Assembly: GCA_003169895.1 (NCBI GenBank)
Contig: PNAE01000007.1
Coordinates: forward strand, 124,312-188,311
DNA: 64,000 nt
Reading direction: 5' to 3'
DNA from: Gemmatimonadota bacterium
Lineage (GTDB): Bacteria; Gemmatimonadota; Gemmatimonadetes; Gemmatimonadales; GWC2-71-9
This document shows, in pieces, positions 1-64,000 of the stretch; the first letter of the stretch is position 1; every line of letters starts with the position of its first letter. Below the pieces are notes generated by a model. It saw nothing but the letters and a program-made list of their open reading frames with translations, was not told where the DNA came from and did no database searches. The translations under genes were made by a program, and so were the position numbers.

Positions 1-45
1 AGGCCCGCTTCCGTTTCCCTCTCCCGCCATAGTTCTTTCTCACCC

Positions 46-1068
46 GTGAGCGCCATTCCCTCCCAGTCGCCGCCGCACGCCGGTCCCACGGTTACTGTGG
101 TGATCCCGATGCGCAACGAAGCCGGCTGCATCGCTGCCTGCCTCGCCTCCATCCTCGCCAACGAGCTGCCCGCTGACACTACGATGGAGGTGCTGGTGCT
201 CGACGGTGAGAGCACCGACGACTCGCCGGCGATCGTGTCGCGCGTGGCGGAGCGCGACGGCCGGATCCGCCTGCTCCCCAATCCCGAGCGGCTGCAGGCG
301 GCGGCCTTCAACCTGGGCCTCGCGGCCGCGCGGGGACAGTACCTCGTTCGCATGGACGCGCATTCGGTGTGCGCCACGGACTACATCGCGGAATGCCTGC
401 GACTGCTCGAGAGCACCGGTGCGGGCAACGTCGGCGGCGTCCAGCGGGCCGAGGGCACCTCGTGGCTCACCGGCGCGATCGCCGCGGCCGTGTCGTCACG
501 CTTCGCCGCGGGCGACGCGCGGTACCGCAACGCGACTACCGCGACCGTTACCGACACGGTATACCTCGGCGCCTGGCGCACAGCGACACTGCGCGAACTC
601 GGCGGCATGCGCACCGACTGGGCCGTGAACGAAGACTACGAGCTGAACGTCCGCCTGCGCGCGACGGGTGGCACGGTGTACCTGTCGCCCACCATCCGGT
701 CGACCTATCGCGTGCGGAGCTCGGTACCCATGCTGGCGCGGCAATACGCCCGCTACGGCTTTTGGAAGGTGCGCACCCTGCTGGAGCATCCGGCGTCGCT
801 GCGCTGGAGGCAACTGGTGGCCCCCGCGTTCGTGCTGTCGGTGCTGCTCACGCCGTGGCTCATCGCCTGGCTGGGCGCGCTGGGTGGCGCGCATCTGGTT
901 CTGTACCTGCTCGCCAACTTGACGGCGAGCACCATCGTCGCCCGGCGTGATGGAATGGCGTTGCTGCCACTCCTGCCGGTGGTCTTCGCCGTCATCCATC
1001 TCGCCTGGGGCCTCGGGTTCTGGGGCGGTGTGATCTACTGGCCGCTGCGACAGGGACGCTCGACGTGA
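46..1068 (+). CDS. Family 2 glycosyltransferase with C-terminal membrane segments
   Basis: GT-A fold transferase of 340 residues that probably adds a sugar to a lipid-linked or cell-surface glycan. The N-terminal strand TVTVVIPMRNEAG (about residues 15-27) is the usual GT2 opening. A metal-binding type acidic motif lies at RMDAHS (about 102-107), and the NEDYE motif near 195-199 matches the catalytic ED region. From about residue 258 the chain is strongly hydrophobic, consistent with two or three membrane helices that hold it at the inner membrane. Translation begins at a GTG. The last four bases overlap the start of the next gene as GTGA, so the two are probably translated together. The acceptor and the sugar cannot be read from the sequence. 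Confidence 0.9.
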   Translation: MSAIPSQSPPHAGPTVTVVIPMRNEAGCIAACLASILANELPADTTMEVLVLDGESTDDSPAIVSRVAERDGRIRLLPNPERLQAAAFNLGLAAARGQYLVRMDAHSVCATDYIAECLRLLESTGAGNVGGVQRAEGTSWLTGAIAAAVSSRFAAGDARYRNATTATVTDTVYLGAWRTATLRELGGMRTDWAVNEDYELNVRLRATGGTVYLSPTIRSTYRVRSSVPMLARQYARYGFWKVRTLLEHPASLRWRQLVAPAFVLSVLLTPWLIAWLGALGGAHLVLYLLANLTASTIVARRDGMALLPLLPVVFAVIHLAWGLGFWGGVIYWPLRQGRST

Positions 1069-2090
1069 CAGCGACCCCGCGACGACGCCGTTGGTGGCTG
1101 GCCTGGTGCGGCGTGGTGATCGCCGCGCTGCTGGCGTTGGCGCTGCGCGTCGGCGGCGACGCCTGGTGGCCGGTGTTCCCCCTGCTGTTCGGCCCAAGGT
1201 GGATCACTACTTCCCTCGTGCTGCTGCCGCTTCCGTTGCTGCTCACCCGTCCGCGCCAGGCGATGCTGCCGCTGACGCTGGCGGGGTTGCTGGTAGCGGT
1301 CGGGATCATGGGGTTCCGGATCGGTCCGGCACGGCTCGGCCTGGGATCGCGCTCCGGCACATCGCTGCGCCTGCTGGAATACAATGTCGCCACGAGCGGC
1401 CACGTCGCTCACTTGATTGCGGGCCAGCTCGACAGCCTGGGCGTGGACGTCGCGGTACTGGTGGAGTGCCCGTACCAGAGCGCGCTGGTCCAGCCGCGAG
1501 CCGGCTGGGCAATGCGATCCGCCGGCGAGATCTGCTTCCTGTCGCGGCGACCGATCCTCGATTGGCAGGTCCGCTCGCAGGACGACATCTGGTTGATTCA
1601 TGGCAAGGCATCCGTGGCCGAGGCACGGATCGACGTCGCCGGCCAGCCGGTGGCGATCGGGATGCTGCACCTCAAGTCGCCGCGTGACGCGCTGATCGAA
1701 TTCCGGTATCCGTCGGCATTTCCCACGCTGGGTGCCCACGTCGATTCGATTTCGGCGATCCGCAACTTGGAATCGGAACGCGCGACAGCGTTTCTGGCAA
1801 CGCCCGCATCGGTCCCGCTGATCGTGGCAGGAGACTTCAACACGCCGGTCGAGAGCCGGATCTTCCGTCGCTGGTGGTCAACGTTTTCGGATGCGTTCGA
1901 ACGCGCCGGCATGGGAATCGGCTTTACCTGGCATTCGCGGTGGTACGGCCTGCGGATCGACCATATCCTGACTGCCCACGGCATCCGGGCGGAGCGCACG
2001 TGGATCGGGCCCGACCTGGGGTCGGATCACGTGCCGGTGATCGCCGAGCTGTCTATCGACCGGCCGCGACGCACCAACGGGGCGCGGTAG
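1065..2090 (+). CDS. Membrane-anchored endonuclease/exonuclease/phosphatase family protein
   Basis: 341 residues. The first ~85 residues hold about three hydrophobic segments. The C-terminal two-thirds is an EEP domain: LLEYNVATSG near residue 104, a VECPYQ segment carrying the metal-binding Glu, VAGDFNTPVE near 254, and GSDHVPVIAEL near the end with the catalytic Asp-His. The family includes DNases and phospho- or sphingomyelin esterases. The membrane anchor argues for a periplasmic or surface phosphodiesterase, but the substrate is unknown. It starts at GTG inside the stop of the upstream glycosyltransferase, so the two form a coupled pair. Confidence 0.85.
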   Translation: MTATPRRRRWWLAWCGVVIAALLALALRVGGDAWWPVFPLLFGPRWITTSLVLLPLPLLLTRPRQAMLPLTLAGLLVAVGIMGFRIGPARLGLGSRSGTSLRLLEYNVATSGHVAHLIAGQLDSLGVDVAVLVECPYQSALVQPRAGWAMRSAGEICFLSRRPILDWQVRSQDDIWLIHGKASVAEARIDVAGQPVAIGMLHLKSPRDALIEFRYPSAFPTLGAHVDSISAIRNLESERATAFLATPASVPLIVAGDFNTPVESRIFRRWWSTFSDAFERAGMGIGFTWHSRWYGLRIDHILTAHGIRAERTWIGPDLGSDHVPVIAELSIDRPRRTNGAR

Positions 2091-2273
2091 CCAGCCAATG
2101 TCTGCCGGATGCGGCGGGGCGGACTGCGACGTCGGCAATAGTGGCGTGGGACTGCGATACAAGGCTCAGATCGGAAACGCAGGTGCGGTCGGACCCAACC
2201 GCTGACCTTGGCTGGGACGCCTGCGGAAGTACACCTGAATCTGCTGTCTTCGAAACCGCGGACTGCTCAACGT

Positions 2274-2308
2274 AAGCGGCCGCCGACGCTTTGCGTCGAC
2301 GGCCGCTT
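2274..2308. terminator. Long GC-rich hairpin between convergent genes
   Basis: Arms at 2274-2288 and 2294-2308 form a 15-bp stem with one mismatch and a CTTTG loop. It lies directly beyond the stop of the PEP-CTERM gene on the minus strand and downstream of the EEP gene on the plus strand, so it may end transcription from both sides. There is no clear T-run on either side, so Rho-independent termination is only likely. Confidence 0.5.
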
Positions 2309-2325
2309 CGTACTGCTAGCTAGCT

Positions 2326-3021
2326 TCAGCTCTTGCGGCGACGACGAACGCGGGCGGCGCCCATCATGCCAACCAACCCGGTCGCCAACAGACCCATTGT
2401 GGCGGGTTCCGGGACAACCTCAGTGGGCAGACCGGCATTATCTAACGCAACGAAGATACCGTCGGTCGAGCCGTCTCCTGTGACCTTCACCTCAAGGTCA
2501 TACCGCGAATCCAACGTAAGAACCGTGTGCACCAGACAGTTAGAGAAAGCGCTGCTCGGGAAAACCCCATCGCCGTCACGGCAGAACCCAGAATCCGTGC
2601 TCGGGCCATACAACAGGTTTCCGTTCTGGTACACCCCAACCAACTGATTGTCCCAGCCCAGATTCAGGCTATAAAGGCCGCTCGAACCAACGCTGGTCGA
2701 GAAGTCGTATGAGTAATTTGGAACGTTATTGCCAGTACCAGTGGTGCTGCTCGCGTCAATCCAGGCACTGATCCAGTTCGGGCCAGAGGGCCCCGTGTTC
2801 GGCTGCCACGGCGGTGAAGGAATATCCAACGGTATGTAAGCGGCTCCGGGGGCGTTGCAGGGCGCCATAGTCCCAACGATGACCCCGCAGCTAAAATTCC
2901 AGCTGGGATCTGTGGGCGACCCGCCCGAGTTTGGGGCTCCTACGCCGGTATTGGCGATTTGGGCGGAAGCCGCCGAAGCGCCCAATGCCAGTGCGGCAAA
3001 CGTGAGAGCGAACAGACGCAT
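2326..3021 (-). CDS. PEP-CTERM sorting domain protein
   Basis: Secreted protein of 231 residues. It begins with a signal peptide (MRLFALTFAALALGASAASA). It ends with the tripartite PEP-CTERM signal: VPEPATMGLLATGL, a hydrophobic stretch, then the basic tail RVRRRRKS. In known systems this tail is cut by exosortase and the protein is anchored in, or exported with, an exopolysaccharide layer. The middle is rich in Gly, Ser, Asn and Pro and shows no enzyme motif. I chose the start at 3021, not an upstream in-frame ATG, because it begins the signal peptide and has GGAG eight bases upstream. No exosortase gene is in the window. Confidence 0.85.
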   Translation of the reverse strand: MRLFALTFAALALGASAASAQIANTGVGAPNSGGSPTDPSWNFSCGVIVGTMAPCNAPGAAYIPLDIPSPPWQPNTGPSGPNWISAWIDASSTTGTGNNVPNYSYDFSTSVGSSGLYSLNLGWDNQLVGVYQNGNLLYGPSTDSGFCRDGDGVFPSSAFSNCLVHTVLTLDSRYDLEVKVTGDGSTDGIFVALDNAGLPTEVVPEPATMGLLATGLVGMMGAARVRRRRKS

Positions 3022-3275
3022 TGAGACCACTCCAAGTGGATGACAAACAAGTGGATGAGAGGTTGTGTTTGATGGCTGGATACGCATCGCGCGTGCCAGA
3101 AGTCATCGCCGGTAATGTCCCCATGCCGAAGCCATTAAGTCACTGGCTTACAATAACTTAGCTTCTGCGGCTCCAGAGAAACTACATGGATACTTTCGCG
3201 AGCTGTGGTGCTCGCGCTACAGACCGGTCATTTCGTCACCACAGGGTCATTGGAGCTGACCCGCGACTGACAAAT

Positions 3276-3304
3276 GAGGGCAGCCAGCATCGCTGGCTGC
3301 CCTC
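3276..3304 (-). terminator. Perfect 13-bp hairpin, likely terminator of the small lipoprotein gene
   Basis: GAGGGCAGCCAGC at 3276-3288 pairs perfectly with 3292-3304 around a 3-base ATC loop. Read on the minus strand it lies about 75 bases after the stop of the lipoprotein gene and is followed by ATTTGT. The rest of 3022-3380 shows no gene. Confidence 0.65.
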
Positions 3305-3380
3305 GTGTGTTTCGTACCGCTCTGCCGATGGCAACGCACCCTGATACCTGCGCCGCGCCGGTTGCCTGCGAACTGCTGAC

Positions 3381-3797
3381 TCAGCGCACCAGCACCACGC
3401 GATAACCGTCAAGCGACTGCAACGCATACGTGCCGCGCACCGCGGCAGCGGCCACGCTGGCCTGATACTGTGACGTCAGCGACAGGTCGGGAACGAAGAC
3501 GCGGGCGATATCGCCATTGCCGACTTGACCCGTCACGATGAGATTGGCCGTGCCGTTGTCGATCGTCGCAAATCCGTCGTAACTGACCAGCTTGACGCTG
3601 TCGATCGCGGGGCCGCTGACGCTGAACTGCACGGCGCCGTCATCGCTGTGGGGAGTGGCGAGCTGCAAGGTGAGCCAGCCGCCAGTGGGAGCCGGCGGTG
3701 GCGTGGTGGGACCAGTGGCCGTCCCTGAACTGCACGCTGCCAGAGCGAACAGCGCCAGCGGGAACACGCTGCATACCAGATTGCGTCGAAAGCTCAT
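3381..3797 (-). CDS. Small lipoprotein of unknown function
   Basis: 138 residues with a lipoprotein signal peptide ending in the lipobox LAAC (Cys about residue 22), then a Ser/Thr/Pro-rich linker. The remaining ~95 residues alternate short hydrophobic strands and turns, suggesting a small beta-sandwich domain such as an Ig-like or cohesin-like fold. No catalytic motif is visible. It stands alone, with a terminator hairpin downstream. The start is the only one that gives a signal peptide. Confidence 0.7.
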   Translation of the reverse strand: MSFRRNLVCSVFPLALFALAACSSGTATGPTTPPPAPTGGWLTLQLATPHSDDGAVQFSVSGPAIDSVKLVSYDGFATIDNGTANLIVTGQVGNGDIARVFVPDLSLTSQYQASVAAAAVRGTYALQSLDGYRVVLVR

Positions 3798-4124
3798 GCG
3801 GCGTACCGACTCTCAGCCCAGGATGATTCCCAGCGAATGGGTTGCCGGGATTTCTCGCTGGCGGCTGGGCGGGCATGGCACTCGCGCTGATGAGTGCGGT
3901 AGCTCCCTGGCTCTGCGAACCCGGATTTCCCCGGGAGTGCTCTGGGCAGCGTCGTTGAGGTTCTCGTTGGACAGTATCGAACCCAACGCTGTATTACTTT
4001 AGCAATTCGTTGGCCAGCCTGAGCGTCCGTGCCTTGCCTGAGGCCATGATCTTATGTCGCATGGAGTTACATAAGTGGACGAAATCGCTTCTGGCCCGAA
4101 ATCTCAATCATTCTGTATGATTAC
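3798..4124. other. Intergenic stretch without recognisable gene
   Basis: Between the lipoprotein gene and the glycosyltransferase remnant. Both strands were read; no ORF here has family features and I saw no strong hairpin. It presumably carries the divergent promoters. Confidence 0.5.
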
Positions 4125-4341
4125 TTGTCAGCTGGACAATCCACGGGGCTCCGATCGCGGCAGCTCGCCGTGTCGCTGACCGCGCCCCGAAACACCACGT
4201 TCGTCATCCCCGCACATAACGCCGCGGCCGTGATCGCGAAAGCGATCGCAACGGCGCGCAGTCAAACGGTGCCAGCGCGCGAAATAATCGTGGTGGACAA
4301 CGGGTCGCGAGAAAATACTCCGGAAATCGCCGAATGGGAGG
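4125..4341 (+). pseudogene. Remnant of a family 2 glycosyltransferase N-terminus
   Basis: The frame encodes a clear GT2 beginning: TTFVIPAHNAA, then AIATARSQTVPAREIIVVDN and GSRENT. This is the nucleotide-binding start of the GT-A fold up to the VDNGS motif. About 70 residues in, the similarity stops and the reading frame runs on over the 5' end of the VanZ-like gene with no GT character. The most likely reading is a truncated gene left by a deletion that joined it to the VanZ gene. It is too short to be active. Confidence 0.65.
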
Positions 4342-5710
4342 GTACCCAGGAAACTCACCCGCCCAACGGCACCCTGCTGTGGCGCGCAATACCGAACCGG
4401 TTGCGATTGTGGGTGACGTTGCTCCCTTCCTCCAAGCGAAGGCGGAGTTGACCACCGCGCGGGTTCGGTGGTGGGCAATCGCGGCCGCATGGTTGCTGCT
4501 GATCCTGTGGCTGACGTTGCGATCGGCTCCCGACCAGGCCGTGCGTGTCGCGGACTTGCCGTGGTACTGCGTCCTCTGCGGTGAAGCAGGGGTCGCCGAC
4601 GTCCTGCTCAATGTGCTGCTGTTCGCCCCGCTCGGCATTGCAGCGCGAGCACTGCAACTACCGCGCTGGCGCGCCTTCGCTGTTGCCGTGGTACTGACCA
4701 TCGCCATCGAGACGACGCAGTGGTTCCTGCTCGTGGGGCGCGACGGATCACTGGGCGACGTGCTCGCCAACAGTGCCGGCGCGGTACTCGGCTGGCTGGC
4801 CTATTCACCGCTTTGCCGGATGGCGCGGCCGACGCGCGCGCTGGCGCGCCGCGGCACCTGGGTGGTGTTCGTCGTCGCCACCGTGGTCTGGTTTACGACC
4901 GGCTTCGGCCTTCAGCCGTCCTTGAGTGAAGCAACGCCGTGGGTAGGACAGATCCAGCACCATTGGCCCGGCCACGACGCCTTTGCGGGCACGATTGAAC
5001 GGGTCGACATCAACGGCGTCGCAGTACCGAACGACCCCATCGCATCACCACTCCCTCCGCATGACACTGTCGCGTTGCATATCGCGCTGACGCGATCCGG
5101 TGCGCCGCTGCCGCGGAGACGGGCGTCAATGGTCCGGATTGTCGATGCGAACGGCCACCCGCAGGTCGCCATCACCGCGTCGGGCGCTGACGTCGTGACC
5201 GAACTACAGTTGCGCGCGAGCCGCTGGGGATTTCATACCCCGGAGTGGATGTATCACGGGGCGATGATGGTACCCGTCCGTCAGCGCTGGCAAGTCACCG
5301 CCCGATGGACGCCCGCTCGTGTGGAATTAGCGACCGCGGACAGCGCGGGCGCGCACGCCGTGATGCGATCGCACCCGCTGTCGATTGCACTGGGCTGGGT
5401 GTTCGTGCATCCCTTCGTCACGATCGTCGGATCCAACGTCCACCTGTGGAATTACCTCTGGCTGGCCGGATGGTTTGGATTGCTGGGATGGTTCAGCGGG
5501 GTGCTTGGTTGGCGAGCATTCGGGATCGCGGCACTCGCGCAACTGCTGGTGCTCGTTGTCGCGGCGTCGGTCACCGGCGCACCGTGGCACCCTGATGAAC
5601 TGCTCGCCGCGATGCTCGCGTGTGGACTCACCGCGACGGTCGCACGAAGGCGATCGGTGGCACCGCCGTCGCGGGGGCTTCCCGCGACAGCCACGATCAG
5701 TTCAGGATGA
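4334..5710 (+). CDS. VanZ-like membrane protein with an extracytoplasmic beta domain
   Basis: 458 residues in the longest form. Residues ~40-160 are a VanZ-like domain with several membrane helices, including the VanZ-type segments NVLLFAPLGIA and IETTQWFLLVGRDGSLGDV. A hydrophilic domain of about 150 residues follows, rich in beta strands, and then three more hydrophobic segments. VanZ proteins are linked to teicoplanin resistance in Gram-positives, but in most bacteria their role is unknown. The start is uncertain: an ATG at 4334 lies inside the GT2 remnant, while a GTG at 4409 gives a more usual N-terminus. It meets the next gene tail to tail with a 14-bp overlap. Confidence 0.75.
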   Translation: MGGYPGNSPAQRHPAVARNTEPVAIVGDVAPFLQAKAELTTARVRWWAIAAAWLLLILWLTLRSAPDQAVRVADLPWYCVLCGEAGVADVLLNVLLFAPLGIAARALQLPRWRAFAVAVVLTIAIETTQWFLLVGRDGSLGDVLANSAGAVLGWLAYSPLCRMARPTRALARRGTWVVFVVATVVWFTTGFGLQPSLSEATPWVGQIQHHWPGHDAFAGTIERVDINGVAVPNDPIASPLPPHDTVALHIALTRSGAPLPRRRASMVRIVDANGHPQVAITASGADVVTELQLRASRWGFHTPEWMYHGAMMVPVRQRWQVTARWTPARVELATADSAGAHAVMRSHPLSIALGWVFVHPFVTIVGSNVHLWNYLWLAGWFGLLGWFSGVLGWRAFGIAALAQLLVLVVAASVTGAPWHPDELLAAMLACGLTATVARRRSVAPPSRGLPATATISSG

Positions 5711-6689
5711 TGTCCAGCGGAACGCGCGGCTTGACGACCCAGGTCCCGTCGCCTTGCGGTACCAGCACGCCGCGGAACGTGCCGGTGCGCGCTGGTGCGA
5801 AGACTCCGTGTGGCGCGCCGAGTAGCTGATCGAGGAGTACGTTGACGGTCACATCGGGCGTCGCAGGATCGGCGACCGTGACGATGAAGTCCGGACCCGA
5901 TGTAACGGTATCCTTGATCACGACGTTGCTGAGCTGCACGAGTACCGCGTCCAGCGTGCCCCCCTTGGCGTCGAGCGCTTCGGCGACGGTCACGACCTGC
6001 GGCAGCGGCGCCAGGCCGGGACCATAGGTCAGGAACAGTCCGTCGCGAAGAACCGCCTGCCCCGCTTCCTGTCCGGTTGTGCCGAGCACGAGCACGGAGT
6101 CGCCGATGTTGTTGCCGTTGCCGCCGAACCGCGGTCGGGCATCGGTGACCCGCAACGTGCCGCTGGTGTCGACCAGGAACGCGCTGGAATCCCTGAAGTC
6201 CTGCAGCGGTGCTACGACCTTGCCGCGCACCAGCACCCGTCGGCCAGCCGGCAGCAGGCGGGCGGCGGCGAGCGACACTTCAGTGTAGCCGAGGCGGACA
6301 ACCCGACTGCTGTGGATGGAATCGGTCTGCGCCACCAGCCGCACCAAGCCGGTGTCACCGGCAACGACGCCCACCGAATCGGCCAGCGCATGGCGGTCAA
6401 TCACGATGCGGTAGCTGCCGATCGGCACCGAGTCGAACACGGCCAGGCCTGCGGCGTTGGTGGTCGCGATCCGGAGCGTGTCCTGCCCGCTGGGAGCAAG
6501 CAGCGCGACGCGAACACCGGACACGGCGGTGTCGGCCGCCGTGAGGGTGAGCGAGCCATCGCGGTCGAAGTACACACCCACACCGATCGCGCCGGCGGCG
6601 AGCGACGGCAACGTCAATGTTTCGCCGGCGTTGGTGCATGCCGCGGCAGCGAGCAACGTCAGCAGCAATGGATACGGGGAAGCGCGCAT
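5697..6689 (-). CDS. Lipoprotein with SdrD/carboxypeptidase-regulatory-like and OB-like domains
   Basis: 330 residues. A lipoprotein signal peptide ends in AAAC (Cys about residue 18). Residues ~35-115 look like a B-repeat/prealbumin-like module (GVYFDRDGSLTL, AGLAVFDSVPIGSYRI). The rest contains short strand-rich blocks such as RVLVRGKVVAPLQDFRDSSA and DAVLVQLSNVVI, resembling the OB-fold modules of extracellular nuclease and choice-of-anchor proteins. Its ATG overlaps the TAA of the upstream TonB receptor by one base, so the two are an operon. It may be the surface lipoprotein partner of that receptor; this is inferred from position only. Confidence 0.7.
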   Translation of the reverse strand: MRASPYPLLLTLLAAAACTNAGETLTLPSLAAGAIGVGVYFDRDGSLTLTAADTAVSGVRVALLAPSGQDTLRIATTNAAGLAVFDSVPIGSYRIVIDRHALADSVGVVAGDTGLVRLVAQTDSIHSSRVVRLGYTEVSLAAARLLPAGRRVLVRGKVVAPLQDFRDSSAFLVDTSGTLRVTDARPRFGGNGNNIGDSVLVLGTTGQEAGQAVLRDGLFLTYGPGLAPLPQVVTVAEALDAKGGTLDAVLVQLSNVVIKDTVTSGPDFIVTVADPATPDVTVNVLLDQLLGAPHGVFAPARTGTFRGVLVPQGDGTWVVKPRVPLDIILN

Positions 6690-9600
6690 TACCAGTTCTC
6701 CATCCGGATGCCAACGCGGATTGTTCGCGGCTCACCGCGGCGACTCAGCAATTGTCCGAACGACGGATTGGCGATCAGGGGCAACACGATATGCCCGCTG
6801 GCGTCCGTCGTGATGGACCCCGCCGGATTCACCAGCACCGCGGCGTGGTCATACAGCCCGGTCGTGCTGCCGAGCACGCTGAACCCGTCGAGCGTCAGCG
6901 CCCAGCCGTGCGTGATCGTCATGGCAGCGTGCAAGTCGAGTGCATACACGCCGGGATCGCGGCAGCTGTTGCGTGCCGCGATCGCGCCCACCTGCGAAGC
7001 GAGACAGGTATTCGTCGCGCTGAGGTCGTTCATGCCCGGAATCGAGGCTCCCACGAATGCGGGATCGTTGTTGACCGATCCATCGCCGTTGGCATCGACG
7101 CCGTAGCGAAAGCCGGGTGTGAACGGGAGACCGGAGCGATAGCGAAACCGGGCCGCGAGGGAAAGTCCTGCCGTGCCGGACGCGCCGTACGTCAGCAGTG
7201 CCGCGACACGATGCGGAATGTCGAGATCCGACCGGGCATCCTCCCAGCGGGCGCCGTTGAGACCGTCGGGGAACGGCGAAAGACGATCCGCCGGATCGGC
7301 AGACAGTTCGCCGGGAAGGTTGTCCGTGGTGCGCGAGTAGGTGTATGAGAGCAACGCACCGAACTGCCGCGACAGGCGCCGATCCAGCGTGACCGACGCC
7401 TCGTAGTAGTCGTTGTAGCCGGTGCTGGTGAGTCCGTAGACGAAGTCGAACTCCGGAAACCGCCGGTTCGAACCCACCGTGGGGGTGAGGAGGCCGCCGT
7501 ACTGTTCGAGCGAGCCGAAGATCGGACGCCCGTCGCTGCCAACGGCGACGTTGCCCGCGACCCGATTGAGGTCCTGGCGCTGCAGCAGGTAGTCGCCGTG
7601 ACGGTACCCGACGGCGACGGTCAAGCTGGTCGCCGTCGCGACGTGCTGCGACAGTGACACGTCCATCTTGATCGCCCGCGGTAGACGGACGTCCGCGCCG
7701 AACAACGTCAGCGCCTGGCCGGCACTGGTGCCGACCGCGGGGCCAACCTGCGGCCACGCGAGCGTGCCCGTGGCGCGGCGTACATCAACGCCACCGTCGA
7801 ACTGCGCCGCCTCGGCAAAGGCCGCGAGGTCGTATTGTCCCGGCACCACGCCGAAAGCGCCGCGCAAGGTGGTCGTGCCGCTCCCGCTCGGATCCCAGGA
7901 GAACCCGGCCCTCGGACCGAATCCACCCTTCTTGGTGGTGCCGGGACGAAGATCGTTGCGCAAACCCGAAACGCGAGCCCATCCGGTGTTGAACGCAATA
8001 GCATTGGCCGGCAGGGCTTCGTGATCGAGACGCACGCCGGCGAACAACTGCAGCGCCGGCGTCGCCTGCCAGCTGTCTTCGATCAGGCCGCTGAGATCGC
8101 TGATGCCGATATCGGGCGCGGGCGTGGTGCGCACGGTCTGATAGAACGCGCCGGTTCCGGCAGTGAACGTCGGCAGGTCGCCGAACAAGAAGCGGCCGGC
8201 GCTGCCCGGCAGCCAGTCGTACGTATCCTGGCGATGCAGCAACGCGCCGCCGGCCTTCAACGCGTGGGCACCGACATGATAGACAACAGTCTCCGAGACG
8301 TCGGCTGCGGTTTCGCGAAAGCTGCCTGGCAGGGTGACAGCGCCGCCGATGGTGACCGCGTCGCCGGTCAATTCCGTGAAAGGCAATGTCGCTCCGGTCC
8401 AGTCGCGCTTGCTCACATGCACGCCGAGCCGCGTCTCGCTGGTCCAGGTGTCGGAGCCGGTGGTCAGTGTCGCGGCGGCGGTAATGTCCTGTGCCTTGAG
8501 GTGCGACCCGGCGCCGTTGACCGGCTCCGAGCCGGCCTGCGGATTGTCTTCCGACCATGCGGCACCGCCCGCCCGCACCGCAAAGAGGGTCTTCGGGCCG
8601 AAGCGCCAATCCAGCCGACCGGCACCGCTGCCGCCCTGCCAGGTGCGCACCGCGGGCGCGAGCCACGCACTGACGTTTTCGTGACCGAGCGACTGTGCCG
8701 CGGTGCGGACTGCGCCGGCGAGGTCGGCCGACGTATCAGCGGTCGCCAGGCCCGATTCAAACGGATTCGCCGCCGGCTGCCGCAGCTGCTGGTATTCAGC
8801 GCGGATGAACCAGGAGGCGGTGTCGTGCTTGATCGGCCCGCCCATCGCCACGCCACCCTGCACCGACATCGCGCTCGAGTCGCCGGGATTGTCCGCCGCG
8901 CGGCCGCCGAGCTTGGCTCCGCTGAAGGTGACCCACGGCTGGATCGTCACGCGCTCGCCGCCGCGCCGCGATTGCGCATCGAGAATGGCGCCGAGGGTAC
9001 CGGGCCATTCGGTGTTGGAGCCATTGCCGATGTAGGTGACCTGATCCACGCCGTCGCGCGCGAACAACGGTGCCGATGCGGGCTCATCGGGCAGACCCGG
9101 ATGGCGCAGGAGCGCCTCGCGAACGCCATCGACGATGAGGCTGGAATAGCCCGGACGGAGCCCGTTGGCACTGGCGACGAAACCCTCGCGGCCGTCGCGC
9201 GGCCCGTTCGCCTCGGAAAACATGCCGGGAACGCCGCTGATGTCGTGTCGCCGGTCGAAGCGGATGATTGCTTCGCCGATCGCCACCTGGCCGGACGGCG
9301 AGCCGACGAAAGTCACGTTCGTCGGTTGTTCCTCTACGCTGGTAATCGGCGGCGGGCGGCGTGCCAGCCGAAGCGTGACATGCGAGTTGTTCCCGCCCAC
9401 CACGATTACGCCACGCATCCGCACCGGCTGATAGCCGAACTCTTCGGCGAGCACCGCGTAGCTGCCGGGCGCGACCACCGCGAAGGCCGCGACGCCGGCG
9501 CGATCAGTCGTGACGGTTTGCAGGGCGGCGCCGGATCGTTCCAGGGTGACGGTCACCTCCTGGAGCGGAGCGCCGCGCTCGTCCACGATTGTCGCGGTAA

Positions 9601-9718
9601 GCCCGCCTACTGTCAGGCTCTGCGCCGCAAGTGCGGCTGTCGCGAAGAACGCCCAGCCAATGGCGATCGCGGTCACGGTTGCGCGCGCATTGGGCCGGTG
9701 GAAGAAACGAAGCGGCAT
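6689..9718 (-). CDS. TonB-dependent outer-membrane receptor with carboxypeptidase-regulatory N-domain
   Basis: 1009 residues. A signal peptide (to about residue 32) is followed by a CarboxypepD_reg-like beta-sandwich (about 36-118, with DERGAPLQEVTVTLERSG and APGSYAVLAEEFGYQ). Then comes a plug domain with VDGVREALL and a long barrel ending in aromatic-terminated strands (final residues VGIRMENW). This is the large TonB receptor family common in Bacteroidota, Acidobacteriota and Gemmatimonadota, used to import oligosaccharides, peptides or metal chelates. The substrate cannot be told. The 3' end overlaps the start of a lipoprotein gene by one base. No TonB/ExbBD genes are in the window. Confidence 0.9.
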   Translation of the reverse strand: MPLRFFHRPNARATVTAIAIGWAFFATAALAAQSLTVGGLTATIVDERGAPLQEVTVTLERSGAALQTVTTDRAGVAAFAVVAPGSYAVLAEEFGYQPVRMRGVIVVGGNNSHVTLRLARRPPPITSVEEQPTNVTFVGSPSGQVAIGEAIIRFDRRHDISGVPGMFSEANGPRDGREGFVASANGLRPGYSSLIVDGVREALLRHPGLPDEPASAPLFARDGVDQVTYIGNGSNTEWPGTLGAILDAQSRRGGERVTIQPWVTFSGAKLGGRAADNPGDSSAMSVQGGVAMGGPIKHDTASWFIRAEYQQLRQPAANPFESGLATADTSADLAGAVRTAAQSLGHENVSAWLAPAVRTWQGGSGAGRLDWRFGPKTLFAVRAGGAAWSEDNPQAGSEPVNGAGSHLKAQDITAAATLTTGSDTWTSETRLGVHVSKRDWTGATLPFTELTGDAVTIGGAVTLPGSFRETAADVSETVVYHVGAHALKAGGALLHRQDTYDWLPGSAGRFLFGDLPTFTAGTGAFYQTVRTTPAPDIGISDLSGLIEDSWQATPALQLFAGVRLDHEALPANAIAFNTGWARVSGLRNDLRPGTTKKGGFGPRAGFSWDPSGSGTTTLRGAFGVVPGQYDLAAFAEAAQFDGGVDVRRATGTLAWPQVGPAVGTSAGQALTLFGADVRLPRAIKMDVSLSQHVATATSLTVAVGYRHGDYLLQRQDLNRVAGNVAVGSDGRPIFGSLEQYGGLLTPTVGSNRRFPEFDFVYGLTSTGYNDYYEASVTLDRRLSRQFGALLSYTYSRTTDNLPGELSADPADRLSPFPDGLNGARWEDARSDLDIPHRVAALLTYGASGTAGLSLAARFRYRSGLPFTPGFRYGVDANGDGSVNNDPAFVGASIPGMNDLSATNTCLASQVGAIAARNSCRDPGVYALDLHAAMTITHGWALTLDGFSVLGSTTGLYDHAAVLVNPAGSITTDASGHIVLPLIANPSFGQLLSRRGEPRTIRVGIRMENW

Positions 9719-10278
9719 GGCCGTCCAGGTGGCGAGGTCAGCACGACAAGACGTCTACAGGAACCTTGAGACGTCGGCTTGGTGCAGGAGCAATGCCAGA
9801 GGGAAGATATCCGGTGTGGTGTTGATGCAACGGTAGACGAGTGACGGCTTGGGGCTTGGAGCTTGGGGCGACCGCTGAGGTCTGTCGCCAGGCTCGGGCG
9901 CACACCGGCCCAACCGCTCGCCTGTACTACCCCGGCGTTCCATCACCGTGGGTGAGAGGTCGGCTCGCTCTGGTCCGGCGTGCGTCCCTCACCCGGGAGC
10001 CAGGCGACCGTGGGAACGAGTCTCCGGAGGGCCGCCTCGTTTCGCCAGCGACCGCCGTATTCCGATCGTCACGTGAGCGCAGGGCTCCCTGCGGTGGCGC
10101 CAGCGAAGCGCAGCGGCCCGGAGCGAGACTCGTTCCCGCGGTCGCCGCGCCGCGCCAGCGAAGGGGTAGCGGCCGGAATGACCTGGCACCGCGCTGGCAC
10201 CCTGCCGGCCCCCGCCGGCACACGCGGCGGCCCGCAGCCATAGGTCAGATTGACACAGTTCGCTGCTAGCTTTACGCC
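9719..10278. other. 560-bp intergenic region with separated inverted repeats
   Basis: No convincing gene on either strand. It holds a perfect 13-base inverted repeat (10012-10024 against 10125-10137, arms GGGAACGAGTCTC/GAGACTCGTTCCC). It also has a near direct repeat of GCGCCAGCGAAG at about 10098 and 10153. The region separates divergent transcription units (TonB receptor and histidine kinase) and must contain both promoters, though I could not pick out clear boxes. Confidence 0.5.
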
Positions 10279-11460
10279 GTGTCCCCGCTCTCATTCCGTG
10301 CTCGCCTGTTCATCGCGCTACTGGTGGTCAGCGCCCTTCCCCTGGTCATGGTCGCTGGCGCCGGGGTGTGGCTGATGTGGCACCCCCCCGCGATCCACCC
10401 CTCGGTGGACATCAATCCAGTCGGGACCACCGAGGCCGCGATGACGCGGGCGATGGCCCCGCTGCAGTTGACGGATGAAGCACGGCGCGCGATGGAGCGT
10501 CACGACAGCACCGTGCAGCACCTCCTGGTCGCCGCGATCCAGGTTCAGGACCAGAACCGGAAGTGGCCCGCTGCCGCGGCCGGCTTCCTGGGGCTGGCCG
10601 CGCTCGTCCTGCTCGCGCTCGCGGGCGTGGTCGGACCGCTGCTGTCCCGCCAGTATGCGGCGCCGCTGAACGAGATCGTGGACTGGACGCGCCGGATCCA
10701 GCGGCGAGAACCGCTGCCGAGCACCAGCAAGCCCGGCACGGTCCCTGAGCTGATCACGCTGCAACGCTCACTACAGGAGCTGCAACAGGGCCTGGAGCAG
10801 GCGCGCGCCGCCGAACTCGAAGCCGAGCGCTTGCGCGCGTTTGGCGAGGTCGCGCGGCGGGTCGCCCACGAGATGAAGAACCCGCTCACACCGATCCGGC
10901 TGGCGGTGCGGCACTTGTCGCAAACGGCTCCGCCGGAGATGCAGGTTGAACTCGAAGTGATCGCGACGGAGTCGGCGCGGCTGGAAGCGATGGCGAAGGA
11001 TTTCGCCGAACTGGGCCGGCTGCCGGAAGGGGTCGTTGCTCCGGTCGATCTCTGCGAACTGCTCGATGAGCTGTTGCGCAACGCCGTGCCGGAACCCATG
11101 ACGCGTGAGTTGCGCACCGAAGAGCCGTCGGTGACCATCGAAGGGTACTACGACCCGCTCCGGCGCGCGTTCAGCAATGTCTTCCGAAATGCGGTTGAAG
11201 CGTGCCGCGGTTACGGAGCGATCACCGTGCTGGTCGATCGGGCGGACGGCATGATTCGCGTCGCAGTAAGCGACAATGGGCCCGGCATCCCCGCCGACAA
11301 GCGCGAGTTGATCTTCAAGCCGTATTTCACCGAGAAGGGCGGCGGAACCGGTCTGGGCCTGGCGATCGTGCGGCAAACCATCGAGCAGCATCATGGCAGC
11401 ATCGTGGTCACCGAGACGCCCGGAGGCGGCGCCACCTTCCTGGTGCAGTTTCCCGCATGA
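10279..11460 (+). CDS. Sensor histidine kinase, NtrY-like
   Basis: 393 residues. Two membrane helices (about 8-32 and 96-120) enclose a short periplasmic part. A HAMP-like linker follows, then HisKA with the phospho-acceptor His197 in [15 protein letters not shown], and HATPase_c with DNGPGIP, the F-box region [17 protein letters not shown] and a C-terminal GG motif. The H-E-M-K-N-P-L-T-P sequence is typical of NtrY/AtoS-type kinases. The stop overlaps the ATG of the response regulator as ATGA, so the cognate pair is adjacent. Starts at GTG. In other bacteria NtrY senses nitrogen or redox state; the signal here is unknown. Confidence 0.9.
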
Positions 11461-12836
11461 CCACCAAGATCCTCATCGTCGACGACGAAGCCAACATCCG
11501 GCGCATGGTCGGCGCGCTGCTCAAGTCGGAAGCGTTCGACGTTGCCGAAGCGGCCAACGGCAACGGAGCACTGCTGGCCATACCCGAGGTGCGTCCGGAC
11601 ATCATCCTGCTCGACCTGATGATGCCGCCGGGCCCGGACGGGCTCGCGACGCTGGAGCGAATCCGCGCCGGTGATCGGGACATCCCGGTGATCATGATGA
11701 GCGGCAAGGCCCAGTTGGCCGATGCGGTGCGCGCCGTGCAGATGGGCGCGTTCCAGTTTCTCGAGAAGCCGCTGGCGCCCGAATCGCTGCTCGTGGCCGT
11801 GCGGTCGGCGGAGACGCTGGTGCGCACCCAGGCCGAAAACCGGGCGCTGCGCCAGGCGCTCGGGCCGCAACCCACGCTGGTGGGATCGAGCCCCGCGATC
11901 GAGCATCTGCGCGTCCTGATCGCGCAGGTCGCGCCGACGGATGCGCGCGTGCTGATTCTCGGCGAATCCGGTTCCGGCAAGGAGCTGGTCGCGAACGCCA
12001 TCCACCGCTATTCGCCCCGCGCGCGCGGACCGTTCGTGTCGGTCAACTGCGCCGCGATTCCGCGCGACCTGGTCGAAAGCGAGATGTTCGGCCACGAACG
12101 GGGCGCCTTCACCGGTGCCACCGATCGCCGCATCGGGCGCTTCGAACTGGCCGACGGTGGCACCCTCTTCCTTGACGAAATCGGCGACCTGCAGCTGGAA
12201 GCCCAGGCCAAGCTGCTCCGGGTGCTCGAGAGTGGCGACATCCAGCGCATCGGCGCCGAGCGGAGCCAGCATGTCAACATCCGGGCGCTCGCGGCCACCA
12301 ACCGCCGGCTCGAGGATGCGGTGGCGTCGGGCGCGTTTCGCGAAGACCTCTACTTCCGCCTCAATGTCTTCCCGATCGAGGTCCCGCCGCTGCGCGAGCG
12401 CCTCGGCGACATTCCCGACCTGGTCGCTCACCTCGCCGCGCGGTTGCGACCGCGCCATCCGCCACACTTCACCGACGAGGCCCTCGCCGCTCTGGCGCTG
12501 CATTCGTGGCCCGGCAACGTGCGCGAACTGGCCAACATCGTCGAGCGGCTGACCATCATCTGTGGCGACGAAGTCACCGGCGACCTGGTCCCGCGCGTAC
12601 TGACGCGCGCCAGCGGGTACCCCACGGCCGCGGCGCCGGCGAGCGTGGCCGGCGGCTTCATCGACAACGGCCGCGGCCTGAGTGAACGGCTCGACGACAC
12701 GGAACGGGAACTGATCATCAGTGCGATGGCGGCGGCGGGCAGCAACATCGCCGAAGCCGCTCGACTGCTGAAGACCGATCGCGGCAACCTGTACCGCCGG
12801 ATGCGGCGGCTCGGCATCCGAGGAGGAAGCGAATGA
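11457..12836 (+). CDS. Sigma-54-dependent response regulator, NtrC/NtrX family
   Basis: 459 residues. The receiver domain (4-120) has the acidic pair DDE near the start, phospho-Asp53 in LLDLMMP, and Lys in the EKPL motif. The AAA+ domain has Walker A GESGSGKE, the sigma-54 contact loop GAFTGA (216-221), and a Walker B region in GGTLFLDEIGDL. A Fis-type helix-turn-helix closes the protein (NIAEAARLLKTDRGNLYRRM). The start at 11457 begins exactly at the receiver domain and overlaps the kinase stop by 4 bp; longer upstream frames are inside the kinase gene. It activates sigma-54 promoters when phosphorylated, presumably by the neighbouring kinase. Confidence 0.93.
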   Translation: MTTKILIVDDEANIRRMVGALLKSEAFDVAEAANGNGALLAIPEVRPDIILLDLMMPPGPDGLATLERIRAGDRDIPVIMMSGKAQLADAVRAVQMGAFQFLEKPLAPESLLVAVRSAETLVRTQAENRALRQALGPQPTLVGSSPAIEHLRVLIAQVAPTDARVLILGESGSGKELVANAIHRYSPRARGPFVSVNCAAIPRDLVESEMFGHERGAFTGATDRRIGRFELADGGTLFLDEIGDLQLEAQAKLLRVLESGDIQRIGAERSQHVNIRALAATNRRLEDAVASGAFREDLYFRLNVFPIEVPPLRERLGDIPDLVAHLAARLRPRHPPHFTDEALAALALHSWPGNVRELANIVERLTIICGDEVTGDLVPRVLTRASGYPTAAAPASVAGGFIDNGRGLSERLDDTERELIISAMAAAGSNIAEAARLLKTDRGNLYRRMRRLGIRGGSE

Positions 12837-14572
12837 TTCGCAGGCCTTGGCCGGTAGCGCCATGCGCGGCGCTGCTCATCGTAATTGCACCAGCGCTCGC
12901 GCAGGGACACGCCGCCGCACAGGATCCGGTGCGAACGCTCGACATCGGCGGACCGCCCCGCGATTCCACGACCGCTCGATGCTACACCGACTCGATCCTC
13001 ACCGCGGCGCTGGCTGGGTTCAACAGCCCGACCGCGGTGAATGCATTCGGCGGCAACGCGCGCATCCCCGCCGCGGACACGATCCCGGCGAGCTACGGCG
13101 TGGCGGGTGGCTCGATTCGCATTGACGGGACGGTGCTGGGGAACGTCATCGTGATCAACGGCGAAGCCCGCGTGAGTGCCACCGGGACGGTGACCGGCGA
13201 TGTGATCGTGCTCGGTGGACACCTCACCGTGGCGCCCGGAGCCCGCGTGCGCGGGCGCCGGATCCAGTGCGATCAGCCGATCCGGTTGGCGCGCCTGCCG
13301 AATGGCAAGATGGCGGCGCGGCCCCCTGGCCGCGACCTCGGTCATCTCGCGTCCGGCGTCGCAGTCACCGTCGGCGACGTGCGCGTCACACCGTACCTCG
13401 GCGTCGGCACGTACAACCGCGTCGAGGCGGTCCCGATCCAGGTGGGGGCGAAGGCAACCTGGACTGCGACGCCGCAGGATCGGGTGCGGATGGAGGGTTA
13501 TGGCGTCCTGCGCACCGCGCGCGATCCCAGCGCCAGTCGACCCACCGTGGGCTGGCATCTGAGCGGATTGTGGACGCATGAGGGGACGTTGCCATTCACG
13601 GTGGGCGTGGCGGGCGGTTCGACGATCAATGCCACGGTCGATCGTTCGTATTCGGCGCTCGCGTCCGGCTTGAGCGCGGTGTTCCTGCGCCGCGACTATC
13701 GTGACTGGTATCTGCAGCGCGGCAGCCGGGTCTTCGGCAGCGTGCGTCCGACCACTGAATTGACGGTGTCTGCAGCGATCGACGTGAGCCGGCAAACCAC
13801 CGTTCTTGCGGTCGATGCGTTCTCGCTGTTGCACGGTACCGAGCCGTGGCGGCCGAACCCGCTGATCGATGACGGCAGCTATCGGACGCTTTCGGCGGGC
13901 ATCACGTGGGACGCGCGCAGTGAGGTCACCCATCCGGTCTTCAACTGGTACGCCCAGGCCGAAGTCCGACGGGTTACCAGCAACGACCTCGCACCCGTGT
14001 CGCTACCCACCACCATTCGCGATTCCCTGCCCCGCACCGGCTATGGCGAAACGGAAGCGAGCTTCGACCTCCGCGGCTACCTGCGTCTCGATCCGGCCCA
14101 ACGATTGGCCGCTCGCATATCGGGGGCGGGATATCTCGGCGGCGACCCGCTCACCATCCAGAACCGGCGTGCCATCGGCGGCGCCGATCCGCTGATGGGG
14201 TACCCGTTTCGCGCGATCAATTGCGACCGCCGCCTCAAGCCGGATCCGGCGATGCCCGCGCTGTGCGATCGCGAAATGGCCGTCCAGCTCGAGTACCGCC
14301 GGACGCTGTCGCTCAACTTCAGCACCCGCATCGGCGGCTACACGATTGGAGTCCACAGCCCCGACGTCGTCCTGTTCTCCGACGCGGGAAGCGCCTGGCT
14401 GGCCGGTGACAGCGCCGGCCGGGTGCCGGCGAACAAGGTGCAAGCCCTGCGCGAGTGGCGGTCCGATGTCGGCATCGGCATTACGACCCGAACACTCGGA
14501 TTGTACCTCGCCAAGTCGCTGGTGGACTCGGTAGCTGTTCAGCTGCAGCTACTGTTCAACCTTCGGTTCTAG
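12833..14572 (+). CDS. Secreted protein with bactofilin-like head and outer-membrane barrel
   Basis: 579 residues with a signal peptide (to about residue 30). Residues ~95-145 carry short beta-helix repeats (GSIRIDGTVLGNVIVING, TGTVTGDVIVLGGHLTVAPG) like the polymer-forming cytoskeletal (bactofilin) domain. From about 185 on the protein is a chain of amphipathic strands ending in LQLLFNLRF, a typical terminal Phe. The region around RRAIGGADPLMGYPFR resembles the conserved loop of Omp85/surface-antigen barrels. A bactofilin-type head on a barrel is unusual. ATGA overlap with the response regulator places it in the same operon. The function is unknown. Confidence 0.65.
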   Translation: MIRRPWPVAPCAALLIVIAPALAQGHAAAQDPVRTLDIGGPPRDSTTARCYTDSILTAALAGFNSPTAVNAFGGNARIPAADTIPASYGVAGGSIRIDGTVLGNVIVINGEARVSATGTVTGDVIVLGGHLTVAPGARVRGRRIQCDQPIRLARLPNGKMAARPPGRDLGHLASGVAVTVGDVRVTPYLGVGTYNRVEAVPIQVGAKATWTATPQDRVRMEGYGVLRTARDPSASRPTVGWHLSGLWTHEGTLPFTVGVAGGSTINATVDRSYSALASGLSAVFLRRDYRDWYLQRGSRVFGSVRPTTELTVSAAIDVSRQTTVLAVDAFSLLHGTEPWRPNPLIDDGSYRTLSAGITWDARSEVTHPVFNWYAQAEVRRVTSNDLAPVSLPTTIRDSLPRTGYGETEASFDLRGYLRLDPAQRLAARISGAGYLGGDPLTIQNRRAIGGADPLMGYPFRAINCDRRLKPDPAMPALCDREMAVQLEYRRTLSLNFSTRIGGYTIGVHSPDVVLFSDAGSAWLAGDSAGRVPANKVQALREWRSDVGIGITTRTLGLYLAKSLVDSVAVQLQLLFNLRF

Positions 14573-14579
14573 CCGGGCG

Positions 14580-15164
14580 ATGCGCCGAGCGCTGTACCTC
14601 CTCGCCGCCGTGTTCGTCGGTGCCGTAGCAACGGCGCCCGCGCAGGCGCGTGCGCGGGTGGCAGTGCGGCTCGACACGCGGACGTCTCCGCCCAACCTCC
14701 TGGTGCACGTCAGCGACCTGCTCGACGATCCCGTCTGGCTCGATGCGTTGCACAGCGCGTACCGGATCCGGGTGCATTGGCGGGTGCAGCTCTGGCGATC
14801 GCGCGCGATCCTCGACAGCCCGCAGCCGCCGATCGAATGGGATGACATCATTTCGCAGGTCCCGGTGCTGGATGTGTACACTTACACCGAGCCGGGCGGC
14901 AGCACGCCCATGACGACCCGCTTCGACACGCTGGACCTGCTCAAGGCATGGGTGCAGCAGGACGTGCAATTGAACACGCCGACCGACCTGGCGCCGGGAA
15001 CATGGTACTACATCGTGGACGTGAGCCTGTCGACGGTAGCGCCGGACCAGCGCAGCGGGTCCGCCGGCGGCGGGCTGTCGGAGGCGTTGCAACGATTCAT
15101 CCTGGGGGGCGGTCCCAAGCAGGATCTGTCGCGCGCACGAACGGTGGATTTCACGATCCGATGA
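14580..15164 (+). CDS. Small secreted protein, DUF4390-like
   Basis: 194 residues with a signal peptide (to about residue 23). A single domain with many charged strands follows (VAVRLDTRTSPPNLLVHVSD, RVHWRVQLWR). Length, signal peptide and operon position beside an NtrY/NtrX pair recall DUF4390 proteins, which in Proteobacteria sit next to ntrY. I do not see catalytic residues. It follows the barrel gene by 7 bases and ends the operon; the next gene converges on it. The family assignment is moderate. Confidence 0.6.
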   Translation: MRRALYLLAAVFVGAVATAPAQARARVAVRLDTRTSPPNLLVHVSDLLDDPVWLDALHSAYRIRVHWRVQLWRSRAILDSPQPPIEWDDIISQVPVLDVYTYTEPGGSTPMTTRFDTLDLLKAWVQQDVQLNTPTDLAPGTWYYIVDVSLSTVAPDQRSGSAGGGLSEALQRFILGGGPKQDLSRARTVDFTIR

Positions 15165-15238
15165 TGAGGCTCAGGCCACGCCGTACGGGGCAGCGATCCG
15201 ACGGACCACCGGGTTTGGCGGCGGCAGCGCCGATCGGG

Positions 15239-15790
15239 CTACCGGGACCTGATCGCTGCGAGCGCCTGGTTGCCGTAGAAGATGCGGATGTACTTGAGTT
15301 GCGCCGACGACAGCCGGCGGATCGCCCAGGACAGGTGCACGAAGTGCGGTTCCATCGGTGTGCGCAGCGGATGCATGCCGATTTCGGCGGGAAGGCGGCT
15401 TCCCTTGCGCGTGTTGCACGACGAGCAGGCGGTCACCACGTTGGTCCATTCGTTGCTGCCGCCGCGGGACTGGGGAATGACGTGATCGCGCGTGAGGCAC
15501 TCGCGCATCTTGAGTTGGTGCTGCACCCGGTCGCAGTACTGGCAGGTGTACGAGTCGCGAGCGAACAGAAAGGTATTGGTGACTTGGCGGCGGAAGCGGC
15601 GGGGAACGTGGACGAAGCGAACCAGGCGGATGATGGCCGGCCGGGGCAATTGCATTCGGACACTTCGGATCAGTTCTTCCCCGTCGGCCTCGACAATTTC
15701 CGCCTTACCCTCGATAACGAGCCGCAGGGCGCGTCGCGTGGGGACCATGGTCAATGGTTCGAAAGAGGCATTAAGGGCCAGACAGCGCAC
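15239..15790 (-). CDS. HNH endonuclease family protein
   Basis: 183 residues. The N-terminus VRCLALNASFEPLTMVPTRR is the characteristic opening of a widespread stand-alone HNH family. The nuclease domain has two CxxC zinc pairs (CQYCDR and CSSCNTRKG) and the core RDHVIPQSRGGSNEWTNVV, whose His and Asn are the HNH residues. I chose the GTG at 15790 because it fits the family N-terminus and has GGAG nine bases upstream. A longer frame would overlap the preceding gene. It lies 53 bp downstream of the dehydratase gene on the same strand. Its cellular role is not known. Confidence 0.85.
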   Translation of the reverse strand: MRCLALNASFEPLTMVPTRRALRLVIEGKAEIVEADGEELIRSVRMQLPRPAIIRLVRFVHVPRRFRRQVTNTFLFARDSYTCQYCDRVQHQLKMRECLTRDHVIPQSRGGSNEWTNVVTACSSCNTRKGSRLPAEIGMHPLRTPMEPHFVHLSWAIRRLSSAQLKYIRIFYGNQALAAIRSR

Positions 15791-15843
15791 CCGTGGGGCT
15801 CCGTTCGGGGGGTCATATGGATAACCCCGAACGGGGCGTGGTT

Positions 15844-16902
15844 TCAAGGGTTGCCGAGCTCCAGGCGCACGCTGCGATAGGCGCCGGTGGTAATGTGGGT
15901 GACCCATTCCTGGTGGGCGAGATACCAGTCCACCGTCCGGCGAAGGCCGGAGTCAAAGTCCTCGCGCGGCTGCCAGCCGAGCTCGGTACGCAGCCGCGTG
16001 GCATCAATCGCATAGCGGAAGTCGTGGCCGGGTCGATCGGCCACGAAGGTGATCAATCGCTCGTGGGGGCCGGCCGGATCGGGGCGCAGCTCGTCGAGCA
16101 GTGTGCAGATGCGCCGCACCACGTCGATGTTCCGGCGCTCGTTGCCGCCGCCGATGTTGTAGGTGCGACCCGGCACGCCGCGAGCGAGCACCAGCCGGAG
16201 GGCGCGAGCGTGATCATCGACATGGAGCCAGTCGCGGACGTGCTCGCCGCTGCCGTAGACCGGCAGCGGCTCGCCGGCGAGTGCCTTCTGGATCATAAGC
16301 GGAATCAGTTTTTCCGGGAATTGACACGGGCCGTAGTTGTTGGAGCAATTGGTGACCAGCAGCGGCAACCCGTAGGTCCGCTGCCACGCGCGCGCGAGAT
16401 GATCGGCACCGGCCTTGCTCGCCGCATACGGCGAACTCGGGTCGTACGGCGTGCTCTCGGTGAAATGTCCCGCCTGCCCAAGGGAACCGAACACCTCATC
16501 GGTCGAGACGTGGAGGAAGCGGAAGGCCGCGGCGTGCGGCGGCGCAAGCGTGCGCCAGTATCGCAGCGACTCCTGGAGCAATGTGTAGGTGCCGACCAGG
16601 TTGGTGTGGATGAAGTCGCCGGGGCCGTCGATCGAGCGGTCGACGTGCGATTCGGCGGCGAGATGGAACACGCCGGAGGGCCGGGCCTCCGCGAAAAGGT
16701 CGCGGAGCGTGGCCGCGTCGCAGATGTCGGCCCGGACAAACTGGTGCCGCGGATGGTCGAGCGCGCTGGCCAGCGACTCGAGATTGCCGGCGTAGGTGAG
16801 CTTGTCGACCGTGACAACGTGATCGTCGCTGTCGGCGATGAGCTGACGGACAAGTGCCGAACCGATGAAGCCGGCGCCCCCGGTTACGAGATAGGTCGGC
16901 AT
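15844..16902 (-). CDS. rfbB: dTDP-glucose 4,6-dehydratase
   Basis: 352 residues. Converts dTDP-D-glucose to dTDP-4-keto-6-deoxyglucose, the branch-point step to dTDP-L-rhamnose and other deoxysugars. It has the NAD-binding [10 protein letters not shown] at residues 5-14, the family motif [12 protein letters not shown], the catalytic STDEVFG loop, and YAASK with the catalytic Tyr and Lys. [15 protein letters not shown] is the conserved substrate region. The start at 16902 begins the Rossmann fold and has GAGG upstream. No rmlA, rmlC or rmlD is present in the window, so the rest of the pathway must lie elsewhere. Confidence 0.92.
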
Positions 16903-17319
16903 CGGTTCGGCCTCAGGCGGTGGCCCCGGCAATCAGCACGTTCACGTCGGCCCTCCGGCGTTGGGAGCGGGCGGTCCAGGGTTCAAGTCCCGGGACCCCG
17001 ACTTGCAGGACAACAACTTACGCAGTTGTGGAGTCAGCTGGTGCGGATCGGAAGTCGAGACACCCGAGTGCTTGCCTCAGGCGACGCAGGCGGAGAATAT
17101 CTGGGTTCCCCATCGGGCGTGGCGTGAACTATGTTGGACTGGCGCGCGTTAGGAGATCGATTCCGGGCGCAACCGCACATCCTGTCACTGTTTGATTCGG
17201 GCGGGTCGAGCGGGTGATAGACTTCGGTCGAACCTGGGCGCGCAAGGGCGTGCGCCGAGGCACGGCCATTGCACTACCATTGCAATCTCAGCGGCAGTCA
17301 CTACCTACAGGAAGAGCCG
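16903..17319. other. Intergenic region with a tRNA T-arm-like hairpin
   Basis: No gene is visible. At 16973-16981 and 16989-16997 a 9-bp stem with one mismatch encloses the loop TTCAAGT, which matches the T-loop of tRNAs. I could not fold the surrounding bases into a full tRNA: there is no matching 5' acceptor strand, anticodon arm or CCA. It may be a chance hairpin or a tRNA 3' fragment. The segment separates divergently transcribed genes and should contain their promoters. Confidence 0.45.
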
Positions 17320-19746
17320 ATGCGTCTCGCCCAAGTTGTGTTTGCCCTTGTCGTTGCAGCTTGCAGTCATGACCAGGAACTACGCGCCACCGGCCTGGTC
17401 ATCACACCTTCGAGTGCGGTGATTGATACCGCGGGATCAGTCCAGCTGCAGGCGGCAGTTTCCTGGTCTGACGGCGCCACGCATCCGGTAGATCTCACGT
17501 TCTCGGCCACTGGCGGCACGATTTCGGCGACCGGACTCTATCAGGCGGGAAAGGCTGCCGGCAACTTTCTGGTGATCGCCCACTGTACCTGCGGTCTGGT
17601 CGATACCGCAGCGATCCGGATCAACGGGCCGCCGGGAGCGCCGTCGTTTGCCAACCTCGCCATCTCCATTTCCGGACTGCCAGTCGGCGTTCTGGCGCAG
17701 GTCAACGTCACCGGGCGGGGCGGGTACACTCGGGCGATAAGTGCCTCGGTCACATTGGACTCCTTGCCACCGGACGAGTATGTGGTCCAGGCCATCGGAA
17801 TCGCGACCGATGCGGGCAGCTATTCCGCGGCCCCCGATACGCAATCGACCAGCCTGGCCGCCGGGGACAACAAGAGCATTCACGTGGCGTACGCGCTCGC
17901 CGCACCGACTGGGCTTCCGCCGCATCCGCGCGTCTGGATGACGCCAGCGCGGGTGACGTTCCTGAAAGCGCAAGCGACCGCCAACACGCCGCGCTGGCAG
18001 AAGGTGAAGGCCGCTGCGGATGCGCAGCTCGTGGTCAACGCGCCGACGACCGCCAGCACGCTGCCCATGCTCTGTCTCGCGTATCTCGGCACCGGGAATG
18101 CGGCCTACGCGCAACGCGCCGGCGTGGTCCTCGTGGCGAATACTGACAGTGCCGCGCAAATCGCGCTCCGCGGCGACGACGCCTACCCGTACCGGACCGC
18201 CCTACCGACCATCAGCGAAGGACTGGACTGGTGCTACAACGGACTCACCGTCGCGCAGCGCCAACGCGCAGCCACCTGGCTCATGGATGCCGCCGATTGG
18301 GTCTGGCCGGAATCGAATCCGGCGCCCCACCGGACCTATGGCGTGACAGATGTGCTGGATAACTACTACTGGGGCTTCATGATGACCGGCCCTGCGGCCC
18401 TCGCCGCCGCCGGCGACGATACCGGACATGGGACGGTCAGCGGCAGCGACCGCGCCGCGTATCACCAGCAACTCTTCCTGACGAAGTGGGCTAACGTCGT
18501 GGTGCCCGCGCTGGCCGGACCGCTCGCCGGTGGCGAGGACGCGGAAGGCACCGGATATGACATCTCGATTCGCATCGCAGAGGTGGTCGACGCCTTCCAG
18601 ACCGCCGGTCTGGGTTTGGCCACCCCGTGGCTCGCGCAAACGCTGCAATGGCATCTCCATTACACCACGCCGGGTGGCAAATACTTTGCACCGCTTGGCG
18701 ATCAGGCGCGGGTGAGCAACGCCCAGATGTATATCTACAACCGCGAAGCCATGCTCATGGCTCTGGCTTCCGCGAATGCTGGCGCCACACTCAATGCCCA
18801 AGCGTACCGCTGGCTGACTATGATCGGCCAGATTCCCTACTCGCTCACCGACGGGAACCTCGCCAACGAGTTGCTCTACTACGATCCGTCGGCGCCGAGC
18901 GCGGCAGACCTCAGTGGCCTGCCGAAGGGCTATCTCTCGCCAGGGGCGGGTGATTTCATCTACCGCCAAAGCTGGACCGACCCCGCTACCACCGTGATGG
19001 TCTTCGAATCCGGGCCGTTGCACGAGTCGCACATGTCGCTCGACGCCAACGGGCTGATGATCTGGAAGGGATCGTTCTGGATCAGTGCGAGTGCGAACAT
19101 CTACTCGCACAGCGGCATCGAGCAGCCGACGCAGAACTACAACAACCTGACCGTGGGCGGCATCGGCCAGATGCACCACGACGGGGCTCGCATCCTCGCG
19201 ACCTCCGTCAGTGACAACCTGGTCGTCGTGCGGGCGCAGGCGGACACCGCCTACTTCTGGCCGCCCGATTACCGGGCGAAATCGTCGGTGGCGCCGTACT
19301 ACGTGCGCACCGTGGCCTACCTGCCGCGGCAGGATGTGTTCGTCATTGTCGATCGCGCGACGGCCGCGGACGCGTCGAGCGTGAAGGTCTGGCGCTGGCA
19401 GATGAAGGATATCCCGCAGATAAGCGGCAATACCTTCCGCTTGCAGAATCCTGCCGGCGACGCCCGGTGCTTCGGCAGCATACTTTCTCCGACCGATGCA
19501 GTGCTCGGAGTCCAGCCCTACACTCTCGAGTCGACACCCGGGCAGGTCACCAGTAACGCCGTCACCGTGACGCTGCCAACCGGACGGGCAACTGATGTCG
19601 TGGTGACGGTGCTTCAGTGCACTAACGCGCTGGCGGCGCCGTTCACGCCTACCGTGACGATGACGACGTCGCAAGCCGACGTCGTCGTGGGTACCACCCA
19701 CGTTGTCGTCCCGCTCGATGAAACGCAAGCGGTTCGCATCGAGTAG
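17320..19746 (+). CDS. Heparinase II/III-like lipoprotein with Ig-like N-domains (copy 1)
   Basis: 808 residues. A lipoprotein signal ends in VAAC (Cys about residue 15). A Big2-like domain follows (about 22-105, with SSAVIDTAGSVQLQAAVSW), then a PEGA-like beta module (about 108-190). Then comes a large alpha/alpha toroid starting near HPRVWMTPAR, and a beta-sheet domain holding GAGDFIYRQSW, MSLDANGLMIWKG and HSGIEQPTQNYNNL, as in heparinase II/III polysaccharide lyases. It probably cleaves an acidic exopolysaccharide at the cell surface. The start at 17320 has AGGAAGAG upstream and gives the signal peptide. A paralogue lies at 47.8 kb; stretches of the two genes are almost identical in DNA. 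Confidence 0.8.
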   Translation: MRLAQVVFALVVAACSHDQELRATGLVITPSSAVIDTAGSVQLQAAVSWSDGATHPVDLTFSATGGTISATGLYQAGKAAGNFLVIAHCTCGLVDTAAIRINGPPGAPSFANLAISISGLPVGVLAQVNVTGRGGYTRAISASVTLDSLPPDEYVVQAIGIATDAGSYSAAPDTQSTSLAAGDNKSIHVAYALAAPTGLPPHPRVWMTPARVTFLKAQATANTPRWQKVKAAADAQLVVNAPTTASTLPMLCLAYLGTGNAAYAQRAGVVLVANTDSAAQIALRGDDAYPYRTALPTISEGLDWCYNGLTVAQRQRAATWLMDAADWVWPESNPAPHRTYGVTDVLDNYYWGFMMTGPAALAAAGDDTGHGTVSGSDRAAYHQQLFLTKWANVVVPALAGPLAGGEDAEGTGYDISIRIAEVVDAFQTAGLGLATPWLAQTLQWHLHYTTPGGKYFAPLGDQARVSNAQMYIYNREAMLMALASANAGATLNAQAYRWLTMIGQIPYSLTDGNLANELLYYDPSAPSAADLSGLPKGYLSPGAGDFIYRQSWTDPATTVMVFESGPLHESHMSLDANGLMIWKGSFWISASANIYSHSGIEQPTQNYNNLTVGGIGQMHHDGARILATSVSDNLVVVRAQADTAYFWPPDYRAKSSVAPYYVRTVAYLPRQDVFVIVDRATAADASSVKVWRWQMKDIPQISGNTFRLQNPAGDARCFGSILSPTDAVLGVQPYTLESTPGQVTSNAVTVTLPTGRATDVVVTVLQCTNALAAPFTPTVTMTTSQADVVVGTTHVVVPLDETQAVRIE

Positions 19747-19830
19747 GCGGGCGCAAGGGCGCGCTATTTTCGGCGCAATGCACTCCATGTCGAACGGCGG
19801 CGGGACCGCCTGAGCCCGCGTCCAGCCGCG

Positions 19831-21045
19831 ATGCCAGGCGTAGCGCGCCAGCACCGGTCGTTGCAGGTCGGGTTCCTGACCGCAACCAAGGCCTGGGGCG
19901 GGACCGAAGCGCACACCCTCGCGGTGGCACGAGCGCTCGCTTCCCGCGGCCACAGCGTTGTCATCCTCCAGCTCGGCCATGATGCGTATACGACGCGTGG
20001 CGCATCCGACCTCGGCGCCGGCGTGTCTGCCGTGGGCGTGAACCTGCCCGGTCCAGCGCGAGGGTTGCCGAGCCGATATTGGCGGCAACTGCTGCAGAGC
20101 CACCGGGTCGATATGGTCGTGGTGCCGAAAGGCAGCTTCCGGGTGCGATATCGCGGACTCGACCTGGCGATGTTGACCAGCCGACGCCCTCGCATCAGCA
20201 TCGAACACGCGACCCCACCGGACCCGCCCGTACGCACGTCACGCCGACACCTCGCCGGTTTGCTGCCAGGGCTCGGCCTCTGGCACCTTCGCTTCCGCGC
20301 GGGAGTGGCCTTGCACCGGGCGGCATTCGGCACCGTGATTGCCGTTGCAGATGCGATCAAGCAGCGCATGGTGGAAGACTATGGCTACACCGGCGATGCC
20401 GTGACCGTGATCCACAACGGCATCGACGTCTCCCGGTTTCACGACGATCCGGAGGCTCGGGCCGCCACCCGCCAGCTGTGGGGCATTCCGGCCGCGGCAT
20501 TCGTGTTCGGGACGATGGCCAGGCTCGTGCCGGAAAAGCGCCTCGATCGCTTGCTGCACGCGTTCCGCGGCATCGCCGCGGACAGCGAGCCCTGGCTCGT
20601 CGTGGTCGGGTCCGGACCCGAAGCCGGCGCGCTCCACGCGCTCGCCGCCGAACTCGGCCTTGGCGAGCGCTGCGTGTGGGCCGGTGAGTCGCGCGCGGCC
20701 TGGAGCGCCTATCCCGCGCTCGATTGCTTCGTGTCGAGCAGCGATGTAGAGGGCCTGCCGTACGCGCTCCTCGAGGCGATGGCGTGCGAACGGATTCCGG
20801 TGGCGACCGACGCGGGCGGAGTGAGCGAGGTCGTGATCGACAAGGTGACCGGGCGGCTCACCGGTCAGGACCCCGCCGCGCTCGAATCGGCGATGCGGGA
20901 GGTCATGGCATACCCGCGCGAAGCGCGTGCGGCTATCGGTCGCCGGGCGCGAGAGCAGGTCGTGGAACACCACGACCAGCTCGTTCAGATCGCCGCTGTG
21001 GCCACGCTCATCGAGCAGGTGTCCGACGCCGGCGGAGCTGCCTGA
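19831..21045 (+). CDS. Family 4 glycosyltransferase
   Basis: 404 residues, GT-B fold. LQVGFLTATKAWGGTEAHTL opens the N-terminal domain, with the GG loop. The C-terminal nucleotide-binding domain begins near AFVFGTMARLVPEKR. It contains the E-x7-E type motif in SDVEGLPYALLEAMACERIPV. Presumed to transfer a hexose from a UDP-, GDP- or ADP-sugar in surface glycan assembly. The start may be the ATG at 19831 or a TTG at 19861. Its 3' end overlaps the convergent hydroxylase-like gene by 38 bp. Confidence 0.85.
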   Translation: MPGVARQHRSLQVGFLTATKAWGGTEAHTLAVARALASRGHSVVILQLGHDAYTTRGASDLGAGVSAVGVNLPGPARGLPSRYWRQLLQSHRVDMVVVPKGSFRVRYRGLDLAMLTSRRPRISIEHATPPDPPVRTSRRHLAGLLPGLGLWHLRFRAGVALHRAAFGTVIAVADAIKQRMVEDYGYTGDAVTVIHNGIDVSRFHDDPEARAATRQLWGIPAAAFVFGTMARLVPEKRLDRLLHAFRGIAADSEPWLVVVGSGPEAGALHALAAELGLGERCVWAGESRAAWSAYPALDCFVSSSDVEGLPYALLEAMACERIPVATDAGGVSEVVIDKVTGRLTGQDPAALESAMREVMAYPREARAAIGRRAREQVVEHHDQLVQIAAVATLIEQVSDAGGAA

Positions 21046-21913
21046 ACGGGTAGAGAAATTGTCGCCCGAGACCGGCGAGCCAGGCGCGCGGCGAAAACCC
21101 GCCGGGCGTGGCAAAGAAGACACCCTCGACGCCAGTCGCGGGGTATTCGTCGTAATGGGGATAGAGCGTACCGAACGCGCGGTCCCAGATGGTCAGGCAC
21201 ACGCCGAAGTTCAGGTCGCGGTGGCGCGGCTCGATCGAGTGATGAATGCGATGGAACTGCGGCGTCACCACCAGGTACCGGAGCGGACCGAGGTTGGTGC
21301 GGATGTTCGCGTGGTTGAAGCGGGTGAACCACGCGGTGACCAGTGCCACGGTCACGATCGCGAACGGCGTCAGCCCGAACATGAACATTGGAATGAAGGT
21401 AAGGAACTGCGCGATGATGTATTCGACCGAGTGCACGCGCAGGTCGGTAAAGAGGTTCATCTCGTGCTGCGAGTGGTGGATCACGTGAAAGTGCCAGAAC
21501 ACGGTGACCCGGTGCCGTACCCAGTGATGAAACCACTGCAGGAAGTCGAACACGATGAACGACGCGAAGACCCGCGCCCCCAGCGGCCACGCCCGCAACA
21601 GCGGCAGCGTGAACCCGCCGGTGACATGGGTGTACCCGATGTGCAGTATCCCGATGAAGGCGGGAAGTGCCGCCACCTTGAACATCAGGTCGAAGTTGAA
21701 CCAGATGAAATCCTGGACCAGGGCGCGCGAGAACACCCGCTGGCCGCGCATGGCAGGCCGGATGAATTCGAGCAGCAGGATGGCGGCGACCAGGATGTAG
21801 AACCAGGGGTTCCGATAGACCTCCATCGCCGCCCAGTAGTACTGCTTGATCTCAACCGGCGTGATCCGACGGAGCCACTCAACGAGGGCCACGACCGCCG
21901 CGGACAACTGCAT
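21008..21913 (-). CDS. Fatty acid hydroxylase/sterol desaturase superfamily membrane protein
   Basis: 301 residues. An integral-membrane di-iron oxygenase with several hydrophobic segments and the conserved His clusters HHWVRH, HFHVIHHSQHEMN and HRIHHS. A further conserved His lies at NHANIRTNLG. The family hydroxylates or desaturates lipids such as sterols, carotenoids, sphingolipids or alkylglycerols; the substrate is not evident. The start at 21913 has GGAG about ten bases upstream; longer frames lack a ribosome site. It converges on the glycosyltransferase gene and has no clear operon partner. Confidence 0.85.
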   Translation of the reverse strand: MQLSAAVVALVEWLRRITPVEIKQYYWAAMEVYRNPWFYILVAAILLLEFIRPAMRGQRVFSRALVQDFIWFNFDLMFKVAALPAFIGILHIGYTHVTGGFTLPLLRAWPLGARVFASFIVFDFLQWFHHWVRHRVTVFWHFHVIHHSQHEMNLFTDLRVHSVEYIIAQFLTFIPMFMFGLTPFAIVTVALVTAWFTRFNHANIRTNLGPLRYLVVTPQFHRIHHSIEPRHRDLNFGVCLTIWDRAFGTLYPHYDEYPATGVEGVFFATPGGFSPRAWLAGLGRQFLYPFRQLRRRRTPAR

Positions 21914-22350
21914 GCCACGCTCCATCAGCAGGGCGGACCCGGGCGGCCGCGCGCACACCGGACGGACCCACCGGGCTCGATTTGATGTGAGTGATTGGGG
22001 CAGCAAGACCCACGCCACCGCGGGCCCGGGGGCAGATGCGAAAGTGACGACTGCGGCACGGCGTCTCCGGCGAGCGTCCCCCGCTGATGGCTGGAGGCCG
22101 TATGGGCAAGCGGTGAGGGTTGCGTCTCAGGGAGGACCCGCTAGGGAGCGGCGGCACGAAGTCGGCGAAAGAGGCCAGATCGCCGCGCCTTCGTGGGCGA
22201 CCAGGTCCGGGAGGGCTAATCTAGCCAAGATTGCAGCGCCAAACGTCAGTCGGATCCAGCGGTTTCAGGCGTAAGCGAATCCCCCCACGCCCGTATGGGG
22301 AGTGGGGGGATCACAGCTACCGTTGGTCTGCAGAACGGCGTCGTTGATCG
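21914..22350. other. Intergenic region upstream of the hydroxylase gene, with a hairpin
   Basis: No gene seen. A perfect 10-bp stem (22279-22288 with 22302-22311, arms ATCCCCCCAC/GTGGGGGGAT) lies about 40 bases beyond the stop of the orphan peptide gene and may be its terminator. Confidence 0.5.
22279..22311 (-). terminator. Hairpin downstream of the orphan peptide gene
   Basis: Perfect 10-bp inverted repeat with a 13-base loop. On the minus strand it follows the stop of the small precursor gene. No T-run follows it, so termination is probable but unproven. Confidence 0.4.
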
Positions 22351-22443
22351 CTACGCAGCCGTAGAAACGACACCCACAACCAACGTCAATTTCGCCAGCG
22401 ACGCTTCCTCAACCAGCCTTGGCGCAACGAATGTCTTCCGCAT
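22351..22443 (-). CDS. Orphan RiPP-like precursor peptide, lasso-leader type
   Basis: 30 residues. Its first 21 residues are nearly the same as those of the four peptides at 51.7-52.2 kb: MRKTF at 1-5, AP at 7-8, Leu10, EEA at 12-14, LTL at 19-21. Phe5-x-x-Pro8-x-Leu10 and Thr20 at position -2 fit the lasso leader pattern recognised by PqqD-like proteins and cut by B2 proteases. The predicted core is VVGVVSTAA. There is a ribosome site, GGAG, eight bases before the ATG. No biosynthetic gene is adjacent; the matching enzymes lie about 30 kb away. Being so short, it would be missed by most gene callers. The function is inferred only from leader similarity. Confidence 0.75.
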   Translation of the reverse strand: MRKTFVAPRLVEEASLAKLTLVVGVVSTAA

Positions 22444-22855
22444 GATCGACTCCGTAATGAGTAAGTGACGGTTCGGTTTGCAACGGTTCGCCCAAGACGG
22501 GATGGGCCGACCGATTCCACGCGAGCAACACGGAATGCAACTTCCGTGCAGCCGAGATATCCGCAATGGGGTTCGGCGTACAGCCACTCCAGCGACAAAG
22601 CGCAACATATTGCGTTATAACGTGTTAGGTTGACCGTCACAGATGGAAATCCACATCGTCCCATCCGCCAACCGTCGGCGCGAGTTCTGGGATGTTGTGG
22701 TTCCGCCGCATCAGGTTGGAGCGTGTATCCCACGGTTCCGCGTGGCCGGGGTGCCATGCCAACTTGCGTGTCGCGACGTCTGGGCTTCACCGGGCCGAGC
22801 CCAGCATGCACGAATTCCAGATTACCTGCTACACTCACGCCGCCACAACCGCGCG
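22444..22855. other. Intergenic region between peptide gene and amidohydrolase gene
   Basis: About 410 bases with no recognisable gene on either strand. It should hold the promoter of the orphan peptide gene; the sequence just before the peptide is less GC-rich than its surroundings. Confidence 0.4.
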
Positions 22856-24076
22856 TCAGTGTACCGAGCGCCCCCCGGACCAGGTGGCCACCACGTCCGC
22901 GATGGCGCTGGCCAGCACGGCATCCTCAGGCGACTTTGACGCGGGGATACGAACGGCCGTCATGTCGCCCCACTTGCCCACCTCCAGGCTGCCGCAACTC
23001 GCGTCGAGCCCCAGCGCCTCGGCCCCACCCAGGGTGAGTACCCGCAGCGTCTCCACAGCGGTCCAGCCGGTGAGCTTGCGCGCTGCCCGCGCCTCCGCCA
23101 TGAGATCGAGGGGTGCCACGCTGACTTCCGAATCGGTGCCAATGCCGGCGCGGAGGCCGCGGTCGACGTAGCGGGCGACGGGCGCGTCTGCCCCGTGATG
23201 GCGACGATTGCTTCGCGGACAGTGCGCGATCGCGACACCACGCCGGACCATGATCACCGTGTCGGCGGCATCGGTGTGGATGGCGTGCGCGCATATCGTG
23301 CGCGAGGTCAGGACGCCGTGACGATCGAGCCACGCGATGGGCGACACCGGCTCCGGGCTGACGCGCGTGATTCCCCGGGCCCGCAACGCGTCGGCGAAGA
23401 TGCCGGTGAAATCCCGCAGCAACGCGGATTCGTCGGCAGGTTCAGCCACGTGCACGCCGATCGACACGCCGTGTGCACCGGCGAGATCGCTGACGGCCTG
23501 ATAGAGCGCCCCGCTCACGGTGTAGGGCGCGTGCGGCGCGACGCCGATCGCGACACGGCCGGTCGCATGCTGCGCCAGCCGGTCCAGCTCGCGGGAAAAC
23601 CGCTTCATCACCGTCGGCGTCTCTTCCGCATGCATGTCGAACGCCTCGTGCTGCGCAATCCCATTCGCCCGCAACTCGTGCATCGCCGCGATCACCGAGC
23701 CGGTATTGCCCATGTCGCAGATGGTGGTGACCCCGGCGGCCCAGCATTCACGAATGCCGCGCGACGCCGCGTTGAAGAAGTCCTCGTCGGTGCGCGTGGC
23801 CTTGAGCGCGATGACGTGCTTGATCCATTCCCAGAAGTCGGCCTCTTCGGCCATCCCCGCGAAGCCGGTGAGTTCGAGATGGGTATGGGTGTTCACCAAC
23901 CCGGGCAGCAGGGCCGCATCGGCGAGGTGGCGCGACTCGGCATCGGCTGGCCGGGGAACCGCGTGGTTGGGCCCCACGACGGCGATGCGACCACGATCGT
24001 CGACCAGGACTGCGCCGTCGGCGATCGCTGGCGCATCGATCGGCAGCACCCACGGTGCCGACAGGCGCAGGCTCAG
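22856..24076 (-). CDS. Amidohydrolase (cytosine-deaminase-like / TRZ-ATZ family)
   Basis: 406 residues from the proposed start. A metal-dependent deaminase or hydrolase with the binuclear-superfamily motifs: NTHTHLELTG (first His pair), GVHVAEPADES, CAHAIHTD, and GTDSEVSVAPLDL with the metal Asp. HCPRSNRRHH is typical of the S-adenosylhomocysteine/aminofutalosine/ATZ deaminase group, so deamination of a purine-like substrate is likely. Homologues start with about ten residues before VLPIDAPAI. In this frame no ATG, GTG or TTG lies there; the only fitting codon is a CTG at 24076, which overlaps the upstream stop as CTGA. A GTG at 24049 is the fallback start. It forms an operon with the penicillin-binding protein. 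Confidence 0.85.
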   Translation of the reverse strand: MSLRLSAPWVLPIDAPAIADGAVLVDDRGRIAVVGPNHAVPRPADAESRHLADAALLPGLVNTHTHLELTGFAGMAEEADFWEWIKHVIALKATRTDEDFFNAASRGIRECWAAGVTTICDMGNTGSVIAAMHELRANGIAQHEAFDMHAEETPTVMKRFSRELDRLAQHATGRVAIGVAPHAPYTVSGALYQAVSDLAGAHGVSIGVHVAEPADESALLRDFTGIFADALRARGITRVSPEPVSPIAWLDRHGVLTSRTICAHAIHTDAADTVIMVRRGVAIAHCPRSNRRHHGADAPVARYVDRGLRAGIGTDSEVSVAPLDLMAEARAARKLTGWTAVETLRVLTLGGAEALGLDASCGSLEVGKWGDMTAVRIPASKSPEDAVLASAIADVVATWSGGRSVH

Positions 24077-26229
24077 TGCTGACCGCCGGGTCGGAATGGC
24101 GAATGGATCGGGCAGAACTCGCGCGGCTCGGTGCCCTTGGCGTAGTAGCGCACCTCCCGCACGTTGGCGGGACAGAACGGCGTGGCACGGAGGCCGTTGG
24201 TCTTGTCGACTTCGACCGCCACCATGGAGTCGGACGGGGCGGCCCAGTCGCCGGGCGGTTTCCGGCGCTGATAGATGTCCAGCATCATCTGTGTCCACGC
24301 CGGCGCGGCCAGCTTTCCGCCCTGGGCGTTGCCGGTGATCTTCTGCGGGGTGTCAAAGCCCATCCAGACGCCGGCAACCAGGTCGTGCGTGAAGCCAATG
24401 AACCAGACATCGTGATAGTCGCTGGTCGTACCGGTCTTGCCGCCCGCCGGCAGCGTGAAACCGGCGCGATAGACCGCACTGTTCGCCGTCCCGTTGGTGA
24501 TCACCCCGCGGAGCGCCTGCGCCATGGTGTAGGCGACCACCTTGTCGAGCACCGGCACGGTCTGGACCTGTGGCTGGTAGATGATATTGCCGTTCTTGTC
24601 TTCGACCCGCAGGATCGCGCTGGGCACGACCCGGGAGCCCAGGTTCGCGAACGTGGTGTAGCCGGCGATCAGCTCGATGGGATGCAGTGAAATCGAGCCG
24701 AGGAAGATCGACGGCACGCGATCGATGGGTGCGGTAATCCCGAACTTGCGCGCCTCGTCGATGACGGCGTCGACGCCGACCCGTTCGCCGACCCGCACCG
24801 CGATGCTGTTCTTCGATTCCCAGAGACCTTGACGGATGGTCAGCACTGAATCGCTGAAGCGTCCTTCGTAATTCTTCGGCTCCCAGGGTGGCTGGCCGAA
24901 GGGCATCGGCACCGTAATCGGCGAGTCCGGTTCGGTCTCGTCGAATGATATGCCGGACTGGATGGCGGCACTGTACATGATCGGCTTGAAACTGGATCCG
25001 GGCTGTCGCATGGCCTGCGTCATCCGGTTGAACTTCGAATCGCCGAAATCCCGGCCGCCAACCATCGCCAGGATGTTCCCGGTCTTTGCCTCGAGCACCA
25101 GCGCTCCGCCCTGCAGGTACGGCGTTTCCGTCCGGTCGGGCTCATCGTCGGACCGCTTGTCCATGTAGGCGCGATAACTCTGGTGCGTGAACTTGCCCAC
25201 ACCAGTGATCGCGTTGGCCTCGATTTTCTCGAGTTGCGTCTCGAGCGCGCTCACGGCGGCCTGCTGGGCATCGAGGTCGAGCGTCGTGTAGATCCGGTAC
25301 CCCTCCTTGTACAGGTCGCTGCCGTACTTGGCCTGCATCAGCTGCCGGACATACTCGACGAAATACTCCGCCACGCCCTGATAGTCGCTGCGTGACGACA
25401 GCGTCAACGGATACGCCTTCCAGCTCTCGGCTTCCGGACCGGTGAGATAACCTGCGTCACGCATCTGGTCGATGACGATGTTGCGCCGCTGCACGGCCTT
25501 GTCCTTGTGCTTGCGCGGGTTGTAGGTCTCGGGAGCCTTCGGCAGCGCCGCCAGCGTGGCCGCCTCGGCGACGTTCAGCACTCGCGCCGACTTGCCGAAG
25601 TACCGCTGTGCGGCGACCTCGACGCCGTAGGCGCTGTTGCCGAGATTGATCTGGTTGAGGTACAGCTCGAGAATCTGGTTCTTGCTGAACCGCTTCTCGA
25701 TCGCGTAGGCGACGCGGACCTCGCGGATCTTGCGGGGAATGCCGGAAATGCCGCGCTTCTGCCGGTTGATCTCCTCGGGGAACAGGTTGCCCGCCAGTTG
25801 CATGGTAATGGTCGAGAAACCCTGGCTCAGGCCACCCAGGAACACCATGTGCTTGAGCGCGCCCACGAACCGGACCCAGTCGACGCCGTGATGCTGATAG
25901 AAACGCTTGTCCTCGATGGAAAGGAACGCGGCCGGAACGGCCGGTGACATGTCCTTGAGCGCCAGCACGGTGCGACGCGCCGACTGGAAGAAATCGCCGA
26001 TCTGCCGGCCATCGGCCGCATAGATCCGGGAGGCCTGGTCGGGATCGTAACCGGTGAGACTGCTGATGTTGCAGGCGTCGCCGGCACAGGCACGCGTCCA
26101 GATGCCGAACAGGACGACGGCAGAGAAGGCCACGACTCCCAGGAGGGCCAACCCGACCTTGCGGCGCTGGAGCGGATTTCGCCAGAATGCACGGAGCCGG
26201 GCGAAGCGGGGAGACGAAGGGCCAGCCAT
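24073..26229 (-). CDS. Class A penicillin-binding protein (PBP1A-type)
   Basis: 718 residues. A bifunctional peptidoglycan synthase of the inner membrane and periplasm. An N-terminal membrane helix (about 25-47) is followed by a GT51 glycosyltransferase with catalytic Glu in [15 protein letters not shown], and [13 protein letters not shown] and [14 protein letters not shown]. The transpeptidase has the active-site Ser in [13 protein letters not shown] and KTGTT. The C-terminal tail contains two Cys. I chose the ATG at 26229, just before the cytoplasmic tail and membrane helix. A start at 26286 is possible but would leave only 11 bases to the divergent tyrS. The amidohydrolase overlaps its stop. 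Confidence 0.93.
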
Positions 26230-26297
26230 GGTCAGGAAGCTATCCGCGGCACGGTGGAGTTGCACGTGTGACGCGAACAGCGGCATTTTGGGCACAC

Positions 26298-27572
26298 ATG
26301 CCTTCTCTCCTGGAAACGCTTTCCGGACGCGGAATGCTCCACGACGCGACCCCAGACCTCGCCGCACGGCTCGCGGCGGGACCGATCACCGGCTATGCCG
26401 GCTTCGATCCCACCGCCGACTCCCTCGGCGTCGGCGGCCTGATGCCGGTCATGGGCCTGGCGTGGCTCCAGCGGCTGGGCGGCAAGCCGCTGGTCGTGGT
26501 CGGGGGCGGGACCGGGCTGATCGGCGATCCATCGGGAAAGCGGATGGAGCGGCCGATGATGCCGGACGAAGTCATCCGCGCCAACGCTGCGGCGATCCAG
26601 ACGCAGTTGTCGCAATTCCTCGATTTTGGCGCCGGCGCGACGGGCGCGAAGATGCTGAACAACGCCGACTGGCTCGCGCCGGTCGGGCTGCTGGAATTCC
26701 TCCGCGATACCGGCAAGCACTTCACCGTGAATTACATGCTGCAGAAGGAGGCGGTGAAGTCGCGGATGGACACGGGGATCTCGTATACCGAATTCAGCTA
26801 CATGCTCGTGCAGGCCTATGACTTTGCGCATCTGGCGGCGACACAGCACTGCGAGCTCCAGCTGGGCGGCAGCGACCAGTGGGGCAACATCACCGCCGGC
26901 ATCGAACTCGCCGCACGGCGCGACGGACGCAAGCTGCACGGCCTGGTCATGCCGCTCCTGACAACGGCCTCAGGAACCAAGTTCGGCAAGACGGAGACGG
27001 GCAACGTCTGGCTCGACCCGGCGAAGACATCACCCTACGCCTTCCATCAATTCTGGCTGCAGACGGAAGACGTCGACGCGGAGAGTATGCTGAAGTGCAT
27101 GACGTTCCTCAAACTCGCGGAAATCGCCGCGGTGATGGCGCAGCATGCCCTGGATCCGGGCGGTCGCGCGGCGCAACGCCGCCTGGCCGACGACGTGACT
27201 ACCCGCGTGCATGGTGCCGACGCCGTGCGCCGTGCCACCGACGCGGCGCGCATCCTGTTCGGCGGTGACGACGTGCGCGACGCCGACGCGGCGACGCTGG
27301 CCGTGGTAGCCGGCGAGGTGCCAGCGACCGAGATCTCGCGCCACGACCTCGATTCCGGGATCCCGATCGCGGATGCGTTACAGCGCAGCGGCCTGGCCAC
27401 GTCGAAGGCCGAAGCGAGGCGCGGTCTGGCGGGGGCAGGGTTTTCGGTGAACGGCGTGGTCGCGAACGAATCACGCGTCGTCACGACAGCCGACCTCCTG
27501 GGTGACGGCGTGGTGCTGCTCCGCAAGGGCAAGCGCAGCTGGGCGGCGCTTCGGGTGCATCGCGAGGGTTAG
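26298..27572 (+). CDS. tyrS: Tyrosyl-tRNA synthetase
   Basis: 424 residues. Charges tRNA-Tyr in the cytoplasm. Strong family blocks: FDPTADSL near residue 36, [25 protein letters not shown] with the Tyr/AMP-binding residues, and KFGKT at 228-232 in place of KMSKS, as in E. coli. A C-terminal S4 RNA-binding domain is present (about 355-420). Odd point: the class I HIGH motif, normally H-x-G-H/N after DPTADSL, reads G-V-G-G at residues 44-47, so both usual His positions are Gly. Otherwise the length and order are normal and the frame is intact, so it is probably functional. Transcribed divergently from the penicillin-binding protein. Confidence 0.93.
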
Positions 27573-27594
27573 GCAGTGACGCCCGCGACGCCGC

Positions 27595-30240
27595 TCACGG
27601 ATGCTTCAGCTCCACGACCCACAGATCGCTCTGCCGGTCATCGAGCGTAAAATACAGGTGCGTCCTGTCGACGGCAAAGTCGCCGCGAAGGGAGATGCGA
27701 AACGGGTCGGTTAGCCGAGCAAGCAAGTGCGGCGGGCCGCCCGCTGCCGGAATCGACCAGAACGACGCGATGCCAGCCTGGCGGCTCTTGAAATAGATCG
27801 TCGTGCCGTCGGGACTCCACAGCGCCTTGATCGCGAGCGGTGCGTCGCCGGTTGGTTGACCGCGGTATACCACTTTCTCGGGCCCGCTGTCCACGGGAAC
27901 CATCACGATAGTTCCGTTCGTCACGCCGACAAGGGAACGTCCATCTGGAGACCAATCCGGCAAGAACAGCCCAGCCGACCGCATCACCGGCTTGCCCCAA
28001 CTGTCATCAAGCATCCGTTTCACGATGTATGTGGCGGTCGGGCTGCGTTGATCGAGAAACGCTAGCGCGTTCCCGTTCGGTGACCAGACTGGGAACGACT
28101 CCGAAGCCGGCGTCGACGTGACCTGTTGAACAGGGCGTCCGTCCAGTGGCAAGACAACGACATCACGCGTGCCGGTGCGGTATGAATGAAAGGCGATCTC
28201 CGAGTCATTCGGGCTGAGGTCCGGGGCAAAATCTTGGGCCGAATCATGGGTGAGTTGCCTTTGCTCTTGCACGCCCCCAGCCAGGGGAACCCGGTAGATG
28301 TTGGGTATGCCCGGCAGGTCCGAGTCGAACACCAGCCAGCGACCGTCGCGGGAGACCCGCATCGCTTCGATGGTCTGGTCCCCCGACGTCACTGGCGTTG
28401 CGTCAGCGACCGATCCTACCTTGGCCGGATTGATCGGCAGCGCCCAGATGTTCGCACGCGACGAATACTTCGTGTAGACCAAGTGCTTCCCATCGGGAGT
28501 GAGTCCGAGGGCCAGTGCGCCGAGGCCGCTGGTGATTCGCGTCGGCTGTCCGCGCGCGTGTCCGTCTGTGGCAATCGAGAGCGCGAAGACGTCGCGTTGA
28601 TGATTCTGATCAGAGACGAAATACAACTGATGTCCCCGGGGACCCCACACCGGGTAGATGGTGAAGCCCGTGCTGTCGGTAACGAGCACCGGTGCACCGC
28701 CACGGGCAGGAATCGTGACGATCGCGGACGGTGAGTGATTGCCAAAACCCACGTTTGGAATGCGGTAGTTGTTCTGCCCTTCGGTGCACGCAAGCAACGC
28801 TCCATCGGGGGCCCAGCTGCATTCGTAGAGGGCGCGGTAGTGCGCCACCAGGCGCGATTCTCCGACGCCCGCGTTGCGGATAAACAGTGAGGTGTCACGG
28901 ACAAAGGCGATCTGGTCTCCGTGAGGCGACCAGAGAGCGTCAACCACGCCTGGCCCCGGGACGAGCGGCTCAGCGGTGCCACCTTGCGCGGGCGCGACGA
29001 ACACGCCGCCATGCGCCAGGAACAGGATCTTCTTGCCATCCGGGGAAAAGGACGGTTGCTGCTCCAAGTTCGTGGTGTCGTCCGTCAAGGGAATGGGCCG
29101 GCCGCCGCCAACGCGCCGGACGTAGATCTTCCCGCGGAGCGTCGTGCCGGCGACATACGCGACCCATTCGCCGTCGGCCGAGATCGCGGGCTGCATCTTG
29201 AGTCCCGGCGACTCGGCAGAGATCTGGGTGGCAGTGCCCAACGTGATAATCGACGTCTCGCGTCGTGAGAGCGCCACGCCAATCACCGCGGTCACGACGA
29301 TCAAGCTGATGGCGGCGGCGATTAGACGCAGGCGAGATGCCCGCGGTGAGACCGCTGCGATGGGCACGGTCCCCGTCGGCGTCATGCCACCGCTCGGTGT
29401 CGCGAGCGGCTCGAGTTGCGCCAGCATCTCCTCGGCGCTCTGCCACCGGTCGGCGGGGCGCTTGGCGAGTGCCTTCATGATGACCGCGGCGAGTGCCGGC
29501 GTGATCGTCGGTCGATGCGCGGTGACCGGCTCGGGCGCCTGCGTCACGTGCGCCGCGAGCACCTGCTGGGGTGACGCACCGGTGAACGGCGGACGGCCGG
29601 CGAGGAGTTCGTAACCCACGACGCCGAGGGCGTAGATGTCCACGCGATGATCAAGATGCGGATCGGCGCTCGCCTGTTCGGGCGCCATGTATGCCGGCGT
29701 GCCGAGGGCGACACCGACGGTGGTGAGCGCGTTGTGGCCGGTCGCTGCGCTGACTGCCTTGGCGACTCCGAAATCCATCACCAGGGCATGGCGTCCCGAA
29801 AGCATCACGTTTTCGGGCTTGATGTCGCGATGCACCACGCCGCGGCTGTGCGCGTGAGCGAGCGCATCGGCGATCTCCGAGAGCAGCCGGACCGCCTCGT
29901 GGATCGGTAACTCACCCTGGCGGGCCAGCCGCTCGCGCAACGACTCGCCATCGATGTACGGCATCACGTAATAGAGGAAGCCATCCGCCTGTCCCGAATC
30001 GTGCACTCCCAGGATGTGCGGATGCTGCAACCGCGCGGCGATCTGGATTTCCTGCATGAAGCGATCGGGACCCAACGCGGCCGCGAGATCGGGACGCAGC
30101 ACCTTGATCGCGACCTGCCGATGGTGCTTAAGGTCCTCGGCGAGGTACACCGTGGCCATCCCGCCCGCGCCGAGCTCGCGCTCGATGCGGTAGCAGTCGG
30201 CGAGGGCAATGGTGAGGCGGTGCGCGGCGTCAGATGTCAC
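27595..30240 (-). CDS. PknB-type Ser/Thr kinase with membrane helix and TolB-like propeller
   Basis: 881 residues. The kinase domain spans about 17-285: glycine loop GAGGMATVY, Lys46 in VAIKVLRP, HRDIKPEN with catalytic Asp139, DFG at 156-158, and APEQ. A Pro/Thr-rich linker and one membrane helix (about 312-332) follow. The C-terminal ~540 residues are WD40-like/TolB beta-propeller repeats (SPDGKKILFLAHGG, WSPDGRSLVGVTNG, WSPDGTTIYFKS). This architecture is very common in Gemmatimonadota and Acidobacteriota and is thought to sense an extracytoplasmic ligand. The target is unknown. It converges with tyrS, with 22 bases between stops. Confidence 0.93.
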   Translation of the reverse strand: MTSDAAHRLTIALADCYRIERELGAGGMATVYLAEDLKHHRQVAIKVLRPDLAAALGPDRFMQEIQIAARLQHPHILGVHDSGQADGFLYYVMPYIDGESLRERLARQGELPIHEAVRLLSEIADALAHAHSRGVVHRDIKPENVMLSGRHALVMDFGVAKAVSAATGHNALTTVGVALGTPAYMAPEQASADPHLDHRVDIYALGVVGYELLAGRPPFTGASPQQVLAAHVTQAPEPVTAHRPTITPALAAVIMKALAKRPADRWQSAEEMLAQLEPLATPSGGMTPTGTVPIAAVSPRASRLRLIAAAISLIVVTAVIGVALSRRETSIITLGTATQISAESPGLKMQPAISADGEWVAYVAGTTLRGKIYVRRVGGGRPIPLTDDTTNLEQQPSFSPDGKKILFLAHGGVFVAPAQGGTAEPLVPGPGVVDALWSPHGDQIAFVRDTSLFIRNAGVGESRLVAHYRALYECSWAPDGALLACTEGQNNYRIPNVGFGNHSPSAIVTIPARGGAPVLVTDSTGFTIYPVWGPRGHQLYFVSDQNHQRDVFALSIATDGHARGQPTRITSGLGALALGLTPDGKHLVYTKYSSRANIWALPINPAKVGSVADATPVTSGDQTIEAMRVSRDGRWLVFDSDLPGIPNIYRVPLAGGVQEQRQLTHDSAQDFAPDLSPNDSEIAFHSYRTGTRDVVVLPLDGRPVQQVTSTPASESFPVWSPNGNALAFLDQRSPTATYIVKRMLDDSWGKPVMRSAGLFLPDWSPDGRSLVGVTNGTIVMVPVDSGPEKVVYRGQPTGDAPLAIKALWSPDGTTIYFKSRQAGIASFWSIPAAGGPPHLLARLTDPFRISLRGDFAVDRTHLYFTLDDRQSDLWVVELKHP

Positions 30241-30495
30241 TCAGTGCCCCGCAGCGAGAAGCGTGATGAACCGTTTGGCGTGATGTCCGGGGGAACGCAA
30301 CCAATCAATATGTTGGGCAGGCGGCGGGCCGGTAAGGGCAACTACGGCAGCGACGCTCCCTCGGGACGGCGTGCCGTCGGCCGGGTGCGACTTGGGCGGA
30401 ACCGTGGGCGTGGCGCCGTGCTTGGGTGTCCGTTGGTGTCCGCTAATGGGTCGGAATCGAAAAACCGCTTCCCGGCAGACAGGCGGGTTTTCCCA
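30241..30495. other. Upstream region of the kinase gene
   Basis: No gene seen. It contains a partial inverted repeat around AAACCGC...GCGGGTTT (about 30461-30490). The remnant gene starts downstream. Confidence 0.4.
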
Positions 30496-30890
30496 GGAAA
30501 CTCGGCTGGATGGACCTCAGCGGACGCCGCCGGACTGCCGATCCTTCCCGGCCTGGTTCGCTTCGATTAAGTGTACCTCCGAGGCGAGATCGACCACCCG
30601 CTCCGGTTCACCGTACAGCACACGCGCAAGGCGTATATCGCGCCGGCGAGCCATGTGGCGAGTTCGTCGAGCAACCCGGTGTATGCGCCGATGGGGATGC
30701 GGGTGCGGCTCAAGGCGAGCGTCGATATCTCCGGCTATCCGGCCCAGGCGCAGGTGATCCTGCGGGCACTCAAGAAGTTCGGCATGATGGTGGCAGACAG
30801 CGGCAGCGACTGCTACCTCAGCGGTACCGCGGACGCGCTGAAGCAGGTGAAGGTCGGGGACTTCGAGGTGGTGCGGATGAGCGACGTTTC
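30496..30890 (+). pseudogene. Decayed C-terminal part of a conserved hypothetical protein, with in-frame stop
   Basis: In one frame the segment reads GWTSADAAGLPILPGLVRFD, then a TAA at 30568-30570, then GEIDHPLRFTVQHTRKAYI, APMGMRVRLKASVDISGYPA, VILRALKKFGMMVADSGSD and KVGDFEVVRMSDV. This matches my memory of a family of secreted hypothetical proteins whose intact members read ...LVRYDEV-SGEI.... So a Glu codon seems to have become TAA and the next few codons have drifted. The 5' part of the gene is missing. It is a non-functional remnant; no function is known for the family. Confidence 0.65.
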
Positions 30891-31290
30891 TTGGAGCCGA
30901 CGTCATGGCCGCCGCCTTTGTCGACCGCCTGGTGCAGCATTGTCACATCGTGAACATTCGGGGCAACAGCTACCGGCTCCGCCAGCACCGCGATCGCGCT
31001 CAACGGCTCCAGCGCGATACGGCCGAGCGCCGGCCAGGACCATCGGAAGACCCCGCTCCCCTCGGGCTCAGCCCCCAACACGTGTCCCGATTTCAATCGC
31101 CACGCGCGGCCCCACAAGGTTAGCGTTTGCTCGCGCACTCCCATTGTCGAGGCATGGATTGTGCACGATGGCCCCCCGGTCGGGGGAGACGAGGCCGGAC
31201 GTTGGCGGATGAGGATCGCTTGATCGCGGAGGTGACCGTGACGCGGGCACAAGGTGTACCAGCGCGGCGATCCGGGTTGGGCCGCAGCGC
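30891..31290. other. Intergenic region after the remnant
   Basis: About 400 bases with no supported gene. The short frames here have the residue make-up of shadows and lack ribosome sites. Confidence 0.45.
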
Positions 31291-32310
31291 GTGAAATTTC
31301 TGCGGAGTTTCTTGGCCTCGGTGGCCATCATCGTGCTCATCTATGTGACGGCGGTCGTGATCGTCAACCCCCGCGGCGAATTCCCGAGTCGGCGGTTCCC
31401 ATGGATCATCCCGAATAGTCGTCGCGTCAAGGTGGAACTCTTTCGCGCCGCGATGCAATCCGGACCGGTTCGTGGTATCGTGCTGGGATCGAGCCGCTCG
31501 ATGACGCTCGCGCCCGCAGCGCTCAGTGCCGCCTCCAGTGAGCGATTCTTCAACTTTGCGGTCTTCTCCAGCACCATCGAGGATCATCTCGCGATCCTGC
31601 GATTCGTTATCCGATCTGGAGCGCCACTCGATAACGTGATTGTCGGACTTGACCAAGACGCGCTGGCGCCTGGTACGCCGTTGCGTGAGTTGACCACGAA
31701 CATCGATCTGGCCACCGCATTGCGGGGTGAATCGCCGACCACGGTGCGCCGCGTGATGAATTGGGCGCAGATGGTAAAAGCGGCCTTCACCCCGTATTAC
31801 GCCGCCAATCTTGGTCGCTCCGTCGATCTCGCGTTCGCGCCCGAAGTGCCGATCAACGTGTTCGGGCCGGATGGGTCGCTTCGGTACGTCCGTTGGGACG
31901 CGCAGATCGCGAGCGGAACCTATGATGGCGCCGGCGCGTTCGCCGAATGTCGCCGCAAGCAGCTTGAGCTTGCCGATACCAACGCCGGGCATACGCTCGA
32001 CTCGGCGCGGACGGCGCGGTTTGAGGAACTGTTGCGCGTCGCGGATTCCGTGGGCGCACATGTCACGGTCTGGTTACCGCCGTACCACCCGGCTCTCCTG
32101 CAGGTCCTCGCGGCGCGCCCGCCGGACCAGGCCGCACTCGTCGCGCTGCGCACCACGGTGATTGAGCTGACTCGGCGGTACAATGCGAACTTCATCGACC
32201 TCACAAATCCCGCCGCATTCGGCGCAGTGGATTCGTGGTATGACTGCGTGCACTACGGCGATGCCAACGCCGCCCGAATCATCGCCACGCTTATTCCCGT
32301 GAAGAGGTGA
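31291..32310 (+). CDS. SGNH/DltD-like protein, partner of the O-acyltransferase
   Basis: 339 residues. An N-terminal membrane helix (about 5-27) anchors a periplasmic domain. GIVLGSSRSM (about 62-71) resembles the nucleophile block of SGNH/GDSL-type enzymes, and WYDCVHYGDANAARII at the end supplies an Asp-x-x-His pair. No other enzyme motif is visible. The MBOAT gene follows 6 bases later. Such pairs (AlgI with AlgJ/X, DltB with DltD, PatA/B) move acetyl groups across the membrane and place them on polysaccharide. I infer that this protein completes the transfer to the glycan. Starts at GTG. Confidence 0.75.
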   Translation: MKFLRSFLASVAIIVLIYVTAVVIVNPRGEFPSRRFPWIIPNSRRVKVELFRAAMQSGPVRGIVLGSSRSMTLAPAALSAASSERFFNFAVFSSTIEDHLAILRFVIRSGAPLDNVIVGLDQDALAPGTPLRELTTNIDLATALRGESPTTVRRVMNWAQMVKAAFTPYYAANLGRSVDLAFAPEVPINVFGPDGSLRYVRWDAQIASGTYDGAGAFAECRRKQLELADTNAGHTLDSARTARFEELLRVADSVGAHVTVWLPPYHPALLQVLAARPPDQAALVALRTTVIELTRRYNANFIDLTNPAAFGAVDSWYDCVHYGDANAARIIATLIPVKR

Positions 32311-32316
32311 TCGCCG

Positions 32317-33687
32317 ATGGTGTTCAACTCGGACATCTTCCTCTTCGCGTTCCTGCCAATCGTCTTCGTGCTGTTCTGGACGATGCGGAGCAAGCAGAGC
32401 CGTTACGTCATAATGACCGTCGCAGGCTACGTCTTCTACGGCTACTGGAACTGGCACTTCTGTTTTCTGCTTCTCTTTTCGAGCCTGGTGAGTTTCACGG
32501 CTGGCAACCTCATGACGCGAGTACGCTCGGGGCGCGCGAAGCGGACGATCGTTGCTCTCACCGTCGGGACCGACCTGACGTTGCTCGGCTTCTTCAAGTA
32601 CTACGACTTTCTCGTGCGCAGCGTGAGCAGCCTGCTCCCCGGTGTCCACCTGCCGCTCTTGGATATCGTGCTCCCGATCGGCATCAGTTTTTACACGTTC
32701 CACACGATCTCGTACGTCATCGATGTGTCCGCCGGCCGGGTGCGCGCGACCCGGAATCTGTTCGAGTACTTGACCTATGTCTCGCTCTTTTCGCAATTGG
32801 TGGCCGGACCGATCGTGCGGTTCCGTCAAATCGAGGAAGATCTCGAACATCTCGACGGCCCCCCCCGAGAGGACTGGGTCGCTCGCGGGATCGCGTTCTT
32901 CGTAATCGGCCTGATCAAGAAGGTGATGATCGCCGATCACATCGCTAGCGACATCAATCCAATGTTGCAGCACGTCGGTAGCATGACCGTCATCGAAGCC
33001 TGGGTCGCCGCCCTCGGTTACACCTGCCAGCTCTACTTTGATTTCAGCGGCTACTCCGACATGGCCGTCGGCCTTGGACTCTTATTTGGCCTGCGCATCC
33101 CGCAGAATTTCAATTCGCCATACTGGGCTCTCGGCATCACCGATTTCTGGAGGCGCTGGCACATCAGCCTCTCGTCGTGGCTCAGGGACTACCTCTATTT
33201 TCCGCTGGGGGGCAACCGCTGCGGTACGGCGATGATGTTCCGCAATCTGATGATCGTCATGCTGCTGGGCGGCCTCTGGCACGGAGCCAACTGGACGTTC
33301 GTCGTGTGGGGGGGATACCACGGATTGCTCCTTGTCCTCGATCGGATCGGCACGCCCTTCTACACCAAACTGCCGCGCCACGTCTACCAGCTCCAGACGT
33401 TTCTGCTGGTCGTAGTGGGCTGGGTCTTGTTCCGGTCGTCCACGTTTGGCATGGCACTGCAGTGGCTGCGGCACATGTTCGTGGGCCCGGTGGGGAGTCT
33501 CGCGACCGTCACGCACGCCGCCGCCTGGACGGCGGTCGCGCTCGTGATTGCGGCGACGATGCCGGAAGCCTGGGAAATGCGGTTCGGAACGTCACGACGG
33601 TGGGCGGTGCTCTGGGGTGTATTGTTCGTGACGACGTATTTCTTCATGAACGGCAAAGAGTCGGTCTTTCTCTACTATCAGTTTTGA
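32317..33687 (+). CDS. MBOAT-family membrane O-acyltransferase (AlgI-like)
   Basis: 456 residues with about ten membrane segments. Family marks: FNSDIFLFAFLPIVF at the start, GYVFYGYWNWHF, LPIGISFYTFHTISYVID, VAGPIVRF, GYSDMAVGLGLLFG, FWRRWHISLSSWLRDYLYFPLGG, and the catalytic His in GGLWHGANWTFVVWG. AlgI-type proteins pass acetyl groups from the cytoplasm to periplasmic partners for polysaccharide O-acetylation. The ribosome site AGAGG overlaps the stop of the SGNH-like gene, so translation is coupled. It probably decorates the glycan built by the surrounding transferases. Confidence 0.93.
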   Translation: MVFNSDIFLFAFLPIVFVLFWTMRSKQSRYVIMTVAGYVFYGYWNWHFCFLLLFSSLVSFTAGNLMTRVRSGRAKRTIVALTVGTDLTLLGFFKYYDFLVRSVSSLLPGVHLPLLDIVLPIGISFYTFHTISYVIDVSAGRVRATRNLFEYLTYVSLFSQLVAGPIVRFRQIEEDLEHLDGPPREDWVARGIAFFVIGLIKKVMIADHIASDINPMLQHVGSMTVIEAWVAALGYTCQLYFDFSGYSDMAVGLGLLFGLRIPQNFNSPYWALGITDFWRRWHISLSSWLRDYLYFPLGGNRCGTAMMFRNLMIVMLLGGLWHGANWTFVVWGGYHGLLLVLDRIGTPFYTKLPRHVYQLQTFLLVVVGWVLFRSSTFGMALQWLRHMFVGPVGSLATVTHAAAWTAVALVIAATMPEAWEMRFGTSRRWAVLWGVLFVTTYFFMNGKESVFLYYQF

Positions 33688-33776
33688 CCAAGAGGCAGGG
33701 CCGCGTCCCGCAACCCGACCACTCCAGCCATACCGATTGTCTCAAATGAGCGTGGCGGAGCCTCGCCAAGGCTCGT

Positions 33777-35027
33777 TCATCCCGAATGCTTGCCGCTCCC
33801 TGCTGGTTTTACTGGCAGGCCATCTGCAAGGCGAACGTACTTCTGGTAAGCGTGTTTCCAGGTGAACTGCTCGATTACACGTTCGTTCAGGCGAAGCGCC
33901 ATCTGCATGGCTGTTGCCGGATCCGAAAGAACGCCAGAGATCGCGTCCGCAAGCGCCTCGGGATCTTCCGTGGGCACAATCCTGCCCGTTACACCATCCT
34001 CGATAATCTCGGCCGCGCTGCCGGTTAATGTTGTGACAATTGGCGTCTTCGCCGCGCCCGCTTCGAGCAAAGCCATGCCGAATCCTTCGCCATACACGCC
34101 CTTTTTCCATCTGGTGGAGAAGGCAAATACATCGGCCCGCTTCAGCAGTGAGGCGATCTGCACGTGAGGAATATTCTCGAGTAGCAACAGATCGTCATCG
34201 ATGCCCAGATCAACGCCGAGTTTCGCGATCGCGGCGGAGTTACCGTAACCCACGATCACAAGTGCGGCGTTCGGGTGATTTGCTCTGAGAATCTTGAACG
34301 CCCGCAACAGAATATCCTGCCCCTTATTGTACACAAAAGCGCCGATGTTGAGCACGATTTGTCGGCCAGCCAACCAGGCAGGCAGGCGAAATGGGTCGGT
34401 AGGCGGGGCAAGAAACGCCGCGGCGTCGATTCCATTGTGGATTGTGACCGTACGTGATGCACATTCTGGCACGAAGCCAAGGATTTCCTCACGCAAGCTC
34501 TCGGAGCATGCGACCAAGGCGTCAGCGCCCCGTAACAGCATTCTGAACAGCCGGCGTTGCAGCCCGCGACTCTGGATCATTTCCCTGATATCCGACCCGT
34601 GAATCGATAGAACGAGCTTCCCGCGAAATAACCCCAATTTGCGGAGCGGCAGAAGGGGCCAATACTCCATGCCTATGAAGTGGGGATTAAGAACCCGAAT
34701 CGAGTAGCGACGGCAGATGGCGCGCAATTTGAAAAGTACAACCGGAGCCTTGATGCAAGAAATAACAAGAGATCTCCACGGCGAGCGTGGATTCCAACTG
34801 TCGATGGGTCCGGAGCAAATGGACGGCCATGGCTGCCCCGCGAGCGATGGCATCGTGCCTTCGCCCCTGCCGGAGACTTCAATCGCCATTGGCTCAATCT
34901 CGCCCGCCGAATGAAATTCATGGAGCAGATTCCGAAGAACCTCCTCAACACCACCGAGGGTGTGGAACGGCCATGCGAGAAGAAACGCGTAATGTGAGGA
35001 TGCCCGGCCGGTATCGCCGCTCATCAT
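33777..35027 (-). CDS. Family 4 glycosyltransferase, lower GC than neighbours
   Basis: 416 residues, GT-B fold. The N-terminal domain starts AFLLAWPFHTLGGVEEVLRN. The C-terminal half has IVLNIGAFVYNKGQDILLRA, VIVGYGNS and EGFGMALLEAGAAKTPIV with the E-x7-E pair. The start at 35027 is chosen by fit to the family; there is a second ATG immediately after. The gene uses more A/T in third positions than flanking genes (for example around 34080-34330), suggesting recent transfer. It converges on the MBOAT gene and is bordered upstream by decayed sequence. Confidence 0.85.
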   Translation of the reverse strand: MMSGDTGRASSHYAFLLAWPFHTLGGVEEVLRNLLHEFHSAGEIEPMAIEVSGRGEGTMPSLAGQPWPSICSGPIDSWNPRSPWRSLVISCIKAPVVLFKLRAICRRYSIRVLNPHFIGMEYWPLLPLRKLGLFRGKLVLSIHGSDIREMIQSRGLQRRLFRMLLRGADALVACSESLREEILGFVPECASRTVTIHNGIDAAAFLAPPTDPFRLPAWLAGRQIVLNIGAFVYNKGQDILLRAFKILRANHPNAALVIVGYGNSAAIAKLGVDLGIDDDLLLLENIPHVQIASLLKRADVFAFSTRWKKGVYGEGFGMALLEAGAAKTPIVTTLTGSAAEIIEDGVTGRIVPTEDPEALADAISGVLSDPATAMQMALRLNERVIEQFTWKHAYQKYVRLADGLPVKPAGSGKHSG

Positions 35028-35949
35028 GGTTTCGCCGCAACGAAAACGTAGCCCAGCGGGAACGGCTCTCTGGTCCGTCTTGAGAACCTGTGGCACGCAC
35101 GAGTCCTTGAAATCAGGGACGAAACGGTGCGAAACGGCTGCAGCAATACACAAAACGGGCACGGGAGCACGTCGAGGCTATTGAAACTCGGCTCCACGAT
35201 AACGTGAGGCAGACCTCCATGTTGTTCGAGTTCAACCGCCTGTAGCCCACACAATTCGCAGAAGCGCCGCAGCGCGCAAATGAGCGTCGTCGGAAGGCTC
35301 GGCGCGCGCTTCGCTCCCGGCCGACGACATTGCCGAGCATGACCCGCGCCTGCGGAGGGCCGCGACTGGCGTGCGTCGAGCGGTAGGCGGACAACGTCCT
35401 TGCGTCGTCTGATCGGCGAGCGCCTCGACACCGAATCCACGTGTCCGTGTACCTGGTGCTGGGTTGATTTGCACGCAGCCGCCGGCGGCCACCGTGCGCG
35501 GCCACCCGCTTGCGCGAGGACCGAAAAAATAGTCGCCGCTCATGTCTCGCACAAGCGAACGAAGTTGTGGAAGGCGACGATTGTGCTGGCGGCTCCGCGA
35601 GGCCGACAATCGGTCGGTTTGCGCCCATGTATTGATACGCCTTGGCGAGTACGCCGATGCGGCGACCGCGGGCTGTCCAGCGGCACCTGACGCCGGCGGA
35701 GTTCGCAGCACATCGTCAGGCAACGAGCACCGCAGCAGTTGCGTGATTCTACTTCTGGCTTGTCCACTTTCGGGTCCGGGATCAGAAACACGTCTACTTA
35801 AAGAGCGTGCTGTATCCAAACGGGACCGCGGTCAGTACCATACGCCGCGTCGCTGCCCCATATTTGTGCGAAATTCGTCGGTGGGCCGTGAGCACGCGAC
35901 ATCTGAATGGACGCGACACGGCGAGTCGTTCTACGATCTCGGGGTACCC
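35028..35949. other. Decayed region with a glycosyltransferase remnant
   Basis: No intact gene is supported over ~920 bases. Apart from the remnant at 35590-35690, the frames have stops or atypical composition. A long open frame runs into the toroid gene but lacks coding character before 35950. Confidence 0.5.
35590..35690 (-). pseudogene. Remnant of a family 4 glycosyltransferase
   Basis: The minus strand reads GRRIGVLAKAYQYMGANRP followed by IVGLAEPP. The intact transferase at 37.1-38.4 kb reads GRRVGVPAKAYEYIGANRP and ILALAEPD at the equivalent place. Only about 30 residues of the C-terminal domain can be recognised, with no open frame around them. This is a broken relative of the neighbouring gene, left by duplication and deletion. 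Confidence 0.7.
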
Positions 35950-37107
35950 ATGCGCAGCTTTGCCGGGAAGGTCAAGCGGAAACTTGTTGACGTCTGGGGA
36001 AGACACCACGTTGGCCCTCTCTACTCGCCAGACCCCGCTGATCTCGACCGCCAACGTCACCTGGATGAAGCATTGCAGTGGCTGAAACGCGCGCAGGATG
36101 CCGGCACTGACCGCGGCGTCGCGTATGGCGTGATGTTCGGACAGGACTTTGATGCAAGCTACCCCGAGACTACCGGTTATATCTGCCAAACCTTCGTCCA
36201 ACAAGCGCAGGTATCGGGCGACACTGACCTGCTCCGACGCGCGATCGAGATGGCAGATTGGGAAATCGCCATCCAACTTCCGGAAGGCGCGGTGATGGGG
36301 GGAAGGATCAACGCACACCCGACTCCGGCCGTCTTCAACACGGGCATGGTGTTGCTTGGCTGGAGCGCACTCATCGGCCGCACGGGAGAAGATCGCTTCA
36401 AGCAAGCGGCGCGGCGCGCCTCGGACTGGCTGGTGTCGATTCAGGAAACCGATGGCACTTGGGTCCGCGGCCATTCGCAGTACAGCAACGCCGGATCAAC
36501 GCTTTACAACGTGAAGGCGGCCTGGGGACTGTGCGAAGCCGGCAAAGCGCTGGGTGAGGAGCGCTACATCCGAGCGGCAGTGCGTAATGCAGAATACTGC
36601 TTGTCGCGCCAAATGCCCAATGGCTGGTTGCCCGACTGTTGCCTCTCCGATCCGCTCTTACCCCTTCTGCACACCCTCGCGTACAGCATGCAGGGACTCA
36701 TCGGCATCGGGAAGATTACCGGCAGAGGCGATCTGATCGACTGCGCGCGACGGCTCGCAGACGCCGAAATTCGCATCATGCGCTCGGATGGCTTCATTCC
36801 CGGGCGGCAAGACTCAACGTTCCGCCCCGCCGTCGAGTGGTGCTGCCTGACTGGATCGGCTCAGACGTCGATGGTCTGGAGCGAGCTCTACTTGCTGACG
36901 CACGAGGAGAAGTACCGCGCGGCGGTCCTCAGGATTAATCGTTACCTGATGGCACGACATGACATCCGGAATCCGGATCTCCGCTTGCGAGGAGGCGTTC
37001 CAGGGTCATGGCCGGTCTGGGGTGACTACGGTCGACTACGCATCCTCAACTGGGCCACCAAGTTCCTGGTTGACGCACTCGCACTCGAAGCAAAGATCTC
37101 GAGCTGA
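35950..37107 (+). CDS. Alpha/alpha-toroid protein of the glycan locus
   Basis: 385 residues built of repeated helical hairpins. Aromatic and acidic turns include YPETTGYICQTF, MADWEIAIQLPEGAVMGG, ASDWLVSIQETDGTWVRG and NGWLPDCCL. This is the (alpha/alpha)6 barrel seen in glycoside hydrolases, polysaccharide lyases and C5-epimerase C-domains. I see no signal peptide, so it may act in the cytoplasm or with the assembly machinery. Catalytic residues cannot be assigned. The start at 35950 is the first ATG at which the sequence takes on coding character; the ribosome site is weak (GGGG). Both its neighbours are glycosyltransferases. Confidence 0.65.
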   Translation: MRSFAGKVKRKLVDVWGRHHVGPLYSPDPADLDRQRHLDEALQWLKRAQDAGTDRGVAYGVMFGQDFDASYPETTGYICQTFVQQAQVSGDTDLLRRAIEMADWEIAIQLPEGAVMGGRINAHPTPAVFNTGMVLLGWSALIGRTGEDRFKQAARRASDWLVSIQETDGTWVRGHSQYSNAGSTLYNVKAAWGLCEAGKALGEERYIRAAVRNAEYCLSRQMPNGWLPDCCLSDPLLPLLHTLAYSMQGLIGIGKITGRGDLIDCARRLADAEIRIMRSDGFIPGRQDSTFRPAVEWCCLTGSAQTSMVWSELYLLTHEEKYRAAVLRINRYLMARHDIRNPDLRLRGGVPGSWPVWGDYGRLRILNWATKFLVDALALEAKISS

Positions 37108-37138
37108 CTGGCACACAGGACAGCTATGCTATCGAGCG

Positions 37139-38407
37139 CTACCGATTCGTGGTTCTCGCCGGCAAGCCGGCGGTGCTAGCGGTCGCGCCAACCGTGACAA
37201 TAGTCTCCAGAAATTCTGAGAGCTTTCCCGCAACCCGCTCGCGCGTGAATGGTGAGTCGGCGTGCGCTGGCGCGCCGGCTGCGCCCGCGCGTGCCAGTGC
37301 GGTGATTTCGACCAGCGCCCGCTGAATCGCAATAGGGTCGTTGGGCTTTGCGAGGCGGTACACGGCGCCACTCGACTCGAGTGCCCATGCGGTGTCCCCA
37401 TCCGGCTCGGCGAGGGCGAGAATCGGACGGTTGGCGCCGATGTATTCATACGCCTTGGCTGGCACGCCGACGCGACGCCCGGCGCCGTCCATCAGCAGCA
37501 GGATTCCCGCCCGCCGCATCTCGTCCTTCGCTGTGTCGTACGATACCTGACCCTCCACGCTGACCCGACTCCTCAACTGCCGGCGCTCGGCCTCTGCCAC
37601 AATGTCGAGACGGGTCTCCGGCGTGCGTCCGACAAATCGCAAATGCCATGGCACTGCCTGCGGTGCCAACCGCTCGGCGGCGCCCATTGCATCGAGCAAA
37701 GCCCGCGGGTTGCGGCCGGCGTACAACTCCCCAGCGTGGAGAATGGTGAGCGGCTCGTTGCTGCCAGGCTGCTGGAGGCCGGCAACCGGCGGCGTGGGAT
37801 CGTACCCGTTCGGCACCATTACCATCTTGTGCGCGCAATCCGGATAGGCACGAGCCATGGCGTCGAGCGCTCGCGGGGCGTTCGCGATGATGCCGTCCGA
37901 TGCCCGCATCGTCGCGCGTTCCAGCGCGCCGCGCAGCGACGCCGATAGACCGACGGGCGGCCGTTCGTCGACCCAGCTATCCCGAAAGTCCGTAACCAGG
38001 CGGACCGGATACCGGCGCCGCAACCACTGCCCCAGGAGGTGCACGCCGTGCGGCGGTCCCGACGTCAGTATCACATCGGGTCGCTCCTGCGCGATCCATT
38101 CGTCGCACGCCCGCCGAGCCGCGAAGCACCAGATCGCGTGGGGATCGCGAACCCCGGCGAGCGTCAGCAGCCGGCGAGCGATCCCGGCGACCCGGGCGTT
38201 CGGATACTCGACGTACCGCACATGGGTGCTCGCGGGAACGTCGCCCTGCAGGCCGGGATCCACCGGCTCGTACGGTACCTCTGGACAGGCGATTACTGAG
38301 GTCGACCATCCGAACGCGGGCAGGTGGCGAACAAATCCGAGCATGCGAAAAGCGCCGCTGGCGGCGCTTGGCGGGAAGTGCAGCGAGATGAGCACGATTT
38401 TTCGCAT
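37139..38407 (-). CDS. Family 4 glycosyltransferase
   Basis: 422 residues. The N-terminal domain opens RKIVLISLHFPPSAASGAFR, with DVILTSGPPHGVHLLGQWL and VTDFRDSW, typical of GT4 transferases of capsule and O-antigen loci. The C-terminal domain has EPLTILHAGELYAGRNPRAL, LRFVGRTPE and VGVPAKAYEYIGANRPILAL. The usual E-x7-E segment is replaced by the AKAYEYIGANRP variant found in this subgroup. It is convergent with the toroid gene. A 60-codon frame ends 12 bases upstream of its start and may be the tail of a lost operon member. Confidence 0.85.
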   Translation of the reverse strand: MRKIVLISLHFPPSAASGAFRMLGFVRHLPAFGWSTSVIACPEVPYEPVDPGLQGDVPASTHVRYVEYPNARVAGIARRLLTLAGVRDPHAIWCFAARRACDEWIAQERPDVILTSGPPHGVHLLGQWLRRRYPVRLVTDFRDSWVDERPPVGLSASLRGALERATMRASDGIIANAPRALDAMARAYPDCAHKMVMVPNGYDPTPPVAGLQQPGSNEPLTILHAGELYAGRNPRALLDAMGAAERLAPQAVPWHLRFVGRTPETRLDIVAEAERRQLRSRVSVEGQVSYDTAKDEMRRAGILLLMDGAGRRVGVPAKAYEYIGANRPILALAEPDGDTAWALESSGAVYRLAKPNDPIAIQRALVEITALARAGAAGAPAHADSPFTRERVAGKLSEFLETIVTVGATASTAGLPARTTNR

Positions 38408-39343
38408 CGTTGGTCGGCCCTACCGGATCGCCCCCAGCGGCGGCTGAAATCCTTCGAGGCCGATCGACGAACCAGCGTATCCGGCAACGACGCAGCGCAG
38501 CAATCCCGTGTGGGCGACATCGCCGAGCCGAGCCTCGTGAAGCAGGTCGTGCCTCTCGCGCCAAGGCGCGACGATCGTCGGAAATGGACCTAAGCGTGGC
38601 ATTCAACGATCATCGCGGCAGCGACATCTGAAGTCAAGCAGGACAACGCCCGGCGATGTTGTCGACGCTCGGCGAGCTGGCGCGGCCTGCGAAACCTGCG
38701 CGCGCGGCGTCGACACGCGAACCGTCCCTCTGGGTGTCGGCGGATGCCAGCATCTATTCCCACAGTGGCATTCAGCAGACGACGGACACACCACTGATTC
38801 CAAGAGTACAGCATCAGAGATGTCTCGGCAAATCAGGGGTCACAGCAGTACCGCTCACAAGCAGTCTTGCATCTCTCAATACAACACAGAATGTAGGTTT
38901 GGCATAGGTGGTGGCCAGCGTGCATCATCGCTTACCCGCCGAACAACTCACTGGGGTGTTCGTGCGCCGGTGGGCGGTGGGTGCGGGCCGTTCTCGAGTG
39001 ATAATGGAAAGGTTCGCCAGCCGAGCGGACGAGACCGCCGGCCGGCTGGGCGTAGATCGGCGGCGGCGGGCACAGCAAGACCTGCTGGTGAGCGGACTCG
39101 ATGCGGCGCTCGCCGTCGGGGACCGCCGCATCCGTGGACAAGTGCAATGGTGCTCTGGTCGGTGGCCGTTTGCCGAACTCTGGCAAGAGGCATCGCGAAA
39201 AGGCGGCAGCTAGGGAAACGCGGCGATGACCCGGCTGTTCCGGCCCGTCTCTTGCCGTGAAGGTGGGAATTCGTTCGGGCACGGCAGACTGTGCCCATCG
39301 CCGTGAACGGTGCTGCAACGCGGGCCGGGAGTATGGGAGACCT
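38408..39343. other. Gene-poor region with decayed sequence
   Basis: About 935 bases without an intact gene. On the minus strand 38420-38602 reads as a plausible protein tail (LRCVVAGYAGSSIGLEG near its end) but has no upstream part. At 38722-38785 there is a fragment of the heparinase-like family. The rest shows nothing I can assign. Confidence 0.5.
38722..38785 (+). pseudogene. Fragment of a third heparinase II/III-like paralogue
   Basis: The plus strand reads SLWVSADASIYSHSGIQQTT. The two full paralogues read SFWISASANIYSHSGI followed by EQPT or VQTT at the matching place (near 19075 and 49367). Only about 21 codons can be matched; stops and unrelated sequence flank it. This is the conserved C-terminal sheet motif of the family, so it records a third copy, now lost. 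Confidence 0.7.
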
Positions 39344-40168
39344 ATGCAGGGATTGACGGTCGTGCAGGATCTGATCCGCTACCGCGAACTGCTGTTTCAG
39401 TTCGTGCGGCGAGATATCAGCCTGCGATACCGGCAGGCCATCATGGGCTTTGGGTGGGCGATTCTGCTTCCGCTGTTGACGATGGGTGCCAGCCTGGTCC
39501 TCCGGGCGGTCGCGTTCAAGGGTGGTGCCGTCGGTGCACCGCCGCTGGCGGCGCTCGCGGTCAAGGCGTGGGCGTGGGGATTCGTCGCCGGAGCGCTCAC
39601 CTTCGGAAGCCAGAGCCTGTTGAGCAACATCTCGCTCGTGACCAAGATCTACTTTCCGCGCGAAATCCTGCCGGTCGCCGCCATCCTGACCCAGTGCGTC
39701 GACGGCACCATCGGATTTTGTGTGCTAGTCATCGCACTCCCCTTTCTCGGCGCCAAGCTCGGATTGGCGGCACTCTGGTTCCCGGTATTCCTCCTGCTGC
39801 TCGTCCTGCTGGTGTCGGGTCTGGCGCTGCTGCTCGCCGCCGCCAACATCTTTTTTCGCGACGTCAAGTATATCGTGCAGGTATTTCTGACCTTCGGCAT
39901 CTTCTTCACTCCGGTGGTGTACGACCCTTCCTCGTTCCACGGACTCGCACGCGCGGCCGTCATGGCCAATCCCTTCGCCGGCATCCTTGTGGGCCTGGAC
40001 CTCGCGCTCACCCGCAACATGAACCTGGCTGCCACGCACATGGCGGGCACGCGCATCCTGTGGCAACCGACCGACCTGATCGCACCGGTCCTGGGCACGG
40101 CGATCCTGCTGGTTGCCGGCCTGGGCCTGTTCCGGCGTGGGTCCGCCTGGTTCGCGGAGGTCTACTAG
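39344..40168 (+). CDS. wzm: Polysaccharide ABC exporter, membrane subunit
   Basis: 274 residues, six predicted membrane helices, ABC-2 type. Characteristic start: LIRYRELLFQFVRRDISLRY, then GFGWAILLPLLTMGASLVLR, KIYFPREILPVAA, and the late motif FFTPVVYDP. Wzm with Wzt exports finished O-antigen or capsule chains from the cytoplasm to the periplasm. The ATG at 39344 gives the family N-terminus and has GGGAG upstream. The Wzt gene starts on the base after its stop codon. Confidence 0.92.
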   Translation: MQGLTVVQDLIRYRELLFQFVRRDISLRYRQAIMGFGWAILLPLLTMGASLVLRAVAFKGGAVGAPPLAALAVKAWAWGFVAGALTFGSQSLLSNISLVTKIYFPREILPVAAILTQCVDGTIGFCVLVIALPFLGAKLGLAALWFPVFLLLLVLLVSGLALLLAAANIFFRDVKYIVQVFLTFGIFFTPVVYDPSSFHGLARAAVMANPFAGILVGLDLALTRNMNLAATHMAGTRILWQPTDLIAPVLGTAILLVAGLGLFRRGSAWFAEVY

Positions 40169-41347
40169 GTGACGCCGCCCGGACGGATCGCGTTCGAAGA
40201 GGTCTGGAAGGAGTTCCGCAAGGGGCCCGCGCACGACTCGTTGCGCGACCTGGTTCCCGCCCTCACGCGCCGGCTGCTCACCGGGCGGAAGGACGGCGCA
40301 ACCGGCTCCAAGCGGGAGGCGTTCTGGGCGTTGCGCGACGTTTCCTTCGACGTGGTCCCAGGGCACTGCATGGGGATCATCGGCGGCAACGGAGCCGGCA
40401 AGTCGACCACCCTAAAGATCCTCACCGGCATCCTGCAGCCAACCCGGGGGCGGAGCATCCTCACCGGGCGAGTAGGATCATTGATCGAGGTCTCCGCGGG
40501 ATTTCATATGGATCTCACGGGACGGGAGAACGTGTTCCTGCAGGGCGCCATCATGGGCATGAAGCGCGACGAGATCCGGCGTCGATTCGACGAGATCGTC
40601 GACTTCTCTGGCGTGGGGGAGTTCATCGACACCCCGGTCAAGCGGTACTCGAGTGGCATGAACGCGCGATTGGGGTTCTCGATCGCCGTGCACCTCGAAC
40701 CGGACGCGCTGATTGTCGACGAAGTGCTCTCCGTCGGCGATGCCAACTTCCAGCAGCACGCCTTCGGGCGACTCAAGGAGATGGTTCGTGGGCAGATTCC
40801 CGCGGTGATCGTGACCCACCAGCTCAACCGGATTGTCGAGCTCTGCGATTCCTGCATCGTGCTCGAACGGGGTGCGGTCCGATTTCACGGTCTGCCCGAG
40901 GCGGCCGTCAGCGCCTATCTCCATGACGACAGCTCGGCGCAGCGTGTGGATCCACCGGACGCACCGCTCCGGAATCTGAGTCTCACTCCCCATTGGGATG
41001 GCGCCGTGCCGTCGGGCTCCACGCTCGAGCTCGTGATCGCTGGCGAAGTGCCCCGGGCATTGCCCGCCGACTATCGGCTCGAGCTGGCGGTGCGACGCGT
41101 CACCGACGGCACACGCATCCATGGATTCTGGCTGGAGCGCACCGGATATGAACTGCCGGCGCTCGGCCCCTTTTCCTGGCCGCTGGAATTGAAGGCGAAC
41201 CTCAACACGGGGCTCTACCAGGTGGACATCTTCCTGTACAGCCCGGTGGCCCAGCGGATAATACTGGACGGCCCGCGCGTGCTGCTGCAGGTCGAGGCCG
41301 AGCCCCCGTTCATGGGCGACGTCTACCTGGGGCTCGCCGCGCGCTAG
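40169..41347 (+). CDS. wzt: Polysaccharide ABC exporter, ATP-binding subunit with C-terminal glycan-recognition domain
   Basis: 392 residues. The ATPase part has Walker A GGNGAGKSTTLKIL, a Q-loop region near FHMDLTGRENVFLQG, the signature YSSGMNARLGFSIA, and Walker B DALIVDEVLSVGD. After about residue 255 a beta-sandwich resembling the Wzt C-terminal domain follows (NLSLTPHWDGAVPSGSTLEL, ELKANLNTGLYQVDIFLYSP). In known systems that domain binds the modified non-reducing end of the glycan and licenses export. So this glycan probably has a terminal cap. Starts at GTG immediately after wzm. Confidence 0.93.
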   Translation: MTPPGRIAFEEVWKEFRKGPAHDSLRDLVPALTRRLLTGRKDGATGSKREAFWALRDVSFDVVPGHCMGIIGGNGAGKSTTLKILTGILQPTRGRSILTGRVGSLIEVSAGFHMDLTGRENVFLQGAIMGMKRDEIRRRFDEIVDFSGVGEFIDTPVKRYSSGMNARLGFSIAVHLEPDALIVDEVLSVGDANFQQHAFGRLKEMVRGQIPAVIVTHQLNRIVELCDSCIVLERGAVRFHGLPEAAVSAYLHDDSSAQRVDPPDAPLRNLSLTPHWDGAVPSGSTLELVIAGEVPRALPADYRLELAVRRVTDGTRIHGFWLERTGYELPALGPFSWPLELKANLNTGLYQVDIFLYSPVAQRIILDGPRVLLQVEAEPPFMGDVYLGLAAR

Positions 41348-41361
41348 GCGCGCCGCCGAGC

Positions 41362-42465
41362 ATGCCCTCTCCGCTGCGAATCCTCCTCGTCGCCGGCGCC
41401 CGGCCGAACTTCATGAAGATCGCCCCGCTGATTCGCATCATACAGACGCGCATCGGCGAAGGCGCGCCACTGGCCTATCGTCTGGTCCACACGGGACAGC
41501 ACTACGACGACAGGATGTCCGCCGTCTTCTTCAACGAGTTGGGGATACCGGCGCCGGACCTCAATCTCGCCGTGGGATCGGGATCTCACGCGCGGCAAAC
41601 CGCAGACATCATGACGAAGTTCGAGGTGGTGTGCCAGCAAGAGAAGCCGGACTGGGTCGTCGTGGTCGGTGACGTCAACTCGACGATGGCTTGCAGCCTG
41701 GTTTGCGCCAAGATGGAAATCCAGATTGCGCACGTGGAAGCCGGCTTGCGGAGCTTTGACCGCACGATGCCGGAGGAGATCAACCGCCTGGTAACCGATG
41801 CGCTGGCCGACTTGTTGTTGACTCCTTCGACCGACGCCAGCGAGAATCTGAGACGTGAGGGGATACCCGAGTCGAAGGTCGAGTTCGTCGGGAACGTGAT
41901 GATCGACGCACTGGTCGCCAACCTGGAACAAGCTCGCGCCAGCACACTGCCGCACCGACTCGGGCTGCGCACCGCCGAATTTGCCTATGTGACCTTGCAC
42001 CGGCCGGCCAATGTGGACGACGCGAGCCGGCTGGCGATGATCATGGCCGAACTGCGGCGACTCTCCGACCGTCTGCCGGTGATTTTCCCGATGCATCCTC
42101 GCACCCGGAGGATGTGCGCTGAATCAGGTGTTGCGATTGAAGCGAACGCCGCCCTGAAGATTGTCGAGCCGATCGGATACCATGATTCACTGTGTCTCAC
42201 GGAAAACGCCCGGCTGGTGCTGACCGATTCGGGAGGGCTGCAGGAGGAAAGCACCTACTTCAGGACACCATGCCTGACGCTTCGTCCCAATACCGAGCGC
42301 CCGGTCACGGTGACCCTCGGCAGCAACAAGTTGACGAGCGTGGAGCGCCTCGCCACGGACATCGATGACCTGCTCGCGCGCGATGCCAGGTTCGGAAGCA
42401 TCCCACCGCTGTGGGACGGCCATACGGCAGAGCGGATTCTCGACAGTATGCTTGCACACGCGTGA
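41362..42465 (+). CDS. wecB: UDP-N-acetylglucosamine 2-epimerase (non-hydrolysing)
   Basis: 367 residues. Interconverts UDP-GlcNAc and UDP-ManNAc in the cytoplasm, feeding surface polysaccharide synthesis. Family motifs: ILLVAGARPNFMKIAPL at the start, HTGQHYDDRMS, VVVVGDVNSTMA, HVEAGLRSFDRTMPEEINR, VTLHRPANVDD and LTDSGGLQEES. The length is normal. It follows wzt by 14 bases and likely ends that operon. No UDP-ManNAc dehydrogenase (wecC) is in the window. Confidence 0.92.
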   Translation: MPSPLRILLVAGARPNFMKIAPLIRIIQTRIGEGAPLAYRLVHTGQHYDDRMSAVFFNELGIPAPDLNLAVGSGSHARQTADIMTKFEVVCQQEKPDWVVVVGDVNSTMACSLVCAKMEIQIAHVEAGLRSFDRTMPEEINRLVTDALADLLLTPSTDASENLRREGIPESKVEFVGNVMIDALVANLEQARASTLPHRLGLRTAEFAYVTLHRPANVDDASRLAMIMAELRRLSDRLPVIFPMHPRTRRMCAESGVAIEANAALKIVEPIGYHDSLCLTENARLVLTDSGGLQEESTYFRTPCLTLRPNTERPVTVTLGSNKLTSVERLATDIDDLLARDARFGSIPPLWDGHTAERILDSMLAHA

Positions 42466-42998
42466 GGGATTCAGCTCGCGAATCCGCGTGCGCAGGGACG
42501 TCTGGTCCTTCGCCTGGCTCCCTCTTCGACGCCTTGCCGGCCTTGTCTTGGAGTTTGAACGGGGTTCTCCAGGAGCTGGACCCGCGGCGGCCGGCGCGGA
42601 CCGGGGCATAGGCGTTAGAATACGATTCTGACTGGCCGGTTTCGTGCCGGCCAAGGATGCGCCAATTGAGACAGTTGCACTGGGAAATATTCTTATTCTA
42701 ATGCCTATGTCCGCCGCGCCCGGCGGCCCAAATCACGTCTGATTAGACGGAAAGACGCGTCGGGCTCCTCGTTGCGGCGATTCGATCGAACCACTGATCG
42801 GCCCAGTTCGCTCGGTGGGCGAACGGCGGTTCGGTACCCCGCCGCCATAACTGACCCGATCGTTCCACTGGTGCTGCCCATAGGCTTCCGTTTCCAGGCG
42901 AAATCACCGCGGGCGGGGCGGTACGCCAGCCGCGGTGACAATTGCGCTCTGCGGCTAGCGTGTGGTGCAATAGACTAGTGAACTGGAGGACCTGCAGG
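42466..42998. other. Intergenic region with a hairpin and AT-rich patch
   Basis: No gene over ~530 bases. A 7-bp hairpin, TGGCCGG/CCGGCCA at 42633-42639 and 42647-42653, may end the wecB operon. An AT-rich patch follows at about 42660-42712. Confidence 0.45.
42666..42693 (+). promoter_or_regulatory. Possible sigma-70-type promoter in an AT-rich patch
   Basis: TTGAGA (42666-42671) and TATTCT (42688-42693) are 16 bases apart, within an AT-rich stretch that stands out from the GC-rich surroundings. It would leave a ~300-base leader before the ATP-grasp gene. Based on sequence fit only. Confidence 0.25.
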
Positions 42999-44120
42999 AT
43001 GCCACAAGTGCTGGCGGCGGCCAAGAACGCTCTCCGCGCCGGACGGGACCATCTCTTATACAAGGCGAAGCGAGCCGCCATCGAAAGGGACTGGAAGGCG
43101 CGCTTTCGGAGAATTTACAGTCTTCACCCCGAATACCGCACGCCAGCCCAGCCGGAATTGGAGCGCCAACACGCCGCCTACTGGAAGCGCTTCGGCAAGG
43201 TGAGACTGGACACGCTGCGCGTTTGTTATAACATCGCCCACAAGGGCGACTACCGTATCGTCCCCGAGGAGATCCAGGCCTCGACGCTGGAGCGGTGCCT
43301 CAATGCGGGGATCTTCCCCCAATTGCTGGGCCATAAGGGTTTCTACGAGCGGCTGTACGGCTCGATATTTCCCCACGTTTTCTTTCAATGCCTCGAGGGA
43401 CTTGTGGTAGGTTCCGACCTCCGCCCGATCGATGCTTCCGCGCTTGCCGCTCTGCTCAAGCGGCTCCCCTACCCGGTGGTCTTCAAGCCGAGCATCGACT
43501 CCAGCGGCGGCCGTGGCCTCGTATTCCCACGCGATGCCGAAGAGCTCTCCGCGCTGCTCGGCACCCAGCCGAACTTTGTCGTCCAGGAGACACTGCTCCA
43601 ACATCCGTTCTTCAGTGATTACAATCCGTCCTGCCTCAACACGTTGCGCGTTTACGTCTACCGCTCGGTGCGAGACGAGAGCTACCACGTTCTCAACGTC
43701 ACGGCTCGCTTCGGCCGCGGCGGCTCGCTCGATAACGAGACCGCCGGTGGCATCGTGGCTTCCGTGGACTCAGAGGGCCGGTTCCGCGGCTATGCTCTGG
43801 ACAAATACGGCGAGAAATTTATCGCGCACCCCGATAGTGGGCTTCCCTTCGAACAGAGCCGCCAGATTCCCAAATACGCAGACCTGATCGAATGCGCCAC
43901 GCATCTAGCGGCCTCTATTCCGCTCCTGCGCTTAATTGGCTTCGACTTCTGTCTGCAACAGGACCTCAACTGGCGCTGCATCGAGATCAACAGCGTCAGT
44001 TCCACAATCCGTTTTGCCCAGTATCACGGCGAGCCGTTTTTCGGCCCCTTCACCGACGAGGTCATCGAATACTGTCTCCGCCATCCACACTTCGACAGGG
44101 TTACATCGATGGCTTACTAA
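42999..44120 (+). CDS. Sugar-transfer-associated ATP-grasp protein
   Basis: 373 residues. The central region has ATP-grasp features: YPVVFKPSIDSSGGRGLVF (Lys and Gly-rich loop), NFVVQETLLQHP, LNTLRVYVYRS and WRCIEINSVSS with metal-binding Glu and Asn. This resembles the family called sugar-transfer-associated ATP-grasp, found in capsule and teichuronate loci. Members are thought to form an amide or ester bond between a carboxylate and a sugar or lipid. A strong GGAGGA at 42985-42990 supports the start at 42999. The GT4 gene follows two bases after the stop. Confidence 0.75.
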   Translation: MPQVLAAAKNALRAGRDHLLYKAKRAAIERDWKARFRRIYSLHPEYRTPAQPELERQHAAYWKRFGKVRLDTLRVCYNIAHKGDYRIVPEEIQASTLERCLNAGIFPQLLGHKGFYERLYGSIFPHVFFQCLEGLVVGSDLRPIDASALAALLKRLPYPVVFKPSIDSSGGRGLVFPRDAEELSALLGTQPNFVVQETLLQHPFFSDYNPSCLNTLRVYVYRSVRDESYHVLNVTARFGRGGSLDNETAGGIVASVDSEGRFRGYALDKYGEKFIAHPDSGLPFEQSRQIPKYADLIECATHLAASIPLLRLIGFDFCLQQDLNWRCIEINSVSSTIRFAQYHGEPFFGPFTDEVIEYCLRHPHFDRVTSMAY

Positions 44121-44122
44121 AC

Positions 44123-45184
44123 ATGGCCCGGATCTTTCACGTGTTGGACACGCTCGGCATCGGCGGAGCCGAGAACATGATCGCCTGCCTGGCCCGCTGG
44201 CAGGCGAGCGAGGGTCATGCCGTGCATGTCCATGGCGCGAACGGCGGCGGCCCCATCGCCGACCGGCTGCACGCCATGCAGGTGCCGGTCACCTGGAGCG
44301 CGAGCCCTCATTATGCGCCCGCTCTGTGGGCCCTCTACCGCCAGATTCGCATCTTCTCGCCGGACGTAGTCCACTGCCACAACATTGTTCCGACCCTGCT
44401 TGGAACCATTGCTGGCCGGCTCGCTGGCGTAAAATGCCTGGTCACGACCCGCCACGGCCCGCGCACCCGGAGCGAGAAAGCCGAGCGCCGCTACTGGCTC
44501 GCGGCCCGCTGGCACCGCCACGTGGTTGCCGTCTCCGAAATCACACGCGCCGACATCGCCGGCAGCCGTTTCGCCGATCCTTCGAAATTGGTCACGATTT
44601 CCACCGCCGCGGACCGGCCCGACACCACTCCGCCCCCTGACGCACCGCCGCGCCATGGATTTACGCTCGTCTCGGTCGGCCGCCTGGTGCAGGAGAAGAG
44701 CTACGAAACCCTGCTTGAGGCCCTCCTTCTCGCCCGGGCCGAGGCCCCGGACGTACACCTCTGGTTGGTAGGCGACGGAGTTGAGCGTGCCGCGCTTGAG
44801 CAGCGGGCCCACGCTCTCCACCTGGACGAGCATGTGCTCTTTCTCGGCGCCCGCTCTAACGTCGGATACTGGCTGCAACACGCTGATCTATTCGTGATGT
44901 CCTCCACATCCGAGGGCTTACCGGTCTCTCTGCTTGAAGCCTTTGCCATGGAACGGGCCGTCGTAGCCACCGATGCCGGTGGCATCCCCGACGCGGTCGA
45001 AGGTGCGCAGGCCGGCCTGATCGTGCCCAGCCGCGATCCACGCGCCCTTGCTGCAGCGATCCTGCGCCTCAAGCGGGACCCCGACGAGCGCCGTCTGTTG
45101 GAACTCAACGCCCGCCGCGCGTACGAAGACCGCTTCTCCATCGCCCGCATGGGACGTGCGTATCAGCGGCTTTATGGACTTTAG
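44123..45184 (+). CDS. Family 4 glycosyltransferase
   Basis: 353 residues. It opens MARIFHVLDTLGIGGAENMI with the GG loop. Next come PDVVHCHNIVPTLLGTI, TLVSVGRLVQEKSYETLLEA at the start of the nucleotide-binding domain, LWLVGDGVE, and SEGLPVSLLEAFAMERAVVA with the E-x7-E pair. It belongs with the ATP-grasp gene, two bases upstream. Its product converges with the PP-loop gene pair. Confidence 0.88.
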   Translation: MARIFHVLDTLGIGGAENMIACLARWQASEGHAVHVHGANGGGPIADRLHAMQVPVTWSASPHYAPALWALYRQIRIFSPDVVHCHNIVPTLLGTIAGRLAGVKCLVTTRHGPRTRSEKAERRYWLAARWHRHVVAVSEITRADIAGSRFADPSKLVTISTAADRPDTTPPPDAPPRHGFTLVSVGRLVQEKSYETLLEALLLARAEAPDVHLWLVGDGVERAALEQRAHALHLDEHVLFLGARSNVGYWLQHADLFVMSSTSEGLPVSLLEAFAMERAVVATDAGGIPDAVEGAQAGLIVPSRDPRALAAAILRLKRDPDERRLLELNARRAYEDRFSIARMGRAYQRLYGL

Positions 45185-45224
45185 CGAATGGGATGAACGA
45201 ACTATCCGCAGAGCGCTGCGCCGC

Positions 45225-46331
45225 TCAACTCCCGAACGCGCCCAGCAGCGACCGCTTGATTTCTCCGGCGAAGCGGTGGCGCTGCCAGCGCTGCAATGAC
45301 GCTCGGAGCGCCTTGGCGGCACCGGTATCGCCGCGCTCGAGCGCCAGCGCGAGCGCCTCTTCGACGAAACATGCCTCACTGCGGTCCAATGGGCGCAAAT
45401 GCGCCAGCGGTCGCAGACTCGTAAGCGGCGGGAAGGCTCGGCTCTCGAGACCCAGAATACGCAGCAGCACCATGGTGCGCAGGCACTTCTCGCACTCGCC
45501 GCAGTTGTAGCCGCGATCCTGCCAGCAGACACGCAACACGTCGAGAACGCCGGGTACAGCAGCGATCGCGGCCAGTTTCTGCCAGCGCTTTGCCTCCCGG
45601 CCGTGATGCACGACAGCGGTCGTGTCGCTCGACCAGAGCGGGTCGGTCAACGGGTGCGAACCATCGGCCCAGAGTTCACGCCAGGTGTGTCCCGCCGCAA
45701 CCACCACCGTACCGGCGCCCAGGACATGACCCATCGCAGCCAGACCGGCGCCGAAATACGTCCCCCACGGAATCCCGAACGCGTGCCCGACGAAGCGCGC
45801 GTTGGTGGCAATCGGCACCAGCGGCACCTCGCGGTCAGCGAGCCAGGCAGCGTTGCGGGTGTACGCCTCGTCCCAGACCGGGTTGGCGAGCTGCATGTCG
45901 ATGCCGCGCGAAAAGACCCCGTGACTAATCCGCTGCCTGGCGTGCAGCATGGTGTAAAACCCGTCGATTCCGCCGGAAAAAAATGAAACGACACTCGAAG
46001 CCCTGGGTCCCGGAGCGGCCGAAACGGCGTGGACCGGAACGATCCGGAATGGCTGCCGCAGCGCGGGTCCCCAGAGGCGAAACACCGCCTGAATCCGCTC
46101 CAGGTTGTCGAGCAGCGCAGGAGAAACGGGAAGCTCGTCGTCGAGTTGAAGCGGTATACCCAGACGCATCGCGGGAAGGAGTGCAGCGATCGCGAACGGA
46201 TCACCAGACAGGCGTGTCGGCCAGGCTCCCGGCACGCGGAACCACAGCCGCTGGTCCCCCACTGAAGCGGACAGCTCCTGTTCACCTGTCGCGGTGTGAT
46301 CGATGCGGGCGCCGCTGATGCGTAGCGTCAT
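45225..46331 (-). CDS. QueC/ExsB-like PP-loop ATP pyrophosphatase (second of a pair)
   Basis: 368 residues. A ~110-residue N-terminal domain of unknown type is followed by a PP-loop nucleotide-binding domain with SFFSGGIDGFYTML. Near the C-terminus a zinc-type cluster reads YNCGECEKCLRTM. N-type ATP pyrophosphatases with this SGG-x-D loop and C-x2-C-x2-C cluster adenylate a carboxyl or carbonyl before amide or nitrile formation. The start at 46331, found by alignment with its upstream paralogue, follows that gene's stop after one base. A longer frame to 46481 would overlap it. Neither is a full QueC, which is about 230 residues. The substrate is unknown. Confidence 0.75.
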   Translation of the reverse strand: MTLRISGARIDHTATGEQELSASVGDQRLWFRVPGAWPTRLSGDPFAIAALLPAMRLGIPLQLDDELPVSPALLDNLERIQAVFRLWGPALRQPFRIVPVHAVSAAPGPRASSVVSFFSGGIDGFYTMLHARQRISHGVFSRGIDMQLANPVWDEAYTRNAAWLADREVPLVPIATNARFVGHAFGIPWGTYFGAGLAAMGHVLGAGTVVVAAGHTWRELWADGSHPLTDPLWSSDTTAVVHHGREAKRWQKLAAIAAVPGVLDVLRVCWQDRGYNCGECEKCLRTMVLLRILGLESRAFPPLTSLRPLAHLRPLDRSEACFVEEALALALERGDTGAAKALRASLQRWQRHRFAGEIKRSLLGAFGS

Positions 46332-46332
46332 G

Positions 46333-47508
46333 TCACCATTCCTGATAGGGTCCGATTCCCCGTGGGGAGAGGTCCGGCGTTTCACCGGCGCGACGCCGAA
46401 ACCGGGAGACCGCACCGCCGAACAAAGCGGCATCGGCCAGGTGCCCGAGCCCGCGGAGCCGCAGCCGTTGCGCCGTCGCATTCAGCCGTCGCACGGCGTC
46501 GTCGCGACCGCAGTCCTGCGCCATCCAGATGAGATCCGCGAGGAAGGTCCGTTCGGACCGGTAATGGGCGACCCGGCACCACGCCCCCAGCGGATCGCCG
46601 GATGTCCCGGGAAAGGCAAGCCGGTCCTTGCCGAACAGCCAGAGCGACAACCGCAGCCGCAGGCACTTGGGACAGGCACCGCAATTCTTGACCGGATCGT
46701 GATGACAGACCCAGAGGTCCTGGAGGAACTCGGGATGTTTCAGGATGGTCATCAGCTTTTCGTCGCGTCGGGCATGGCATCCGTGGTGCTCGATTTGCAT
46801 CGCACCGGTCGACCAGAGCGGATCGAGGAGCGGATGCGATCCGGCGGGCGCCAACCGGGCGTATGTATTCGAAGAAGCAATCACCATTCGCTCAGGGGCC
46901 AACAGGAGCGCCACGCTGGCAAGCCCGCTACCGAAGCTCGTCGAGCGGGCGATACGGTGTCGCCGGGTGAAATCGATCCAGTTGGTTTCGACTGCAATGA
47001 GCGGCATCCCGAGCAGGGCGGCCTGGCGCGCAACCCGGGCCCGCGCGTCCGCGAAGACATCGGCTGACATGTTGAAATCGAAGCCGTTGATGAACACGAG
47101 TCGATCCAGATCGGCTCGCCGCTCGAGGGCGGTGAACAGGGCGTCCACGCCGCCCGAGAAGAAGGCTGCACCGCCCGACATGGTGACCGCGCTAGATGGA
47201 CGCTGGTTGGCGCGCACGTCGATCCGGTGCATCAGCGGATTCCAGGACGTCCAGATGTCCTGGATGTCGCCGAGGCGGCCGAGCAACTCTGACGAGACTG
47301 GCGGAAGCGCGGTCAGGTCGAGACCGGCGCCGAGTGCCATCGCCGGGATGAGTGCCACCGCGAGGAAGGCATCCCCGGTTTCGGCGGCGGCAACGCCCGG
47401 GGGAATCCGGAACCACACGTTCATGTCGCCGACGTCCGCGGAAACCCGCGTACCGTTCGACTGGTGATCCACACACCAATTGCGAACTACCAGAGTCATG
47501 CCAGTCAC
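46333..47508 (-). CDS. QueC/ExsB-like PP-loop ATP pyrophosphatase (first of a pair)
   Basis: 391 residues, a paralogue of the downstream gene along its whole length. Shared parts include the N-terminal VWFRIPPGVAAAETGDAFLA against LWFRVPGAWPTRLSGDPFAI, the PP-loop AAFFSGGVDALFTAL, a DF-rich strand after it, and the cluster KNCGACPKCLRLRL. Two tandem, diverged copies suggest a heteromeric enzyme or two related substrates. The two genes are translationally coupled (one base apart). An alternative start three codons on (47499) aligns better with the paralogue. No radical SAM or queuosine genes are nearby, so queuosine synthesis is unlikely. Confidence 0.75.
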   Translation of the reverse strand: MTGMTLVVRNWCVDHQSNGTRVSADVGDMNVWFRIPPGVAAAETGDAFLAVALIPAMALGAGLDLTALPPVSSELLGRLGDIQDIWTSWNPLMHRIDVRANQRPSSAVTMSGGAAFFSGGVDALFTALERRADLDRLVFINGFDFNMSADVFADARARVARQAALLGMPLIAVETNWIDFTRRHRIARSTSFGSGLASVALLLAPERMVIASSNTYARLAPAGSHPLLDPLWSTGAMQIEHHGCHARRDEKLMTILKHPEFLQDLWVCHHDPVKNCGACPKCLRLRLSLWLFGKDRLAFPGTSGDPLGAWCRVAHYRSERTFLADLIWMAQDCGRDDAVRRLNATAQRLRLRGLGHLADAALFGGAVSRFRRRAGETPDLSPRGIGPYQEW

Positions 47509-47787
47509 TCCAGTTCCTACGCTGATTGTGCATTCTCGTGAGCGTCGTCACGGCTTCGACGTCCCTGCGATCGACCGGACTCACTGGCGGGACCAGCCCG
47601 CGGCGCAGGTACAATCGCCATTGATCCCGCAGCAAAGCAAGGCAAAGCCTGCGCCGGAAATCGGAGGCGGCTATCAGACAAGAAATACTGTTGCTATTGT
47701 GCAGCACCGGCCGGCCGATACTGACCAGTATCTGATCAGTTACTAGCCACAACCGGACGGCACATGCTTTGCAAAGTCATGTGATTC

Positions 47788-50058
47788 ATGAATTTCCCAA
47801 CACGAACATGCCGCCTGTCGATGACAGATTCATTGACATTATTTCAACCGCTATTCCTGGCGCTGATGGTGGGAGGCTGCAACCGGGAGATGGCCACGGA
47901 CGCCCTGGCCGTTGCGGCAGCGCCAGGCCGGGGTGTCATGACCGTCTCTGTCTCCGGTCTGCCGGCTGATGCTCCGGCACCACTCACCGTCACCGGGCCG
48001 AATGAATATCACCGGGTTTTCAGCAGTTCAATCCGGCTCGACTCCCTGGTTGTCGGCGACTATGTCCTGCACGCTGGCGGCACCACGACGCCGGGCGGGT
48101 CCTACGGCCCCACCGTCGACTCGCAAGCGGTACATATCAGTAGCGGCAGCGCGCGCAACGTGCAGGTGCAATACGTCAAGGTAGCGCGCCCGGCATCCAC
48201 TGGCCTGCCCGCGCACCCGCGGGTCTGGATGACGCCGGCGCGGATCACGCAGCTCAGGACCCAAGTCGCGGCCAACACGATCCGCTGGCAAAAGGTCAAA
48301 GCCGCCGCGGATGCGCAGCTCGTGGTCAACGCGCCGACGACCGCCAGCACGCTGCCCATGCTGTGTCTCGCGTATCTCGGCACCGGGAATGCGGCCTACG
48401 CGCAACGCGCCGGCGTGGTCCTCGTGGCGAATACTGACAGTGCCGCGCAAATCGCGCTCCGCGGCGACGACGCCTACCCGTACCGGACCGCCCTACCGAC
48501 CATCAGCGAAGGACTGGACTGGTGCTACAACGGACTCACGGTCACGACTCGCCAACGCGCAGCCACCTGGCTCATGGATGCGGCTGATTGGGTCTGGCCG
48601 GAATCGAATCCGGCACCCCACACGACCTACGGCCTGACGGACGTCCTGGATAACTACTACTGGGGCTTCATGATGACCGGCCCTGCGGCCCTCGCCGCCG
48701 CCGGCGACGATACCGGACATGGGACGGTCAGTGGCAGCGACCGCGCCGCCTATCACCAGCAGCTCTTCCTGACGAAGTGGGCCAACGTCGTGGTGCCCGC
48801 GCTGGCCGGACCGCTTGCCGGTGGCGCGGACGTGGAAGGCACCGGCTACGACATCTCGATTCGCATCGCAGAGGTGGTCGACGCCTTCCAGACCGCCGGT
48901 CTGGGTTTGACTACCCCGTGGCTCGCGCAAACGCTGCAATGGCATCTCAACTACACGATGCCGGGCGGCAGGTACTTCGCGCCATTGGGTGATCAGGCGC
49001 GGGCGAGCAACGCCCCGCTGTATATCTACAACCGCGAAGCCATGCTGATGACGATGGCGGCAGCCAACGCGGGCAGCACGCTCGACGCGCAGGCCCAATA
49101 CTGGCTCGCGCTGATCGGACAGGCTCCCTATGCGCTTGACGACGGGAACCTCGCCAGCGAACTGCTGTACTACGATCCGTTGGCGCCCAGCGCGCCCGAC
49201 CTCAGTGGTTTGCCGAAGGGCTATCTCTCGCCCGGGGCGGGCGATTTCATCTACCGCCAGAGCTGGACGGATCCCAACGCCACCGTGATGGTCTTCGAGT
49301 CGGGGCCGCTCAGCGAGTCGCACATGTCGCTGGACGCCAATGGGCTGATGATCTGGAAGGGATCGTTCTGGATCAGTGCGAGCGCGAACATCTACTCGCA
49401 CAGCGGCATCGTGCAGACGACGCAGAACTACAACAACCTGACCGTGGGCGGCATCGGACAGATGCACCACAACGGGGCTCGCATCCTCGCGACCTCCGTC
49501 AGTGACAACCTGGTCGTCGTGCAGGCGCAGGCGGACACCGCCTATTTCTGGCCGCCCGATTACCGGGCGATGTGGTCCGTTGCGCCGTATTATCTGCGCA
49601 CCGTGGCCTACCTGCCGGTGCAGGATGCGTTCGTGATCGTCGACCGGGTGACGGCCCGTGATTCGACGCAAGCGAAAGTCTGGCGCTGGCACTCGTTGAA
49701 CCCGGCCACGATACTCGGCAACACGTTCACGCTCGCCAATCCCGCGGGTGACCAGCGATGCGTGGGCAACGTCCTGCTGCCGACCGACGCCGTGCTGGGG
49801 GCCGAGACGATCGCTCTGGGGAGCGGCGGCGCAGTGAGCAGCCACGCGGTCACGGTGACCCTGCCAGTGGGTCGCACGAGCGATGTGGTGGTCACGGTGT
49901 TCCAGTGCAGCGATGTGCTGCCGGCTCCGTGGACCCCGACCGCCGAGATTACCGCCAACCAGGCCATCGTGACGATCGGTATCCATCGCGTCACGGTGCC
50001 GCTTGACGACGCGCAGGCCGTCGGTTTCGAGACGGCCGCCATCATCAGCGATCACTGA
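47788..50058 (+). CDS. Heparinase II/III-like lipoprotein (copy 2)
   Basis: 756 residues. The lipobox GGC lies near residue 31. A single PEGA-like module (about 48-130) leads to HPRVWMTPAR and the same alpha/alpha toroid plus beta-sheet lyase-like domains as the copy at 17.3 kb. The Big2-like domain of copy 1 is absent. C-terminal motifs include GAGDFIYRQSW, MSLDANGLMIWKG and HSGIVQTTQNYNNL. The ATG at 47788 is used; one at 47821 also gives a lipoprotein signal. Probably a surface polysaccharide lyase that trims or remodels the locally made glycan. DNA tracts are nearly identical to copy 1. Confidence 0.8.
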   Translation: MNFPTRTCRLSMTDSLTLFQPLFLALMVGGCNREMATDALAVAAAPGRGVMTVSVSGLPADAPAPLTVTGPNEYHRVFSSSIRLDSLVVGDYVLHAGGTTTPGGSYGPTVDSQAVHISSGSARNVQVQYVKVARPASTGLPAHPRVWMTPARITQLRTQVAANTIRWQKVKAAADAQLVVNAPTTASTLPMLCLAYLGTGNAAYAQRAGVVLVANTDSAAQIALRGDDAYPYRTALPTISEGLDWCYNGLTVTTRQRAATWLMDAADWVWPESNPAPHTTYGLTDVLDNYYWGFMMTGPAALAAAGDDTGHGTVSGSDRAAYHQQLFLTKWANVVVPALAGPLAGGADVEGTGYDISIRIAEVVDAFQTAGLGLTTPWLAQTLQWHLNYTMPGGRYFAPLGDQARASNAPLYIYNREAMLMTMAAANAGSTLDAQAQYWLALIGQAPYALDDGNLASELLYYDPLAPSAPDLSGLPKGYLSPGAGDFIYRQSWTDPNATVMVFESGPLSESHMSLDANGLMIWKGSFWISASANIYSHSGIVQTTQNYNNLTVGGIGQMHHNGARILATSVSDNLVVVQAQADTAYFWPPDYRAMWSVAPYYLRTVAYLPVQDAFVIVDRVTARDSTQAKVWRWHSLNPATILGNTFTLANPAGDQRCVGNVLLPTDAVLGAETIALGSGGAVSSHAVTVTLPVGRTSDVVVTVFQCSDVLPAPWTPTAEITANQAIVTIGIHRVTVPLDDAQAVGFETAAIISDH

Positions 50059-50090
50059 TTCCGGCGGGTCGAGGGCCAGACCTTTCGCCG

Positions 50091-51233
50091 TCAACGCGCC
50101 TGCAACAACTGCGACAACCGTTCCATCTCCGACACCTGATTGAACATGTGCGGGCTCAGGCGGATCGCCCCCTCGCGCAGCGAGCACTGCACCCCCGCCG
50201 CTTGCACTCTCGCGTAGGTGGCGGCCACGTCGCCGCGTGGCTTGAAGCACAGGATCGCCGAGCCTCTGTCGCCCGGCGGTGACGTAATTGCCGCCCCGCT
50301 CCGCTCCGCCCACTCGATGATCGGTTGGTGCAGCGCGCGAGTATGCTCGACGATTGGCGCGATCCCCACGCCAAGGATGAGACCCAGCGACGCATTCATC
50401 GCCGCAAAGTCCTGGACGGGGAACGTGAGCAACTCAAAACGCCGCGCATCGGGCCACGGCCGCGGATCGTACGACGTCAGCTGGGTGTAGTCGTCGCTGC
50501 CCATGAATGCCGCCCACCCGGCGAACGTCGGTTCGAGCTGGGTGCACAACTCCTTGCGCACGTACAGAAAGCCCGTACCCCACGGCGACAGCAGCCACTT
50601 CTGGGCGCCGCAGGCGAGGAAGTCGACCGGCGTGGCCTTCACGTCGACCGGCAATTGACCGACGGCCTGGATCGCATCGACAACAAGCCATTTGTCGGCA
50701 GCCCGGGTCGCGCGCGAGAGTTGCCCCAGGTCGACTGTGTATCCATTGCTGAATTGCGTCAGCGACACGCTCACCGCGCGCACTTTCGGATCAGTGAGGC
50801 GCTCATGCAACCGTGCTTCGTCGGGCCAGCCGTCCGCCGTCACCGGAATCCGCTCGAGCGCCACACCGTTCCCGGCCAGTTGCATCCAGGGATAGATGTT
50901 GGCCGGGAACTCGTGGTCGAACGTCAGCACGATGTCGCCCGACCTGAGTGGTAGCGCGTGCGCCGCCACGTTGAGGCCGGTGGTGGTGTTCGGCATCAAG
51001 GCGATCTCGGATTCGTCCGCGTTGATCAGCCGGCTGGCCATCCACCGCGCCTCGGTCAGGATGGCGTTGATCCGCTCGATCGGCCACATCGCCGGCCGGG
51101 CCCGGTCACGATTGCACGCGGCCAGCGCGGCGACGCTGCGCGACGGCAGCGGCCCGACGCTGGCGCTGTTGAGGAAGATGCCGCCGTCGTTGAGCGCGGC
51201 GAATTCGGTGCGGCGCAGCTCGTCCAGGTCCAT
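50091..51233 (-). CDS. Class V aminotransferase (PLP enzyme)
   Basis: 380 residues. Fold type I PLP enzyme of the cysteine desulfurase/isopenicillin-epimerase group: FLNSASVGPLPSRSV near the start, NTTTGLNVAAHAL, VVDAIQAVGQLPVDV with the PLP-binding Asp, and GAQKWLLSPWGTGF with the Schiff-base Lys. No Cys-loop of NifS/SufS is evident, so desulfurase activity is doubtful. The start at 51233 is chosen because it begins the family N-terminus. It is divergent from the peptide operon and may or may not belong to it. Confidence 0.85.
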   Translation of the reverse strand: MDLDELRRTEFAALNDGGIFLNSASVGPLPSRSVAALAACNRDRARPAMWPIERINAILTEARWMASRLINADESEIALMPNTTTGLNVAAHALPLRSGDIVLTFDHEFPANIYPWMQLAGNGVALERIPVTADGWPDEARLHERLTDPKVRAVSVSLTQFSNGYTVDLGQLSRATRAADKWLVVDAIQAVGQLPVDVKATPVDFLACGAQKWLLSPWGTGFLYVRKELCTQLEPTFAGWAAFMGSDDYTQLTSYDPRPWPDARRFELLTFPVQDFAAMNASLGLILGVGIAPIVEHTRALHQPIIEWAERSGAAITSPPGDRGSAILCFKPRGDVAATYARVQAAGVQCSLREGAIRLSPHMFNQVSEMERLSQLLQAR

Positions 51234-51690
51234 CGTGGCAGCCTGTCCTCGGAGTAGGGATCCAAAGCTACCGTACTCCAGGGACGGACAGCCCGGCCCC
51301 GGGGAGCGGCGGACCCGATTCCAACCGGCCCAGGGGGCAGTCGGCGAACCCGGTGCACTGTGGCGGGATCGCCACGATGGCAGCCCCAATCTGTGGCGTC
51401 GCCGCTCCCGATCCGCGCGATCGACACGCCGGAATCCAGGCCCGACCATCGTTGCTGGGTACGAAGGCTATCTCCTTGCGGCACTGTTCTTTAGCAAGGC
51501 ATTCGGTAGTGTCGGCCGCGGAGCATGTATGGCTCCAAGTGGTGCGGCGGCCGGCGCACAATACTTGCGTTTGTCGGTCACCCGACGCAGTACGGCCCCG
51601 TCGCACCATTGCAAGCCAGTACCCATGCAGTGAGTGCACCGCAGCAAAGGCCTTGCGGAGCCGCGACCCTCATCAGAGAGGAGTGGATGC
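51234..51690. promoter_or_regulatory. Divergent control region before the peptide genes
   Basis: 457 bases between the aminotransferase start and the first precursor. No gene is supported. It should contain the promoter of the four precursor genes. A short GAGAGGAG ribosome site ends it at 51675-51682. I could not define promoter boxes. Confidence 0.45.
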
Positions 51691-51780
51691 ATGCGTAAGA
51701 CCTTCACCGCACCCAAGCTGGTCCACGAAGCGACGCTGGCTTCGCTGACGCTCAACCCCGTGACTTCCCAGACAGTCTGA
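51691..51780 (+). CDS. RiPP-like precursor peptide 1
   Basis: 29 residues, preceded by GAGAGGAG. Leader residues 1-21: MRKTF, then AP at 7-8, Leu10, HEA at 12-14, LTL at 19-21. Phe5-x-x-Pro8-x-Leu10 and Thr20 fit the lasso leader pattern (with Phe for Tyr). The predicted core is NPVTSQTV, with no Asp or Glu, so it could not form a lasso ring. It is the first of four tandem genes. Confidence 0.8.
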   Translation: MRKTFTAPKLVHEATLASLTLNPVTSQTV

Positions 51781-51819
51781 GTCGTCGCGCGGCGAATCGC
51801 AGGCCAGCGGCCGCCACCT

Positions 51820-52015
51820 GCTGCATTGAAAGGAGAAATGGAATGCGTAAGACCTTCACCGCACCCAGGCTGGTCGAGGAAGCGACCCTGACGCGGTTGA
51901 CGCTACAGGCCGTCACCTCGCGCCCCGAATAGTCACCATCCGCTGCATTGAAAGGAGAAGTGGAATGCGTAAGACCTTCACCGCACCAAAGCTGACTGAG
52001 GAAGCGACCCTGACG
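51820..52015. repeat. Tandem duplication containing precursors 2 and 3
   Basis: The block GCTGCATTGAAAGGAGAA (51820-51837), a variable base, and on through the ribosome site and first codons recurs 122 bases later at 51942. Non-coding DNA between the genes is thus duplicated together with them. The two leaders differ at only two residues while the cores differ completely. Confidence 0.75.
51843..51932 (+). CDS. RiPP-like precursor peptide 2
   Basis: 29 residues. AAAGGAG lies 7 bases upstream. The leader is as in peptide 1, with EEA at 12-14 and TRLTL at 17-21. The predicted core is QAVTSRPE. Glu at core position 8 would be the right distance for a lasso ring but it is the last residue, so no threading tail would remain. 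Confidence 0.82.
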   Translation: MRKTFTAPRLVEEATLTRLTLQAVTSRPE

Positions 52016-52057
52016 CGGTTGACGCTGTCGGGCCTCGTGGTCTCCAATACGGACTAA
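51965..52057 (+). CDS. RiPP-like precursor peptide 3
   Basis: 30 residues; AAAGGAG upstream. The leader is nearly the same as peptide 2 (KLT in place of RLV at 9-11). The predicted core is SGLVVSNTD, with Asp at core position 9, the C-terminus. Again no tail is possible. Confidence 0.82.
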   Translation: MRKTFTAPKLTEEATLTRLTLSGLVVSNTD

Positions 52058-52144
52058 CCGCTGATTGGTTGGATTGGTCCCGCGGCTGGCGCGGGGGGTT
52101 CAAACCGTGACCCTCGCCCACCACTCAAGAGAAGGAGGATGTGA

Positions 52145-52237
52145 ATGCGAAAGACGTTCGTGGCACCCAGGCTGGTCGAGGAAGCGACTCTGACACGCTT
52201 GACGTTGCTGCCCCAGACCTCGCGACTCATTACCTAG
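52145..52237 (+). CDS. RiPP-like precursor peptide 4
   Basis: 30 residues, with a strong GAAGGAGGA ribosome site. The leader has Val6 (MRKTF then V), otherwise as in peptide 2. The predicted core is LPQTSRLIT, without an acidic residue. It is the last peptide before a terminator-like hairpin. Confidence 0.82.
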   Translation: MRKTFVAPRLVEEATLTRLTLLPQTSRLIT

Positions 52238-52253
52238 CCGCCACCCTGACGAA

Positions 52254-52282
52254 CCCCGCCGTGGGGGAGCTCCCCGGCGGGG
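52254..52282 (+). terminator. GC-rich hairpin after the peptide genes
   Basis: CCCCGCCG (52254-52261) pairs with CGGCGGGG (52275-52282); the loop itself contains a GGGGAGCTCCCC palindrome. It lies 16 bases past the stop of peptide 4. Confidence 0.5.
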
Positions 52283-52302
52283 GGCCGGTGGTCGAATCGA
52301 AT

Positions 52303-52338
52303 CCCCGGGTCCCATCTGGGACGCGGGGCTTCGTTTTG
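52303..52338 (+). terminator. Intrinsic terminator or attenuator between peptides and enzymes
   Basis: An 11-bp stem with one mismatch (52303-52313 with 52318-52328) and an ATCT loop is followed by CTTCGTTTTG. This is the best intrinsic terminator seen in the window. It would let peptide transcripts greatly outnumber the enzyme transcripts that follow by read-through. Confidence 0.65.
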
Positions 52339-52364
52339 TACGAATCTTGCAACGCCTCCGGCGC

Positions 52365-53282
52365 ATGACCGTGACCCCTGTCGTCTCGTCCAATGATCCT
52401 GTCCTCGCGGCCACCGTGGGCGAGTGGCTTCGGGAATCCCGCATGCCGCTACCGTTGGGCCTGAAGCTCCGCCTCGATGTGGTCGACACGGTACCGCTGC
52501 TCGACGATCCCCGCGAGGTGTTTGCCCAGGGCGACGTCGACATCCAGGCCGGTGAGCCGCTGGGTTGGGTCCACCTCACCTGGCGTTGCGCCCCGGCCGT
52601 GGCACGGATCGACGAACACCGCCCGGCGGCGTCCATTCAGGTGAGCCGCGAGGCGGTCGAGCAGCTCGACTGGATGCTTCGCAGCTTCCTCCTGGTCACG
52701 TTGATCTTTCTCTGGAAGCGCGACGGTCGCTATCACATGCACGCCGGCACCGCGATCGATTCCCGGGGACGCGGCTGGATGCTGATCGGCAATTCCTGCT
52801 CCGGCAAGTCCACCACGACCGCTCTGCTCGCCGCGCGCGGGTGGCAGGTAAGCACTGACGACATCGCCTTCCTGACCGCCCGCGGTGATCGCGCCGCGGT
52901 GCTCGGTTTCCGCAGTCGCATCGCGCTCCGACCCGGCGGGTATGAGCTGCTGGGCCGGAGCGGCGGGATCGCACTGCCGGCGCGCGGCAAGACCGGCTTC
53001 TGGCCGGAGGAGTTGGGCACCACCTGGGTGCAGGCCGTGGAACCCGACATCGTGGTCTTCACCTCGGTGGGCGCCGACCGCACCACCATGGTGCCGGCCT
53101 CGCCACATGCGGTGATGCAGGAGTTGCTGCAGTGGTCGCTGTGGGTGATGTTCGAACCCACGGCGGCACAGGAACACCTCGACCTGCTGGCCGCTCTCGG
53201 CCGGCAGGCACGGTGCTACCACGCGACGCTCGCCCCTGACCTGTTCACCGCTCCAGGCGCCCTCGAGGACTACTTGCCATGA
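52365..53282 (+). CDS. HprK-like kinase of the peptide cluster
   Basis: 305 residues. Related to the catalytic domain of HPr kinase: P-loop GNSCSGKST at 142-150 and, about 20 residues on, STDDIAFL with an acidic pair as in HprK. There is no bacterial PTS context. In paeninodin-type lasso clusters such kinases phosphorylate a Ser of the precursor peptide. It begins at ATG 52365 (a TTG at 52347 is also in frame), lacks a clear ribosome site, and its stop overlaps the next ATG as ATGA. Substrate assignment to the four peptides is inferred from position and precedent. Confidence 0.8.
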   Translation: MTVTPVVSSNDPVLAATVGEWLRESRMPLPLGLKLRLDVVDTVPLLDDPREVFAQGDVDIQAGEPLGWVHLTWRCAPAVARIDEHRPAASIQVSREAVEQLDWMLRSFLLVTLIFLWKRDGRYHMHAGTAIDSRGRGWMLIGNSCSGKSTTTALLAARGWQVSTDDIAFLTARGDRAAVLGFRSRIALRPGGYELLGRSGGIALPARGKTGFWPEELGTTWVQAVEPDIVVFTSVGADRTTMVPASPHAVMQELLQWSLWVMFEPTAAQEHLDLLAALGRQARCYHATLAPDLFTAPGALEDYLP

Positions 53283-53551
53283 GCGAACCGCGCTATCGAC
53301 GGCACCCCGACCTCCGCCTCACGTCGCTCGAAGGTGAGGGCGTAGTGCTGCACCTCAAGTCGCGCCGGTATTTCAGCGTCAACGAAACCGGCCTGACGCT
53401 GCTCGAGGCATTGAAACAACCACAGACGTTCGCACAGCTGGTGGCGGAAATCCTGACCGAGTTCGACGTCTCGCCGGAGACCGCAGCGGCCACGACGCGG
53501 GAATTCCTCGATCAATGCCTCGCAGCTGCGGTCGTCGAGCAGATGGCATGA
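53279..53551 (+). CDS. PqqD-family RiPP recognition protein (lasso B1-like)
   Basis: 90 residues, a winged-helix RRE. RYRRHPDLRLTSLEGEGVVL begins the strand region and YFSVNETGLTLLEAL starts the helix, with the usual Asn-x-x-G/Leu pattern of PqqD/B1 proteins. It binds leader peptides and hands them to the partner enzyme. It overlaps the kinase stop and the protease start by 4 bp on each side (ATGA both times), so the three are produced together. The F-x-x-P-x-L of the leaders is the likely ligand. Confidence 0.85.
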   Translation: MSEPRYRRHPDLRLTSLEGEGVVLHLKSRRYFSVNETGLTLLEALKQPQTFAQLVAEILTEFDVSPETAAATTREFLDQCLAAAVVEQMA

Positions 53552-53979
53552 TCCGCCGCCTCACTCCAGCCTGGCGGCTTCGCGCAACGCTCGCAGCCAT
53601 GGCGCTCCCGCCGCTGGTGCATCTCATCCCGTTGGATCGAATCATCCGCGGGACTGCCCGCTCGCGGAAGCCGACGGCGTCCGACGATAGCGTCGATGAC
53701 GCGGCCCTTGCCGAGTGGGTGGATCGCCTCCTCACAGCACTGCCGCCCCCGTGGAAACGGACCTGTCTCAAGCGCGCGGTCGTGCTCCATTATCTGGTCC
53801 GTCGAGCGGGACGCCCCGCCGAACTTCGCATCGGCGTACGCCGCGACGAACAGAACGCGCTCACCGCGCATGCCTGGCTGGTGCGCGACGGCGAGCCGTA
53901 CCTTGAGACCGGCGCGGATCACGTCGCCTCGTTTCAGGTATTGACCACCCTTCCCTCCGCCGTCGAGCCGGACCACTGA
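53548..53979 (+). CDS. Transglutaminase-like leader protease (lasso B2-like)
   Basis: 143 residues. The Cys-protease fold of lasso B2 proteins: Cys73 in RTCLKRAVVL, His108 in TAHAWLVRDG, and an acidic residue following (Asp114 or Glu120). It cuts leader peptides after the Thr-x site when guided by the B1 protein. An N-terminal hydrophobic patch (about 13-30) may associate with the membrane. The start at 53548 is set by the ATGA overlap and family length. The next gene seems to start inside its stop codon. Confidence 0.85.
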   Translation: MIRRLTPAWRLRATLAAMALPPLVHLIPLDRIIRGTARSRKPTASDDSVDDAALAEWVDRLLTALPPPWKRTCLKRAVVLHYLVRRAGRPAELRIGVRRDEQNALTAHAWLVRDGEPYLETGADHVASFQVLTTLPSAVEPDH

Positions 53980-55187
53980 GCGCGGCACTCGTCGACCTCC
54001 TGCTTGACACCCTCCGCCTGGGCGGAGCGAACGACGACCTGGCCGATCGCTGGCCGCGGGTCGCCACACGCGGGCTCAACGATCTGATCGCCTACGAAGG
54101 AGCCGCGGTCTGGCTCTTCCGCCGGCTCCGTGCAATCGGCGCGCTGGACCCACTTCCGGCCCAACTCATCCAGCCATTGCGGAAACAGGCGTTCGAGGCG
54201 GCCGGGCTCCGCTTGGAGGTGGAGGCCGAAGCCGCGACCGCGGTCGGTCTTCTTGCCGGCGCCCGTATCCCCGTCGTGCTCATCAAAGGAATGGCACGAT
54301 GCGTCCTGGCACACCGGTATCCGTACCTCGACGCGCGGGCGACGGATGATGTCGATCTCCTCCTGCCGCACGCGGCCATCGACGACGCGGAGCGCCTGCT
54401 GCGGAACGAGGGTTATGCCCCGGCAGTGCCACCCGAGCGAGTAATTCCCGGTCACCATCACCGTCCGCCGTTTTGCCGGGGCAGGATCACCGTCGAACTG
54501 CACACAAGCAATTCGGTGCATGTTCCGCCCGAAGTCGCATGGGCGCGTGCGAATGCCAATTCGGAAGAGCTGGAGTGGGCGGGTCGCTTTGTCCGGGTGC
54601 CGTCGGTGACCGAACTTGCCTGGTCAGCGATCACTCACGGACTCGAGGACCAGATCGGCGGCTTGCGACTGAAGCGTTTCCTGGAAGTGGCCGCGCTGGC
54701 GAGTGAAGGTGCCCCGGTCGACTGGAACACGCTGCTCGAACGCATCCGGACACACGACGGATTCGGCCCGATAATCCTGCCTAGCCACGGCGTGGCATTG
54801 ACGCGTGGCTGGCTCGATGCGGCAATGGCACTCACCGCTCCCGCCCGGCGACCGGCAGGATTGGAGCGTCCGCGCTTCGATCTTGCGCAGTTGCTTCACT
54901 GGCGGCTCACCGTGCTCGCCTCGCGCCCGCACCTGGGCCTTCAGCTCACCGGCCGCTTGCTGGAAGAGGGCGCCCGCGCGCCGATCGGGTGGCCGGTCGC
55001 GCCGTCGCCGCCGACCGCTTCATCGCTCGGGCGCGTGCGCCGATGGACCGCAGCGCGAGTCAGTCGGTTGGCATTCACGATGTGGCAGCGTCGCCAGCGG
55101 CGGGACGCTACGGGTGGGAATCCAGCGAGACCCGCGTCCGCGTCAGCGGATCCAGCGCTTCTCGCAAGCCATCGCCGACCAGATTGA
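53976..55187 (+). CDS. Nucleotidyltransferase of the peptide cluster
   Basis: 403 residues from the proposed start. Nucleotidyltransferase-fold protein, NTP_transf_5-like: IPVVLIKGMARC, then ATDDVDLLLP with Asp125 and Asp127 as metal ligands, and helical C-terminal parts. Counterparts occur in paeninodin-type lasso clusters, where their role is not settled. No ATG, GTG or TTG opens this frame before a TTG at 54177, yet 53976-54176 reads as good protein (ANDDLADRWPRVATRGLNDL, YEGAAVWLFRRLRA). The best start is CTG at 53976, overlapping the B2 stop as CTGA. It overlaps the convergent permease gene by 80 bp. Confidence 0.75.
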   Translation: MSAALVDLLLDTLRLGGANDDLADRWPRVATRGLNDLIAYEGAAVWLFRRLRAIGALDPLPAQLIQPLRKQAFEAAGLRLEVEAEAATAVGLLAGARIPVVLIKGMARCVLAHRYPYLDARATDDVDLLLPHAAIDDAERLLRNEGYAPAVPPERVIPGHHHRPPFCRGRITVELHTSNSVHVPPEVAWARANANSEELEWAGRFVRVPSVTELAWSAITHGLEDQIGGLRLKRFLEVAALASEGAPVDWNTLLERIRTHDGFGPIILPSHGVALTRGWLDAAMALTAPARRPAGLERPRFDLAQLLHWRLTVLASRPHLGLQLTGRLLEEGARAPIGWPVAPSPPTASSLGRVRRWTAARVSRLAFTMWQRRQRRDATGGNPARPASASADPALLASHRRPD

Positions 55188-56028
55188 AGCCCAGCACCGC
55201 AATTCCAATTGCCAGTCCCGGTGCGACCGACACCCACGGTGCCACGCGAATCAGGTCGCGCCCCTCGGCGACCATCGCCCCCCAGCTTGGCGTGGGTGGC
55301 TGCGCGCCGAGTCCCACGAACGACAGTGCCGCCTCGGCCATGATCGCCCCGGCGATGCCCAGCGTCGCGGTGATGATCACAACCGCGCGCACGTTAGGCA
55401 CCAGGTGCCTGAGCATGATCCAGCGATCGCGAGCGCCGAGGGCGCGGGCGGCAATCACGTATTCGCTGCGGCCCAGGACCAGGACCTGGGAACGCACCAG
55501 CCGAGCCATGCCGGCCCAGCCGACCGCGCCGATTACGACGAAAATCACCGGCAGCGATGGCCGGATCGCCGCGGCCACGGCGATTAGCAGCAACAGGCTC
55601 GGAAAGGCCAGCGTGACGTCCGCGAGGCGCATGACCGCGAGATCGACGCCGCCGCGGTAGTACCCGGCGACCAGGCCCAGCGTGAGACCGAGTGTGACGG
55701 CGACACACTGCGAGATCAACCCGACGAGCAGCGACAGGCGCGCCCCATAGAGGATGCGTGACAGGACGTCGCGTCCCTCTGCATCGGCGCCAAGCAGGAA
55801 GTGGCTGCCCGGCGGCGCAAGGTAGTGGTTGGCCAGATCACCGTGGCGTGGATCGTACGGCGCGATCAGCGGCGCCAGGACGGCGGCGACCACAACCACC
55901 AGCACGAGGGACACGCCGAGCTTGAAGAATGCGTCCTCCCGCCAGCGGTCGACCAGCGAACTCCACGCCGGCGAGCGGCGGCCGGCCGGGTCGAACGGCG
56001 GGGGAGCAATCACCAGCGCGGCGGACAT
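55108..56028 (-). CDS. Oligopeptide-type ABC transporter permease (OppC/DppC family)
   Basis: 306 residues with six membrane helices. It has the N-terminal extension of the OppC group, then APLIAPYDPRHGDLANHYLA and FLLGADAEGRDVLSRILYGA. The EAA loop reads YVIAARALGARDRWIMLRHL, and the conserved EAALSFVGLGAQPPTPSWG follows. OppC pairs with OppB for import of peptides or nickel; in some peptide clusters it exports. No OppB, OppA or ATPase lies in the window, so it is alone here. It converges on the nucleotidyltransferase gene. Confidence 0.9.
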   Translation of the reverse strand: MSAALVIAPPPFDPAGRRSPAWSSLVDRWREDAFFKLGVSLVLVVVVAAVLAPLIAPYDPRHGDLANHYLAPPGSHFLLGADAEGRDVLSRILYGARLSLLVGLISQCVAVTLGLTLGLVAGYYRGGVDLAVMRLADVTLAFPSLLLLIAVAAAIRPSLPVIFVVIGAVGWAGMARLVRSQVLVLGRSEYVIAARALGARDRWIMLRHLVPNVRAVVIITATLGIAGAIMAEAALSFVGLGAQPPTPSWGAMVAEGRDLIRVAPWVSVAPGLAIGIAVLGFNLVGDGLREALDPLTRTRVSLDSHP

Positions 56029-56056
56029 GGTGGTAAACTACAATACATTGCAAATT

Positions 56057-56180
56057 GAGACGTGGGACGAGAGACGAGAGACGAGAGACGAGAGACGTGA
56101 GACGTGAGACGTGAGACGTGAGACGAGAGACGTGGGACGAGAGGCGAGAGGCGAGAGGCGAGAGGCGAGAGACGAGACGG
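56057..56180. repeat. GAGACGW heptamer array, left copy
   Basis: About 124 bases of tandem 7-mers, consensus GAGACG(T/A) with some GAGGCGA units. It lies between the divergent starts of the permease and the barrel gene. Every unit with GAGACG is also the recognition sequence of the Esp3I/BsmBI type of enzyme. The complement of the array recurs after the barrel gene and near 62.2 kb. Confidence 0.9.
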
Positions 56181-56215
56181 ACTCCAGCTGTCTACTACTC
56201 AATCCGGGGGCAAGC

Positions 56216-56851
56216 ATGCAGCGTCGTTCTTGTTGGTACGTGGTGCCGATGGTAGCCGCAATGGCCGCAGCGCCAATCCACCACGCGGATGCCCAGCTGG
56301 TGTCCTTCGGCGTCATGGCGGGCGCCAGCCTGTCGACCTTTACCGGCGACTTTGCGACGGATGCCAAGAACAACACCGGTTTCATCGCCGGTGCGTTCGT
56401 CCGCATCGGCGCGCTGGGGTTTGCCGTGCAGCCCGGAGTGTTCTACACGACGAAGGCCGCCAAGGGTGTCGATTTCGGTCAAGGTGCTTCGCCGGACAGC
56501 AGGACAACACTCGATTACATCCAGATCCCGGTGGTCATCCGCCTCTCGCTTCCGATGCACCTGTATGTGGGAGCTGGACTGGCCGTCGGATTCAAGCTCG
56601 GCTGCAAGATCTCCCTCGATGCCAGTAGCAGCAGTCAGGACTGCGGTGACGCGACCGCGACAACGGCCGGACCGAAATCAACAGAATTCAGCGGCATCGC
56701 CGAGGCCGGGATCAACATCGGCAAGTTCTCGCTGGGAGGTCGTGCGGACGTCGGCATCACCAACGCCGCCGAGGCGATCAACAGCAGCGATGTATCGAAC
56801 GCCAATTTCCGGACGCGGACCGTCTCGGTTGTGGCGGCGATCCGGTTCTAG
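56216..56851 (+). CDS. Small outer-membrane beta-barrel protein
   Basis: 211 residues with a signal peptide (to about residue 27, ending AHADAQ-type HHADAQ). The mature part alternates hydrophobic strands and turns (SFGVMAGASLSTFTGDF, AGAFVRIGALGFAVQPGVFY, DYIQIPVVIRLSLPMHLYVG) and ends with VVAAIRF, with the terminal Phe of barrel proteins. It resembles the PorT/OmpX-like 8-stranded barrels. The function is unknown. The ATG at 56216 with GGGGG upstream is chosen; a longer frame reads the repeat array. Flanked by inverted arrays. Confidence 0.8.
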   Translation: MQRRSCWYVVPMVAAMAAAPIHHADAQLVSFGVMAGASLSTFTGDFATDAKNNTGFIAGAFVRIGALGFAVQPGVFYTTKAAKGVDFGQGASPDSRTTLDYIQIPVVIRLSLPMHLYVGAGLAVGFKLGCKISLDASSSSQDCGDATATTAGPKSTEFSGIAEAGINIGKFSLGGRADVGITNAAEAINSSDVSNANFRTRTVSVVAAIRF

Positions 56852-56857
56852 ACACCG

Positions 56858-56890
56858 GTGAGAGGTGAAAGGGACCCTTTCACCTCTCAC
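56858..56890 (+). terminator. Perfect 16-bp palindrome after the barrel gene
   Basis: GTGAGAGGTGAAAGGG (56858-56873) and its complement (56875-56890) are separated by one base. It starts seven bases after the stop. Its right arm runs straight into the heptamer array. Confidence 0.65.
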
Positions 56891-56980
56891 GTTTCACGTT
56901 GTCTCGTCTCTCGTCTCTCGTCTCTTGTCTCACGTCTCACGTCTCACGTCTCACGTTCTCTCGTCTCTCGTCTCTCGTCC
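56881..56980. repeat. CGTCTCW heptamer array, right copy
   Basis: About 100 bases of the complement of the left array (units CTCGTCT, CACGTCT). It runs into the 3' end of the convergent glycosyltransferase gene, so the last residues of that protein (RETRDERT) are repeat-encoded. Confidence 0.88.
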
Positions 56981-58162
56981 CAGCTCCGCCGCAATCGCCT
57001 GCATGTCTCGCACCACGCGATCCCAATTGAAGTAGCGCTCAACTCGCTGGCGCCCCGCCTCGCCCAATTGTCGCGCGAGTGCCTGATCGTCCAGCAACCG
57101 GCGAACTGCGTCGCGCGCCGCGGGCACGTCGTGCGCATCCACCAGGGTCCCGGTGATGCCATCCTGCACTGCGTCGGGAATTCCCCCGCTGCGGGTGGCG
57201 ACCACGGGAAGTCCGCAGCCGGCGGCTTCAATGAACGAAAGCCCGAATCCTTCGACGTCGCTGGCCGTTTCGCGCGTCAGTCCCACATACGCCTGGGCGA
57301 TCGAATATGCGGCCGGGAGTTCATCGTCGGTCACGTCGGTCAGGAAGTGCACGTGGCCAGCGACGCCGAGGCGGGCACTGAGTTCGCGCAGGGCGGCGAG
57401 GTGCTCGCCCCTGCCAACCACGGCGTACTGAAGGTCGGGATGCTCGGCGACCAGGTCCGCGACGATGCCGATCGCGGTGTCGATCCCCTTGTACTCGACC
57501 AGCCGGGCTACGGTGACGATCCACTGCCCGTCGGGCAGGCCGCGACGCCGACGAAACGTGGCCGCGCCGGCAGGATCGAAGTGCCAATGCTGTGGATCGG
57601 TCCCGAGCGGCACCACCCGCACCCGCGTGGACGCAGGCTCGAGGTCGAGGGCGCGTAGCAGCGTGCGGCAACGGTCGGCCGTCCACTCGGAAATCGCGAC
57701 GAACACCGCGGCGTGGCCGAGAATCGACTGCATCACCCGCCGCTTGAAGGCGCTCCTGGCGACCTTGCGTTCGAGCGTCAGCAGATCTCCACCGACCACC
57801 ATGATGCCGTATGGAAGCCCGGTGCGATGGTGCGCCCACCGCGCGGGATATCCTGCCGGCCGCAGCGTGTCGCACCACGCGAAGCGCACCGTCGGATCGC
57901 GCGCCAGCGCAACGCCGCGGCGGCTCCATGCAAGCAGGCCGGAAACGGTGCGCAACCGTTCGGCGTGAACCGGAATCCGGTCGATTCGCTGTGGCAGGTC
58001 CGCGTCGGTGGCCGCCGATCCGGCAGTCTCGCCGGTCGATACCGTAAGCATTCCGGCCGGATATCCGCGCGCCAACGCCTCCATCCAGCGTGCGATGCCG
58101 CCACCCATGGGCGGAAAGTCGTACGCGAAGAGCAGGTCGCGCGTGTGGGAGACCTGCGTCAC
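56951..58162 (-). CDS. Family 4 glycosyltransferase
   Basis: 403 residues. LLFAYDFPPMGGGIARWMEA opens the fold; then VFVAISEWTADRCRTLL, GQWIVTVARLVEYKGIDTAI, YAVVGRGEHLAALREL and VEGFGLSFIEAAGCGLPVVA with the E-x7-E pair. The C-terminal residues come from a heptamer array. The GTG at 58162, two bases after the stop of the epimerase gene, is chosen; a longer frame overlaps that gene. With the epimerase it forms a sugar-activation and transfer pair. Confidence 0.88.
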   Translation of the reverse strand: MTQVSHTRDLLFAYDFPPMGGGIARWMEALARGYPAGMLTVSTGETAGSAATDADLPQRIDRIPVHAERLRTVSGLLAWSRRGVALARDPTVRFAWCDTLRPAGYPARWAHHRTGLPYGIMVVGGDLLTLERKVARSAFKRRVMQSILGHAAVFVAISEWTADRCRTLLRALDLEPASTRVRVVPLGTDPQHWHFDPAGAATFRRRRGLPDGQWIVTVARLVEYKGIDTAIGIVADLVAEHPDLQYAVVGRGEHLAALRELSARLGVAGHVHFLTDVTDDELPAAYSIAQAYVGLTRETASDVEGFGLSFIEAAGCGLPVVATRSGGIPDAVQDGITGTLVDAHDVPAARDAVRRLLDDQALARQLGEAGRQRVERYFNWDRVVRDMQAIAAELGRETRDERT

Positions 58163-58164
58163 CG

Positions 58165-59193
58165 TCAGACGCGGACCTGACGGGGAAGGCCGCCCGGGCG
58201 CATCAGCCACTCGTGCGTCTTGCGCAGGCCGTTCTCGAGCGTGACGTCGGGAGCCCAGCGGAGTTCCCGGCGGGCCTTCTCGATGCCCAGCACGCGTCGA
58301 CGGATATTGTCGATGTCGCGCCGGGCGATGTGCAACGGTATCACGTCGCGCCCCGTGATTCGGATGATCGTGTCGACGAGCTGGTTGACGCTCGTCTCGC
58401 GACCCGTGCCGACGTTGTACACCTGGCCGTCAGCCCGCGCGGACACCGCGGCGAGGAGGGTCGCCTCCACGGCATCGTCGACGAAGGTGTAGTCGCGCGT
58501 CTGTTCCCCATCGCCGTGAATCAGCGGCGCCTCACCCGCCATGACGGCGGCAAAGAACCTAGCCACCACGCCGCAATACGGATTGTCCGGTCGCTGCAAT
58601 GGACCGTAGACGTTGGAGTACCGCACTGACGCCACCGGCAGGTCGTAACTCTCGAAAAACGCCTTGCAGTAATTCTCGCCGCCATATTTGGAGACGGCGT
58701 ACGGACTCAGCATGTTGGTGGCGTCCTCCTCGTTGATCGGGATGGACCGCGGGTTCCCGTAGACCGAGGCGGACGAGGCGTACACGATGCGCCGGACATT
58801 GCTGCCCCGCGCGGCCATCAGGATGTTGAGTGTTCCTCCGATGTTGGTGGCGAAATCCTCGCGCGGGTTCCGCATCGAAATGATGATGTTCCTGGCCGCC
58901 ATGTGAATGATGTAGTCGGCCGCCGCCACCAGCGGGATCACGGTTGACTCATCCACCACCGATCCCCGGACCACCCGCAACTGTTCACTCGCCGGCGGAA
59001 GATTCTGCTCTTCCCCGGTGAAGAAATCATCGAGCACCGTAACGAGCGCGCCGAGCTCGATTAGGCGGGCCACCACATTTGACCCCACGAACCCGGCTCC
59101 GCCGGTGACGAGGACCCGCTGGCCCTTGAGCCGGTCGAGCACGGATGGTGGTGTCGATTCAGTCATCCCGGGATTGCGCGGCGTTGCGCCCAT
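58165..59193 (-). CDS. NAD-dependent nucleotide-sugar epimerase/dehydratase
   Basis: 342 residues, extended [23 protein letters not shown] is the NAD site; YASSASVYGNP supplies the Ser/Thr; YAVSKYGGE gives catalytic Tyr and Lys. The C-terminal sugar-binding part includes TRDYTFVDDAVEA. It is closest to UDP-glucose/GlcNAc 4-epimerase or UDP-glucuronate-type enzymes, but the specific reaction is uncertain. A strong AAGGAG seven bases upstream fixes the ATG at 59193. Confidence 0.88.
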   Translation of the reverse strand: MGATPRNPGMTESTPPSVLDRLKGQRVLVTGGAGFVGSNVVARLIELGALVTVLDDFFTGEEQNLPPASEQLRVVRGSVVDESTVIPLVAAADYIIHMAARNIIISMRNPREDFATNIGGTLNILMAARGSNVRRIVYASSASVYGNPRSIPINEEDATNMLSPYAVSKYGGENYCKAFFESYDLPVASVRYSNVYGPLQRPDNPYCGVVARFFAAVMAGEAPLIHGDGEQTRDYTFVDDAVEATLLAAVSARADGQVYNVGTGRETSVNQLVDTIIRITGRDVIPLHIARRDIDNIRRRVLGIEKARRELRWAPDVTLENGLRKTHEWLMRPGGLPRQVRV

Positions 59194-59258
59194 GGCCAAG
59201 CTCCTTCAGTGACCCACAATATGCGGGCGACGATGCTGTGCAGCGAGAGCCGGCCGCG

Positions 59259-60284
59259 ATGGACCACTTGCCACACTCCGCTTGCGAGCTTACTTCCCGC
59301 GCTGTGACCGGTTTCAGGCCGCTGCGCTATCGTCGCCTCGCCATCCTGGGGGCGTGGGCTCCGCATCGCGACGAGGATGCCTATGCACGCGCCGCCCGCC
59401 GCCTCGGCCTCGACTGCCGGGTCTACGACGTGCTCCACTGGACCCAGCGGATCAAGGCGCTGGCCGGCCCGCTGATCGAACGCGCCGTTGAGCGATTCGA
59501 CCCCGATTTCATCCTCTGCACTCGCGATGCTCACCGGTTGCGACCGGCGCGACTCGACCGGCTGTTTCGCGGTCGCGCCACCGCAATGTGGCACGTGGAT
59601 GTGCAGCCGCAGGAAGGCGCCCTCGACCTGGCGCGCCGCTGCGGTACGTTGTACATCACTGTTGCGAGCCAGCGCGAGCGCTACCGCGCTGCCGGAGTTC
59701 CGGTCGTTCGCTTTCTGCCGGCTGCGATGGAACCCGATCGCGACGTTCCCGCGGCACGCAGTCGTCCCGCCTACCGTTGTGACGCGAGCTTCGTCGGCTC
59801 AGGTCCATATCCCTATCGCTGGCCGGTGCTCGCTGCGGTCGCCGCCGTTTGCCGGCTGCAGATTCGCGGACCGGGGTGGAACGGGCTCGGCACGTCGTTG
59901 CCGATCGCTGGCGGTCCGGTACACGGCACCCGTTTCGCCGAGGTGGTCGCCGGAGCCGCGGTGTCGCTGGGCGCCAGCGCGCTGCCGGAACAGGAACGGG
60001 AGTACCCGTCCGCCTCCGACCGGATGTGGCGCATCATGGGATGTGGCGGCGCATTCGTCGGGTCGTACGTCCCGGGAATCGAGCAATTCGCCGAGCATGA
60101 CACACATTGCCTGTGGTACCATTCGGTTAGCGAGTGCGTCGAACAGGTGCAGGCGCTCCTGGCCGATCCCGAACGGGGCCGTGCGATGGCCGACCGCGGT
60201 CGCGCACATGCGCTGGCGCACCACACCTATGATCACCGGCTGGCGATGCTGCTCAACGGGGAGGAGTATCTCACTTCTTCGTAA
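59259..60284 (+). CDS. CgeB-like glycosyltransferase
   Basis: 341 residues from the ATG at 59259. The GT-B-like protein has RRLAILGAWAPHRDEDAYAR at the beginning, FDPDFILCTRDAHRLR and AMWHVDVQPQEG in the N-terminal domain. YPSASDRMWRIMGCGGAFVG and HHTYDHRLAMLL close the C-terminal domain, as in the CgeB/spore-maturation family. The start could also be GTG 59304. It overlaps the convergent GT2-like gene by 52 bp. Acceptor and donor are unknown. Confidence 0.75.
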   Translation: MDHLPHSACELTSRAVTGFRPLRYRRLAILGAWAPHRDEDAYARAARRLGLDCRVYDVLHWTQRIKALAGPLIERAVERFDPDFILCTRDAHRLRPARLDRLFRGRATAMWHVDVQPQEGALDLARRCGTLYITVASQRERYRAAGVPVVRFLPAAMEPDRDVPAARSRPAYRCDASFVGSGPYPYRWPVLAAVAAVCRLQIRGPGWNGLGTSLPIAGGPVHGTRFAEVVAGAAVSLGASALPEQEREYPSASDRMWRIMGCGGAFVGSYVPGIEQFAEHDTHCLWYHSVSECVEQVQALLADPERGRAMADRGRAHALAHHTYDHRLAMLLNGEEYLTSS

Positions 60285-61129
60285 TTGCGAAACTCCATCG
60301 GACGCCATCCGGTCAACCGCTCGACCAGCAATAAGGCGTGCAGGCGGACGTGGCCTCGGTAGAATCGACGCGGGGCGATCAGTGGTGTTTCGGTCCGCCG
60401 GGATGCGATCCAGTCGCGCACCGCTGCGGGGTGTGGCCCGGCGAACGGCTCGATCCCCGGAATCCACGGCAGGAGAAATCGGGAATCTACGCGGGATTGC
60501 TGCATCGGCTCGCGGTCCCGATCTTCACTCCGTTTGGCCTGCAGCGCCCATCCCGGCCGGGCCCAGCCGTAATGGTGCATCACCGCGCCGCTCGCCACCG
60601 CCCGGATGTGACGGTGCGCCGGACCGACGCGGAAACCCTGGGCATCGCGATACGAGCGAACATCGTGGTCGCTGCCGAGGCGCACGGCGCGCACTTCCCG
60701 GCGATACCATTTGCGGTTACGCGCGATGGTGTCGAATCCGCCGTAGAAATGCAGGTAATCGACCAGTACACCTTCAATCCGTGCATCGGTGTCGACGTGC
60801 TCGATCACCGCTCGCACCCGTTCCGCCCCACCGTCGGCGAACACTTCGTCCGCCTGGATGTAGATCCCCCACCGCGATCGGCAGGCAGCCATCGCGCGCT
60901 GGGTCTCGTCGGCGAGCATCGCGGGGCCGCGACTACGATCCCAGGTACTTTGCAGGACGCGCAGCTTGGGATCACCGATCGCGCGCACGCGGTCGAGGGT
61001 ATCATCATCCGACGCGCCGACGTTCACGACCAGTTCGTCCACCACCGGCAGCAGGGAGCGGAGACTCGCCTCCAGCGGGAAATCGAGCCGGGTGGCGTTG
61101 CGAACGATCGTGAAACCGGAGATCTGCAC
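60233..61129 (-). CDS. GT2-like glycosyltransferase
   Basis: 298 residues. VQISGFTIVRNATRLDFP is the family start; DELVVNVGASDDDTLDRVR is the nucleotide-binding strand; GIYIQADEVFAD is the DxD-like region; ARNRKWYRREVRAVRLG follows. The GTG at 61129 is chosen to fit the usual short N-terminus; upstream GTG and ATG codons are possible. Divergent from the next transferase, whose start lies within 30 bases. Confidence 0.75.
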   Translation of the reverse strand: MQISGFTIVRNATRLDFPLEASLRSLLPVVDELVVNVGASDDDTLDRVRAIGDPKLRVLQSTWDRSRGPAMLADETQRAMAACRSRWGIYIQADEVFADGGAERVRAVIEHVDTDARIEGVLVDYLHFYGGFDTIARNRKWYRREVRAVRLGSDHDVRSYRDAQGFRVGPAHRHIRAVASGAVMHHYGWARPGWALQAKRSEDRDREPMQQSRVDSRFLLPWIPGIEPFAGPHPAAVRDWIASRRTETPLIAPRRFYRGHVRLHALLLVERLTGWRPMEFRNYEEVRYSSPLSSIASR

Positions 61130-61158
61130 GGTCACCAAACTCCACGGGCCCGGTACTG

Positions 61159-62079
61159 ATGGCAAGCGCGCTGCACGTCGTCCTGTATCATCCCGGTCGA
61201 TTGCCCGTGACGCGTTACGGCGGGACTGAACGCGTCGTGGTGTGGCTGGCGCGTGGGCTGGCCGAGCTCGGCCATCGCGTAACGGTCCTATCTGCTCCCG
61301 GCAGCGCAGTGCCCGGCGCGCGGGTCATCCCGCTCAAGGCGTCAATCACCAATCGCTCCGGCGGGCCCGACCTGACCCCGTACCTTCCCGGCGGGGTCGA
61401 CGTGGTTCACGCTCACGTCCCGCTGCAGCGACCGCCCCATGACACGCCGTTTCTCTGGACCTATCACGGCAACGGCGCGCTGGGCGACTGGTTTCCGCCC
61501 GGTGCCGTCGGGCTGTCGGCTGACCACGCGCGTCGCCATGGCCTCGCGCACTGGGTCCACAACGGCCTCGACCCCGCCGACTATCGCTTCGAGCCGCAAA
61601 GACATGATTTCGACCTGTTCCTCGGCCGCCTGCACTCGGTCAAGGGATGGCACTGGGCGGTCTCCGGCGCCCGCCGCGCAGGCCGTTCACTCGTGGTTGC
61701 GGGTGGCTGGCGTCCCACGGTACGCCGGGACCTTCGCTTTGTCGGAGAAGTGGGCGGTGAGCGCAAGGCAACGCTGCTGGCCGAGGCCGCCTGTCTCTGG
61801 GTGCCGGCACAATGGGATGAACCGTTCGGCCTGACCACGATCGAGGCGATGGTGAGCGGAACCCCGGTCCTCGGCACCCGACGCGGCGCGCTGCCGGAAA
61901 TCGTCACGCCGGAGTGCGGGGCACTGGGAGACACGCTCGATGAGTTGGTGCATCTCAGGCCCGGAGTGGAATCACTCGATCCGGAAGCCGTGCGGGCCCG
62001 GGTGCTGGCGCACTTCACGCATCGCAGCATGGCGGAACGGTATGTGGAGCTGTATCGGGAGGCGATTGCGCACGTCTGA
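61159..62079 (+). CDS. Family 4 glycosyltransferase, short form
   Basis: 306 residues, shorter than most GT4. It opens LHVVLYHPGRLPVTRYGGTE with the GGTE loop; then VHNGLDPADYRF, FLGRLHSVKGWHWAV, and WDEPFGLTTIEAMVSGTPVL with the E-x7-E pair (GALPEIV follows). All domains are present despite the length. It ends 78 bases before the third heptamer array region. Confidence 0.85.
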   Translation: MASALHVVLYHPGRLPVTRYGGTERVVVWLARGLAELGHRVTVLSAPGSAVPGARVIPLKASITNRSGGPDLTPYLPGGVDVVHAHVPLQRPPHDTPFLWTYHGNGALGDWFPPGAVGLSADHARRHGLAHWVHNGLDPADYRFEPQRHDFDLFLGRLHSVKGWHWAVSGARRAGRSLVVAGGWRPTVRRDLRFVGEVGGERKATLLAEAACLWVPAQWDEPFGLTTIEAMVSGTPVLGTRRGALPEIVTPECGALGDTLDELVHLRPGVESLDPEAVRARVLAHFTHRSMAERYVELYREAIAHV

Positions 62080-62082
62080 CTG

Positions 62083-62242
62083 GAGAGACGTGAGACGTGA
62101 CGCGATGCGTTGTCAAGCCCCAAGGAGCGGAGCGCGGGATGACAGGGAGTCGTTTCGCGTCTCTCGTCTGTCGTCTCACGTCTCACGTCTCACGTCTCTC
62201 GTCTCTCGTCTCACGTCTCACGTCTCTCGTCTCTCGTCTCTC
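62083..62242. repeat. Heptamer arrays in both orientations, 62 kb
   Basis: A short GAGACGT run (62083-62100) is followed after ~55 bases by a ~86-base array in the complement orientation (62157-62242). It fills the gap between two convergent glycosyltransferase genes and ends a few bases before the stop of the next one. Confidence 0.88.
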
Positions 62243-62247
62243 CTGTG

Positions 62248-63225
62248 TTATCGCGCCCGCGGTTGATCCAGCAGCAAGTGCCGCAGCCGGTGCATGTAGG
62301 TATGGTCCTGCAGCAGCCTCGCGCGGGCGGCCTGCCCCAGGCGTTCCGCCTCGGCCGGGTTTTCGATCAGTTCGCGCACCAGCGAACGCAGTTCGGCCGC
62401 GTCGCGGAAGACCATCACCTCGCGGTCCCGCTCGAAGTAGCGCGCGAGGTCGCCGCGATCGTCGACCACCTGTGCCGCGCCGATGGCGGCGAGCTCGAAC
62501 AGCCGCTGATTGCAGGACGCTTCGCGGGGGTCGTTCTCGACCAGCACATGATGAATGTTCACGGCCACGGTCGCGCCGGCGTAGGCCTTGAGGTACTCGT
62601 CCGTGCTGGGCGCCTCTCCCCGGCAGTAATCGCGGAGCGACGTCTTCCGCCAACCAGGTCCCCACACGGCCAGGCCGAACTCGGCCAGCTCCGCCAGGAG
62701 CCGTTCCCGGCGGGGCGTCGCGTGGCCGGCGAACACGACGTTGGCGCGATACTGATCGCGGGTCTTGATGGGCCGGTAGACCGACGGATCGGCGGCGAAC
62801 GCGAGCACGTCCACCGTGCGGCCGAGGCGGTCGGCCATCTCCGCGGCGACGTCTGTCCCGATGGCGTAGATATGATCGAACGGCCGGGCGAGCACGATCG
62901 CTTCGGAAATGCCGCGCAGGTCCTGTGGCAACCAGTTGATCCATCGCGCACGGGCCCGGCCGCGAAGCCGGTCCACGAGCGCCTCATCGATCGCGTCGCT
63001 GCCGTTGACGAGGATCAACTCCGGCTGGACCTCATCGATGCAACGCTCGAGACGCCGGCCGAGGTCACCGGCGCGGAACCGCTCCAGGAAAGACGGCCTG
63101 GCCTTGAGATCGAACACCGACACGGCAGCGCCGAGCCGCTCCAGCGCGCGACGACGCTGCATCGCGTGCGCGTGGTATACATCGTCGAACTCGGCGATGA
63201 ACAGCACCGATCGGCTGGCCGTCAC
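62248..63225 (-). CDS. CgeB-like glycosyltransferase
   Basis: 325 residues. [20 protein letters not shown] starts it, then [69 protein letters not shown] and the tail [14 protein letters not shown]. The last two blocks match the CgeB family C-domain. It starts at GTG, overlapping the upstream ABC gene stop as GTGA, so it is cotranscribed with the exporter. Confidence 0.8.
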
Positions 63226-64000
63226 GTGGTCACCTCGTCCACCGAGAACTGGAGATCGTGCAGGCGCCGGTACAGGCCTCCATGCGCCAGCAGTTGTGCG
63301 TGCGTCCCCGATTCCACCACGCGCCCCTGGTCGAGGACGACGATGCGATCCGCATCGCGCACAGTCGCCAGCCGGTGCGCAATCACCAGGACGGTGCGGT
63401 CGCGGACCAGCCGGTCGATGGCTTCCTGCACCAGGCGCTCCGATTCGGTGTCGAGCGCACTGGTCGCTTCGTCGAGAATCAGGATCGGCGCATCGCGCAA
63501 CAGGGCGCGGGCAATCGCGATGCGCTGGCGCTGCCCCCCCGAGAGGCGGGTTCCCCGCTCGCCGAGCACGGTCTCATAGCGATCCGGGAGGCCAACGATG
63601 AATTCGTGGGCGTTCGCCGCGACCGCTGCCGCCTTGACTTCATCATCGGTGGCCCGCGATCGCCCGTACGCGATGTTGGCGCGAACGGAGTCGTGCAGGA
63701 TGACGGTGTCCTGGCTCACCACCGCGATCAGGCGCCGGAGCGAGGTTCGCGAGAGTGCCGGCAACGGGACACCGTCCAGCCGGACCGTCCCGCTCTGCGG
63801 GTCATGGAAGCGCGGGATCAACTCGAGGAGCGTGGTTTTTCCCGCACCGCTGGGCCCGACCAGCGCCACGATTTCACCCTTGCGCGCCGTCAGAGACACG
63901 TCATGCAGCACCGGTATCGCCGGGTCGTAGCCGAACGTGACGTGATCGAGCGCGATATCATGCACGAACGTCGCGACGCGCGCGCCCGGCGTGTCGGTTT
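63222..64000 (-). CDS. ABC exporter, ATP-binding part (gene runs off the window)
   Basis: 259 residues visible. MsbA-type nucleotide-binding domain: [20 protein letters not shown], Walker [10 protein letters not shown], signature [16 protein letters not shown], Walker [12 protein letters not shown], and H-loop [11 protein letters not shown]. The frame stays open upstream to base 64000 (PGARVATF is the linker), so the transmembrane half lies outside. It probably moves a lipid-linked sugar or lipid A-like substrate. Partial by window edge, not by mutation. Confidence 0.88.

Follow-up and report, generated by a model that had tools for sequence, protein, structure and literature searches.

We found that a short gene on the minus strand of the genome of an uncultured Gemmatimonadales bacterium is likely to be a functional precursor gene of an LPP-like linear phosphopeptide pathway, with a product that would be matured in trans by enzymes encoded at 52.3-55.2 kb of the window. 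The window is the whole stretch of DNA that was analyzed, 64,000 nucleotides long, and corresponds to C8:124312-188311 of this 3.42-Mb, 98%-complete genome. Judged from sequence, one enzyme set, resembling a cyclase-less cousin of the lasso pathway, probably trims and phosphorylates this peptide as well as its seven relatives in the genome. The lone gene, the hairpin that follows it and the four clustered precursor genes are listed here.

22351 to 22443, minus strand: lone precursor peptide with leader MRKTFVAPRLVEEASLAKLTL and core VVGVVSTAA (ORF, ribosome-binding site, homology, leader constraint)
22278 to 22312, minus strand: strong hairpin (fold z = -4.9) immediately 3' of the lone peptide gene, without a T-run
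51691 to 51780, plus strand: precursor 1, MRKTFTAPKLVHEATLASLTL-NPVTSQTV (start corrected to 51691)
51843 to 51932, plus strand: precursor 2, MRKTFTAPRLVEEATLTRLTL-QAVTSRPE
51965 to 52057, plus strand: precursor 3, MRKTFTAPKLTEEATLTRLTL-SGLVVSNTD
52145 to 52237, plus strand: precursor 4, the closest paralogue of the lone peptide, MRKTFVAPRLVEEATLTRLTL-LPQTSRLIT

The lone ORF occupies exactly its interval, stop codon included; it is intact, has 30 codons and encodes MRKTFVAPRLVEEASLAKLTLVVGVVSTAA. A Shine-Dalgarno-like CGGAG is present 5' of the ATG (TTACGGAGTCGATC-ATG). The frame stays open further 5' as an 85-aa ORF, and we set the start at the methionine of MRK rather than at the start of the longer ORF because the homologues begin there. 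The leader is identical to that of precursor 4 at 18 of 21 residues (the changes are T15S, T17A, and R18K), and a search of the genome with the lone peptide as query returned the four 52-kb peptides at E = 3.3e-6 to 1.8e-4. Cleavage is predicted after L21, with T20 as the penultimate residue. With a GRAVY score of 2.06, the core is the most hydrophobic by a wide margin; the seven other family cores score between -1.21 and 0.28. The neighboring genes, encoding a fatty-acid-hydroxylase-family protein downstream and a TRZ/ATZ-type amidohydrolase upstream at 22.9 kb, are both outside the pathway, and the pathway enzymes are 30 kb off. The original prediction of a fifth family member here, with its own ribosome site, no enzyme gene nearby, and a more hydrophobic core than the others, thus agrees with what we found. 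A tie between the lone peptide and the amidohydrolase at 22.9 kb was rejected since this protein is unlike the Xaa-Pro-dipeptidase-like amidohydrolases found at three distant peptides. A perfect palindrome, CGTTATAACG, lies at 22613-22622, about 170 nt 5' of the lone gene, and is the sole copy in the window.

The genome search yielded eight family peptides, and no more, at four places: the lone one, the four at 51691-52237, and three approximately 1.3 Mb away (C8:1447780, C8:1447966, and C8:1480662). The prediction that the family is spread over the genome was therefore correct. The lone peptide has the same type of leader as the 52-kb peptides. The three distant peptides differ somewhat in their leader, F[VI]APxIREEATLSQLTL, and have longer polar cores, and each of their loci has a gene for a lipoprotein-like amidohydrolase directly downstream, within about 260 nt. 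The two amidohydrolases are 85% identical, at least one has a lipoprotein-like N terminus when read by eye, and among NCBIfam models Xaa-Pro dipeptidase comes nearest, with a score below cut-off. The description of the outlying peptides as loose substrates fits the lone peptide, which has no pathway gene near it, but fits less well the other three of the four outliers. The distant loci (C8:1446.5-1448.0 kb, L013:6493-8047, and C8:1480.7-1482.0 kb, L014:6660-8007) are paralogous and 33 kb apart, each with one or two precursors followed by the amidohydrolase. In both, the sequence CGCCACTCTTGCGC occurs in the promoter region, about 67 nt before the first peptide, and only these two loci share an upstream 10-mer. 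A suspected transposase-like remnant beside the distant pair had no Pfam match.

We compared the leader of the lone gene with that of precursor 4 and counted 8.5 changes over 17 synonymous sites versus 4.5 over 43 non-synonymous sites (pS/pN 4.8, Fisher p about 0.002, from only 21 codons, which is few). This excess of synonymous changes indicates that the lone copy evolved under constraint and that the gene is more than a chance likeness or an already decayed copy. The original prediction had offered as its alternative a dead duplicate, that is, a stray precursor copy that is no longer expressed, and the leader constraint argues against this, as do the intact ORF, the ribosome site, the conserved Ser kept in the core, and the occurrence of an outlying copy in a second genome, G011. 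The features that speak for a dead duplicate are a core unlike the others and a lack of conserved synteny in the genus, of shared flanking DNA, and of a recognizable promoter. No counterpart of the lone locus was found in the genus, where the neighboring fatty-acid-hydroxylase gene is absent or distant, and a simple scan, a weak test in this phylum, found no sigma-70-like promoter at the gene. A promoter common to the lone and cluster genes was rejected since they share no 10-mer in the 420 nt upstream. Taken together, we regard a dead duplicate as unlikely.

The hairpin at 22278-22312 was not called by an intrinsic-terminator scan; it is possibly a terminator or an RNA stabilizer. Its position directly 3' of the gene, the hydrophobic nine-residue core, and a leader more conserved than the core would also suit a real peptide that acts without the enzymes, either as a leader-like decoy or regulator occupying the RRE or as a small regulatory ORF. 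We give such a role little weight, given that the core Ser is kept, that the core varies as in ordinary precursors, and that the sibling outliers carry longer polar cores.

Downstream of the four clustered peptides are four genes predicted to encode the enzymes of the pathway.

52365 to 53282, plus strand: HprK-like kinase with P-loop GNSCSGKS, DD motif, and His124/126; weak family matches; sole copy in the genome
53279 to 53551, plus strand: B1, a PqqD-type RiPP recognition element (RRE); PF05402 at 7e-15; NF033536 at 3e-10, below cut-off; PDB TbiB1, 9x90
53548 to 53979, plus strand: B2 leader peptidase, transglutaminase-like; NF033537 at 66.5 bits versus a cut-off of 33; PF13471 at 8.5e-19
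53976 to 55187, plus strand: NTP_transf_5 nucleotidyltransferase; PF14907 at 2e-23; frame open from 53931

The kinase has His, GxxxxGKS, and Asp-Asp motifs that are invariant in 11 homologues, and its structure model (pLDDT 90.8) matches PEPCK and HPr kinase structures, which is the expected P-loop fold. Its best NCBIfam match, around the P-loop region, is TIGR04352 (HprK-related kinase A), a likeness to HPr-rel-A systems; however, at 24 bits versus a cut-off of 200 the kinase is not a member. In the B2 alignment Cys84 and His119 (numbered in the 53515 reading frame) are invariant and correspond to the Cys and His of lasso leader peptidases; a PDB sequence search with this alignment gave no match. 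From the B1 alignment, row L081 was left out of our conclusions because it is in the wrong frame. B2 overlaps B1 by ATGA, and the nucleotidyltransferase probably starts at the CTG at 53976, which overlaps the TGA stop of B2 (CTGA rather than the usual ATGA).

The genome contains one match to B2 and one to the kinase; if this machinery processes the outlying peptides, it must therefore do so in trans. Processing in trans by one enzyme set, as originally proposed, is thus strongly implied on genomic grounds. It is also conceivable that some other peptidase or RRE that escaped detection matures the outliers, and the leader type and amidohydrolase partner genes of the three distant peptides would be in keeping with this. 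We think it improbable: B2 and the kinase are single, the lone leader is of the 52-kb type, and both genomes with orphan precursors are among the 13 that carry the enzyme set.

Several observations separate the pathway from lasso peptide synthesis. The 52-kb set has two lasso features, the B1 RRE and the B2 leader peptidase. No lasso macrolactam cyclase (protein C) was found in the genome: besides short, partial matches, the search gave a single full-length Asn_synthase protein, which is a normal AsnB asparagine synthase. It scores 395 bits against TIGR01536, over the cut-off, and 169 bits against the lasso-cyclase model, for which the cut-off is 525. Likewise, there was no cyclase among the genes of any cyclase-less cluster examined.

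The cores led to the same conclusion. Their limits are based on a presumed lasso-like cut after LT-x. The eight cores of this genome are 8-15 residues long and those of relatives are as short as 4; across the 22 cores compared, lengths range from 4 to 27 residues (the G024 core, which has a long tail, was truncated before counting). A Ser is present within residues 1-6 in each of the 22, often as [VIT]S[G/x], at a distance from the predicted cut that varies from 1 to 6. The first residue is unconserved and Asp or Glu is usually missing at positions 7-9, so ring acceptors are mostly absent; neither the lone core nor, consistently, the 22 cores have a threadable length, a small or Gly first residue, and Asp or Glu at 7-9. 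A conserved Ser without ring acceptors is in keeping with a kinase substrate and rules out a lasso peptide, an identity we rejected because the cyclase is absent and the cores are short. A lasso precursor served by a cyclase in trans, for which one could cite the lasso-type B1 and B2 and the true, cyclase-bearing lasso clusters of related genomes, is thereby largely refuted and highly improbable.

We then compared related genomes using 27 regions of the family, the majority surrounding B2 matches. These are of three kinds: clusters with a cyclase, kinase-B1-B2-nucleotidyltransferase clusters without one, and a third type with B1, B2, and a kinase. The nucleotidyltransferase was not found in G122 and G125, two genomes of another family. 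B2 proteins encoded in cyclase-less clusters group together in a single clade (support 99/98), separate from cyclase-adjacent B2s. A strong match to the cyclase-less kinase occurs in 13 of the 288 Gemmatimonadales genomes; when 395 genomes were sampled from the phylum, matches with E of 1e-30 or lower were confined to this order, and a kinase scan of genome contigs found close relatives only in Gemmatimonadota metagenome-assembled genomes. Precursor peptides, with leaders that read F[VTI]xPx[LI]xEEAxLxxLT, are present in 12 of the 13 kinase-positive genomes versus one weak, different match in the other 275 (Fisher p 3e-19, a significance that is overstated as genomes are treated as independent). 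In the thirteenth the kinase starts at a contig end. The occurrence of related peptides in 11 further kinase-carrying genomes, together with the G011 orphan, runs counter to the proposal that a dead duplicate would lack further copies in related genomes. Since most peptides adjoin the kinase, this co-occurrence is chiefly evidence that the two go together. The informative part of the comparison is the orphan precursors, which lie away from any detected enzyme in two genomes that carry the enzyme set, G000 and G011 (contig C133); the latter is the weaker case since its orphan contig is only 12.7 kb.

Based on these results, we propose the following route. The RRE B1 would bind the leader at FVAPRL, a form of the lasso/LPP [Y/W]xxPx[L/V/I/F/A] motif with F replacing Y/W. 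The HprK-like kinase would phosphorylate the conserved core Ser, for which Ser6 of VVGVVSTAA is the candidate phospho-Ser in the lone peptide, possibly several times; B2 would cut after the LT-L leader end; and the nucleotidyltransferase would decorate the phosphoserine with a nucleotidyl or hexosyl group. No macrolactam would be formed, and the scattered copies, if expressed, would widen the range of core sequences made with one enzyme set.

The nearest known system is LPP of Bacillota, in which the kinase acts on core Ser3, there is no cyclase, and clusters lie in capsule loci (PMC13381572, Nat Commun 2026). Both systems have a discrete RRE, an HprK-like kinase, an NTP transferase, and no cyclase; several precursors per cluster with a conserved leader, a variable C terminus, and a Ser close to the leader cut; and clusters in or beside polysaccharide loci. 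By contrast, LPP uses an SpI (SipW-like) leader peptidase, whereas here a lasso-type B2 lies beside B1 and we saw nothing SpI-like among the genes of the clusters. The LPP leader reads YxxPxVLxHQxIxFETxxS rather than FxxPx[LI] with an LT-L end, its precursors are 35-200 aa long, whereas most of those found here have 26-40 aa and cores can be as short as 4 aa, and its Ser3, like that of Bsf, is fixed rather than at positions 1-6. The system described here was found only in Gemmatimonadales, with precursors also outside the cluster. The phosphorylated lasso peptides paeninodin, pseudomycoidin, and Bsf (PMC9266682, PMC10368454) also have B1, B2, an HprK-like kinase, and Thr (in Bsf, Ile) at leader position -2. 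In pseudomycoidin a nucleotidyltransferase also acts on phospho-Ser. Published parallels to the proposed steps are BsfK, which phosphorylates Ser3, aided by B1 (PMC10368454), and PsmN, which hexosylates phospho-Ser (PMC9266682). Unlike these, the clusters studied here have no cyclase, no consistent ring acceptor, and cores too short to thread. Precedent for dispersed precursors exists in the prochlorosins (ProcM/ProcA), where many genome-scattered precursors are served by one promiscuous enzyme set (PMC10783134), although with lanthionine chemistry, an unrelated leader and enzymes, and far more substrates. What appears new, from the gene content, is a cyclase-less kinase-B1-B2-nucleotidyltransferase pathway in Gemmatimonadales with very short cores.

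The 52-kb enzyme cluster lies among polysaccharide genes (an ABC-2 transporter, UDP-GlcNAc 2-epimerase, and glycosyltransferases), and the clusters of G011 and G024 likewise have genes for glycans or ABC export next to them. The most likely role is one tied to cell-surface polysaccharide, given that several clusters are located within or adjacent to loci of this kind. LPP clusters include an MsbA-like exporter. No dedicated exporter adjoins the enzymes in the source genome; part of an ABC ATPase at 63225-63998, 8 kb from the nucleotidyltransferase, runs off the window, and in G011 an MsbA-like exporter directly follows the nucleotidyltransferase. The MsbA-like ABC gene in the region of the G011 orphan and the ABC gene at the window end share 71% identity. 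More tentatively, and with rather less confidence than in the pathway itself, we suggest a separate Gemmatimonadales RiPP class in which B1/B2, kinase, and nucleotidyltransferase make linear phospho-Ser peptides of 4-15 aa bearing a nucleotidyl or sugar group, from scattered precursors, for cell-surface glycan assembly; it would differ from LPP in peptidase, leader code, and product size and would have converged independently. A linear phosphopeptide pathway here would extend these newly described RiPPs beyond Bacillota and suggests that a B2 peptidase can work without a cyclase. One enzyme set with eight substrates at four places offers a small natural set for testing how one RRE would serve precursors in trans, and very short cores should make the kinase and nucleotidyltransferase chemistry easier to study.

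Other features were observed in the window and in related genomes. Two closely similar large proteins of 825 and 756 aa (17269-19746 and 47788-50058), with no Pfam match at 1e-5, are encoded 30 kb apart, one near the lone peptide and the other just before the four-peptide cluster. In G006:C193 (L075:6303-8553) two precursors come first, then a copper amine oxidase (PF01179, 1e-114) predicted to be a lipoprotein, and then kinase-B1-B2-nucleotidyltransferase; this oxidase and the distant-locus amidohydrolases may be tailoring or downstream enzymes. The shortest predicted core seen in the family, STII, with four residues, belongs to a G122:C63 precursor (L161:9076, minus strand). A G024:C46 precursor (L078:1858-2060) has a long His/Gly-rich tail (HSGGAGHGDGGDLHGHGHGHELGHGHGHD...), the composition of which is suggestive of metal binding. 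A third, lasso-like precursor type (WVxPxL...LTxLTL) occurs in the family and order at L088:13556 and L164:7135, both on the minus strand; the former is about 6 kb from B1-B2-kinase genes and the latter adjoins a kinase-like gene.
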